A stretch of 32,690 nt of DNA, taken from positions 1 to 32,690 of IMG/VR virus record IMGVR_UViG_3300042465_006006, one strand, 5' to 3'. Positions 1-32,690 of the stretch are shown here, one piece after another. The position numbers and the translations under genes were made by a program. The stretch's first letter is position 1. Every line of letters begins with the position of its first letter. The stretch is from a virus. Below the pieces are notes generated by a model that was not told the DNA's origin, did not search any database, and was given only the letters and a program-made list of their open reading frames with translations.

Positions 1-1
1 C

Positions 2-565
2 GTCTATATGTCCTACGACGCGCTCGTGCAGCGCGCTCGTAACGATATCTTCAAGCTGGCTGTCGATAGCGGCGTCGATGATCTTGTTTTCATCGATTGC
101 GACGTCGACTGGAATCCGATGGATTTCTTTAAGCTGCTTGAGCATGACGTTCCGATTGTTTCGGCGCCAATCGTCAAGAAGTCTGACATGGAATATTCGT
201 ATAGCGTCAAGCTGCTTGGCGACTACGAAGTCGGCGACAATGGTCTTGTCGAAGTCGATGGCAATGCGACTGGCATGATGCGCATTCGCTCTGATGCTCT
301 TCACCGTATTTGGGATGCGTCGGAAGAATATCAGGAACGCCACAAGCCTGAGCCTTCTCGCATGGTGTTCGAAGTCAAGGTCGTCGACGGCGAACTTTGG
401 TCGGAAGACATCACCTTCTGCCAAAAATGGTCTGACCTTGGCGGCAAGATCTACATCGATCCGACGATAAACTGCGGCCATTCCGGCGAAAAACGCTGGC
501 TGGGCAACTTTGAGTCTTTCATTGGAAAAGTGGAAGAGCTTAAAGAAGAGCGGTCTTATCAATAA
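2..565 (+). CDS. Glycosyltransferase family 2-like protein, 5' partial
   Basis: Probably transfers a sugar from a nucleotide-sugar donor to a host-surface or virion glycan. The frame is open from base 2, and the first residues (VYMSYDALVQRARN) look like the interior of a GT-A fold, so the gene most likely begins before the window. The first visible ATG is at base 8. A DVDW metal-binding motif follows a hydrophobic strand (VFIDCDVDW), as in GT-A enzymes. A GMMRIR segment and a C-terminal 'CGHSGEKRW' stretch look like the acceptor side of such enzymes. It is followed after 2 nt by a second glycosyltransferase-like gene, forming a glycan-modification cluster with the fusion gene after it. The family is fairly clear; the substrate is unknown. 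Confidence 0.7.
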   Translation, partial: VYMSYDALVQRARNDIFKLAVDSGVDDLVFIDCDVDWNPMDFFKLLEHDVPIVSAPIVKKSDMEYSYSVKLLGDYEVGDNGLVEVDGNATGMMRIRSDALHRIWDASEEYQERHKPEPSRMVFEVKVVDGELWSEDITFCQKWSDLGGKIYIDPTINCGHSGEKRWLGNFESFIGKVEELKEERSYQ

Positions 566-567
566 CT

Positions 568-1314
568 ATGAAAGTCATCGTGACATTGACGACGGTTCCC
601 GACCGTCTCAATACGTCGCTTCCTGCCGCTATTAGATCTATTAGCGCGTCAGGATACGATGATTATGAGATACATCTCAATCTCCCCCGCGTCCACAAGA
701 TGACGGGGGAGAAATACTTTGTGCCGGAATGGGCGCAGAAGTATCCAAAACTTCGCATATTTTCTGACTTGGCGGATCTTGGGCCTAAGACAAAATTTAT
801 CCCGACGGTTCTGCGAATAGACGATCCTGACGCCGTAATTATTACGGCGGATGATGACATCCTGTATCACAAAGATATGATTCAATATCATGTCGATAGC
901 CAACGAGATGCACACAATGTCGCTTTTGGGTTTTCTGGGACAAAGGCCGGAAGATTAATACTAGCGCCAAAGCAAGATATGGACGTCGATATACTGGATA
1001 ATTACAAAACGGCTTCCTATAGAAGAAGCATGTTCGGAGATGATTTTTTCTCCAAATACGCTTCAAGGTCTTGGAACGACGATATCGTCATTTCTGCATA
1101 TCTGCATGATAAGGGTATAAGAAAAACGGTTTTATCTTATAAGAACGAGACATTCTTCCATCCGCGCGTTAAATCGTTCCCAATCGTAAATCTCGTAGAT
1201 AACCCAATGACGGGCTGCGATTTATTCCGCGGACATGCGAATAAAAGCAGTAGTCCAGAATTGCAAGTAATGTATGAAAGGGCAATCTCAGAAGGGGGAG
1301 ATCATGCCGTATAG
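568..1314 (+). CDS. Putative glycosyltransferase (GT-A type)
   Basis: This 248-residue protein begins MKVIVTLTTVPDRL. It carries a TADDD acidic cluster after a hydrophobic strand (around residues 91-97), the usual place for the DXD metal site of GT-A enzymes. A later WNDDIVISAYL segment resembles the 'ED' region that positions the catalytic base. The start lies 2 nt after the previous stop. The end overlaps the next gene by 11 nt, so the three genes are probably one transcriptional and translational unit. The sequence is noticeably more AT-rich than the ejection-protein genes further right, compatible with separate acquisition. No signal peptide or membrane segment is seen, so it acts in the cytoplasm. 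The donor and acceptor cannot be read from sequence. Confidence 0.65.
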   Translation: MKVIVTLTTVPDRLNTSLPAAIRSISASGYDDYEIHLNLPRVHKMTGEKYFVPEWAQKYPKLRIFSDLADLGPKTKFIPTVLRIDDPDAVIITADDDILYHKDMIQYHVDSQRDAHNVAFGFSGTKAGRLILAPKQDMDVDILDNYKTASYRRSMFGDDFFSKYASRSWNDDIVISAYLHDKGIRKTVLSYKNETFFHPRVKSFPIVNLVDNPMTGCDLFRGHANKSSSPELQVMYERAISEGGDHAV

Positions 1315-2881
1315 CTCAGAAAATGGAAAAGCATATATCCGAAACATTGTCGGGCGCATTAAGCATGACCGCATGCTGGATATCGGCTGCGGATCAGGCA
1401 CATATGCCAAGATGTTCCCAGAGGCGCACTGGACGGGAGTTGAGGTCTGGGAACCCTACGTCGAAGAGTTTAAGCTCAATGAGCTTTATCAGAAGCTGAT
1501 AATCTCTGACGTCACTGAGCTAAAGTTGAAAGAGCTTGGGCATTTTGATGTCGCCATACTTGGCGACGTGCTTGAGCACATGGAAAAAGATTTAGCCAAA
1601 TTTGTTCTTAATTTCGTCAAGCATATCGCCGACACAGTCATCGTCAGCATTCCAATCGGCCACTATCCGCAGGATTCCTATAACGGAAATCCATACGAGA
1701 GGCATATCACCGACAATTGGACTGATGAAGACGTCCGAAAGACATTTGGCGAGCCGACTGTCGGATATATCGATGGCGAGATAGGCGTCTACTGCTGGTC
1801 AAACCAAAAGGTTCGGCCGAAGATCTGCGTCTACACAATCAGCAAGAACGAAGAAAAGTTTGTCGCGCGCTGGGCGGCTTCAGCCAAGGACGCCGACGTT
1901 CTTGTTATTGCCGACACCGGCAGTGAGGACAGGACGGTTGAGATTGCCAAGGAATGCGGTATTCAGACGCATGAAATCTGCATCACGCCTTGGCGGTTTG
2001 ATCATGCCAGAAATGCTTCTATCGCGCTTATCCCGAAAGATGTGGATATTTGTATCTGCATGGACGTCGATGAGGTTCTGGAACCCGGCTGGCGAGATGA
2101 GATCGAAAAGGTCTGGACTCCGGGCACTACACGTTTGCGCTATATGTTCGATTGGGGGATGGGCGTAAGGTTTGGCTATGAAAAGATCCATGCCCGGCAT
2201 GGCTATTTCTGGCACCATCCCTGCCACGAATATCCGGTCTATGATAAGCGAATCACTGAAGTTTACGCTTTCACAAATGCGCTTCTTGTCAGCCATCACC
2301 CTGATCCGACAAAGAGCCGTGGACAGTATCTCGACCTTCTGGCGCTGTCGGTCAAAGAAGACCCTGTGTGCCCGCGCAACGCCTTTTACTATGCCCGCGA
2401 GTTATCCTTTTATGCGCGCTGGGACGAGTCTATTGCGGAGTGCAAGCGCTATCTGGCCCTCCCCGGCGCGACATGGATCAATGAGCGGTCATACGCCATG
2501 CGCACTTTGGCTAAATGCTATGAAGGTAAGGGCGACTGGAACGAAGCGGAGGCTTGGTGGCTGAGGTCTGCCGCCGAAGCGCCGAATACCCGCGAGCCGT
2601 GGTGCGGTCTCTCAAATCTCTATTATATGCAGCGCCGGTGGCAGGAGTGCTATGGGGCAGCCATGCGCGCTTTGGCTATCAAAGACAGAGAATTTGTATA
2701 TACTGTAGACCCGGCGGTTTGGGGCTCGCACCCGCATGATCTGGCTGCTATTGCGGCTTGGAATTTGGGTATGAAGGATATCGCCACAGAGCAGGGGGCC
2801 TTGGCCGTCCAGCTTGACCCTGACAACGAACGCCTGAAAGAGAACTTATTGTGGTTCCGGGGCGAGAAGACGGTGGAATAA
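1304..2881 (+). CDS. Fused SAM methyltransferase - GT2 glycosyltransferase - TPR protein
   Basis: Start chosen at 1304, not the in-frame ATG at 1274, because GAAGGGGGAG lies just upstream; this gives 525 residues. Three parts are visible. Residues 1-165 are a class I SAM-dependent methyltransferase, with motif I DIGCGSG at 26-32 and an acidic LGDVLEHM motif. Residues about 174-340 are a family 2 glycosyltransferase (ICVYTISKNEE, ADTGSEDRT, and the metal site DVDE at 254-257). Residues about 370-500 are helical and TPR-like (repeated W..A...WWLRSAAEAP, ECYGAAMRALAIK). The order suggests one polypeptide that transfers and methylates a sugar, with the TPR as acceptor platform. Such fusions occur in phage and bacterial glycan loci. 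It overlaps the previous gene by 11 nt. Domain calls are firm; the substrate is unknown. Confidence 0.8.
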   Translation: MPYSSENGKAYIRNIVGRIKHDRMLDIGCGSGTYAKMFPEAHWTGVEVWEPYVEEFKLNELYQKLIISDVTELKLKELGHFDVAILGDVLEHMEKDLAKFVLNFVKHIADTVIVSIPIGHYPQDSYNGNPYERHITDNWTDEDVRKTFGEPTVGYIDGEIGVYCWSNQKVRPKICVYTISKNEEKFVARWAASAKDADVLVIADTGSEDRTVEIAKECGIQTHEICITPWRFDHARNASIALIPKDVDICICMDVDEVLEPGWRDEIEKVWTPGTTRLRYMFDWGMGVRFGYEKIHARHGYFWHHPCHEYPVYDKRITEVYAFTNALLVSHHPDPTKSRGQYLDLLALSVKEDPVCPRNAFYYARELSFYARWDESIAECKRYLALPGATWINERSYAMRTLAKCYEGKGDWNEAEAWWLRSAAEAPNTREPWCGLSNLYYMQRRWQECYGAAMRALAIKDREFVYTVDPAVWGSHPHDLAAIAAWNLGMKDIATEQGALAVQLDPDNERLKENLLWFRGEKTVE

Positions 2882-2882
2882 A

Positions 2883-3137
2883 ATGGATCACCAGACGATC
2901 TACAATATCCTCATTGGCCTTATTAGCGCGATGCTTGGCTGGTGGCTAAACAACGTCTGGATGTCGATCAACGAACTTCGCAGAATAGACAAAGAACTGG
3001 CCGACAAGGTCGCGTCTATCGAAGTGCTTGTGGCTGGCGAATACGTCACTAGAGACGAATTTAACAATGTCATGAGCCAAGTATTTAACAAGTTGGACAG
3101 GATCATGGACGCCGTTAGCAAGAAGGCTGACCGATGA
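2883..3137 (+). CDS. Small membrane-anchored coiled-coil protein, lysis-associated
   Basis: An 84-residue protein. An N-terminal hydrophobic segment (residues about 6-26, YNILIGLISAMLGWWLNNVW) is followed by a charged helical tail with heptad-like spacing and a YVTRDEF motif. Small proteins of this shape often lie beside phage endolysin genes and are annotated as holin-like or of unknown function. It starts 1 nt after the fusion gene and overlaps the endolysin by 4 nt (ATGA), so translation is coupled to the lysis cassette. It could be a second holin, an antiholin or a pinholin partner. The sequence shows only one membrane segment and cannot decide. Confidence 0.6.
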   Translation: MDHQTIYNILIGLISAMLGWWLNNVWMSINELRRIDKELADKVASIEVLVAGEYVTRDEFNNVMSQVFNKLDRIMDAVSKKADR

Positions 3138-3637
3138 AAGAGAATTATGATAAGTGCCTCGCTCTCGTCCTGAGATACGAAGGCGGCTATATCAATCACC
3201 CGAACGATCCGGGCGGCCCCACGAATAAAGGCGTCACGCAGGACGTCTACGACGCATGGCGCAAGGCGCATAATCAGCCGACGCAGAGCGTCAAAAATAT
3301 CTCAATGGATGAGGTTGGCGGCATTTATCGTCAGCTATATTGGGACAAAATCCGCGGCGATGATCTCCCATCCGGCTTGGATTTCGCTGTTTTTGACTTC
3401 GCCGTAAATAGCGGCGTCAGCAGGGCTGCGAAGTATCTTCAGGCGATTGTTGGCGTCCCGCAGGACGGCCAGATTGGCCCGCAGACAATTCAGGCTTGCC
3501 AGACTTATTTGGCGATGACTTTGACCAATAAGCGCCTTGGCTTCATGAAAAGCTTGGCGATTTGGTCGACTTTCGGCAAAGGCTGGCAAAGCCGCATCGA
3601 TGACGTCAAAAAGCAAATTGTTGCTTTCGTAAAATAG
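3134..3637 (+). CDS. Endolysin, GH108 family N-acetylmuramidase
   Basis: Degrades peptidoglycan at the end of infection. The 167 residues match the GH108 layout. The N-terminal LRYEGGYINHPNDPGGPTNKG region has the catalytic glutamate in the EGGY motif (Glu16). It is followed by LYWDKIRGDDLP and DFAVNSGVSRAAKYLQ. The C-terminal half (GVPQDGQIGPQTIQAC) is the family's usual peptidoglycan-binding helix bundle. Length is normal for the family. No signal peptide is seen, so access to the wall needs the neighbouring holin. The start overlaps the upstream membrane-protein gene (ATGA) and a two-TM holin candidate follows 8 nt downstream. Confidence 0.9.
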   Translation: MKENYDKCLALVLRYEGGYINHPNDPGGPTNKGVTQDVYDAWRKAHNQPTQSVKNISMDEVGGIYRQLYWDKIRGDDLPSGLDFAVFDFAVNSGVSRAAKYLQAIVGVPQDGQIGPQTIQACQTYLAMTLTNKRLGFMKSLAIWSTFGKGWQSRIDDVKKQIVAFVK

Positions 3638-3645
3638 GATAGATC

Positions 3646-3849
3646 ATGAAAAATCTTCTCGTAAACTGGAAAACGACTGTCTCCGGCCTTATCCCTTTGG
3701 TGGCGTATGCCCTAAATTACGCCGGCCTTTGGCCGTCTGTGATCCCGCTGCCGCCGTTTGATCAGGTTTGGCCGTTTGTCCTCGCCATCGTCGGCATTGG
3801 CGGCACGGCCAAGGACAGCAACGTCACTGGCGGGACGACTCACCAGTGA
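3646..3849 (+). CDS. Putative holin (two membrane segments)
   Basis: A 67-residue protein with two hydrophobic stretches, about residues 12-30 (VSGLIPLVAYALNYAGLW) and 40-55 (VWPFVLAIVGIGGTA). They are joined by a proline-rich turn, and a short polar tail follows. Size, two-TM topology and position between the endolysin and the spanin pair fit a class II holin, which permeabilises the inner membrane and releases the endolysin. The stop codon overlaps the GTG start of the i-spanin candidate by 4 nt (GTGA), so the two are likely co-translated. The function call rests mainly on context. Confidence 0.7.
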   Translation: MKNLLVNWKTTVSGLIPLVAYALNYAGLWPSVIPLPPFDQVWPFVLAIVGIGGTAKDSNVTGGTTHQ

Positions 3850-4058
3850 TAGCCTATGTTATCGCCGGAATTATTGGCGCAGTCCTATATTCTCTGGGCG
3901 CGTTGGCGCTCAAGATGATCAAGGAAGGCGGCGCGGCGGAAGAAAAGGCAAAAGAGGCGGGTAAAGCCGCCTCTATTTCTAAGGATCAGGCGGAAATAAT
4001 CGCCCAGCCGAAGACGACCGATGAGACGATCGCTGATCTCGACAATAATCGCTTTTAG
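3846..4058 (+). CDS. i-spanin (Rz-like) inner-membrane protein
   Basis: A 70-residue product from a GTG start at 3846, chosen because it gives a GTGA overlap with the holin and puts a hydrophobic N-terminus first (IAYVIAGIIGAVLYSLGALAL). The rest is a charged helix rich in Ala, Lys and Glu, as expected for the periplasmic part of an inner-membrane spanin. The o-spanin gene begins inside its 3' end in another frame, the classic Rz/Rz1 arrangement. It probably works with that lipoprotein to fuse inner and outer membranes at lysis. It is short for an i-spanin, and the start could lie elsewhere. Confidence 0.65.
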   Translation: MIAYVIAGIIGAVLYSLGALALKMIKEGGAAEEKAKEAGKAASISKDQAEIIAQPKTTDETIADLDNNRF

Positions 4059-4233
4059 CGTTTCGGCATGCCAATCGACGAGCGGAGGGGGCTGTCCTCC
4101 GCTTATCAATTACAGCGCTGCGCAGCAAAAACAGGCCGCTAATGAACTTCGCAAAATGCATAGCGAGGCTCAGGTCGCCAAGATGATCACAGACTACGGG
4201 AAGCTTAGGGCGGCCTGTCGGGTCGGAAGGTAG
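4021..4233 (+). CDS. o-spanin (Rz1-like) outer-membrane lipoprotein
   Basis: A 70-residue protein. The N-terminus is a lipoprotein signal (MRRSLISTIIAFSVSAC) with the lipobox VSAC, so Cys17 would be lipidated. The mature part starts QSTSGGGCPPLINYSAAQ and continues as a short amphipathic helix. It overlaps the i-spanin gene by 38 nt in a different reading frame, the diagnostic Rz/Rz1 nested organisation. Together the two would span the periplasm and disrupt the outer membrane after the endolysin has acted. It closes the lysis cassette: a 50-nt gap with a hairpin follows before the virion genes. Confidence 0.8.
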   Translation: MRRSLISTIIAFSVSACQSTSGGGCPPLINYSAAQQKQAANELRKMHSEAQVAKMITDYGKLRAACRVGR

Positions 4234-4239
4234 TAACCG

Positions 4240-4281
4240 CCCCGAAAAGTGTGGTAATATACCGCTGAAATACGGGGTTTT
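4240..4281 (+). terminator. Possible hairpin terminator/attenuator before virion genes
   Basis: CCCCG (4240-4244) can pair with CGGGG (4273-4277), directly followed by TTTT (4278-4281). Inside the loop GGTA and TACC (around 4253-4263) form a second small stem. The GGGG of the outer stem also sits where the ribosome-binding site of the gene at 4284 would be, so the fold could affect both termination and translation. The long loop makes this a weak candidate. Confidence 0.3.
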
Positions 4282-4283
4282 CG

Positions 4284-5060
4284 ATGACTACGGGCCTAAG
4301 CTACGACGGATCTATTTCTGGGACGACCAGCTATATCACCCAGATTGCCACGATGGCCGTTGTCGAGCCGACCAACAGTGATTTTCTGAACATTCTTCCG
4401 CAGATGATCACCTATGCCGAAAATCGGATCTATCGTGATCTCGACTTCGTCTTTACGTCTGTGTCGAACTCAAGCTTTTCTGTCTCTTCAGGAACGAGAA
4501 CGATCAGCGTGCCCCCCGGAACTAACTTCGCGGCAAGCGCCCCTTACGGCGGTGGCGTTCTTGTCGTCCCTGAGCAGATCAATTTGCTTACGCCGGCCGG
4601 ATCCACAGACCCGGATAACGCCATTCGCGTCCCTTTGATGCCCGTCACGAAGGAATTTTTGGACGCAGTATTTGGCGCATCTTCCAGCGTAAGCCAGCCG
4701 AAGTATTTTGCCGTCTTCGACGACTATACCTTCCTTGTCGGCCCATATTCTGACGCGACTTATACGGTCGAGATCGTCGGCACGTTCCGTCCGGTGAGCA
4801 TGTCGTCGAGCAATAAGACGACGTTTATCAGCCTGTATCTGCCGGATCTATTTATCATGGCGAGCATGGTCTATATCGCCGCCTATCAGCGCAACTTCTC
4901 CAGCGCGATGGGCAATGACCCGCAAATGCCAGTCACATACGAAACTCAGTATCAGACGCTTCTGCGCGGCGCTATGTCCGAAGAAAACCGCAAGAAGTTC
5001 GAAGCTGCAGGCTGGACATCTCAGTCTGCTTCCGCCACATCGACGCCGTCGAGAGGGTGA
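4284..5060 (+). CDS. Head-tail adaptor-like virion protein (P22 gp4 type)
   Basis: A 258-residue protein. The N-terminal part reads like phage adaptor proteins of short-tailed phages (DFLNILPQMITYAENRIYRDLDF), where a helical block docks under the portal. The middle is beta-rich, with a 'PKYFAVFDDYTFLVGPYSDATYTVEIVGTFRP' pattern. A helical C-terminus follows (SEENRKKFEAAGWTSQS). The spaced 'ILPQMITYAENRIYRDLD' block is what prompts the family call. It is followed after 3 nt by a large tail/stabilisation protein, the order expected for a P22-like neck. Whether it is a true gp4 homologue would need a profile search; virion function is likely from context. Confidence 0.65.
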   Translation: MTTGLSYDGSISGTTSYITQIATMAVVEPTNSDFLNILPQMITYAENRIYRDLDFVFTSVSNSSFSVSSGTRTISVPPGTNFAASAPYGGGVLVVPEQINLLTPAGSTDPDNAIRVPLMPVTKEFLDAVFGASSSVSQPKYFAVFDDYTFLVGPYSDATYTVEIVGTFRPVSMSSSNKTTFISLYLPDLFIMASMVYIAAYQRNFSSAMGNDPQMPVTYETQYQTLLRGAMSEENRKKFEAAGWTSQSASATSTPSRG

Positions 5061-5063
5061 TAA

Positions 5064-7364
5064 ATGCCGCATTCGACGCTTAAACTCCTTCCCGGCGTTG
5101 ATGAGAACAGGACGATTGCCCTCAACGAAGCGGCGATTTCTTATTCTCAGCTTGTGCGTTTTGTCCCTGACAAACAGGGGCTGGGTCTCGTTCAGAAGCT
5201 TGGCGGCTGGACGCGATACTTCTCTTCCAATGTTGGATCTATTGTCCGCGCCCTCTGGGCTTGGCAGGACACAAATAACGTCGACTATCTCGCGCTTGGC
5301 GCGCAGTCGCGTTCTTCGTCGATAACGTCTGCGACGAGATCTGGGTCTACGGTCACAATCGTTTACAGCGGCTCGAACAGTTACGCCGTCGGCGATACAA
5401 TTGTTACGACCGGCCTGAGCAATAGCGCGCTTAATGGCACATTTACTGTTACTACATCTTCTCCGGGGCAAATAACCTTTACGACCTCCAGTTCGGGCGT
5501 CATCGGAAATAGCGCCCCCGGAACGATCTACGCCGGCGATGGTCTTTCGGTCATTGAAGGCGCTTCTCGCGCGATCATCACGCCGCGGTCGCAGCTTTTC
5601 AATGTTGGCGTTCTTGCAGATACGCAGCTGGGTAGCCCGTTTGTTACCCTGACGGCTGTGGCGTCGAATGTTGATAGCTATGACACCGTATATATTGAGA
5701 CCCCGATTAGCGTCGGCGGTCTTGTCCTATTCGGGCTGTATGAGTGTATCTTCGTCGATGGCACCGATAACTTTCAGGTAATCGCCAGAGATGTTAGCGG
5801 TAATGACCTACTTGCCACATCTACAGTGACGAATGGCGGCGCCGTTCCTTATTATTCAGTCACGATCAATCAGTCTGTTGTTACGGTCACGCTTAACGAC
5901 CACGGCTACGTCATTGGCGATACCTATACCGCTGTCGTATCGACGTCTCTTGGCGGTGTGACAATCTATGGCAATTACACCGTAACGGATCTTGTCTCGA
6001 ATAATCAGTTCAAGATCAACGCGGCCAACGAAGCGACTTCAACTACTGCTGCTTTTATGAACAGCGGTAATGCCAGATATCTTTTCTACAAGCTGCCCGG
6101 CAACCTTCCGGCCGCTATTGGTTACGCCATCAATCCATATGGCGATGGCGGCTACGGCACAGGCGTTGTTCCTTCGACCTTGAACGAAGGCAATCCAATT
6201 CAATGCACAGATTGGACGTTAGACAATTGGGGGCAGGTTCTTGTTTCCTGTCCTGTCGGAGGCCCGATATTTACTTGGGATCCGACGACGGGCGCCGTTC
6301 AGTCGGGCATTATCTCTAATGGCCCTGAAGTCAACGATGGCATGTTTGTCGCCATGCCGCAGCGTCAGATCATCGCATGGGGCTCGACTTTCAACGGCAT
6401 TCAGGATCAGCTTCTGATTCGCTGGTGCGACGTCAATGATTACGATCAATGGACGGCATCGATCACTAATCAGGCCGGCTCTTATCGCCTTCCAAAAGGC
6501 TCCCGCATTGTCGGTTGTATTCAGGGGCCGCAGCAGGGTTTGGTTTGGACAGATCTTGGCATTTGGGCCATGCAATATGTTGGCCCTCCTTATGTCTATC
6601 AGTTCAACGAAATCGGCAATGGTTGCGGATTAATATCCAGAAAAGCCGCAACTTCAATGAATGGCGTCGTTTATTGGATGGGCCAGAGCCAATTTTACCG
6701 CCTTTCTGGATCCGGCGTTGAAATGATTACATGCCCAATATGGGACGTTATCTTTCAGGAATTAGACGAATCTAATCTCGACAATATTCGAATTGCAGCG
6801 AACTCGCGATTTGGTGAAATTGCGTGGTATTTCCCTACCCTAAGCGGCAACGGCGAGCCGACAATGTATGTGAAATACAATGTTGCGCTTAACCAGTGGG
6901 ACTTTGGCACCTTAACGCGCACGGCTTGGATAAATCAGTCAGTTCTTGGGCCGCCAATTGGCGCCGGCCCGATGATCCCGGCAGACGTAGAGAATTTCAT
7001 CTATCAGCATGAGACGTCGACAGATGCCGACGGGCAAGCAATGGTTTCCAGCTTCCAAACTGGCTATTTCTCTATGGATGACGGCGAATATAAAGTATTC
7101 GTCGATCAGGTATGGCCTGACATGAAGTGGGGCTATTTCGGCGGCACGCAAGACGCCGATTTGCAGCTTACATTCTATGTCGCCGATTATCCGACTGATA
7201 CGCCAATCGCGTATGGGCCGTTCAATATCAATTATCAGACGCAATATGTCACGCCGCGATTCCGTGGTAGGCTGATGTCGATAAAGATGCAAAGCAGCGA
7301 CATCGGGTCGTTCTGGCGTATTGGCGCCACACGATATCGCATTCAAAGAGACGGTAAATTCTGA
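5064..7364 (+). CDS. Large tail/DNA-stabilisation protein (P22 gp10-like context)
   Basis: A 766-residue beta-rich protein with no membrane segment. The N-terminus (LLPGVDENRTIALNEAAISYSQLVRFVPDKQGL) and the repeated bulky aromatic 'W' blades (LVSCPVGGPIFTWDPTTG, IAWGSTFNGIQDQLLIRWCDVNDY, GLVWTDLGIWAMQYVG) suggest a beta-propeller-like tail component. In short-tailed phages, the gene after the adaptor often encodes a packaged-DNA stabilisation/nozzle protein. Two inserted small modules are visible at about residues 92-155 and 254-342, each with a Y.VGDT..., (L)NGTFTVT-type signature. A related module appears in the next gene. The start is 3 nt after the adaptor gene and the stop overlaps the next ATG by 1 nt. 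Confidence 0.65.
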   Translation: MPHSTLKLLPGVDENRTIALNEAAISYSQLVRFVPDKQGLGLVQKLGGWTRYFSSNVGSIVRALWAWQDTNNVDYLALGAQSRSSSITSATRSGSTVTIVYSGSNSYAVGDTIVTTGLSNSALNGTFTVTTSSPGQITFTTSSSGVIGNSAPGTIYAGDGLSVIEGASRAIITPRSQLFNVGVLADTQLGSPFVTLTAVASNVDSYDTVYIETPISVGGLVLFGLYECIFVDGTDNFQVIARDVSGNDLLATSTVTNGGAVPYYSVTINQSVVTVTLNDHGYVIGDTYTAVVSTSLGGVTIYGNYTVTDLVSNNQFKINAANEATSTTAAFMNSGNARYLFYKLPGNLPAAIGYAINPYGDGGYGTGVVPSTLNEGNPIQCTDWTLDNWGQVLVSCPVGGPIFTWDPTTGAVQSGIISNGPEVNDGMFVAMPQRQIIAWGSTFNGIQDQLLIRWCDVNDYDQWTASITNQAGSYRLPKGSRIVGCIQGPQQGLVWTDLGIWAMQYVGPPYVYQFNEIGNGCGLISRKAATSMNGVVYWMGQSQFYRLSGSGVEMITCPIWDVIFQELDESNLDNIRIAANSRFGEIAWYFPTLSGNGEPTMYVKYNVALNQWDFGTLTRTAWINQSVLGPPIGAGPMIPADVENFIYQHETSTDADGQAMVSSFQTGYFSMDDGEYKVFVDQVWPDMKWGYFGGTQDADLQLTFYVADYPTDTPIAYGPFNINYQTQYVTPRFRGRLMSIKMQSSDIGSFWRIGATRYRIQRDGKF

Positions 7365-7957
7365 TGGCGACGCTTGACGACATCCTCACAACACAAAAGA
7401 ACGGCGTCGTCGCAATCAATGCGTTGACCGATAGCGTTAATATATTTCGCAAGCGCATCACGGGCCAATATCGTTCTCTGACGGTTTCTTCGCGAACGGA
7501 AATAGCGCGTGGGCCGGGCATATTGATTGCCTATACTGTGACTGTCGCCGGCGCCGCAGGCTGGATCTACGATTCTATTCTGCCGATCACGACGCTTTTG
7601 CAGGGCGGTGTTCCCGCTCCGGGAAGCGTGACAGTGAATTATCGGCCAGATTATTCTTTCGCTGTTGGCGACACAGTGATTGTTGCAAACACAATCTGCG
7701 ATAACGGCGCATCTCCTTTGGGCTATAATGGCACATATGTAGTGACAGCTGCGACGGCCAATACCGTGACTTTTGCCAGCGCTCAGACCGGCAACCAGAC
7801 GCAAGCCGGAACAGTGTTTAATCAGAAAGCCGCTAATCGAATGACAGCAACGGCTGCTTCTGTTGCGACCGTTCCGATAGGCGCCCCTTTCACGACTGGC
7901 CTTGTCGTCGAGCCGGGCGCCGGCCAATCGCTCAACGTCATCTACTCTTTGGATTAA
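7364..7957 (+). CDS. Virion-associated beta-rich protein
   Basis: A 197-residue protein overlapping the previous stop by 1 nt (TGATG), so it is probably translated by reinitiation. The N-terminal third is helical and polar (DDILTTQKNGVVAINALTDSVNIFRKRITGQYRS). Residues about 87-151 carry the AVGDTVIV...YNGTYVVTAAT...TVTFASAQTGNQTQAGTV pattern, matching modules in the neighbouring 766-residue protein. The family is not recognised. Its place between tail and ejection genes makes a structural role likely, perhaps decorating the tail hub. It has no signal peptide and no catalytic motif. Confidence 0.6.
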   Translation: MATLDDILTTQKNGVVAINALTDSVNIFRKRITGQYRSLTVSSRTEIARGPGILIAYTVTVAGAAGWIYDSILPITTLLQGGVPAPGSVTVNYRPDYSFAVGDTVIVANTICDNGASPLGYNGTYVVTAATANTVTFASAQTGNQTQAGTVFNQKAANRMTATAASVATVPIGAPFTTGLVVEPGAGQSLNVIYSLD

Positions 7958-7961
7958 GAAC

Positions 7962-8480
7962 ATGCCGCTCAAAATGGGAAAATCACAGAAAACGATCTCA
8001 TCGAATATTTCTGAGATGATCCATGCCGGCCATCCGCAGGATCAGGCAGTAGCCGCGGCTCTATCAACAGCGCGGCGTTCGCGCGCAGAAGGCGGAGATC
8101 TTCCTGACGCGCCTGAGAAGGACAAAGTTCACGTTGGCCCAATCCATAGCAATGTGTCTGGCAGGACTGATCATTTACCTATCCACGTTCCTTCTGGCTG
8201 CTATGTTATTCCGGCTGATATTGTTTCCTCTCTTGGAGAGGGCAACACGATGGCTGGCTTCCGGGCGCTAAACAAAGTCTTTGGCCGGCAGGTCTATGGC
8301 GGCGGGGAAGCGACTGAAATCGTCGCGGCTGGCGGCGAATATATTGTCACGCCGGAATCTCTGCAGGATATATTTGGGGATATGGATCTCGCGCATAACG
8401 AGATGGACAAGTTTGTGAAGCTGGCGAGAGCGCAGCTGATCAATACACTGAAAGCGTTACCGGGGCCACGCAAGGATTAG
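7962..8480 (+). CDS. Phage protein of unknown function (DUF6496-like N-terminus)
   Basis: Start taken at 7962 (MPLKMGKSQK), just after the previous stop at 7957. An upstream in-frame ATG at 7902 would overlap the preceding gene by 56 nt and is not supported. The 172-residue product begins with a SQKTISSNISEMIHAGHPQDQAVAAALS segment. Similar short helical blocks recur in many phage structural-region genes. The C-terminal half is mixed (VHVPSGCYVIPADIVSSLGEGN, AAGGEYIVTPESLQDIFGDM) and ends with a helix. No enzyme motif is seen. Position suggests a minor virion or assembly protein. Confidence 0.55.
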   Translation: MPLKMGKSQKTISSNISEMIHAGHPQDQAVAAALSTARRSRAEGGDLPDAPEKDKVHVGPIHSNVSGRTDHLPIHVPSGCYVIPADIVSSLGEGNTMAGFRALNKVFGRQVYGGGEATEIVAAGGEYIVTPESLQDIFGDMDLAHNEMDKFVKLARAQLINTLKALPGPRKD

Positions 8481-8493
8481 GAAGGGACTTGCG

Positions 8494-8988
8494 ATGAGTG
8501 AAGAGGTAAAAGTTAGGATAGGGACAAAAGATGATATCCACGCCGTAATGGAACTTGCCGTTCTGGCATGCCGCGAAAACGGGATATCTGTCCCCAACAC
8601 AGAAAAGCTTTTGGCCGACGTTTGGGCTGGATTGACGCAGGACTTTGGCGTCATGGGCCTGATCGGCGAGCCGGGTCAGCAACTAGAAGGCTTGGTTTTG
8701 CTCAGAATCGGAACCTTGTGGTATAGTGATGATCCAATAATAGAAGAAAAATGCGTCTTTGTTCACCCGGAATTTCGCAGCGCCAAGGGAGGAAGGGCTC
8801 GTAAGCTTTGCGAATTTGGAAAAAAAGTTTCGGATGAACTTGGAATACCTCTTGTCATCGGCGTTGTCTCTAACACCCGAACGAGAAGTAAGGTAAAGAT
8901 GTATGAGCGGCTCTTTGGTCAACCGGCCGGGGCATATTTCCTCTACGGCGGCAAGACCGGCGAGTGGCATCAAGAGGCGGCAGAATAA
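8494..8988 (+). CDS. GNAT-family N-acetyltransferase
   Basis: A 164-residue protein with the GNAT layout. It has an N-terminal helix (VRIGTKDDIHAVMELAVLACREN) and a beta-hairpin core (GLVLLRIGTLWYSDDPIIEEKCVFVHPEFR), where VHPEFR is the usual strand-4/acetyl-CoA-loop junction. Motif A follows, with a modified pyrophosphate loop (RSAKGGRARKLCEF). Next come ELGIPLVIGVVSN and a C-terminal YERLFGQPAGAYFLYGGK. It would transfer an acetyl group from acetyl-CoA to a small molecule or protein. Phages often carry a GNAT gene among structural genes, with unknown target. A good ribosome-binding site (AAGGGAC) precedes the ATG. Confidence 0.75.
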   Translation: MSEEVKVRIGTKDDIHAVMELAVLACRENGISVPNTEKLLADVWAGLTQDFGVMGLIGEPGQQLEGLVLLRIGTLWYSDDPIIEEKCVFVHPEFRSAKGGRARKLCEFGKKVSDELGIPLVIGVVSNTRTRSKVKMYERLFGQPAGAYFLYGGKTGEWHQEAAE

Positions 8989-9023
8989 TGATCTGCACAC
9001 CGACTGCGATTTGGAGCCTGTAA
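8988..9023 (+). CDS. Tiny reading frame between GNAT and ejection genes (doubtful)
   Basis: An 11-codon frame (MICTPTAIWSL) overlaps the GNAT stop by 1 nt, has GAGGCGG upstream at normal spacing, and stops exactly before the ATG at 9024. Several short-tailed phages have internal virion proteins that begin with an 'MC.P' stretch, so this could be a remnant or a coupling leader peptide. It may also be chance. No more can be read from 36 bases. Confidence 0.2.
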   Translation: MICTPTAIWSL

Positions 9024-12000
9024 ATGGGTAGCAAAACTTCAACCGCTCCTATTAATCCCTTCATGCCGCAGTCGGTGCAATCGACCCAGATTCCGCCGGA
9101 AGTTCGCGCCGCTTATCAAAAGGCGATAGGTCGCGCAGAGCAGGTCTCGCAGACGCCCTTCCAGCGCTATTCAGAAAGCCCGGAAGCTTTTGTCGCGCCC
9201 CTCACGGGAACGCAGCGGCTTGCTACCCAGAACATCATGCAGCAACAGCAGGCGGCGCAGCCTTTCTATGGCGCCGCAGCGGGCCTGACGGGACTGGCCG
9301 GCACGACGTCGGCGCCTGAGATCGTCGGCAAATATATTTCGCCTTACACCAGTTCGGTCGCTCTCCCTACGATGGCTCTTCTGGGCCAGCAGCAGGGCCA
9401 GCAGCGCGCCCAGCAGCAGGCGGAAGCCATCAAGGGCGGCGCCTTCGGCGGTGAGCGCGCCGGTCTTCAACGCCAGCTTCTTCGCGGCCAGCAGGATCTC
9501 GCTACCGGCAAGACGATGGGCGACATCATGCAGGCCGGCTATGCGCCGGCGATGCAGGCGGCCCAGACGGATCTCGCGCGCCAGCTTCAGGCCGGCGGCC
9601 AATTCGGCACGTTAGGCGCTGGCGCCCAGCAGGCTGGCCTGCAGGCGGCGCAGGCGCTTATGGGCGCCGGCACTGTCGAGCAGCAGACGCAGCAAGCTGG
9701 ACTTCAGGCGCTCTATAACCAGTTCCTGCAAGAGCGCGCATATCCGTTCCAGACGTCGCAGTTCTATACTGGCGCCGTCACTGGCGCCGGGCCACTGTTT
9801 GGATCGACCCAATACAATTGGCAGCAGCCGCAATATCAGCCCTTCTTCTCCGATCCGCGTCTCAAGCAGGGTCTGGGGCAGGCATACGCGCGCGGCGGCG
9901 AGCCTGAGCGGGTAGGCCAGCTGGATAGCGGCGAGGGCGTCTACAGCTACCGCCTTACGGATCCTCGCACGGGCCAGACCGGCCCTGCGCAGATTGGCCT
10001 TATGTCTGACGAAGTGCGGCCGGATGCGGTCGCACGCGACCCGCAGACCGGCTATGACGTCGTCGACTATGACCGCGCGACTGAAAACGCCCGCATGGGC
10101 GGCGCAGTCATCGACATGGAGCCGGGCAAGGATTATTGGCGCGGCGGCTATTCTGCCGGCGGCTATGCCGATGGCGGCCTGACAAGCGGCGAAATGTCCG
10201 CCTTGGCCGAAGCGCACAGGAAGATGTATGGCGGCCTTGGCGGCGCTATGCCGGGCCTCTATGGGCAGGAAGCCGGCGCTATGCCGGGAGGCGGCACAAA
10301 GGGCTACGTCCCGTCGACCGCTATCCAGCCGGGTCGCCTTCTTGCACCCTCTTCTCCTCCCCCGATGCAGCGGCCGCCTGAACAGACTGGCCTTGGCGAA
10401 CTTATGTCGACCGGAGAAAAGCTGGTCGGATATGGCGAGAAGATTGGCAAAGCAAAAGACTTCCTTGGCGGCACGAAAGACAAGGCAGGCGCGCTGTCGA
10501 GCATTAAGAGCCTTCTTGGCTACGCCGATGGCGGCGCTCCTGATTACTTCCCCAGCGAAGTTCTCGAATCGCAGAAACCCGGCGAACTTGAAAAGCCGAA
10601 GGAAGACCGCAGTCAATCTTCGGGCCAGCAGCAGAGCGGCCTTGGGCAGGCTATCGGCATGGGCAAGGATCTTGTGTCGATTGGAAGCGGCATCGCCAGC
10701 ATGCTTGGCATGTTCTCCGACCGTCGCCTGAAGCAGGGTCTGGGCTACGCCGATGGCGGAGTTAAGCCGGAAGAAGAGAGCGACGCCGACAAGACTTGGC
10801 GCCGCATGATCCATCGCGAATCCGGCGGTCATCAATTTGATAAAAGCGGTGAGACGCTAACATCGCCGAAGGGCGCCGCAGGCATTGCGCAGGTTATGCC
10901 CGGCACGGCTCCCGAAGCCGCCAAGCTTGCTGGCGTTGAATATGACCCGGTGAAATATCGTCGCGATCCTGATTACAACGAAGCGCTTGGCAAAGCCTAT
11001 TACAATAAGCAGCTTTCCGACTTTGGCAGAACCGATCTCGCCGCAGCTGCGTATAATGCCGGCCCCGGCGCTGTCCGTCGTGCGCTTGCGCGTTCCGAAG
11101 CGACCGGCCGCGACTATCTGAACTACCTGCCGCAAGAGACGCAGAAATATGTTGCTGGCGTCATGGGCGGCGGCGACTTCGACCTGTCCAAGCTTCCGGC
11201 CGGCGCGCGGTCTTTCCGCGCTTCGTCTGAAGGCGTCGGCCCGGCGCGCGAAGTTCTAAGCCGCTCGTCTGTTGCGCCCAAAGACCGCAGCTTTACGGAA
11301 GAGATCTCCGAGCGTCCTGAGCGTCTGGTTATCCCGGCGCTGATGGGCCTTGGCGCTATGGCGTCATCCCCCAGCCGCTTCCTTGGCTCCGCTATCCTGC
11401 AAGGCGTTGGCGCTGGCGCCAAGGGCTATCTGGATATGGGCACGACGCTGGAAGAACAGGAGAAGCTGCGCGCCGAACAGGAACTGCTGCGCTCGCAGGG
11501 TATGCTTACCCGCGAAGAAGCGGAGAAGGTGCCGGCAGAGACGTTCCGCGTCCTGCAGGAAGCCCGCGATCTTGGCTTCAAGAACTTTGGCAGCGCCGAA
11601 AATCCGAACTGGTTCGTCCAGCTGTCGGATGGCAGCATGAAGCCGCTTTACGAATGGATGGAGAGCGGCGAGCCGCTCGCCGGCGGCAGCGCGGCCGCGG
11701 AACTTGCGCGCCAGATTCACCGCGGCTTGTCGACCACGGGCTCCGCTGTTACTCCCGCAGCGCGTCAAGCCCCCGGCCCGGCAGGGACGCCTGTAGGAGG
11801 CGGCCCCGCAGCCCCTGCAGGCGCTCCCGGCGCCGCAGACGTTCCGAAATTGCCGCCTGTAAAGACGACCGCAGTTCCTCCTGCGCCGGCTCCGGCGCCG
11901 AAGGCTGCGGCTATCCCCGGCGTTAATTTCGACGAAGGCTCCGCGAAGGCTGCTGCGGCAGAAACGCGCAATCTTCAGAGAAGCGCCGACCAGCCCGTCA

Positions 12001-12719
12001 TCCGCACGGCGTCTCGCGAATATATCGAAGGCGCCAATCGTGACGCCATGTCCGCCAATCAGCAGAAGATCTTCTACAATGAGATGGCGGATATCGTAGC
12101 AAAGGCTTCAAGCGGCAAACTGCTCGCGGCTCCCGGCCCCGGTTATGAATTTACGTCTGACGTGATTGGCGCTCTAAATCGCGCTGTTCGCGCTATCCCC
12201 GGTCTCGACGCTGGCGAGAACTTCTTTGGCAACGCCAAAGAATATAATGACGTCATGACCAAATTGACCACGCTGCAGGCGCAGGCCGCAGCGAAGGGCG
12301 CCGATCAGAAAGCCGTCGGCGCGCTTATCGCCAACATGGAAGCGCTCCCCAATCTGTCTAAAGAGCCGGGGGCAGCCGCTCAAGTGGCGGCCTCAAACAT
12401 GATTACCAATCAGAAGGCGATTGACCGCAAACGTCATGCTGATGAATGGGGCAAAATCAGCCGCGGTATTTATTCTGGCGCAATGTCAGACTTTGAGGGC
12501 AAAAACGACTCTGCGAAATATGCCGAAGAGCAGAATGCGATTAAGAGCATGCTGCTTGATAGAGGCGACAAAGAAAAGCGCGTTGCGCCCGGATCCGTCG
12601 TCTTTGAGATGATGAAACAGCGCAAGGTTAGCCCTGAACAGATCGACGAATACTTTGAGCAAAGGTATAATATCCCGAAAGAGCGGCACATGAGCCGTTA
12701 CTTCTTGGGAGCCCGATAA
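9024..12719 (+). CDS. Large DNA-ejection/internal virion protein with lytic transglycosylase domain
   Basis: A 1231-residue protein, probably ejected with or ahead of the DNA. Residues 1-270 are Gln/Ala-rich (QQQQAAQ, GQQQGQQRAQQQAE). Residues 274-350 contain FSDPRLKQGLG and a YSYRL...IGLMSDEVRPDAV...GYDVVDYDRA pattern that resembles an S74 intramolecular-chaperone domain. Then come low-complexity Gly/Pro stretches with repeated GYADGG motifs and a second FSDRRLKQGLG at 564-574. Residues about 590-712 are an SLT lytic transglycosylase domain: HRESGG with the catalytic Glu599, then GAAGIAQVMPGTA and AAAAYNAGPGAVRRAL. A Pro/Ala-rich linker lies near 900-960, and a helical C-terminus follows. 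It would cut a hole in peptidoglycan during genome entry. It overlaps the next gene by 1 nt. Confidence 0.85.
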   Translation: MGSKTSTAPINPFMPQSVQSTQIPPEVRAAYQKAIGRAEQVSQTPFQRYSESPEAFVAPLTGTQRLATQNIMQQQQAAQPFYGAAAGLTGLAGTTSAPEIVGKYISPYTSSVALPTMALLGQQQGQQRAQQQAEAIKGGAFGGERAGLQRQLLRGQQDLATGKTMGDIMQAGYAPAMQAAQTDLARQLQAGGQFGTLGAGAQQAGLQAAQALMGAGTVEQQTQQAGLQALYNQFLQERAYPFQTSQFYTGAVTGAGPLFGSTQYNWQQPQYQPFFSDPRLKQGLGQAYARGGEPERVGQLDSGEGVYSYRLTDPRTGQTGPAQIGLMSDEVRPDAVARDPQTGYDVVDYDRATENARMGGAVIDMEPGKDYWRGGYSAGGYADGGLTSGEMSALAEAHRKMYGGLGGAMPGLYGQEAGAMPGGGTKGYVPSTAIQPGRLLAPSSPPPMQRPPEQTGLGELMSTGEKLVGYGEKIGKAKDFLGGTKDKAGALSSIKSLLGYADGGAPDYFPSEVLESQKPGELEKPKEDRSQSSGQQQSGLGQAIGMGKDLVSIGSGIASMLGMFSDRRLKQGLGYADGGVKPEEESDADKTWRRMIHRESGGHQFDKSGETLTSPKGAAGIAQVMPGTAPEAAKLAGVEYDPVKYRRDPDYNEALGKAYYNKQLSDFGRTDLAAAAYNAGPGAVRRALARSEATGRDYLNYLPQETQKYVAGVMGGGDFDLSKLPAGARSFRASSEGVGPAREVLSRSSVAPKDRSFTEEISERPERLVIPALMGLGAMASSPSRFLGSAILQGVGAGAKGYLDMGTTLEEQEKLRAEQELLRSQGMLTREEAEKVPAETFRVLQEARDLGFKNFGSAENPNWFVQLSDGSMKPLYEWMESGEPLAGGSAAAELARQIHRGLSTTGSAVTPAARQAPGPAGTPVGGGPAAPAGAPGAADVPKLPPVKTTAVPPAPAPAPKAAAIPGVNFDEGSAKAAAAETRNLQRSADQPVIRTASREYIEGANRDAMSANQQKIFYNEMADIVAKASSGKLLAAPGPGYEFTSDVIGALNRAVRAIPGLDAGENFFGNAKEYNDVMTKLTTLQAQAAAKGADQKAVGALIANMEALPNLSKEPGAAAQVAASNMITNQKAIDRKRHADEWGKISRGIYSGAMSDFEGKNDSAKYAEEQNAIKSMLLDRGDKEKRVAPGSVVFEMMKQRKVSPEQIDEYFEQRYNIPKERHMSRYFLGAR

Positions 12720-14542
12720 TGGCTAATCCTCTTCTCGACTATTCATTCGAAGAGACGGCAGAGGAAAAGCCCGCGCGCCGTGAGCCTGCAAGGCGAGAGC
12801 CTGAGCGAGCTCCGGCGGCGTCGAGCAATCCGCTTTTCGATTACAAGTTTGAAGAATCGGGATATCCGAAAGACCAATACAAGACGATGGGCTATGGCGA
12901 AGTAGCCGGCCGTGCGCTCAAGGCTTTCCCGGAGAGCGCAGTCACGACTGCAAAGTCGATGATTGAGCCGTTTTATCCTGAGAATATCCCCCAGACGGCC
13001 GTCAATCTTGGGCAGCTTGGGTATGGCGCAGCGTCTAAAGCGCTTGGCGCTTTGGGCTATGAAGAAGAGCCAGCCAAGAAGGCAAGCGACGAAGCCGTCA
13101 TCAATGCCGTGATCTCGCACTACAAAGACAAATACGGCTCGACCGAAGGCTTCAAAAAGGCTTTTGCTGAAGACCCTGTTGGCGTGCTTGCCGACATCGG
13201 CGGCGTGGCGACTGGCGCCGGCCGCTTGCCGGGCATGGCCGGAGCAGCTGGCCGCGCTGTTCAGTCTGCGACACTTGCGCCTTTCACCGCCCCGCTCAAA
13301 GCGGCGAAGACTGTCGCTGGCGTTGTGCCGGCGACGATTATGGGCGGCCTTCATACCGCTTCCGGTCTTTCTTCAGAGACCCTGCAGGCGGCTCGTCAAT
13401 CCGGCCATACGCTCAATCCGGCTTTCTGGGAATCGGCTTCTGGCGCCGTAACGCCTGAGCAGGTCGTCAAGAACGTCCGCAATACGATCAACGACGTCGT
13501 CAAGGAAAGAAGCGAAAACTATCTTTCCGGCATGGCCGACATCAACGCCAGAAACGATATTCTGCCGTTCAATGCGGTAGAGAACGCGCTTCTTGACGCG
13601 CGCCGTCGTGCCTATTCTGGCCCGGAAGGCATTGAAGTCGACCCGAACGCTGCTGCAGCGATTTTGGAAGCGACTCAGAAGGTCAATGAGTTTAAGCGCG
13701 CTGCAGCCGAAAATCCCTACTATCAGACGATGGAAGGATTTGATGATCTGAAGAAGGCGCTTGATCGGATCGGCGACAAATACGTCGATCCGGCGTCAAA
13801 AGACATCATTTCGAACGCGAGAAATGCGGCCAAGCAGACTATTGCGTCGAAAGATCCGCGTTACGCAGACATCATGGACGAATACGCGAACGCCAGCAAA
13901 GACATTCGCGAATTTGAAAAAGAACTGATTGCGCGCAGTCAGGGACAGACGACAGGTCGCGATCTTCGTGCTTTGCTTCGCGCTCAGAAAAATCCATACA
14001 AGAAAGAACTTCTTGATGAGTTGGAGGCTCGCAACCCTGACATCGGCGCCCATATCGCCGGGCAGGAACTGGCGCAGGCGCATTCGCCGCGGTTGACCCA
14101 GACGCTCGCCGGCGGCCTGATGGCCGGCGTTGGCGTCAAGGCGCTTCCGGCGCTGGCGATGACTGTTCCGTCAATCGCGGCCAAGACTGCATATGGCATG
14201 GGTCGTCTTGAACGGCCATTCAAGCTTCCGGGGCAGTGGCTTGAAAGCATGGCTCCTACTTCATTGCGTGAGCCAATGCCGTCTATGCCGGAACTATCTA
14301 CTCCGGGCGCTGTCGCAGGACAGACGAAGCTTCAGCAGCCAATCGAAGGCAATGTTTCCTTTATGCCTGAAGAAGACCGCACGCAGCGAGCCAGCGGCGG
14401 CCGCGTCGGCATGACAGCGCAGAAGCTTCTTGCGCAGCTAATGCGTGCGCATAAGATATCTCAGGAAGAAACAAAGCCGCTTCTTGAACAGCCTGACGAA
14501 GCAGTCGCAAAGGCGCTTGCAGTCGCCAACGAAAACATTTGA
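12719..14542 (+). CDS. Putative second internal/ejection virion protein
   Basis: A 607-residue, mostly helical, Ala-rich protein. It starts 1 nt inside the stop of the transglycosylase protein (TAATG), indicating coupled synthesis. The N-terminus has a duplicated short motif, NPLLDYSFEE (residues 3-12) and NPLFDYKFEE (37-46), separated by an Arg/Glu/Pro linker. The middle has long amphipathic helices (residues about 240-420). A Gly/Ala hydrophobic region (GGLMAGVGVKALPALAMTVPSIAA) near 463-490 could insert in a membrane. The C-terminus (RASGGRVG...LLEQPDEAVAKALAVANENI) resembles tails I associate with structural proteins of phages from Rhizobiales. Its role in the DNA-ejection channel is inferred from neighbours. 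Confidence 0.6.
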   Translation: MANPLLDYSFEETAEEKPARREPARREPERAPAASSNPLFDYKFEESGYPKDQYKTMGYGEVAGRALKAFPESAVTTAKSMIEPFYPENIPQTAVNLGQLGYGAASKALGALGYEEEPAKKASDEAVINAVISHYKDKYGSTEGFKKAFAEDPVGVLADIGGVATGAGRLPGMAGAAGRAVQSATLAPFTAPLKAAKTVAGVVPATIMGGLHTASGLSSETLQAARQSGHTLNPAFWESASGAVTPEQVVKNVRNTINDVVKERSENYLSGMADINARNDILPFNAVENALLDARRRAYSGPEGIEVDPNAAAAILEATQKVNEFKRAAAENPYYQTMEGFDDLKKALDRIGDKYVDPASKDIISNARNAAKQTIASKDPRYADIMDEYANASKDIREFEKELIARSQGQTTGRDLRALLRAQKNPYKKELLDELEARNPDIGAHIAGQELAQAHSPRLTQTLAGGLMAGVGVKALPALAMTVPSIAAKTAYGMGRLERPFKLPGQWLESMAPTSLREPMPSMPELSTPGAVAGQTKLQQPIEGNVSFMPEEDRTQRASGGRVGMTAQKLLAQLMRAHKISQEETKPLLEQPDEAVAKALAVANENI

Positions 14543-14550
14543 GGTAATCG

Positions 14551-15345
14551 ATGACCGCCAAGACAGGACTTTCTCAACCCGCGATTGGCGCTGCTGGCGG
14601 CGCCGGCGGCTGGGGCACGACGCTAAACAATAACTTTGGCATTTTGGACAATGCTCTTGGCGGCAACGTAAACCTGAATATGGCGGCTGGCGATACGACA
14701 TTAAGCGCGTCGCAGGCCCAAAATGCGATGGTCGTCGTCACCGGCCTTACAGCGGCTAGGAATCTGGCGATTGGCACAGGCACTGTCGGAACTTGGGTAA
14801 TCTATAACAACAGTTCCTATACCCTTAATGTTTATGCCGCTCTTTACTCTGGCGCTGTTGCGTCAATTCTTGCCGGTAAGACAGGTCTTGTGTTTAGCCC
14901 TGACGGATCGAACGTATATGAAGCGCCGAACAACTATGTTTTGCGCACCGGCGACACGATGACCGGCAGCTTGGCGCTCCCGTCAAATGGTCTGAACGTC
15001 GGATCAGGGCAGCTGCAAGTTTCAGGTGGCAGCGTCTTTTCGACTGGATCTTTTCAGGCGAACGCCAACGTCACGGCTCTTTCCGACGAGCGCGTCAAGG
15101 AAGATATTGAGACGATTGAGGGCGCGCTTGATAAGGTTCTCGCCATGCGCGGCGTGCGCTACCGCAGAACAGATATTGGCGAGACTCAGGTCGGCGTTAT
15201 CTCTCAGGAAGTGCAGAAAGTCGTTCCTGAAGCTGTGATTGAAAGCGACGATGGCATGCTGCATGTCGCCTATGGCAATCTTGTCGGCGTCCTGATTAAC
15301 GCCATCAAGGAACTTGAAGATCGTGTTCGTAAGTTAGAGGGCTAA
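14551..15345 (+). CDS. Tail fibre protein with C-terminal S74 chaperone
   Basis: A 264-residue fibre-type protein. The N-terminal 25 residues (GLSQPAIGAAGGAGGWGTTLNNNFGILD) look like a virion-attachment segment. The middle is beta-rich and repetitive and includes the fibre motif RTGDTMTGSLAL. The C-terminus from about residue 175 is an intramolecular chaperone/peptidase S74 domain: LSDERVKEDI with the Ser178/Lys183 dyad, then YRRTDIGETQVGVISQEVQKVVPEAV, ending in a trimerising helix (ELEDRVRKLEG). Such domains help fibres trimerise and then cleave themselves off. GAGG lies 6 nt upstream of the ATG. It probably binds the host surface. Confidence 0.85.
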   Translation: MTAKTGLSQPAIGAAGGAGGWGTTLNNNFGILDNALGGNVNLNMAAGDTTLSASQAQNAMVVVTGLTAARNLAIGTGTVGTWVIYNNSSYTLNVYAALYSGAVASILAGKTGLVFSPDGSNVYEAPNNYVLRTGDTMTGSLALPSNGLNVGSGQLQVSGGSVFSTGSFQANANVTALSDERVKEDIETIEGALDKVLAMRGVRYRRTDIGETQVGVISQEVQKVVPEAVIESDDGMLHVAYGNLVGVLINAIKELEDRVRKLEG

Positions 15346-15346
15346 T

Positions 15347-16141
15347 ATGCCGACATATCTTCCGGCCAGCGGTTCTATCAACATCAATGGCGGCGATTCG
15401 CGCGCTATCAATAACATCTTTGGGCCCGCCAATGGCGTTCCTGCAACAGGCAATAACCTTTTGGCCTATGTCGGCGTGCGTTGGTATAAGGCAGACGCAT
15501 CGACGGGGACGTTCTCTGCGCCTGTGACCATGCCCGGCGACTTTTATGGCAAGGGGCCTATCAGCCCTGTGACGGGCGGCAGCTACAGCCTTTCGGCGCC
15601 TACTGGCGGCTCTTCTTCGGCTCCTTTCACCGTTCCCCTATATAGCATCATGACAATTACGCTTCGCGCTGGCGGCGGTGGCGGCGGTGGAGGGGACGGA
15701 AATAATAAAGCAGGAACCAACGGAACTCCGGGGAACACAAGTTCTTTTGCAGGAGGCTCTTATGGTTCTCCTGCTTTTGGCGGGTCTGGAGGAGCTTATA
15801 ACGGGGCCCCTAGCGGCCCGGCGGCATCAGGCGCCGGATCTGATGGAAACCCGCCCGGAGGAACTGGCGGCCCTTCTGCGTTCACCGGATATAATGCCGG
15901 CCAGCCGGGCGGCGCTGGCGGCAGGTCTGTCTTGACCCTTTACAATCCTGTTCCCGGAAATCCGCCTCCTTATGGCCCTCCGGTTGGGTCGACTGTGACG
16001 GTTACGGCTGGCGGCGGCGGCCCCGGCGGCGCTGGCGCTGAAGGTATTTCGCCTTGGCCTTGGTTCCCGGGGTTCATTATTAACTCTCCCGGCGGCGGCG
16101 GTTCTGGCGGCAACGGAAGCGTTTTTATTCAATGGTCTTGA
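15347..16141 (+). CDS. Glycine-rich tail appendage/adhesin-like protein
   Basis: A 264-residue protein directly after the fibre gene. The first 110 residues look like a beta-structured base (LPASGSININGGDSRAINNIFG, FSAPVTMPGDFYGKGP). From about residue 108 on it is dominated by Gly: an eight-Gly run, then GGSG/GGTGG/GGAGG blocks, and a terminal VFIQWS strand. This resembles phage adhesins that use packed polyglycine helices as receptor-binding tips, and Gly-rich C-terminal repeats in other tail proteins. It probably determines or tunes receptor recognition. The final 13 nt overlap a convergent gene on the other strand. The polyglycine-helix interpretation is inference. Confidence 0.65.
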   Translation: MPTYLPASGSININGGDSRAINNIFGPANGVPATGNNLLAYVGVRWYKADASTGTFSAPVTMPGDFYGKGPISPVTGGSYSLSAPTGGSSSAPFTVPLYSIMTITLRAGGGGGGGGDGNNKAGTNGTPGNTSSFAGGSYGSPAFGGSGGAYNGAPSGPAASGAGSDGNPPGGTGGPSAFTGYNAGQPGGAGGRSVLTLYNPVPGNPPPYGPPVGSTVTVTAGGGGPGGAGAEGISPWPWFPGFIINSPGGGGSGGNGSVFIQWS

Positions 16142-16335
16142 TTATCCGACCAAGTCTTCTTTGGCCGGATATAGCAAAGCGCATAATGGTCTTTGCAATA
16201 TGACCCTTGAGACGTTCTTTCCCCGCAATATCTGACGGGCTTATCTTCTTCAGATATTATGAATCGGCAGGTAAATAGGCCAAGACGCATGATCGAAATG
16301 CCTTTCTCGCGTTCTGGCAGCTTTGGCTTATACAT
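16129..16335 (-). CDS. GcrA-like zinc-knuckle protein
   Basis: A 68-residue protein that resembles the C-terminal part of GcrA, an alphaproteobacterial sigma70-interacting cell-cycle activator. A CRF(x)n...VRYCGE...GSYCKDHYALCY pattern presents Cys and His residues spaced for a small zinc site, as in GcrA's CRWP...FCG....YC..H region. GcrA's N-terminal helix-turn-helix is absent, so this could be a decoy or adaptor that touches sigma70, or simply a short relative. GGGAAAG lies 6 nt upstream of the ATG. It is the last gene of the leftward cluster, converging on the tail appendage gene with a 13-nt overlap. Family likeness is reasonable; function is inferred. Confidence 0.5.
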   Translation of the reverse strand: MYKPKLPEREKGISIMRLGLFTCRFIISEEDKPVRYCGERTSQGSYCKDHYALCYIRPKKTWSDNQDH

Positions 16336-16358
16336 ATCAATCTTTCCCGGATATATAA

Positions 16359-16520
16359 TTATTTTCTAATCGTGTAGCAGCGGATATGCAGTGGATCTAC
16401 TTGCTCGCAGGTCGCAGGCTTGGCCTTCTTTCCGCTATTATAGAATCCGCCGCCTTCCCATTTGTCCGTGCTGCAGCCAATAAGCAGCAGAGGCGCGGCT
16501 ATAATCAATATTTTCTTCAT
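16359..16520 (-). CDS. Small lipoprotein
   Basis: A 53-residue product from ATG at 16520, preferred over an upstream in-frame start at 16583. It has GAGGATGAGC before it and creates an ATGA overlap with the upstream gene. The N-terminus is a lipoprotein signal (MKKILIIAAPLLLIGC) with lipobox LIGC, so the Cys would be lipidated. The short mature part (TDKWEGGGFYNSGKK) has two more Cys that could form a disulfide. Phage lipoproteins of this size can block receptors or exclude superinfecting phages. That is only a possibility here. Confidence 0.7.
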   Translation of the reverse strand: MKKILIIAAPLLLIGCSTDKWEGGGFYNSGKKAKPATCEQVDPLHIRCYTIRK

Positions 16521-16765
16521 ACGCTCATCCTCTTCATGATCATGCCAAATACAGCAATCAGGCCGGCGGCAATAGAAAACCATACGATCATTTCGCCGAC
16601 TTCTTCCTGAGACATCGGTTCTTTTTTCTTCGCCTTCGGCGCATCAATTTCCAAAGCCCGCTCAAGCGCCAGTTTCATGGCGAACCATTCTGCGACGCCA
16701 TGCTTGAGCGCGTCATCATATTCTTCTTGAGCCGCCGTGACGGCCTTATCAGACAGATATTTCAT
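16517..16765 (-). CDS. Small protein with C-terminal membrane segment, unknown function
   Basis: An 82-residue protein. The N-terminal 50 residues are a soluble, charged helix (AAQEEYDDALKHGVAEWFAMKLALERALEI) with a KAKKKEP linker. A single hydrophobic helix near the end (VGEMIVWFSIAAGLIAVFGMI) would anchor it in the inner membrane with the helix in the cytoplasm. Its stop overlaps the start of the lipoprotein gene (ATGA), suggesting the two act together at the envelope. The family is not recognised. Confidence 0.6.
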   Translation of the reverse strand: MKYLSDKAVTAAQEEYDDALKHGVAEWFAMKLALERALEIDAPKAKKKEPMSQEEVGEMIVWFSIAAGLIAVFGMIMKRMSV

Positions 16766-16774
16766 ACGCGCCTC

Positions 16775-17395
16775 CTACTTAAATGGCGCCCCTGTCACCC
16801 AGCCGACGAGACTGTTTCTGACGCCTTTCGTCACTGGCGTTACCCTATGCAGAGTATAACTTGGAAAGGCGACGAGCGTTCCCAAATCGCGCTTTACGTT
16901 TCTTGGCTTCTCTTCGCCTGACGTCAGGATCTGCAGGTCGCCGCCTTCGTAGTCTTCCGGCTTCGACATTTGAACGACGATAGAAAGTTTGCGGATTTGG
17001 GCGCCAAAAGCCTTATCGATGTGCGAATCATACTTGCCAGTTGGCGCGACATATTGGGTGAACTGAAGATTTTCTGACAGACCAAATAGGTCAAACCTAA
17101 AATATCTGTTGTTCAGTTCGTGAATATAATAGGAGAGTTTTTGATAAAACCATTCCATGTGATCTGGAGACAAAAACGCGACGCCGCAGTCGCGAATCGA
17201 TTTGTCTCCCGTAAAGCCATCCTTATCCGACAATATCGTGCCTAAATTTGGCGTATATTCCTTAGCAAGTTGCGTCACCTGCTCGCATTCTTCAGGCGTA
17301 AATGCGCCATCCCAATAGGCAAAATCTTCTACATGGTCGTGATAAAGACCCCACGAAGGATTGCGCTGCTGCGGCCTAATAATGCGTTCAGTCAC
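16775..17395 (-). CDS. 2-oxoglutarate/Fe(II)-dependent oxygenase (PKHD-type hydroxylase)
   Basis: A 206-residue enzyme of the 2OG-Fe(II) superfamily. The metal triad is complete: His125 and Asp127 in DSHIDKAF, and His183 in TLHRVTPV. Arg193, in GVRNSLVGW, is in the place that binds the 2-oxoglutarate carboxylate. Length is close to PiuC/PKHD hydroxylases. It would hydroxylate a protein side chain, sugar or base, coupled to decarboxylation of 2-oxoglutarate. Phages carry such enzymes with mostly unknown targets. It overlaps the upstream gene by 8 nt and is 9 nt from the membrane protein after it, so it lies in the leftward operon. Confidence 0.85.
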   Translation of the reverse strand: MTERIIRPQQRNPSWGLYHDHVEDFAYWDGAFTPEECEQVTQLAKEYTPNLGTILSDKDGFTGDKSIRDCGVAFLSPDHMEWFYQKLSYYIHELNNRYFRFDLFGLSENLQFTQYVAPTGKYDSHIDKAFGAQIRKLSIVVQMSKPEDYEGGDLQILTSGEEKPRNVKRDLGTLVAFPSYTLHRVTPVTKGVRNSLVGWVTGAPFK

Positions 17396-17594
17396 GGTCG
17401 CCTTCCTGATTTTCTATATTTCTATAAACGGTAATTTCTTCCTTTGGATATATGGGCTCCCCTGCGCCCTTCCATTTATACATGCTGGCGTAGCAAGCAT
17501 GCGGATATCCAAGGTCTGTTTCGAACTCCCAGCCTAGTTCTTCGAACTGCTTTTGCCGGCTGTGTGGCACATAGCAGAATACCTGATCAGCCAT
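17388..17594 (-). CDS. Conserved-looking small protein, unknown function
   Basis: A 68-residue protein (MADQVFCYVPHSRQKQFEELGWEF). No family is recognised. It contains several aromatic residues and one GYPHACYASMYKWKG block. Its 3' end overlaps the oxygenase gene by 8 nt in another frame, so the two are likely coupled. GGCGGGAA precedes its ATG. A hairpin (17613-17640) separates it from the next gene upstream. Confidence 0.55.
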   Translation of the reverse strand: MADQVFCYVPHSRQKQFEELGWEFETDLGYPHACYASMYKWKGAGEPIYPKEEITVYRNIENQEGDRD

Positions 17595-17612
17595 TTCCCG
17601 CCCCGAAAGATC

Positions 17613-17640
17613 TGCGCCCCGTCTTGAGGGACAGGGCGCA
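17613..17640 (-). terminator. Hairpin downstream of the 17650 gene, possible weak terminator
   Basis: Read leftward, TGCGCCCTGTC pairs with GACGGGGCGCA across a 6-nt loop, with one G-U pair on this strand. Only a short T-rich stretch (GATCTTT) follows. It lies just after the gene ending at 17650 and before the start at 17594, so it may partly end transcription or protect the message. Confidence 0.45.
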
Positions 17641-17649
17641 AATTATATC

Positions 17650-18036
17650 TTATTTTTCTGTTTTTGGAGATTGCGTCGGCATCTTCGCCTTGATGGGCGA
17701 GACGTTCGAAACTTCTTCGTCTTCCATCTCGCCGATCTGCGTCAAAGCCTTTTCAACAGCTGAAATAGCCGCGCTGGGGATCGACTGCTTTGACGAGACA
17801 AGCGGGTAAGCTTCTGCTCCGGTCTCCATCGCCTCAATGTGATCCATGCGCTTCAGGACAAGATAGATTGCATTCTGGAGGCGGCTATCAGCATCTGTCC
17901 ACTGTCCCTTATCGCGGCCATGCGCGACACGCATTTCCCGAACGGCATTGGTGGAGATTGAACGCGCGCGATGGTCTAGCGCGTCGGAAGACATGATAGA
18001 ATGCTCGTTAATTGTTGCTGCCATGATGTTTGTCAT
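17650..18036 (-). CDS. Hypothetical helical protein
   Basis: A 128-residue soluble protein with a helical middle (DADSRLQNAIYLVLKRMDHIEAME, ISAVEKALTQIGEMEDEE) and a low-complexity, proline-containing C-terminus. No family is recognised. AAGGA lies upstream of the ATG at 18036. The start overlaps the end of the upstream membrane-protein gene by 29 nt, a longer overlap than elsewhere, so MAATINEH at 18024 is a possible alternative. It is followed by a hairpin. Confidence 0.5.
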   Translation of the reverse strand: MTNIMAATINEHSIMSSDALDHRARSISTNAVREMRVAHGRDKGQWTDADSRLQNAIYLVLKRMDHIEAMETGAEAYPLVSSKQSIPSAAISAVEKALTQIGEMEDEEVSNVSPIKAKMPTQSPKTEK

Positions 18037-18205
18037 CTTCGATGTTCCTTTCTGATTTCAATTTAGGCGTATCGCCAAATCCAAAATTTCGATTTCCGTT
18101 TCTTACGATGCGCTCCTTTCGCATGTCGATATAGACCAATAACGCTATAATTGACGCCACGCTTGCGATTGTGAGGAGAAACACAATCGTCGCGATTTCA
18201 ATCAT
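18008..18205 (-). CDS. Single-pass small membrane protein
   Basis: A 65-residue protein. Residues 4-27 (IATIVFLLTIASVASIIALLVYI) form one strong membrane helix at the N-terminus. A basic stretch (DMRKERIVRNGNRN) and polar tail follow, which would place the tail in the cytoplasm. It is coupled to the DUF6378-like gene upstream by a 4-nt overlap (ATGA). Function unknown. Confidence 0.6.
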   Translation of the reverse strand: MIEIATIVFLLTIASVASIIALLVYIDMRKERIVRNGNRNFGFGDTPKLKSERNIEDDKHHGSNN

Positions 18206-18474
18206 CCTACTTCCTCCCTGAACTGCTTCATGAAAGCAGCGTAGTTTATGGCGTCGTCATAGCTATCCGAATAGCAGGGATCCTCTGGGATGCGGCCGAT
18301 CTTGGTCGCAAAGAGGAAAACGGCTACTTCGTATCTTGTCACCGGGCGAGCCAGAATAACTTCAGCAATACGGGCGATTCGCTCAAAGTTCAACTCCGGC
18401 GGCCCATATATTTTGCCGCGGCTATCCAGAAGTTCCTGCGCCTTCTGCAGCGTTTCTTTAGCTGTGTTGCTCAT
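18202..18474 (-). CDS. DUF6378-like phage protein
   Basis: A 90-residue protein. The order of segments (LLDSRGKIYGPPELNFERIARIAEVIL, then RYEVAVFLFATKIGRI, then EDPCYSDSYDDAINYAAFM) matches a small domain common in phage genomes (ILxxRGxxYG...NF..IA...K.aR....p...DS..D...Y). Its biochemical role is unknown. It overlaps the upstream gene by 17 nt and couples to the membrane-protein gene after it, placing it in the early leftward operon. I am fairly confident of the family and know no function. Confidence 0.7.
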   Translation of the reverse strand: MSNTAKETLQKAQELLDSRGKIYGPPELNFERIARIAEVILARPVTRYEVAVFLFATKIGRIPEDPCYSDSYDDAINYAAFMKQFREEVG

Positions 18475-18718
18475 AGGCGTTCCTATTCGTCAGAACCTTC
18501 ACCTTGCCGATGTATCTATAGTTCAGCGCAACATGGCCGCGGCTATAATAGTCAGCATTAGCGCGAGGATCTTTGTAGAACTCTTCAACAATAATAAACT
18601 CATTAGACGACAGCGCCTCCAGAAATGCTTCCAGACTTTTCGAGTCGTGCTCAACAGTCATCTGATGAACAAGATTGTTTGAGTAGCTTGGCATGTTCAT
18701 CGTGATGAGAAAACGCAT
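18458..18718 (-). CDS. Hypothetical protein
   Basis: An 86-residue protein (MRFLITMNMPSYSNNLVHQM) with alternating strands and helices (EAFLEALSSNEFIIVEEFYKDPRAN, HVALNYRYIGKVKVL). The family is not recognised. It is the first gene after a 134-bp gap that holds a long inverted repeat, so it may head a sub-operon. AAGGAAT lies upstream of the ATG. Confidence 0.55.
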   Translation of the reverse strand: MRFLITMNMPSYSNNLVHQMTVEHDSKSLEAFLEALSSNEFIIVEEFYKDPRANADYYSRGHVALNYRYIGKVKVLTNRNAYEQHS

Positions 18719-18740
18719 GTCTATTCCTTGTAATTAATGA

Positions 18741-18802
18741 GAAGAGACGACGTTGTCGGTCGACCAAGACAATACCATAGTTAATGATACCGTCGTCTCT
18801 TC
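18741..18802. repeat. 12-bp perfect inverted repeat in intergenic gap
   Basis: GAAGAGACGACG (18741-18752) and CGTCGTCTCTTC (18791-18802) are exact reverse complements separated by 38 bp. A second, smaller dyad sits to its right (GGGGA...TCCCC, 18811-18841). They lie between the putative ssDNA-binding gene and the 18718 gene, on the non-coding part of the leftward operon. No T-run follows in either direction, so a plain intrinsic terminator is unlikely. A regulator site, a processed RNA hairpin or a replication structure are options. Confidence 0.6.
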
Positions 18803-18852
18803 AGCTTGTCGGGGACAGGCAAGACGCGCTCGCCCATCCCCTATCTCACAGA

Positions 18853-19515
18853 TTAACCAAAGTCGTCGTCACCGCCTGCAGGAGCGGCGACCTTGGTCGA
18901 TCCAGTCGACGGCGGGGAGGACGTCTCTTCTTGAGAGGAAGCAACCGACGAACCACGCGCCACATAAACAAGATCGTCAGGACGCTTAACCCACGAGACG
19001 ATCTTGAAGACGGGAACGTAGTTCGTCGACTTCTTCTGCCCTTCCCCAGAAGTCTTGGCGTTGACGCCATCAAGAGCGATCACAGGCAGCTTGCCCGCGT
19101 TCTCCTTGACGCCAGCCTCATACTCAACATGCAGCTTCTTCGCCGCATCAAGAAACGCGCCGGCGTTAGAAGCGATCTCGCGGATGTCTCCGCCGCATTC
19201 TTTCGCAAGCTTGATTACGAAACGCACGCCGGGCTTGTAATCTCCCTTCGGATCTGGAACCGGCTTGCGGTCATAGAAACGCGACATGCGGAAGTCCGGC
19301 GCCATACCGGCGGCAAACTTAATAAAGCCGACCTCGACGTTCTCGAAATCAAAAACGGCCTTAAAGTTATTCGTGATGTCGGTCGGGATGCTTTCGCCGT
19401 TCTCGCGATCAACGCGAGAAATGCGGCCCGCACGGGCGTCGTATTTCACGATTGGCAGGAAGTCCCCGCCGCCACCAGCGCCGACATTGTCGAACATGCC
19501 ATCAAAACCAGCCAT
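18853..19515 (-). CDS. Putative single-stranded DNA-binding / recombination-associated protein
   Basis: A 220-residue protein. The N-terminal 180 residues look like one beta-rich domain (FKAVFDFENVEVGFIKFAAGMAPDF, GVRFVIKLAKECGG, VPVFKIVSWVKRP). They are followed by a Ser/Pro/Thr-rich flexible linker and an acidic tip ending GGDDDFG. That organisation, folded core then disordered linker then acidic tail, is typical of SSB-type proteins, whose tail recruits partners. It lies in the same operon as the PD-(D/E)XK nuclease. I do not recognise the core family, so the assignment is from architecture and context only. GAAAGG precedes the ATG. Confidence 0.5.
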   Translation of the reverse strand: MAGFDGMFDNVGAGGGGDFLPIVKYDARAGRISRVDRENGESIPTDITNNFKAVFDFENVEVGFIKFAAGMAPDFRMSRFYDRKPVPDPKGDYKPGVRFVIKLAKECGGDIREIASNAGAFLDAAKKLHVEYEAGVKENAGKLPVIALDGVNAKTSGEGQKKSTNYVPVFKIVSWVKRPDDLVYVARGSSVASSQEETSSPPSTGSTKVAAPAGGDDDFG

Positions 19516-19586
19516 TGTTTTAGCCTTTCACAAAATGCAGCGATCTAGCCCGCTGCTTGCTCTTGCCCGCTATTGGGCGAAGCTTG

Positions 19587-19820
19587 TTAACGCAGGTCGG
19601 GATATATCTCCCGGATCTGCTGCGCGACTTCTTCTGGCGTCTCAGACACCATGAAGTAATCGTGATTTCCCATCATATATACTGACGTATATTTCAGATC
19701 GCTCTTGCGATAGAACGACGCAATATTCTTGCAGCGTATATGCGCTGGCGCTTGACTGTGATGCAGCGTCAGCGTGATAAAGCCGATATCGTGCATTTCA
19801 TCTTGTGTCATATTTTCCAA
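19587..19820 (-). CDS. FlbD-like small beta protein
   Basis: A 77-residue protein. The pattern IGFITLTLHHSQAPAHIRCKNIASFY...YTSVYMMGNHDYFMVSETPEEVAQQI resembles the FlbD/'swarming motility' small fold (ItLTrL...i.in...I..ie....tvi.l..g...V.Es.eEv). Phages often carry such a fold without a known function. It overlaps the end of the nuclease gene by 13 nt, so it belongs to the same unit. Start may be the fourth residue (MTQDEMHD). The likeness is moderate. Confidence 0.5.
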   Translation of the reverse strand: MENMTQDEMHDIGFITLTLHHSQAPAHIRCKNIASFYRKSDLKYTSVYMMGNHDYFMVSETPEEVAQQIREIYPDLR

Positions 19821-20560
19821 ACCTCATAAGCAGCCTGACGCATCGCCGGGTCATTGAAATAGAAGCTTTCGAGATCCGGCACAACAATCGACGCAAGTTC
19901 TTGCGGATCTTCGCTGATTGACAGGAAGCGCTGGATCGTCATGGCGATGTTCTCTAGCGCTCTCACATGCTCTTGCACGTTCTCAAGCCGATATGTCGCG
20001 CACTTCTTTGGCGTGACATATGTAAGCCGGGCGTCAACATCTCCGCCTTTAGCTGCAACATAAAGCGCGACTTGACGTGCATGAGTAATCTTGATTTGAG
20101 ATGGAAGCGCATGTGTCGTTTTCAGATCGATTAGAATTTTGTGGTTTGCCCATTCAACGTCATAGAAACCGATGAGCGGGACGAGCAAGCCCTCGACTTT
20201 ATATTCGATCTTTCCCTGCGTTGAAGTCGGTCGGCCATACGGTTTAAGTTCCGCGAGGCCCACCTTAACCATTTCACCAACAGCCGCACGCTCTTTTTCT
20301 CGACGCGGGTCGCTGGACATGGCCGTAAGACGCCAGAACTCTTGGTCGGCGTGCTGAATGCATTCTTCTGTGGTCGCATCTGTCGTTAACCCTAAAACGA
20401 CGCCTGATTCTGTCGCGGTTCCACGGTGCGCTGCCGGGCCAACTTCGCCTTTACGCTTCAGTATCTTATCGATAACAAAAGCAGCCGGGCTGGCGGCGTA
20501 GGTATTTATGGATGACGGGGATAAATGCGCGATCCCGTGGCGCTCAAAACAGTTCGTCAA
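19808..20560 (-). CDS. PD-(D/E)XK nuclease (Cas4/RecB-like exonuclease)
   Basis: A 250-residue nuclease when started at the TTG at 20560. I prefer this to a TTG at 20617 because GAGG sits 5 nt upstream, and because 20617 falls inside a good promoter -35 (TTGACG-N17-TACGGT). Visible motifs, numbered from 20560: SPSSINTY near the N-terminus, RGTATE with Glu51, GFYDVEW with Asp134, the catalytic DLKT (Asp145, Lys147), and RQVALY with Gln163. This is the Cas4/RecB-like exonuclease order without the iron-sulfur cysteines of typical Cas4. It would resect dsDNA for recombination or genome processing. It heads the leftward operon with the putative SSB. Confidence 0.8.
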   Translation of the reverse strand: MTNCFERHGIAHLSPSSINTYAASPAAFVIDKILKRKGEVGPAAHRGTATESGVVLGLTTDATTEECIQHADQEFWRLTAMSSDPRREKERAAVGEMVKVGLAELKPYGRPTSTQGKIEYKVEGLLVPLIGFYDVEWANHKILIDLKTTHALPSQIKITHARQVALYVAAKGGDVDARLTYVTPKKCATYRLENVQEHVRALENIAMTIQRFLSISEDPQELASIVVPDLESFYFNDPAMRQAAYEVWKI

Positions 20561-20588
20561 TGTAGCCTCAATGTCGATTCGATGGCCG

Positions 20589-20617
20589 ACCGTAGCCGAG
20601 CCGAAAACAGTCGTCAA
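20589..20617 (-). promoter_or_regulatory. Leftward sigma70-type promoter
   Basis: Read leftward, TTGACG (20612-20617), 17-nt spacer, TACGGT (20589-20594). The expected transcript would begin near 20582 and run into the nuclease gene with the TTG start at 20560. A GATTC (GANTC) site at 20576-20580 lies at this point. The -10 hexamer is identical to that of the rightward promoter facing it. Confidence 0.55.
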
Positions 20618-20624
20618 GCCTCCC

Positions 20625-20632
20625 GGATATCC
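20625..20632. promoter_or_regulatory. Central palindrome between divergent promoters, operator candidate
   Basis: GGATATCC is a perfect 8-bp palindrome lying in the 18 bp between the two back-to-back -35 elements (20617 and 20636), close to their midpoint. A protein bound here would touch both promoters. Eight-bp palindromes occur by chance, so position is the main argument. Confidence 0.35.
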
Positions 20633-20635
20633 ACA

Positions 20636-20665
20636 TTGACAAAAAATGCGACTCGCGCTTACGGT
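20636..20665 (+). promoter_or_regulatory. Rightward sigma70-type promoter
   Basis: TTGACA (20636-20641), 18-nt spacer, TACGGT (20660-20665). The -35 is perfect, and the -10 is the same hexamer as in the opposing promoter. The transcript would start near 20672 and have a leader of roughly 120 nt before the start codon at 20794, covering the ATTCTCAG repeats. It probably drives the rightward replication genes. Confidence 0.55.
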
Positions 20666-20668
20666 CTA

Positions 20669-20771
20669 ATTCTCAGTCGGCCCGCGCCTCCCGGTCGATG
20701 GCTCCTTTGCCGTAAGAAGCGGGTCGGCTGAGAATCTCTTGCGAGCATTCTCAGAATGCAAGCAAGCTGAG
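20669..20771 (+). promoter_or_regulatory. Leader with mutually exclusive hairpins (ATTCTCAG/CTGAGAAT repeats)
   Basis: The leader holds ATTCTCAG at 20669-20676, CTGAGAAT at 20728-20735 and ATTCTCAG again at 20747-20754. The middle element can pair with either outer one. Upstream pairing extends over 16 bases with two mismatches (20669-20684 with 20720-20735). Downstream pairing makes an 8-bp hairpin with an 11-nt loop. A third option is the perfect palindrome GCATTCT-C-AGAATGC (20745-20759). This could be a two-state leader RNA, or repeated DNA sites for a repressor. It overlaps no credible gene. Confidence 0.5.
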
Positions 20772-20793
20772 ACTTATTGATATGGAGATAGAT

Positions 20794-21282
20794 ATGGCTA
20801 AACAACGCAAAAATAAGAGCGGTTTTGTATTCGAGAACAAGATCGACTTCACCAATTGGGATTTCACTTCAATTGAACACCAGCTTGAAGATGCAATTCG
20901 AGTTTTTGAAGATTCTATGGAAAAAGCCGTAGAAAAATCGACAGAAGCTTTGCGTAGAAAAATAGACCGCGCAGATATGAGAGCCAGAAAAATTGTCGCA
21001 GAAGCTTTGCAAATTTCCTTTGAAAGGGAACTGACTACTTATTTCTGGGATGTCTATGGAGAGCCAGAAATAATTACAATTTATCTGTCTGATCTATGCG
21101 AGGACGGATATGAAATTAAGCTTGATCTAAAGGCGGCGATTAAAGAGGCGCTGATAAATCGTTGTGATAAAGATGGCTATGCATATGAAGAGTCAGAGTC
21201 CGCAATAGTTAAATTCGCTGACATGCTCAAAGAACTTGAGAATGAAGTTCGCACTGCGATCCGCCCTAAAGAGGAGGCGTGA
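20794..21282 (+). CDS. Hypothetical early helical protein
   Basis: A 162-residue protein. Start chosen at 20794 (MAKQRKNKSG) because GGAG lies 6 nt upstream. An ATG at 20782 in the same frame is part of the recurrent ATGGAGATAGATATG start cassette. The N-terminus is basic, then a long charged helix (HQLEDAIRVFEDSMEKAVEKSTEALRRKIDRADMRARKIVAEAL), then a mixed segment (YGEPEIITIYLSDLCEDGYEIKLDLKAAI) and a helical, acidic C-terminus. It is AT-richer than the virion genes. First gene of the rightward early operon, directly before a DNA methyltransferase. No family recognised. Confidence 0.55.
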   Translation: MAKQRKNKSGFVFENKIDFTNWDFTSIEHQLEDAIRVFEDSMEKAVEKSTEALRRKIDRADMRARKIVAEALQISFERELTTYFWDVYGEPEIITIYLSDLCEDGYEIKLDLKAAIKEALINRCDKDGYAYEESESAIVKFADMLKELENEVRTAIRPKEEA

Positions 21283-21283
21283 T

Positions 21284-21916
21284 ATGGCGCAGAACACTTC
21301 GCACGCTGTCATGGCGCAGCGCAAAGAACCATCAGATAGTTTGGATGACTTCCCAACGCCGCCTTGGGCGACACGCGCTCTTATTGAGCATGTGATCGGC
21401 AAGGAATGGTGCAAGGGCAGAGTATGCTGGGAGCCGGCTTCCAATCGTGGATATATGTCTCGCGCATTGCAAGAATATTTCCACTATGTTCTCGAAACTG
21501 ACATCGTTAATTATGGCCGTGGCGGCGTCTTCGATTTTCTTTCTTCTGAAGGGATGGTTACTAATCCTTCGATCCATTGGATAATCACAAACCCTCCCTT
21601 CAATAAAGCGCAGCAGTTTATTGAGAGGGCGCAGAAGATTGCCAATCAAGGCGTCGCTATGCTTGTGCGCACGTCCTTCCTCGAAAGCGTCATGCGCTAT
21701 CAGACGCTGTTCATGCATAACCCGCCTGACATCGTTGCGCAGTTCTCTGAGCGCGTCCCGATGGTGAAGGGACGCTATGATCCGAAGGCATCTACTGCTA
21801 CAAGTTATGCTTGGCTCGTTTGGTATTCTGGGCCGAAGCAAGCAAATAATCAGACCGTCCTGATGTGGATCCCTCCATGCAGGAAGCAATTAGAAAGAAC
21901 TACAGATCATGTCTAA
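21284..21916 (+). CDS. DNA adenine N6-methyltransferase-like protein
   Basis: Start at 21284, with GAGGAGG upstream; the earlier in-frame ATG at 21236 lies inside the previous gene. The 210-residue product carries NPPF at residues 103-106 (IITNPPFNKAQQF), the catalytic motif IV of adenine N6-methyltransferases. DFPTPPWATRALIEHV near the N-terminus is a segment common in phage DNA methyltransferases. The SAM-binding motif I, here WEPASNRGYMS, is altered from the usual EPAxGxG (Asn-Arg replace the first Gly), which may affect activity. It might protect phage DNA from restriction or mark it for host GANTC-reading proteins. The target site is unknown. It overlaps the resolvase gene by 8 nt. Confidence 0.75.
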   Translation: MAQNTSHAVMAQRKEPSDSLDDFPTPPWATRALIEHVIGKEWCKGRVCWEPASNRGYMSRALQEYFHYVLETDIVNYGRGGVFDFLSSEGMVTNPSIHWIITNPPFNKAQQFIERAQKIANQGVAMLVRTSFLESVMRYQTLFMHNPPDIVAQFSERVPMVKGRYDPKASTATSYAWLVWYSGPKQANNQTVLMWIPPCRKQLERTTDHV

Positions 21917-22370
21917 CGCCATTTGCTTTATGGGCGTCGATCCCGGCATATCGGGAGCAATTGCTTTCTATTACCCGGAACATCCCGACAACGTCGCGGT
22001 CTATGACATGCCGTCGATTGGCAAGGAAGTGAACTGCGCGGAATTGACGGCGCTCATAAGGCAATATCGTCCAGACTATGCAGTCGTCGAATCTGTGCAC
22101 GCGATGCCGAAGCAAGGTGTAAGCAGCAGTTTTAACTTTGGCATGTCTTATGGCATGGCGCGTGGCGTCATTGCAGCATGCGGCGTTCCGCAGCAGCTGG
22201 TGGCGCCAACAAAATGGAAGAAGTTCTTTGCGCTTACGTCCGACAAGGATACGTCTCGCCGGCTGGCGATATTGACTTGGCCGAACAGCGAGCACTTCAA
22301 TAGAAAGAAAGATGATGGCCGGGCGGAAGCGGCTTTGTTGGCTGTCTATGGGGCAAAGACGCAAGCATAA
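21909..22370 (+). CDS. RuvC-like Holliday-junction resolvase
   Basis: A 153-residue RNase H-fold nuclease. GVDPGISG carries the first metal Asp (Asp11), AVVES the second acid (Glu61), and the C-terminal KKDDGRAEAALLA the remaining acids (Asp135/Asp136). The order and spacing match RuvC-type crossover-junction endonucleases. It would resolve branched replication intermediates before packaging, working with the nuclease and putative SSB of the leftward operon. The start overlaps the methyltransferase gene by 8 nt. A strong hairpin follows the stop at once. Confidence 0.88.
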   Translation: MSNAICFMGVDPGISGAIAFYYPEHPDNVAVYDMPSIGKEVNCAELTALIRQYRPDYAVVESVHAMPKQGVSSSFNFGMSYGMARGVIAACGVPQQLVAPTKWKKFFALTSDKDTSRRLAILTWPNSEHFNRKKDDGRAEAALLAVYGAKTQA

Positions 22371-22376
22371 AAAAGA

Positions 22377-22398
22377 AAGCCCCGCGCGAACGGGGCTT
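22377..22398. terminator. Strong hairpin after the resolvase gene
   Basis: AAGCCCCG (22377-22384) pairs perfectly with CGGGGCTT (22391-22398) over a 6-nt loop. The T-rich tract lies on the minus-strand side (TCTTTTTT beyond 22377), so it is a textbook intrinsic terminator leftward. Rightward it has no T-run and may act as an mRNA 3'-end stabiliser or weak terminator. A fresh promoter follows at 22442. Confidence 0.6.
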
Positions 22399-22441
22399 AG
22401 TCAAAGAGAGGAAACGCACAATGAAGAAACCATTGAGCAAT

Positions 22442-22469
22442 TTGACTGATATCACATCCTGTGTATGAT
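22442..22469 (+). promoter_or_regulatory. Promoter with embedded dyad, upstream of the prim-pol operon
   Basis: TTGACT (22442-22447), 16-nt spacer, TATGAT (22464-22469). The -35 forms an inverted repeat with AGTCAA (22470-22475) just after the -10. The spacer contains a second dyad, CACA-tcc-TGTG. This looks like an operator overlapping the promoter. Placed after the hairpin that ends the resolvase message, it would restart transcription into the 22534 and prim-pol/helicase genes. Confidence 0.6.
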
Positions 22470-22533
22470 AGTCAATGACTCAATGCCGGCTTGCGAGGGA
22501 TCGTATAGCCTAGAGGGCGGTCAGGAGAAAATC

Positions 22534-22905
22534 ATGAGAAATACTTATGTCTACGAATTTTATGTAATGGATGACGGCTGGGAGATGTTCCCAACCGTTC
22601 AAGAGACAATCGTAAAAATTGGTGAAACAGTAAATAATTCTTTAGGACAGGATACTGGCTGTTTCTTGCTGGAAGACTTTATGGAATTTAGACATAGAGC
22701 CCTCAAAGCAGCAGATATTGCAGACACCAGCAAAGGGTTTTCAACTCCGATTTATACCATGCCTTTGGTCGACAATTTTAGACCATCCTACGCGCTTGCG
22801 TGGAAAGCTGCTAAGGGCGGATGGTGTATTGTTGTATCGGAAGAAAGATTGTTGTGGCTCGAAAATATTGAGAGCTGCAAGCTTAAAATAATCGACAATC
22901 TTTAA
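22534..22905 (+). CDS. Hypothetical protein upstream of primase-helicase
   Basis: A 123-residue product. Start chosen at 22534 (MRNTYVYEFYVMDDG) with AGGAG 6 nt upstream; an in-frame ATG at 22465 overlaps the promoter -10. The sequence reads as a mixed alpha/beta fold with conserved-looking aromatics (ALAWKAAKGGWCIVVSEERLLWLENIE). No family recognised. Its position between an early promoter and the prim-pol/helicase points to a replication accessory role. AT-richer than the virion genes. Confidence 0.55.
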   Translation: MRNTYVYEFYVMDDGWEMFPTVQETIVKIGETVNNSLGQDTGCFLLEDFMEFRHRALKAADIADTSKGFSTPIYTMPLVDNFRPSYALAWKAAKGGWCIVVSEERLLWLENIESCKLKIIDNL

Positions 22906-22919
22906 TAAGGTCTATTGAT

Positions 22920-25196
22920 ATGCTCTCTGACGCCGAACTTCAGGCGTTGATAGATGATGTCGAAAGCGATTTCCCATCATACTCATCATACGCAAAGCTA
23001 TATCGCCATTACGGCATGCAAGTCGTTCCCGCTAACTTCCCAAACGAAGTTAAGGAATGGAAGCGTCCACACTATGAATTAAAGTGGAAGCAATACCAAA
23101 AGACAATGATGGAAGACCAAGAGTTCGATGCACTCTATGGTCTTGGCGCAAAGTATGCTGGGCGCCAGAATATGGGTCTTATTACGGGCGTAAGCCCTCG
23201 ACGGATTGTCGTCGTCGATCTTGATGCGCATAAAAATCCAAAGGCTGAAATATGGTGGCAAGGCATACACGCCGACCACAACATGGGCATCATGTCGCAC
23301 ACTGTCGCGCAAAGAACAGGCGGCGGCGGAGAGCAACATTTCTTTATTGCGCCGGACGGTTTTATTTGTCCGACAAATAGAAACTCTTCGTGGGGCGTCG
23401 ATAGCCGCGGCGATGGCGGGTTCGCCATGCTGGCTCCTTCAAAGCATGAAAGCGGTAAGCTTTATGAATGGATGGAAGGTCAGGCGCCGTGGGAATGTGA
23501 TTTTGAAGTCATGCCCGAATGGATGTGCCGGGAAATAGAATCCATTCTTGGTGTCGGAATTTCTCATAGAGACTCCGGGTCTCGCACAAGAACAGATACG
23601 CCCGCACACAGATCCGATGAATGGGGAAAGATCGTAGACGGCCGCGAAGACCTTATGACAAAGATGGTCTTCAGATCTGTGCTTGGTCTTTATCGCGATT
23701 GCCCGATCATGCCGTCAGACCGCGAGCAGGCTGATGCAATGGAGAATTGCTTCCAGTCATATGTGATGGCAGTCGATACGCGAATTGAAGGATCGACAAA
23801 ATCCAAAGAGGATCTGCTTGAGCAAGAAGGCAGAGGTCGGTCGCTATTTATCAAGAAATGGCGCGCAACCATCCTTCAATGGGATGAAAAGATCAGCAAG
23901 GAAGCTGCGCGCCCTTTTGTAAAAGAGACACCTGAGAAGATAGATCCATTTTCTGAGCCGCCGCCAAGTGCCGGTTCGAAGGAAGAGAAGAAAGAAGAAG
24001 AACCTTCCACTAAAGAAGAAGAAAAGCCCGAAACAGACGACGACGAGTTTGCCCCGAAGAAGAAGAAACTTCTAAAGCTATACACAATTGACGAGATCGA
24101 ATCGTTTGGGCCGGTCAAGGCTCTGATCGAAGACACCGTCGCCGAAGGAAGCTTAGGGTTTATTTATGGGCCTCCCGGATGTGGCAAGACGTTCGTCGCC
24201 CTATCGATGGGCCTGAGTATCGCCTATGGCCGGGAGCATTGGCTATGGGACAAGAGAATCAATAGAGGCGGCCCCGTAATCTATATCAGCCTTGAAGGTA
24301 AGTCCGACCTTGGCAACCGCATCAAGGCTTGGAAGATCCATAATGGCATCTCCCATAATGATCAGAACTTCAGGGCTATATTCGATCAGGTGAACTTCAC
24401 CCGACAGGAAAGCATTAAGATATTTGTCGACTCTTTGGATGAATATATGTCGGCATACTCCCCGCCGTCCATGATCTTCATAGATACGGTTTCGAGGTCT
24501 ATCGCCGGCGGCGGGGAAAACGACGCAGAGGAGATATCGCTGTTCATTGAGACCTGCGGAAACCTCCAGAGGCGCTATTCCACAAACCTCACCGGGATCC
24601 ATCATACAGGCCGCTTTGGAACGAATATGCGCGGCTCCAGCGCCTTCGACGGCGGCGCCGACTTTATGTATCGGGTTGAGCGGGACAAGAAGGCTGGCCT
24701 GTCAGGATTGATCCATGCGGAGAAGATCAAGGCATACCCGGATATGTGGGAGATGCCCTTCAGGCTCGAAAAGATCACTCTGGATGACTTTGGCGCCCAA
24801 TCCAGCCTTGTCGCCACGTCTGAGCCTGAACAGGCCCCAGCTGGCGGTTCTGGGGCTTCTGAAGGCGGGTTCGGAGGTCATCAGGAGACCGGCTTTACGA
24901 CCATCGGCAGGAAGCTCCCTGATGCCGTTTGGAAGGCGATATTCGATGAGGTCGACCAAGCCAAACAGGAAGGTATTCCTTGGAGCGAGTTCAAGCAGTC
25001 AGGAAGCAGATACGCCGGAACGAGGATTATGGAGATTATTTATTCTCACGGGATCGACACAATGAACGAATCGGACGCTGATGCGATTGTTCGAAAGCTG
25101 ACCGGAAAACTTTACCTCGTCACCGTCGAATACATGCACAACAAGATGCTCAAGAAGGGTCTGGAAGTGAGAAACAGACCGTCTTTTAACGTGTGA
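22920..25196 (+). CDS. Bifunctional prim-pol and AAA helicase (RepA-like)
   Basis: A 758-residue replication protein. Residues about 20-200 are a bifunctional primase-polymerase (AEP) domain: VVVDLDAHK with the metal pair Asp100/Asp102, GGGGEQHFF with the active-site histidine, and AMLAPSKH. Residues about 343-385 form a Glu/Lys-rich linker. From about 395 is a RecA-fold helicase of the RepA/AAA_25 type: Walker A GPPGCGKT at 417-424, Walker B MIFIDT at 518-523, a GIHHTG sensor, and RGSSAFDGGADFMYRVER. It would open, unwind and prime phage DNA. The start is supported by AAGG and the recurrent ATTGATATG context. An iteron-like region follows directly. Confidence 0.88.
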   Translation: MLSDAELQALIDDVESDFPSYSSYAKLYRHYGMQVVPANFPNEVKEWKRPHYELKWKQYQKTMMEDQEFDALYGLGAKYAGRQNMGLITGVSPRRIVVVDLDAHKNPKAEIWWQGIHADHNMGIMSHTVAQRTGGGGEQHFFIAPDGFICPTNRNSSWGVDSRGDGGFAMLAPSKHESGKLYEWMEGQAPWECDFEVMPEWMCREIESILGVGISHRDSGSRTRTDTPAHRSDEWGKIVDGREDLMTKMVFRSVLGLYRDCPIMPSDREQADAMENCFQSYVMAVDTRIEGSTKSKEDLLEQEGRGRSLFIKKWRATILQWDEKISKEAARPFVKETPEKIDPFSEPPPSAGSKEEKKEEEPSTKEEEKPETDDDEFAPKKKKLLKLYTIDEIESFGPVKALIEDTVAEGSLGFIYGPPGCGKTFVALSMGLSIAYGREHWLWDKRINRGGPVIYISLEGKSDLGNRIKAWKIHNGISHNDQNFRAIFDQVNFTRQESIKIFVDSLDEYMSAYSPPSMIFIDTVSRSIAGGGENDAEEISLFIETCGNLQRRYSTNLTGIHHTGRFGTNMRGSSAFDGGADFMYRVERDKKAGLSGLIHAEKIKAYPDMWEMPFRLEKITLDDFGAQSSLVATSEPEQAPAGGSGASEGGFGGHQETGFTTIGRKLPDAVWKAIFDEVDQAKQEGIPWSEFKQSGSRYAGTRIMEIIYSHGIDTMNESDADAIVRKLTGKLYLVTVEYMHNKMLKKGLEVRNRPSFNV

Positions 25197-25223
25197 TTTT
25201 GGAGAGCCGAAATGAACGTATAC

Positions 25224-25328
25224 GCGGGGGTTAAGTCATTGTTTTTATTTGTGCGCGGGGGTCTGCGGGGGTCTGTGTTTTTATTTGCGGGGGTTAAGTC
25301 ATTGATTCTACAGGGTCGCGGGGGTCTG
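25224..25328 (+). repeat. GCGGGGGT direct repeats (iteron-like), origin candidate
   Basis: Five copies of GCGGGGGT start at 25224, 25255, 25265, 25287 and 25318. Two extend to GCGGGGGTTAAGTCATTG (25224-25241 and 25287-25304) and three to GCGGGGGTCTG. The long copies are 63 bp apart, as are the first and last short copies (25255 and 25318). AT-rich TTTTTATTT tracts separate the G-rich blocks. Iterated sites next to a helicase gene, with an adjoining AT tract, are how many replicons mark their origin. No function is proved. A 75-codon frame through this stretch shows no protein features. Confidence 0.6.
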
Positions 25329-25340
25329 AGGTTTCCCCCC

Positions 25341-25355
25341 GCCCCCTACGGGGGC
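25341..25355. repeat. Perfect GCCCCC-TAC-GGGGGC hairpin
   Basis: A 6-bp GC stem with a 3-nt loop, immediately right of the GCGGGGGT repeats and left of a CTCGCTTCGCCC/GCGCTTGCGC-rich stretch. It could be a transcription terminator without T-run or a replication fork structure. The whole gap 25197-25469 is otherwise without a credible gene. Confidence 0.5.
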
Positions 25356-25412
25356 TCCCCCCTTCCTGCTCGCTTCGCCCTGCGCTTGCGCTCCGGGCTC
25401 GCTGCGCGGCGC

Positions 25413-25442
25413 TTGACAGACGCCGCCGGCGTGCGTTAGCCT
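25413..25442 (+). promoter_or_regulatory. Rightward promoter with spacer palindrome
   Basis: CGCTTGACA (-35 TTGACA at 25413-25418), then after 18 nt TAGCCT (25437-25442). The spacer contains a perfect palindrome, ACGCCG-C-CGGCGT (25420-25432), an operator candidate. The CGCTTGAC context is shared with the two minus-strand promoters at 28733 and 29748. It would drive the genes from 25470 on. Confidence 0.5.
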
Positions 25443-25469
25443 CGACGGCGTTGATATTGAGATTAGGTT

Positions 25470-25742
25470 ATGACTGGTAATCGCAAGGATGGCGTTATCG
25501 CCAAAACTCGTCAGTGGGTGCTAATCGAACGACCGGGCGAAGGCGAGAACGGCTGGATGAACATTTGGCTGTCGGCGCGTAGTTCGGATGTTCTTAGGAA
25601 AGACTTCCTGATCAGTTTTAATGTTCGAACGGGCAGGTTCAGCGACTGCCCGGCGTGGAAGAAGCTGAACACCGGATACCCCGATATGGCGGATTGGGCC
25701 ATAGAGGCCGTTCGGAAGAGATATCGATTGAGAGGAGATTGA
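25470..25742 (+). CDS. Hypothetical protein
   Basis: A 90-residue protein (MTGNRKDGVIAKTRQWVLIERPGEG) with a strand-rich, Trp-containing first half and a C-terminal helix (MADWAIEAVRKRYRLR). No family recognised. It follows the iteron-like gap and its promoter, and is the first of three closely spaced genes (1-nt gap, then 1-nt overlap). A weak AGG element precedes the ATG. Confidence 0.5.
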   Translation: MTGNRKDGVIAKTRQWVLIERPGEGENGWMNIWLSARSSDVLRKDFLISFNVRTGRFSDCPAWKKLNTGYPDMADWAIEAVRKRYRLRGD

Positions 25743-25743
25743 G

Positions 25744-25968
25744 ATGATCAAGGCAAAAGGGCCGTTCCCTTCGAATAAGCATCCCAGCAAGCGCACCGGC
25801 GATTCGATTGGATCGGCCAGTCTGGACGCCCCGCCGCCAAAGCTGCGGTCGCTACACAGCATCCGTTACGATGCGCGGCTCAAGGATGAATTATACGGCG
25901 ACGCAGCCAAGGCGGCGAAGGCCAAGGTGTCGCTCCCGAAGTTCTCATGGGACAAGGGAGGCGAGTAA
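25744..25968 (+). CDS. Hypothetical basic protein
   Basis: A 74-residue protein rich in Lys, Pro and Ala (FPSNKHPSKRTGDS, AAKAAKAKVSLPKF). It is preceded by GGAGATTGAGATG, one of the recurrent start cassettes. No domain recognised. The stop overlaps the next start by 1 nt. Composition suggests an unstructured nucleic-acid-contacting protein, which is only a guess. Confidence 0.5.
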   Translation: MIKAKGPFPSNKHPSKRTGDSIGSASLDAPPPKLRSLHSIRYDARLKDELYGDAAKAAKAKVSLPKFSWDKGGE

Positions 25969-26645
25969 TGGCGAAGAGACCGTCAAGACCGCCGCCGCCG
26001 TCCGATAGATCAATACCTGTCGCAAGGGAGCCGGCGGCGCCGTGGCTTATTTCAAATGGGACTTACCTATCTGGTAGAGCCGCAATAGATGGCGCAGATG
26101 CGTTGGAAGTAGAATTAGAACTGAAATGGGGACGCGGAAGATTGCCGCTTCTGGTGTCTCAGGAACTTCGAGAAAAGTTTTATAGGCAAAAATATTTATT
26201 CAGTCATGCCCGGTGGAAGGGACAGCTAATTGATGTCCAGCGAGAATCGGAGCGCATGATTAAGGCATGGAAGGCGCTTGATAAGGCGGCGACAGAAGCC
26301 GGGTGCGTTCCTATAGACCCTGCCGTGTTTGAGGTGACGCTTGAAGACGGCACGGTCGCGGCAATTGTGAGGGAACCGGATCTTGTAAACAAAGTCATGG
26401 CTGATGGTCGGCGCGTAAACGTATATTCTCTTGAAGAGATAGGGCGCCTGATATTTTCATTTAAGGAAGTATTGGCGGTCAAGGAAGCGTTCCCCGGAGC
26501 AGAGGTCGTCCCTACAAAGATGAAAGTTGTAAATGCTCTTCATCAGCCATTAGACGGCGAAGGAGAGGGTATTCTTGACCCCGGCACGCCATTGGATGCT
26601 GTTGACGGATTCAACATAAAGGTCGGAGATGACATCTCATTTTAG
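25968..26645 (+). CDS. Hypothetical protein, early region
   Basis: A 225-residue product. Start chosen at 25968 (MAKRPSRPPPPS) because it forms a TAATG coupling with the previous gene and GGGAGGCGAG lies upstream; an earlier ATG at 25947 is inside that gene. After a Pro-rich N-terminus come helical segments (YRQKYLFSHARWKGQLIDVQRESERMIKAWKALDKAATEAG) and a beta-rich C-terminal half (VFEVTLEDGTVAAIVREPDL, VNVYSLEEIGRLIFSFKEVL). The family is not recognised. A clear terminator follows, so this is the last gene of its unit. Confidence 0.55.
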   Translation: MAKRPSRPPPPSDRSIPVAREPAAPWLISNGTYLSGRAAIDGADALEVELELKWGRGRLPLLVSQELREKFYRQKYLFSHARWKGQLIDVQRESERMIKAWKALDKAATEAGCVPIDPAVFEVTLEDGTVAAIVREPDLVNKVMADGRRVNVYSLEEIGRLIFSFKEVLAVKEAFPGAEVVPTKMKVVNALHQPLDGEGEGILDPGTPLDAVDGFNIKVGDDISF

Positions 26646-26660
26646 GGGTGGTATAAGACA

Positions 26661-26697
26661 AAGGCCAGCCGCTGTTGACGCAGCGCTGGCCTTTTAA
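26661..26697 (+). terminator. Rho-independent terminator
   Basis: AAGGCCAGC (26661-26669) pairs with GCTGGCCTT (26685-26693). An inner GCTG/CAGC stem closes a 6-nt loop, and a TTTT run follows. It ends the transcript of the 25470-26645 genes and stands just ahead of the HNH endonuclease gene. Confidence 0.85.
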
Positions 26698-26721
26698 CCT
26701 CTAACCCAATCGTGGTGGGCT

Positions 26722-27246
26722 ATGGCTAAAAAACATTTACCTGACATTGAGACTTTGCGTCAACTGCTTCGGTATGATCCCGAAGCAGGAAAATTGTATT
26801 GGTTGGATAGACAAAACAATAAATCATTCAATACTCGTTTTTCTGGTAAAGAAGCTGGAACAGCGAAAGATAGATATGGATATCTTCAAATAGAAATTAT
26901 TAATATAAACACAAGATCACACATAATTGCTTGGGCATTGCATTACGGATTATATCCATCTGATGAATTAGATCATATAAATGGAGACAGAGCGGATAAT
27001 AGAATAGTTAATTTAAGGGAAGCGACTAGATCGCAAAATAATATGAACACGGCATTGGCTAAAAATAATACTAGCGGGGCCAAGGGAGTGCACTTTTTCA
27101 AGGTAACTAATAAATGGAGTAGTTTTATAAAAATAAATAGAAAATCTATTCATCTTGGATATTTTCTAACATTTGAAGAAGCTGTTGACGCTCGTAAAAA
27201 AGCAGAGATAAGATATCACGGTGAATACGCGAGGAAATCGCAATGA
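26722..27246 (+). CDS. HNH homing endonuclease with AP2 DNA-binding domain
   Basis: A 174-residue selfish endonuclease. The HNH domain spans about residues 50-110, with SHIIAWALHYG (His67), DHINGD (84-89) and NLREAT (from Asn98). An AP2-type DNA-binding domain follows at about 118-165 (SGAKGVHFFKVTNKWSSFIKINRKSIHLGYFLTFEEAVDAR). It would cut cognate DNA lacking the insertion, spreading the element to related phages. The gene is clearly more AT-rich than its surroundings, a sign of recent transfer. It sits right after a strong terminator, and its stop overlaps the next start by 4 nt. Confidence 0.9.
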   Translation: MAKKHLPDIETLRQLLRYDPEAGKLYWLDRQNNKSFNTRFSGKEAGTAKDRYGYLQIEIININTRSHIIAWALHYGLYPSDELDHINGDRADNRIVNLREATRSQNNMNTALAKNNTSGAKGVHFFKVTNKWSSFIKINRKSIHLGYFLTFEEAVDARKKAEIRYHGEYARKSQ

Positions 27247-27440
27247 CGCAATCCCGTTCTGATCTTCAATCATTGGTCAATAGCACAATCGAAATTGATG
27301 TTGCGATCAACCGCGCAAAGCGTCTTCTCGTCGACGCCGAATGGCAGGAAGATGAAGAGACGATCAAGTCATTGCGTAATGAGATCGACCGCCTTGAAAG
27401 ACAAAAGGCGCTTGGTCAAACGCATGACGTTCTTTGGTGA
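27243..27440 (+). CDS. Small coiled-coil protein, unknown function
   Basis: A 65-residue, highly charged, helical protein (IDVAINRAKRLLVDAEWQEDEETIKSLRNEIDRLERQKAL) predicted by eye as one long coiled coil. It overlaps the HNH gene by 4 nt (ATGA). Its composition resembles the phage backbone rather than the AT-rich endonuclease, so it may predate that insertion. No family recognised. It is followed by a 140-bp gap ending in a bidirectional terminator. Confidence 0.5.
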   Translation: MTQSRSDLQSLVNSTIEIDVAINRAKRLLVDAEWQEDEETIKSLRNEIDRLERQKALGQTHDVLW

Positions 27441-27547
27441 ATGCGAATTGTAGGCGCCCGCTCCTGCAATCTATGTATTAGCGGGTAGATATAAAATACG
27501 ACGGAGAACGGAATCGAGAACACACAAGCTGACATCGTGTAACAAAA

Positions 27548-27573
27548 GGCCAGAGGACGCCATGCCTCTGGCC
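27548..27573. terminator. Bidirectional terminator between convergent genes
   Basis: GGCCAGAGG (27548-27556) pairs with CCTCTGGCC (27565-27573) around an 8-nt loop. It is flanked by AACAAAA on the left and GTTTGTTTT on the right, so each strand sees a T-rich tail. It sits between the rightward gene ending at 27440 and the leftward gene ending at 27581. Confidence 0.85.
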
Positions 27574-27580
27574 GTTTGTT

Positions 27581-27829
27581 TTATATTGTTTCGACAATTG
27601 CGAACGCCTTAACAATTAAGGCGTCTTTTTTGCATTCTTCTTCATCGCGTCCATTTTCCATCCATATGTTAATTCTGGCGCGGGCGTATTCTGTAGCGTC
27701 TTTTTTTGTCCGAAAAATTGCAGGAGAATGGAGGAACAATATTCTTCCCGGATAGGTTATTGAATCTGCTCCAATGAATTGTCCATTCCGATTTACAACA
27801 GTCCATCCTGTCTTTTCTGATGTTGCCAT
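27581..27829 (-). CDS. Hypothetical protein
   Basis: An 82-residue product. Start taken at 27829 (MATSEKTGWTVVNRNG) because AAGGAGAG lies 5 nt upstream; a longer frame from 27889 would overlap the HTH gene. Strands dominate the first half (GWTVVNRNGQFIGADS), then a helix (TKKDATEYARARINIWMENG) and an acidic/Lys segment. It is the last gene of the leftward small-gene cluster, right before the bidirectional terminator. No family recognised. Confidence 0.55.
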   Translation of the reverse strand: MATSEKTGWTVVNRNGQFIGADSITYPGRILFLHSPAIFRTKKDATEYARARINIWMENGRDEEECKKDALIVKAFAIVETI

Positions 27830-27831
27830 AT

Positions 27832-28068
27832 TCACTCTCCTTGTCTGGCTTCTTGTATTACTTCCATCTCGACTGCTTGAACCAGCCAATCAATTGACAG
27901 CTGTTTATTATCAAGGGCAGCAAGAATAAGAACAACAGAGCGAGGTATGCCATTAACGCCTCGTAGCCAAGAGTTAACCTGACGCGGCGTGACGCCTGCA
28001 ATGGTCGCGACATCTGTGTTCGTTATCCCTAGTTTATCAAGAACGATGCGAAGCTGATTTGGCGTCAC
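27832..28068 (-). CDS. XRE-type helix-turn-helix regulator
   Basis: A 78-residue product. Start set at GTG 28068, which has AAGGAG 9 nt upstream; a TTG at 28092 is the alternative. The sequence NQLRIVLDKLGITNTDVATIAGVTPRQVNSWLRG is a Cro/CI-like helix-turn-helix (helix 2 'TDVATIAGV', recognition helix 'PRQVNSWLRG'), followed by a helical dimerisation tail. It would bind a DNA operator. It is the only clear sequence-specific DNA-binding regulator in the window, so it is the natural candidate for the dyads at 28733, 29748 or 20669. It overlaps its upstream neighbour by 32 nt. Confidence 0.75.
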   Translation of the reverse strand: MTPNQLRIVLDKLGITNTDVATIAGVTPRQVNSWLRGVNGIPRSVVLILAALDNKQLSIDWLVQAVEMEVIQEARQGE

Positions 28069-28264
28069 GGTATTCGACTCCTTTAGAGACAAGAGAATTG
28101 ATCACATGCTGCTCGCTCCAAAGCGTGCTGGCGTTCATGAAGTCGCGCCCTGTGAAGACGCAGAACAGGCGCCATAGAACAGGGTTCACTTCGTAGCACG
28201 GCTCGTTAGAAGCAAGGATGTAGGGATGGCCTTCGACATTGTGGTCATAGATATCAAGCGACAT
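28037..28264 (-). CDS. Hypothetical protein
   Basis: A 75-residue protein (MSLDIYDHNVEGHPYILASNEPCYEVNPVLWRLF). No family recognised. Its ATG lies 3 nt after the stop of the tiny membrane protein gene upstream, whose 3' end supplies GAGG for its ribosome-binding site, so the two are translationally coupled. It overlaps the start of the HTH gene by 32 nt. Confidence 0.55.
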   Translation of the reverse strand: MSLDIYDHNVEGHPYILASNEPCYEVNPVLWRLFCVFTGRDFMNASTLWSEQHVINSLVSKGVEYRDAKSASHRS

Positions 28265-28267
28265 AGT

Positions 28268-28369
28268 TCACCTCATAAACATCAAGACAGCGAAGAACAC
28301 GGTCAATCCAAAGATCACGATGGATCCAAGGAACGACACGAGCGACACAAGAAAACGCATGAACGTCAT
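28268..28369 (-). CDS. Tiny single-TM membrane protein (33 residues)
   Basis: A 33-codon frame with GGAGGCGTA upstream of the ATG. The product is almost wholly hydrophobic: MTFMRFLVSLVSFLG, then IVIFGLTVFFAVLMFM, ending in a single Arg. It is one membrane helix with positive charge at both ends. It sits between a terminator hairpin and the next gene, whose ribosome-binding site it provides. Phages often use such peptides to alter the host membrane, as small antiholins or exclusion proteins. It is too small to identify further. Confidence 0.55.
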   Translation of the reverse strand: MTFMRFLVSLVSFLGSIVIFGLTVFFAVLMFMR

Positions 28370-28375
28370 TACGCC

Positions 28376-28406
28376 TCCAAAAAGAAAAGGGCCGCTTGCG
28401 CGGCCC
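28376..28406 (-). terminator. Intrinsic terminator, leftward
   Basis: GGGCCGC and GCGGCCC (28389-28395 and 28400-28406) form a perfect 7-bp stem with a 4-nt loop. Leftward the stem is followed by TTTTCTTTTT. It ends the message of the gene stopping at 28416. The next gene's GGAGG begins right at the end of the T-run. Confidence 0.85.
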
Positions 28407-28415
28407 CTCTTGTTA

Positions 28416-28697
28416 TTAGGCCGCGACACGAACCGCAGCCTTTACGCGGATGGTGGCGACCGGCGTCTCTTTGGTCACGAGCGCCAGATCTTCCTTGGAC
28501 AGCAGTTCGCGAACAAGCGTCGTGTCGATGCTGGCGCGAACCGTGGTGTTCACCGAAACCAGAAAGCGGTCGCCGTTGATCTGGTCAACGCCAGCCGCCA
28601 GAATCTGCTCACGCAGGTCGTCAACGCGCTTCTTAGCGGCGTCGGCTTCCGCCTTGGCGTAAGCATAGAGATCGGCGAGGGAAGCGAGGTCGGTCAT
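28416..28697 (-). CDS. Hypothetical helical protein, early region
   Basis: A 93-residue product. Start chosen at 28697 (MTDLASLADLYAYAK), with GGAG 6 nt upstream within the cassette ATGGAGACTGATATG; a start at 28709 would add four residues. The N-terminal half is a charged helix (AEADAAKKRVDDLREQILAAGVD). The C-terminal half is beta-like (NGDRFLVSVNTTVRASIDTTLVRELLSKEDLALVTK). No firm family name; this kind of protein recurs in phage early regions. It is driven by its own promoter at 28733-28761 and ended by the terminator at 28376-28406. Confidence 0.6.
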   Translation of the reverse strand: MTDLASLADLYAYAKAEADAAKKRVDDLREQILAAGVDQINGDRFLVSVNTTVRASIDTTLVRELLSKEDLALVTKETPVATIRVKAAVRVAA

Positions 28698-28732
28698 ATC
28701 AGTCTCCATCGGTTATCAATTTCAATAAAAAT

Positions 28733-28761
28733 AAGGTATCGGAACTTTCTTCCTCAGTCAA
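28733..28761 (-). promoter_or_regulatory. Leftward promoter/operator, copy 1
   Basis: Read leftward, TTGACT (28756-28761) in a CGCTTGACT context, 17-nt spacer, TACCTT (28733-28738). The spacer holds GGAA-gaaag-TTCC, a dyad. The 29-bp block 28736-28764 matches 29751-29779 at 27 positions. The shared sequence makes a common regulator likely. Confidence 0.65.
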
Positions 28762-28809
28762 GCGCTTTGGAAGAAAATTCCGAAAATATTTTCAGCGGTC
28801 GTTTTGTGG

Positions 28810-29058
28810 TTACTTTTTGGTTGAGGTCTTGCGGATCTTCTTGGCGACAGCCTCAATGACCGTCGACGCCGTCGTCTTCGTCTCCTTGGCGGCAGCTGGC
28901 GCCTTGGGCTTCGCGGCATAGTCCAGAACCATAAAACTGACGATGACGCCATCGTCCCGCGTCTCTGCCTGCTTGGCTTCCAGTTCGGCCTGCGTCAGGT
29001 CATGCTCAATGAGGCGAATCACATCGCCGTCGCTCATATGGGTTTCAATCACTCGCAT
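28810..29058 (-). CDS. Hypothetical protein with Lys/Ala-rich tail
   Basis: An 82-residue protein. The N-terminal 50 residues mix helix and strand (SDGDVIRLIEHDLTQAELEAKQAETRDDGVIVSFMVLDY). The C-terminus is Ala/Lys-rich and likely disordered (AKPKAPAAAKETKTTASTV...KKIRKTSTKK), a composition like nucleoid-binding tails. AGGAGG lies at good spacing upstream of the ATG, directly after a terminator T-run. No family recognised. Confidence 0.5.
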   Translation of the reverse strand: MRVIETHMSDGDVIRLIEHDLTQAELEAKQAETRDDGVIVSFMVLDYAAKPKAPAAAKETKTTASTVIEAVAKKIRKTSTKK

Positions 29059-29069
29059 CGCTTCCTCCT

Positions 29070-29095
29070 AAAAAGAGACCCGCCGAAGCGGGTCT
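29070..29095 (-). terminator. Intrinsic terminator with UUCG loop, leftward
   Basis: AGACCCGC (29076-29083) and GCGGGTCT (29088-29095) form a perfect 8-bp stem. Leftward the loop reads TTCG, a very stable tetraloop, and CTTTTT follows. It ends the message of the gene stopping at 29103. The ribosome-binding site of the next gene (AGGAGG) begins within 1 nt of the T-run. Confidence 0.85.
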
Positions 29096-29102
29096 GGGAA
29101 GT

Positions 29103-29327
29103 TTACCATCGATGCTGGTATTTATCCATGATGCGGTCGACGTCGAACATGAAGTCCTTATACTCGACGTCTGTCATGCGCTGCTGCAGAAACTTCAAAG
29201 CCTCGTCCAGCATCTTCGTCGCCTGTTGGTTGTCGGGATGCGTCCCGGCCAAGATCAGGGCCGTATGCTGTATGGCGCTCGTCGTGTAAGCTTCCAGTTC
29301 AAACGCGAAGTCTTTCATGCGCGACAT
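29103..29327 (-). CDS. Hypothetical helical protein
   Basis: A 74-residue product from ATG 29327 (MSRMKDFAFELEAY), with GGAG at ideal spacing inside the cassette ATGGAGATTGATATG (29325-29339). It is mostly helical (AIQHTALILAGTHPDNQQATKMLDEALKFLQQRMTD). No family recognised. One of a group of small leftward genes sharing the same start signal, so probably regulated together. Confidence 0.55.
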   Translation of the reverse strand: MSRMKDFAFELEAYTTSAIQHTALILAGTHPDNQQATKMLDEALKFLQQRMTDVEYKDFMFDVDRIMDKYQHRW

Positions 29328-29370
29328 ATCAATCTCCATATAGTCTCATCAGTGCCGGCATAACCGACAG

Positions 29371-29386
29371 ACGGGCCGAAGCCCGT
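29371..29386. terminator. Short hairpin with CGAA/TTCG loop
   Basis: ACGGGC (29371-29376) and GCCCGT (29381-29386) form a 6-bp stem with a TTCG loop when read leftward. It lies just after the small gene ending at 29394. There is no clear T-run, so termination is uncertain; it may stabilise the message end. Confidence 0.4.
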
Positions 29387-29393
29387 TTCGACT

Positions 29394-29546
29394 TCAAGGC
29401 AAATAGACGTTCTGCCCCTTGATCGTGCAGCCGGGGAAGTATGCCTTCACCTCCTGCAAGTGGAAGCTGTATGCGCCTAAGTTCTCACCGTCGAACGCAT
29501 AGATGTTCCAGATCTTGGTCTTCGAATTTTTGCGAACCTTGATCAT
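29394..29546 (-). CDS. Small hypothetical protein (50 residues)
   Basis: A 50-codon frame from ATG 29546 (MIKVRKNSKTKIWNIYAFDG). It is preceded by GGAG at 6-nt spacing in the cassette ATGGAGATTGATATG (29544-29558). The A of the first ATG overlaps the TAA of the upstream gene. The protein ends with a TIKGQNVYLP strand and is basic, with a beta-like layout. No family recognised. Supported by its start signal, tight packing and the hairpin after its stop. Confidence 0.6.
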   Translation of the reverse strand: MIKVRKNSKTKIWNIYAFDGENLGAYSFHLQEVKAYFPGCTIKGQNVYLP

Positions 29547-29557
29547 ATCAATCTCCA

Positions 29558-29713
29558 TTACTTATCTTTGCGAAGGACGAAGGTGTATTTGCCGTCAGAC
29601 CACTGCTTCTGGCTGGCGACGACATATCCGCGAGCGCGGTATTCTGCGACGATCTTGTTGCAGTAGCCGACCGTGCCAGAAACAATCTTTTCGAAGTAGG
29701 GCTGCTCGTTCAT
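29558..29713 (-). CDS. Small hypothetical protein (51 residues)
   Basis: A 51-codon frame from ATG 29713 (MNEQPYFEKIVSGTVGYCNK). An in-frame ATG at 29725 would give 55 residues and belongs to the variant cassette ATGGATATTGAAATG. The product has a helical first half and a strand-rich end (VVASQKQWSDGKYTFVLRK). It is the first gene downstream of the promoter/operator at 29748 and couples directly to the 29546 gene. No family recognised. Confidence 0.55.
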   Translation of the reverse strand: MNEQPYFEKIVSGTVGYCNKIVAEYRARGYVVASQKQWSDGKYTFVLRKDK

Positions 29714-29747
29714 TTCAATATCCATCGACATCAGTTACAGTAAAATT

Positions 29748-29776
29748 GTTGTATCGGAAGTTTCTTCCTAAGTCAA
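29748..29776 (-). promoter_or_regulatory. Leftward promoter/operator, copy 2
   Basis: Read leftward, CGCTTGACT (-35 TTGACT at 29771-29776), 17-nt spacer, TACAAC (29748-29753). The spacer contains the perfect dyad GGAAG-AAA-CTTCC, better than in copy 1. The block 29751-29779 differs from 28736-28764 at only two of 29 positions. It also lies upstream of the rightward gene at 29807, so a bound regulator could act in both directions. Confidence 0.65.
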
Positions 29777-29806
29777 GCGGATATTTCATAGGGAAGGGGA
29801 TTGACA

Positions 29807-30028
29807 GTGAACGACGAGTTAAGAGACATTGTCGCCGCTGCGGTATGCAGATTCAATGTTGAGATTGATAGAAATGAAATGGCAGCTTCAATCTCCGACA
29901 GGAAGTGCGACGCAACTTGCGACTATTGCCGCTTGCAAGCGGAATATATCGTCACACAGATAGAGGAGCAGAAAAATGGCAAAAAACAATCACTTGGAGA
30001 CTATTGTCCAGCGCATAGAGAAGCTTGA
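29807..30028 (+). CDS. Hypothetical Cys-containing protein
   Basis: A 73-residue product from GTG 29807, chosen because AAGGGG lies 7 nt upstream; the TTG at 29801 is too close to it. The first part is helical (DELRDIVAAAVCRFNVEIDRNEMAASI). A CDATCDYCRL...DYCPAH cluster could hold a zinc ion. The 3' end overlaps the GapR-like gene by 53 nt in another frame, a long overlap that makes the reading less certain. No family recognised. Confidence 0.5.
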   Translation: MNDELRDIVAAAVCRFNVEIDRNEMAASISDRKCDATCDYCRLQAEYIVTQIEEQKNGKKQSLGDYCPAHREA

Positions 30029-30269
30029 AGAAGAGAAAGCCGCCCTCGCTGAAGACATCAAGAGCGTATATTCTGAAGCAAAATCAGATGGTTATGATAC
30101 AAAGATCTTGAAGCAGATCATCGCCATGCGTAAAAAGGACGCCGCCAAGGTCGCCGAAGAGAAGGCGCTCCTTGCGACCTACATGGAAGCGCTGGGCATG
30201 CTCGCCGACCTGCCGCTGGGGCAAGCAGCCCTGAAAGCGTCAGGGGCTACTGCCGACGAAGAGTTCTAA
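29976..30269 (+). CDS. GapR-like DUF2312 DNA-binding protein
   Basis: A 97-residue protein matching the DUF2312/GapR pattern. It has a first coiled-coil helix (IVQRIEKLEEEKAALAEDIKSVYSEAKSDGYDTKILKQIIAMRKKD) and a second helical part (KVAEEKALLATYMEALGML). GapR is an alphaproteobacterial nucleoid protein that clamps overtwisted, AT-rich DNA ahead of forks. A phage copy could support phage replication or interfere with host chromosome control. AGGAG precedes the ATG at 7-nt spacing. It is followed by a stem-loop and the GIY-YIG gene. Confidence 0.85.
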   Translation: MAKNNHLETIVQRIEKLEEEKAALAEDIKSVYSEAKSDGYDTKILKQIIAMRKKDAAKVAEEKALLATYMEALGMLADLPLGQAALKASGATADEEF

Positions 30270-30282
30270 TACCTACATATAG

Positions 30283-30312
30283 TGGTCGGGATGTGATACC
30301 ATGTCCCGACCA
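30283..30312 (+). repeat. Perfect 9-bp stem-loop ahead of the GIY-YIG gene
   Basis: TGGTCGGGA (30283-30291) and TCCCGACCA (30304-30312) are exact inverted repeats around a 12-nt loop. The ribosome-binding site of the next gene (GGAG at 30315) starts 2 nt after the stem, so the fold could limit ribosome access. No T-run follows, so it is not a standard terminator. Confidence 0.65.
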
Positions 30313-30324
30313 TAGGAGATTGAG

Positions 30325-30858
30325 ATGTTTATTTATGTCCTGAAGGATCCAGATACAGGTGACGTCAGATATGTCGGGAAAACAAATAACCCTGCAAAGC
30401 GTATGTCTGGTCACATGGCTGCTCAAAGCGATAGAAATTTGCCGTCAGTTCGATGGGTAAGATCCTTAAAAACGAATAACAAAAAGCCTGTTATGGAAAT
30501 AATAGAAGAAACCGACGATTGGGAAATTTGCGAAAGAAAATGGATAAAATTTTATAGGAGTAAATACGATAATTTATTAAATCTTGATGATGGTGGAATT
30601 GTAGAAATCCATGCATATCGCGAAAATCGGAATAAAAGCGCTTCTAAAAAATACATGACTGTAATGATCAAGCTTTCTAACTTGCCTGCAATGTCAGAAG
30701 AATCGAAGCTTGCTTGGAAGCGAATTAAGGATCTGATTCGGTCTTTGAGGATTAGCATCTTAAATGAAATGGGCGCAGCAGCTGTTGAATATTTCGATGA
30801 TTGTATATATTCAGAGTTTATAGAGAGGCACCCTAAAAGCTTCAGGATATTGGCATGA
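30325..30858 (+). CDS. GIY-YIG homing endonuclease
   Basis: A 177-residue protein with an N-terminal GIY-YIG nuclease domain. IYVLKDPDTG holds the 'GIY' strand and VRYVGKT the 'YIG' strand. The catalytic Arg region NPAKRMSGHM and a later Glu-rich stretch (IIEETDDWEICERKWIKFY) follow. The C-terminal part is basic and helical (AWKRIKDLIRSLRISI) and probably contacts DNA. It is AT-rich compared with the flanking terminase gene, as expected of a mobile element. The start is in cassette GGAGATTGAGATG. The stop overlaps the small terminase start by 4 nt, so it has inserted without breaking the operon. Confidence 0.88.
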   Translation: MFIYVLKDPDTGDVRYVGKTNNPAKRMSGHMAAQSDRNLPSVRWVRSLKTNNKKPVMEIIEETDDWEICERKWIKFYRSKYDNLLNLDDGGIVEIHAYRENRNKSASKKYMTVMIKLSNLPAMSEESKLAWKRIKDLIRSLRISILNEMGAAAVEYFDDCIYSEFIERHPKSFRILA

Positions 30859-31331
30859 CAAAACCAACAGGAAAGCCGGTCGGAAGGCCGTCTAAATACA
30901 CAGAAGAACTGGCAGACCTTATCTGCGAGAGGATGATCAACGGTGAGCACATCGTTCAGATCTGCCAAGACGAAGAAATGCCAAGCCGGCCGACTGTTTA
31001 TAAATGGATGGCGGAAAAGCCAGAATTTCATACACGCATCGCGCGTGCGCGCGAGGGGCTGGCGGATCACGTTGCGTGGCAGATCCTAGACATGGCGAGC
31101 AAGTCAACCAGCGAGACGGCGAACGCGGATCGGGTGAAGCTGGCGGCATGGCAGTGGCATGCTGCCCGTTTGTCGCCTAAAAAATACAGCGAGAAGGTTA
31201 TCACCGAATTGAGCGGGCCTGATGGCGCCCCGGTTCAGGTCGAGACGAAGACGATTGATTCGCGCGCCCTGACGCCTGAGCAACGCGAAGCGCTGCGTGG
31301 CGTTTTGATGGCCGTCAAAGAAAGCGCGTGA
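30855..31331 (+). CDS. Terminase small subunit
   Basis: Recognises the packaging site and hands DNA to the large terminase. The 158 residues have the small-terminase layout. A basic N-terminus (TKPTGKPVGRPSKY) leads to a helix-turn-helix (ADLICERMINGEHIVQICQDEEMPSRPTVYKWM), and a helical oligomerisation part follows (FHTRIARAREGLADHVAWQILDMAS...ADRVKLAAWQWHAARLSP). The C-terminus KTIDSRALTPEQREALRGVL is a common tail for interaction with the large subunit. Overlap with the GIY-YIG gene (ATGA) and with the next gene shows tight coupling. The large subunit is not in the window. Confidence 0.88.
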   Translation: MTKPTGKPVGRPSKYTEELADLICERMINGEHIVQICQDEEMPSRPTVYKWMAEKPEFHTRIARAREGLADHVAWQILDMASKSTSETANADRVKLAAWQWHAARLSPKKYSEKVITELSGPDGAPVQVETKTIDSRALTPEQREALRGVLMAVKESA

Positions 31332-31615
31332 TGATAGAAATCCATGATCCAGACAACGAGATCCCGCAGGAGCAGAAAGACCGTGTAGCCGAAATGGCTG
31401 AAGAGACGCTCGACGTCTTTTACGATACGGCAGAAACGCCAGTCGAAATGCTGCAGGCGCTCGCCGCCGTTACGTCGTGCGTTCTGTCGGAAAACATGGT
31501 GTCGAAAGAAAGCGCGATTACATCTCTTCAGATCTTGGTCAACGCAATCATTTTTACATTGAACGACGCAGAGCAAGATGGTAACGTCAATTGGAATCAG
31601 AAGATAAAACATTGA
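31331..31615 (+). CDS. Hypothetical acidic protein
   Basis: A 94-residue acidic, mostly helical protein (EQKDRVAEMAEETLDVFYDTAETPVEMLQALAAVTSCVL). Its ATG at 31331 overlaps the terminase stop by 1 nt; a GTG at 31328 would give one more residue. No strong ribosome-binding site is visible, consistent with reinitiation. Located in the packaging region but not recognised. Confidence 0.55.
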   Translation: MIEIHDPDNEIPQEQKDRVAEMAEETLDVFYDTAETPVEMLQALAAVTSCVLSENMVSKESAITSLQILVNAIIFTLNDAEQDGNVNWNQKIKH

Positions 31616-31622
31616 GATTGAT

Positions 31623-32183
31623 ATGGACAAGGATGAAGCGCTGCGCCGGAGACGGGCACGTGAAAAGCGCTGGAGAGAAAACAATCCAGATAAGCTGAAG
31701 AAGCAGCGCGAGAACTGGAACAAGGCTCGCCGCGATAAATACGCTGTCATGGCGCAAGATCCAGCCTACATCGAAGCGAAAGCACAGCGCGAGCAAGAGC
31801 GCCGGCGCAAGCTTAAAGAGAATTGGGCAGAGCGCAGGAAAACGCTCGTGCGCAAGAAGCCAAAGACGCCAAAGCAATATATGTCGCCTGAGCAATATGC
31901 GGCGTATCTCGAAAAATGCCGGAAGAAGGCTAAACTCAAGCGCGACATCAAGCGCGCATCGATTACGGAAGAAGAGCGTCAACGCCATTGGGTGCGCTGG
32001 CGCGAGAAGATCGTCAAAGCCAATCGCGAACGTGCGCGTCTTGAGCGCCTGAAGCGCGAGCAGGAAGCGCCGCGGGAGAAGAAGCCGCCGGTAGTGCGCG
32101 TTAAGCAAGAAAAGCCAAAGGTAGTTCAGCCTGTCAGAAAACCGGGTAGACTGCTGTCGCTTATGGGATGGAGGGGATGGTGA
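31623..32183 (+). CDS. Highly basic Arg/Lys-rich protein
   Basis: A 186-residue protein, strikingly rich in Arg, Lys, Glu and Gln (EALRRRRAREKRWRENNP, QREQERRRKLKENWAERRKT, KKAKLKRDIKRASITEEER). It is predicted by eye to be one long charged helix with a disordered Pro/Lys C-terminus (EAPREKKPPVVRVKQEKPKVVQPVRKPG). Such composition fits nucleic-acid binding or a scaffold-like role, but no family is recognised. It starts with cassette ATTGAGATTGATATG (31611-31625). Its 3' end overlaps the next gene in another frame. Confidence 0.55.
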   Translation: MDKDEALRRRRAREKRWRENNPDKLKKQRENWNKARRDKYAVMAQDPAYIEAKAQREQERRRKLKENWAERRKTLVRKKPKTPKQYMSPEQYAAYLEKCRKKAKLKRDIKRASITEEERQRHWVRWREKIVKANRERARLERLKREQEAPREKKPPVVRVKQEKPKVVQPVRKPGRLLSLMGWRGW

Positions 32184-32512
32184 AGCTATTTGCTACGCTT
32201 ATGGCCGGCATATTTATCGGCGCGTCTATCGCTGTGCTCACGGCGCCAATCGTGCCGGCGAAGACAGACTGCAGCGTCTACCGCGTCGATTCGCGAGCCG
32301 TCACGTCATATGTTCTCAAGCCGCCGCCTGCGGAGGTTATTTATAAAGCTTGCCCACAGACGACTGAGAAGGTTTGTGTATCACCAAAGCCCGAAAATGT
32401 TACTCAAGGTGATTTGACTAACACGAGTGATACTCAAGTTAACGAAAAGCCAAAAAACGAACATGAGCCGCGCCGCCATCGGCGTCATAGAGTGCGGAGA
32501 TATTGGCGATGA
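32177..32512 (+). CDS. Membrane-anchored or secreted hypothetical protein
   Basis: About 111 residues. An N-terminal hydrophobic segment (LFATLMAGIFIGASIAVLTAPI) would anchor or export it. The rest is polar, with two to three Cys (DCSVYRVDS, YKACPQTTEKVC). It ends in a strongly basic tail (RRHRRHRVRRYWR), unusual for an exported domain. The start could be 32168, 32177 or GTG 32180; GGAG at 32170 favours the later ones. It overlaps the basic-protein gene by a few bases and the next gene by 4 nt. It is spanin-like in outline only. Confidence 0.5.
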   Translation: MVKLFATLMAGIFIGASIAVLTAPIVPAKTDCSVYRVDSRAVTSYVLKPPPAEVIYKACPQTTEKVCVSPKPENVTQGDLTNTSDTQVNEKPKNEHEPRRHRRHRVRRYWR

Positions 32513-32690
32513 CTGACGAATACGAATATACGCGAGACCTTGATCTTCTAGGCGACTGGCTCGACGCCAAGGGCTACACGGAAGAAGCGGGCCTATGCAC
32601 GAAGGCGATGGATGAAATCAATCGGCTGCGGGAGGCGTTGAAGTTTTATGCTGACGATGACAACTGGCAGTTAAATGGACCTCTTGATGC
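32509..32690 (+). CDS. Hypothetical protein, 3' partial
   Basis: An open frame from ATG 32509 (MTDEYEYTRDLDLLGDWLDAKGYTEE) to the window end, overlapping the previous stop by 4 nt (ATGA). The visible 60 residues are acidic and helical, with INRLREALKFYADDDNW. Similar 'ALKFYAD' proteins are frequent in phage early/late boundary regions and have no known function. No stop is reached in the window. Confidence 0.55.
   Translation, partial: MTDEYEYTRDLDLLGDWLDAKGYTEEAGLCTKAMDEINRLREALKFYADDDNWQLNGPLD

Follow-up and report, generated by a model that had tools for sequence, protein, structure and literature searches.

A clade-specific start sequence at unrelated small accessory genes of alphaproteobacteria-type phages, associated with gene-content switches and predicted type II hammerhead ribozymes

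The 32,690-bp IMG/VR virus record IMGVR_UViG_3300042465_006006 was analyzed over its full length (hereafter, the window), which revealed that a 15-base cassette, ATGGAGATTGATATG, recurs at gene starts on both strands. With up to three mismatches allowed, nine matches were identified, compared with a mean of 1.02 and a maximum of 3 in 100 dinucleotide-shuffled sequences. Eight of the nine are located at gene starts, and the only other match lies at 673 on the minus strand with three mismatches. The original prediction, made from the letters alone, had listed this recurrent 15-mer at a series of starts on both strands, with partial forms at 22920 and 16335, and had proposed the count against shuffled sequence; every start that it named was recovered within three mismatches, both partial forms were found (ATTGATATG and GATTGATATG, respectively), and each gene-start cassette is sense-oriented to its own gene. 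The cassettes and the elements recognized near them are as follows:

16333–16342, minus strand: partial form GATTGATATG; start of gene 16129–16335
20782–20796, plus strand: cassette ATGGAGATAGATATG, one mismatch; start codon at 20794; gene-switch joint relative to locus L127
22914–22922, plus strand: partial form ATTGATATG; start of the primase/helicase gene
25732–25746, plus strand: degenerate cassette GAGGAGATTGAGATG, three mismatches; start codon at 25744; kept in locus L128
28695–28709, minus strand: cassette ATGGAGACTGATATG, one mismatch; start codon at 28697
28733–28761, minus strand: promoter-like TTGACT-17 nt-TACCTT with the imperfect spacer palindrome GGAAGAAAGTTCC, upstream of the cassette at 28709
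29325–29339, minus strand: exact cassette; start codon at 29327
29342–29393, minus strand: predicted type II hammerhead ribozyme (RF02276 match), occupying the space from the stop codon of gene 29394–29558 to the cassette at 29339
29544–29558, minus strand: exact cassette; start codon at 29546; shares bases with the stop codon of the gene before it (TAATG); joint relative to L128
29711–29725, minus strand: diverged cassette ATGGATATTGAAATG, two mismatches; start codon at 29713; kept in L128
29748–29776, minus strand: promoter-like TTGACT-17 nt-TACAAC with the perfect palindrome GGAAGAAACTTCC, upstream of the cassette at 29725
30313–30327, plus strand: degenerate cassette TAGGAGATTGAGATG, three mismatches; start codon at 30325 of a GIY-YIG-like gene; switch joint relative to L128
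31611–31625, plus strand: cassette ATTGAGATTGATATG, one mismatch; start codon at 31623

A gene without the cassette also lies inside this array (28810–29058, minus strand), preceded by a hairpin, GACCCGCTTCGGCGGGTC, and a strong AGGAGG site.

The exact 15-mer is present in at least 120 loci of viral contigs, several of which contain two to seven copies. Among the matches listed, most copies are located at the start of an open reading frame and many loci encode homologues of window genes; single exact copies also occur in other viral contigs. Relatives were fetched by protein similarity, avoiding selection on the motif, with the primase/helicase, the family of gene 26040–26642 and the GapR-like protein; the profiles for the latter two lean towards carriers because they were seeded with loci found through the motif. 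These relatives (2.1 Mb) contain 64 exact and 68 one-mismatch copies of the cassette, and none of either for the reversed motif. The cassette occurs in all 34 loci nearest to the window, some of which are near-identical contigs, versus four of 47 more distant loci sharing the gene. The genes that it starts fall into approximately 150 families by single-linkage clustering (median length 93 aa), and it is conserved across a GC range of 46–61%, with GGAG and the second of its two ATGs as the most constrained positions. Between these, positions 10 and 11 are nearly fixed and positions 9 and 12 are variable. The search in other phages of the group, which had been suggested earlier, thus finds the motif restricted to one clade, and the proposals that the genes are unrelated and that they share a selected signal are supported by the family number and the reversed-motif counts. 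Among alphaproteobacteria-type phages, the 15-mer represents a start-associated sequence that is specific to one clade and is found at many unrelated small accessory genes.

The GapR-like protein, together with relatives in Bradyrhizobium, Xanthobacteraceae and Magnetospirillum genomes, points to an alphaproteobacterial host. These genomic relatives do not carry the cassette, and no comparable k-mer at starts was found in related cassette-free phages. Among cultured phages, nothing matched the window at the DNA level or the 26040–26642 family at the protein level; MW202711 encodes a GapR relative and contains a single stray motif match. Two contigs binned as Opitutae (Verrucomicrobiota) metagenome-assembled genomes (L286 and L289) carry both the cassette and the phage gene and are probably mis-binned phage contigs.

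As previously noted, GGAG lies 6 nt before the second ATG (GGAG-N6-ATG), within the 5–9 nt taken here for a Shine–Dalgarno sequence, and another in-frame ATG lies upstream. The second ATG shows no change in any of the 68 copies with one mismatch and hardly any in those with two, GGAG is almost without change in the same 68, and Shine–Dalgarno four-mers are depleted before the first ATG (4 of 298 versus 23 of 298 in a shifted window, p = 0.0002). Because of this near invariance, the GGAG at 6 nt and the depletion before the first ATG, the second ATG is likely the main start. Initiation at the second ATG alone leaves the codon-like pattern of substitutions unaccounted for. When the cassette is read as ATG GAG ATT GAT ATG, changes in the spacer affect 87 of 278 third codon positions versus 19 of 556 first and second positions (p = 1e-28), so that Ile-Asp is encoded in 101 of 139 copies and Ile-Glu in 17. 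The first ATG is present in 298 of 343 copies, and first and second positions are less constrained where it is missing (15 of 132 changed versus 19 of 556, p = 0.0006). The first ATG may therefore also be used to some extent. A tentative alternative is that both in-frame ATGs are used, producing unrelated proteins in MEID-extended and short forms, with selection on an MEI(D/E) peptide. Against this stand the depletion just described, the greater variability of third positions also in copies without the first ATG, and the second ATG itself, which never varies in one-mismatch copies as a residue of a selected peptide would be expected to. An in-frame TAG replaces the first ATG in four copies with up to two mismatches and in the window copy at 30313, so a start there cannot be general. 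Of the earlier suggestion that proteins may begin with MEIDM, the N-terminus stands as a possibility, and the data favor the second ATG as the main start.

Two other explanations of the conserved bases were set aside. A leaderless start at the first ATG would need a promoter within a few nucleotides, whereas the visible promoters have their −10 element approximately 10–45 nt before it. Extended pairing of ATTGAT with the 3′ end of 16S rRNA was rejected because it would involve the T residues at positions 9 and 12, which vary among copies.

The elements recognized upstream of cassettes were of three kinds: a promoter-like sequence containing a palindrome, a GC-rich hairpin and a predicted type II hammerhead. 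The hammerhead of the window ends 2 nt before the cassette at 29339, and its self-cleavage is predicted between 29370 and 29369. It scores 29.4 bits against Rfam RF02276 (gathering cut-off 37) with a complete core, and a close homologue in L153 reaches 38.4 bits, above the cut-off. The catalytic core is complete in the hammerhead copies, with three stems in type II order; across 14 distinct copies, 224 of 224 cells are paired, and in 10 of 16 pairs both partners have changed. A model built from these copies, which include the window copy itself, scores the latter at 76.7 bits and finds strong matches only in loci bearing the cassette. Thirteen of 15 hammerheads or more (counting a degenerate copy in L276) end 0–3 nt before the cassette or a clear derivative of it, and hammerhead and cassette have been duplicated together in tandem. 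A pseudoknot of loop I with the cassette was judged by eye to be inconsistent across copies. Type II hammerheads of RF02276 have a CUGAUGA and GAAA core, closed stems I and III and an open stem II (PMC3088659), and the present copies are alike in all of these; HHphage in the haloviruses HF1/HF2 is a phage hammerhead located 13 nt before a start codon (PMC3088659). Different from that family, the present copies end 0–3 nt from the common start cassette and occur as tandem copies between small genes, and the window copy falls below the Rfam cut-off. Our search of literature after 2012 on hammerheads before phage start codons found nothing closer.

Promoter-like sequences of the form TTGAC...TATA box with a palindrome in the spacer precede 31 of 126 cassette starts versus 23 of 290 other starts (p = 1e-5). 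The palindrome differs between phages, which suggests phage repressors that co-vary with it; examples are GTGCGAAAATCGCAC, AGACGAATTTTATTCGTCT and CGAACTGAGTTCG among L137, L157, L159, L214, L244 and others. In the window, the GGAAGAAACTTCC and GGAAGAAAGTTCC versions lie at 29756–29776 and 28741–28761, respectively. An HTH protein is encoded at 27832–28092. By a crude criterion, a GC-rich hairpin followed by a pyrimidine-rich stretch showed no enrichment over other starts. Most cassette copies have no recognized promoter or ribozyme upstream, and the upstream flanks are varied, apart from those of some copies duplicated with the hammerhead. The earlier idea of a duplicated leader accounts only in part for this pattern.

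Cassettes are also sites where gene content changes between close relatives. At 29544, the window and L128 are 97.6% identical over 330 nt once 1,086 bp of L128, running from one cassette copy to another, are omitted; without this jump, the two sides match at 28% and 22%. At 30313, the left flanks of the window and L128 are identical at 78 of 80 positions, but the right flanks diverge, into a GIY-YIG-like gene in the window and a small-terminase-like gene in L128. Relative to L127, the window is approximately 97% identical over the 6 kb left of 20782 and 25% identical on the right. With hammerhead sites excluded and ordinary starts drawn from the same loci, an unrelated right flank after a near-identical left flank was found in 9 of 46 cassette clusters versus 5 of 160 ordinary-start clusters (p = 0.0006), and the reverse comparison gave 8 of 46 versus 11 of 172 (p = 0.03), counts that are small and that come from the same data as the joint hypothesis. 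Microhomology at any repeated start signal could mimic such a joint without selection for it. Two AT-rich genes resembling HNH (26722–27246) and GIY-YIG (30325–30858) endonucleases are probably mobile, and the latter begins exactly at the cassette where L128 carries a different gene.

We consider it probable that the cassette is a start module repeated along an array of accessory genes, which doubles as homology for gene gain, loss and exchange. The 30S subunit would bind GGAG and initiate at the second ATG, so that every gene would carry the same self-contained initiation module. Its repetition along the array would allow homologous or annealing recombination from copy to copy, by which genes could be deleted, inserted or swapped with each start left intact. 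Different expression units may be fitted upstream: a type II hammerhead, a GC-rich hairpin, or a promoter with an operator-like palindromic spacer. By cleaving the RNA between cistrons, the ribozyme would separate co-transcribed genes; the upstream message would then end in the stem III hairpin, and the stem I hairpin, with a 5′-OH, would form a leader before the module. The original interpretation is supported in part, as to a selected signal shared among genes, and had missed the gene-exchange joints, the hammerhead before 29339 and the palindrome promoters before 28709 and 29725.

Conservation beyond GGAG, and the presence of one sequence at many small accessory genes, would also fit a RegA- or RegB-like RNA-binding regulator that acts on the cassette at the start codon to control a set of early genes. 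We regard this as unlikely: no candidate regulator was identified, and the free variation at positions 9 and 12 fits codon wobble at least equally well. Still bolder, and quite improbable, is the reading in which dozens of unrelated early proteins carry a common N-terminal MEID tag when started at the first ATG and also exist in a short form from the second, the same 15 bases being kept both as a tag-and-start module and as a permanent joint at which operons cut up by hammerheads exchange gene cassettes. A pure recombination boundary or a recently duplicated leader, having no role in expression, would account for the gene switches and the tandem duplication of hammerhead and cassette; this is very improbable in view of the strict placement at starts, the GGAG spacing, the invariant ATG and the position-specific constraint that persists in divergent phages. 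Chance or ordinary ribosome-binding-site composition is hardly credible, even though GGAG and ATG are generic and single exact copies occur elsewhere in viral contigs, because composition fails to explain 64 and 68 copies against none for the reversed motif, an excess confined to one clade and accompanied by fixed spacer positions 10 and 11.

Lambdoid phages have short conserved boundary sequences between genes, at joints where mosaic exchange occurs. The cassette differs from these in being itself the start module and in being repeated within one genome. As a start module with joint homology, it would give phage mosaicism a concrete element open to testing: a working start signal that doubles as exchange homology, through which swapped genes would arrive ready for translation. 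Literature on conserved upstream sequences linked to phage mosaicism was searched, and nothing closer was found. The hammerheads add a natural context for type II ribozymes, namely cistron boundaries directly before a shared start.

The nearest known match is found in cluster K mycobacteriophages, which carry start-associated sequences (SAS/ESAS), short asymmetric 13-bp sequences at unrelated gene starts with the consensus GGGATAGGAGCCC, located 3–9 bp upstream of the start; some of these are preceded by a promoter whose inverted repeat differs in sequence between subgroups, and a role in translation is suspected (PMC3203893; PMC11373665). The cassette is similar in being a short conserved sequence at many unrelated gene starts of one phage group and in having a subset with an upstream promoter and inverted repeat (31 of 126 cassette starts versus 23 of 290 others; in the window, 28733–28761 and 29748–29776). 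In contrast, its conserved sequence ATGGAGATYGANATG includes the start and shares only the GGAG core with the SAS/ESAS consensus. It also has a second in-frame ATG, codon-like wobble, upstream hammerheads and gene switches at the element, and its phages are of Alphaproteobacteria type, whereas those with SAS/ESAS are mycobacterial. The cassette resembles the cluster K SAS in layout, yet it is not a member, because its sequence, its position relative to the start and its phage group all differ; with it, the unexplained start-associated sequences known from mycobacteriophages gain a counterpart in a separate phage lineage.

Two further features of the window were recorded. G-rich direct repeats (GCGGGGGTTAAGTCATTG and GCGGGGGTCTG) at 25212–25439, between the primase/helicase gene and gene 25470, possibly represent an origin or a regulatory region. 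A weak match to the suhB/mmgR sRNA family (26.9 bits, cut-off 41) at 22363–22434 on the minus strand is antisense to the hairpin region that follows gene 21909–22370.

Follow-up and report, generated by a model that had tools for sequence, protein, structure and literature searches.

The window analysed here comprises all 32,690 bp of an IMG/VR record and encodes a tail fibre and virion structural proteins. It also contains the gene of a 758-aa protein in which Pfam identified a Prim-Pol domain (aa 29-201, 1.4e-18) and an AAA_25 (RepA-type) helicase domain (aa 383-564, 2.8e-30), and whose PHROG matches are DnaB-like or primase-helicase proteins. This reading frame ends, as the initial annotation had stated, right before an array of short direct repeats, which lies 28-129 bp downstream of the gene (Table 1). 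Small uncharacterised genes follow the array (25470-25742 and the next one); they gave no family match in Pfam or PHROG, and hence no RepC-type iteron binder was recognised among them.

Table 1. Features of the helicase gene and of the repeat region at its 3' end (positions in the window)
Feature	Position	Strand	Basis or remark
Gene of the 758-aa Prim-Pol / AAA_25 (RepA-type) helicase, candidate initiator	22920..25196	+	Pfam
Mosaic breakpoint	24870		3' DNA (C-terminal domain, array, next genes) close to G002/G003, upstream coding DNA not
Predicted winged helix at the helicase C-terminus, candidate iteron-binding domain	24921..25169	+	AlphaFold2, structure matches, covariation with array
75-aa ORF across the array	25212..25439	+	probably no gene; relatives solely in near-identical phages
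Iteron 1, GCGGGGGT	25224..25231	+	motif count with shuffles
Shared element copy 1, TAAGTCATTG(TTT)	25232..25241	+	comparison with relatives
Iteron 2, GCGGGGGT	25255..25262	+	motif count with shuffles
Iteron 3, GCGGGGGT	25265..25272	+	motif count with shuffles
Iteron 4, GCGGGGGT	25287..25294	+	motif count with shuffles
Shared element copy 2, TAAGTCATTG(ATT); offset to copy 1, 63 bp	25295..25304	+	repeat and relatives
Iteron 5, GCGGGGGT	25318..25325	+	motif count with shuffles
GC-rich perfect hairpin, 6-bp stem, 3-nt loop, closing end of the array	25341..25355	+	recurs there in relatives
CGCT-rich stretch, hairpin to promoter	~25365..25412	+	similar in L016, L029, L065
Promoter-like TTGACA-N18-TAGCCT of the next gene	25413..25442	+	L015 keeps both hexamers and their spacing but not the palindrome

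All five copies of GCGGGGGT reported in the initial annotation were found, and neither strand of the remaining window holds a further one (0.69 expected). None of 100 dinucleotide shuffles of the window reached five copies, and the highest repeat density of the locus was that of the 350 nt past the helicase reading frame, with 0 of 182 other intervals reaching five copies. The exact 18-bp repeat that had been described is GCGGGGGTTAAGTCATTG (25224-25241 and 25287-25304, offset 63 bp), both copies of which are nested in a 50-nt repeat of 80% identity, and the AT tracts proposed between the repeats correspond to AT-rich spacers (TTTTTATTTG). Strong AT-richness is absent from the array, which therefore offers no clear unwinding element. 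The hairpin (GCCCCC-TAC-GGGGGC) and, 3' of it, the biased CGCT-rich stretch were likewise confirmed. A similar CGCT-rich stretch occurs downstream of prim-pol in L016, L029 and L065, where it lies between the hairpin and the TTGAC promoter that precedes the next gene. The claim of a promoter with a 13-bp palindrome was borne out in part: TTGACA (25413-25418) and TAGCCT (25437-25442) are spaced by 18 bp, the palindrome ACGCCGCCGGCGT lies in the spacer (25420-25432), and a diverged relative, L015, conserves TTGACR-N18-TAGCCT with a different spacer, but a strict sigma-70 consensus scan scored no promoter at 25413-25442.

The 75-aa ORF spanning the array, which the initial annotation had not mentioned, gave no family match in Pfam or PHROG. 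In L015, where the gene downstream shows 69% identity, the intergenic DNA retains TAAGTCATTGTTT, a hairpin at the corresponding place (GGGGCTTCGCCCC) and the promoter-like hexamers, and TAAGTCATTG is conserved in a reading frame different from that of the 75-aa ORF. Because of this frame change, the missing family and the restriction of its relatives to the same phages, we read the array region as non-coding. A structured or non-coding RNA was rejected, since the region folded no better than shuffles (z +1.13, matched by 176 of 200 shuffles) and Rfam gave no match at E<=1 for positions 25000-25700.

To place the array in its family, 80 relatives of the helicase were fetched and 45 non-redundant loci were compared, an array being defined as at least four copies within 3.3 kb. 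Such arrays were present downstream of the helicase gene in 24 of the 45 loci and upstream in three (p=1.7e-6), and those carrying the shared element described below were found 13 times downstream and never upstream (p=9e-5). No array within 3.3 kb was detected in 21 of the 45 relatives, some of whose records are short. In many relatives the helicase stop codon is followed by non-coding DNA with dense short direct repeats, the word being specific to the lineage (CGGAGGT, CGGAAGT, CGGAACT, GCGGAGA, GGGACAG or GCGGGGGT, among others; by relative, GCGGAAG in L069, GCGGAGA in L087, CGGAACT in L090, GCCGGAG in L070, GGGACAG in L095 and ACGGAGG in L115). Relatives of 34-63% identity have arrays of the same architecture directly 3' of the helicase gene or 0.9-3 kb beyond it, in the recurrent order of repeats, a TAAGTCATTGAAAWCATT-like element (TAAGTCATTGAAA), repeats, often a second element, repeats and a hairpin. 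The tie to the helicase is kept even though the next genes differ and the distance reaches up to 3 kb. L065 has six copies of CAACGCA on the upstream side of its prim-pol gene (1925-2221), unlike the downstream arrays of the other relatives. The formation of G-quadruplexes, an aside of the initial annotation, did not hold up as a conserved feature, since words such as CGGAAGT and CGGAACT contain no G-runs and the G-runs in the window array are mostly ~20-30 nt apart.

A related helicase is encoded by ~650 cultured phages. Arrays after related helicase/primase genes were also seen in named phages, with words that differ from those of the window. The cultured Rhizobium phage RHph_N65 (MN988536) carries 11 copies of GCGGAGA and an exact TAAGTCATTGAAATCATT immediately 3' of its putative helicase/primase gene, the uncultured record EBPR siphovirus 5 has eight copies of GCGGAAG, CGGTACA is repeated in Idiomarinaceae phage 1N2-2, and Salicola phage CGphi29 has a weak array of three GGGGACA. 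At the array, these four records contain CDS features alone and no origin annotation. No array was seen in the single stretch checked of Corynephage phi674, 3 kb past its RepA-like gene. A comparison of the window array with named phages and plasmids by DNA similarity returned nothing meaningful, and a literature search for prim-pol together with iterons in phages found no paper.

The C-terminal ~100 aa of the helicase are conserved across the family and are predicted to form a winged helix. AlphaFold2 modelled four helices followed by a beta hairpin, with a pLDDT of mostly 85-94 in this block, and the closest structural matches were winged helices, the best of which (BLM RQC domain, Z 7.4) indicates a common fold only, as Z is below 8. 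No sequence relative of this domain was found in the PDB at E<=1, and a Foldseek search returned nothing at E<=0.001.

With the shared element masked, the k-mer similarity of the arrays correlated with that of the C-termini when the helicase core was controlled for (partial r 0.35, p=0.002), a covariation to which physical linkage can contribute in part and which thus supports iteron binding short of proving it. When the C-terminus was controlled for, array similarity was not significantly associated with that of the core (p=0.24). The covariation persisted without the G002 copy and without two false automatic arrays that resemble coding repeats (L019 at +796, and L071; p=0.006), among element-bearing arrays (p=0.017) and among arrays separated from the gene by more than 300 nt (n=8, p=0.047). 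Array sequence therefore appears to track the C-terminal domain of the helicase and not its core. Individual genomes illustrate the same pattern: in G002 the primase and helicase parts share 39% identity with those of the window, the C-terminus is 97% identical and the array matches, whereas in L016 the former are 65% and 69% identical, the C-terminus 27%, and the GCGGGGGT array is absent. The breakpoint at 24870 falls inside the prim-pol gene, whose upstream part is diverged, while L002 is 97.8% identical to the window over 24870-25187. L095 and L164 have C-termini that look unlike the rest and quite different words (GGGACAG and ACCCGAC/GTCGGGT, respectively). From these comparisons, the pair of domain and iteron looks modular.

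Many arrays contain TAAGTCATTGAAATCATT as a common intervening element. In a blind search of all viral contigs this 18-mer yielded at least 120 matches compared with one for the reversed control, and the repeats around the matches vary (TGTCCAG, GTCGGGT, CAGTGGC, TAGTCCA). AAA_25 proteins were encoded by 20 of 90 upstream and 2 of 73 downstream neighbours of the 18-mer (Fisher p=1.8e-4, an approximate value because several neighbour proteins share one locus). The element thus prefers positions downstream of AAA_25 helicase genes, and the association is orientation-specific. Where two elements are present, they are spaced by 56, 57, 62, 63, 65, 76, 77 or 90 bp; in the absence of a single value, a fixed helical phasing of the pair was rejected. 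The consensus of IHF is WATCAANNNNTTR, which reads YAANNNNTTGATW in reverse. By inspection against this consensus, copy 2 in the window (25295) fits and copy 1 has one mismatch, whereas the family form TAAGTCATTGAAA deviates from it and its N positions are conserved as GTCA. It is therefore improbable that IHF alone reads the element.

Some copies of the 18-mer are not near helicase genes, among them copies next to tRNA 3' ends. It abuts the 3' end of tRNA-Lys in a bacterial genome (L242:227-320) and a tRNA-like 3' end in a viral contig with a tyrosine-integrase gene nearby (L196, near 5195). In the literature searched, TAAGTCATTGA was not found in connection with tRNA and integrase, matches to AAGTCATTGA were incidental sequence hits, and TAAGTCATTGAAATCATT has no name. 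We tentatively suggest, as a possibility somewhat short of an even chance, that the 18-20 nt element is a signal shared widely in mobile DNA and so far undescribed. A single conserved host factor would read it, phage origins would combine it with lineage-specific iterons that are interchangeable, and it would also be placed beside tRNA attachment sites. Under the same suggestion, Prim-Pol/RepA-type helicases would make up a large class of initiators that load themselves and have a swappable pair of winged helix and iteron.

The initial annotation had likened the array to an origin that a Rep-type helicase recognises, and the comparative evidence (downstream position, architecture of repeats and element, co-segregation with the predicted winged-helix C-terminus) supports this. 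We consider it likely that the region is an iteron-type replication origin with the phage's own Prim-Pol/RepA-type helicase as initiator, bound via its C-terminal domain (aa ~640-758). The winged helix would bind the GCGGGGGT repeats directly 3' of its own gene, the hexameric helicase would be loaded at the array, and the Prim-Pol domain would then prime. The TAAGTCATTG elements may represent a further signal of wider distribution, probably for strand opening, for priming or for a host or architectural factor, and the hairpin would stand between the origin and the next operon's promoter, separating the two. The GC-skew check proposed earlier, run on the complete relative G002, did not corroborate the array as origin: the minimum lies at 22.2 kb, ~5 kb upstream of the single array at 27.3 kb. 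Since this minimum sits where gene orientation changes, GC skew is uninformative at best and was dropped as an origin marker.

An origin of the same kind could also have its iterons bound by a separate small initiator or a host protein, with the Prim-Pol/helicase merely recruited. There is precedent in oriV of the IncQ plasmid RSF1010, where the roles are split among RepA, RepB' and RepC, with a separate RepC on the iterons and RepA unwinding (PMC4234260). The small genes 3' of the array would be candidates, and the distance of 1-3 kb between array and helicase gene in several relatives means that another protein could be the binder. Against this stand the predicted winged helix at the helicase C-terminus and the covariation with it, which extends even to arrays more than 300 nt away, and we regard a separate binder as unlikely. 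Still less probable is a role of the repeats in controlling the helicase operon or the next one, as operators or termination sites and not as an origin. Such a role would suit their location, with a transcription unit on either side and a hairpin and a conserved promoter 3' of the array, but the hairpin intervenes between them and the -35 element, which is ~90-190 bp downstream of the repeats, the tie to the helicase outlasts changes of the next genes and of distance, and the upstream neighbours of the 18-mer are enriched for RepA-type helicases and not for regulators.

The two tRNA-adjacent 18-mers, one with an integrase gene nearby, would be expected of an attP-like recombination site with arm-type repeats and a core element. 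We regard this as very improbable here, given that a tRNA-like end was found at one of 80 18-mer loci, that no tyrosine integrase was detected in five records (the window and relatives including the complete 59.4-kb G002, with positive controls), and that integrases made up 2 of 90 upstream and 2 of 73 downstream neighbours compared with the 20 upstream AAA_25 proteins. It is scarcely credible, finally, that the array is incidental, as part of a small repeat-containing gene or as a functionless GC-rich spacer. The 75-aa frame is open and preceded by a GGAGA-like site, and the 63-nt repeat comprises whole codons; set against this, the ORF has no family, the frame of TAAGTCATTG differs in L015, and the element itself contains stop codons in the arrays of many relatives.

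Among known systems, Rep of the staphylococcal pathogenicity islands (SaPIs) is a helicase of the SF3/AAA+ kind. The class to which it belongs (DUF927 or D5_N/Primase_Cterm) is distinct from the AAA_25, RecA-type helicase of the window, which is fused to Prim-Pol, so that the putative origin described here would work like SaPI Rep/ori without being a member of that system. Common to both are iterons directly downstream of the gene of the (here proposed) initiator helicase; in SaPI, they are recognised by the C-terminal domain of Rep, as summarised in the relevant passages of PMC7581432, citing Ubeda et al. 2007. The SaPI description in those passages does not include an element shared like TAAGTCATTG in the window family, and SaPIs are satellites without virion genes of their own, whereas the window phage has its own structural genes. 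The same passages describe the SCCmec helicase Cch2 as binding intergenic direct repeats downstream of its operon, which also serve as a priming site; it differs in having a D5_N/Primase_Cterm helicase, a separate polymerase-primase and three iterons (PMC7581432). In ORF904 of pRN1, Prim-Pol, helicase and winged helix are united in one protein, and a sequence required for replication is located just downstream of the gene (PMC4234260). There, however, the helicase belongs to SF3 and the site is a ~100-nt stem-loop without iterons, while the window has a 6-bp hairpin and no large stem-loop. RSF1010 resembles the window, with its AAA_25 domain and its proposed origin, in combining a RepA-type hexameric helicase and a primase at an iteron origin, which in RSF1010 involves three polypeptides and in the window would involve a single Prim-Pol/helicase polypeptide.

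If the proposed origin is correct, it would provide a sequence rule for locating origins in many uncultured and cultured phages with a RepA-type helicase or Prim-Pol, in which they are apparently unannotated. The modular-looking pair of domain and iteron would make a specificity code of the winged helix testable, and the shared 18-mer, more than 100-fold above its control, is a concrete target.

The array is found at 99% identity in the contigs G002 (59,540 bp) and G003 (20,781 bp), the former of which has a 127-bp terminal repeat and is therefore taken as a complete genome of 59.4 kb. Contigs behind L002, L007 and L014, from different metagenomes, end or begin at window positions 25187, 25346 and ~25520, at or just past the array, perhaps because assemblies were broken by the repeats or the hairpin, or owing to strain variation. 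A block of the window upstream of the breakpoint (20733-24870), with a methyltransferase, a RuvC-like resolvase and most of prim-pol, is diverged, while its flanks are largely 95-98% identical to relatives. Downstream of the array, at 26440-27244, the window has ~620 bp more than G002 and G003, including an HNH endonuclease gene (26722-27246), which is probably a recent insertion of a mobile gene.
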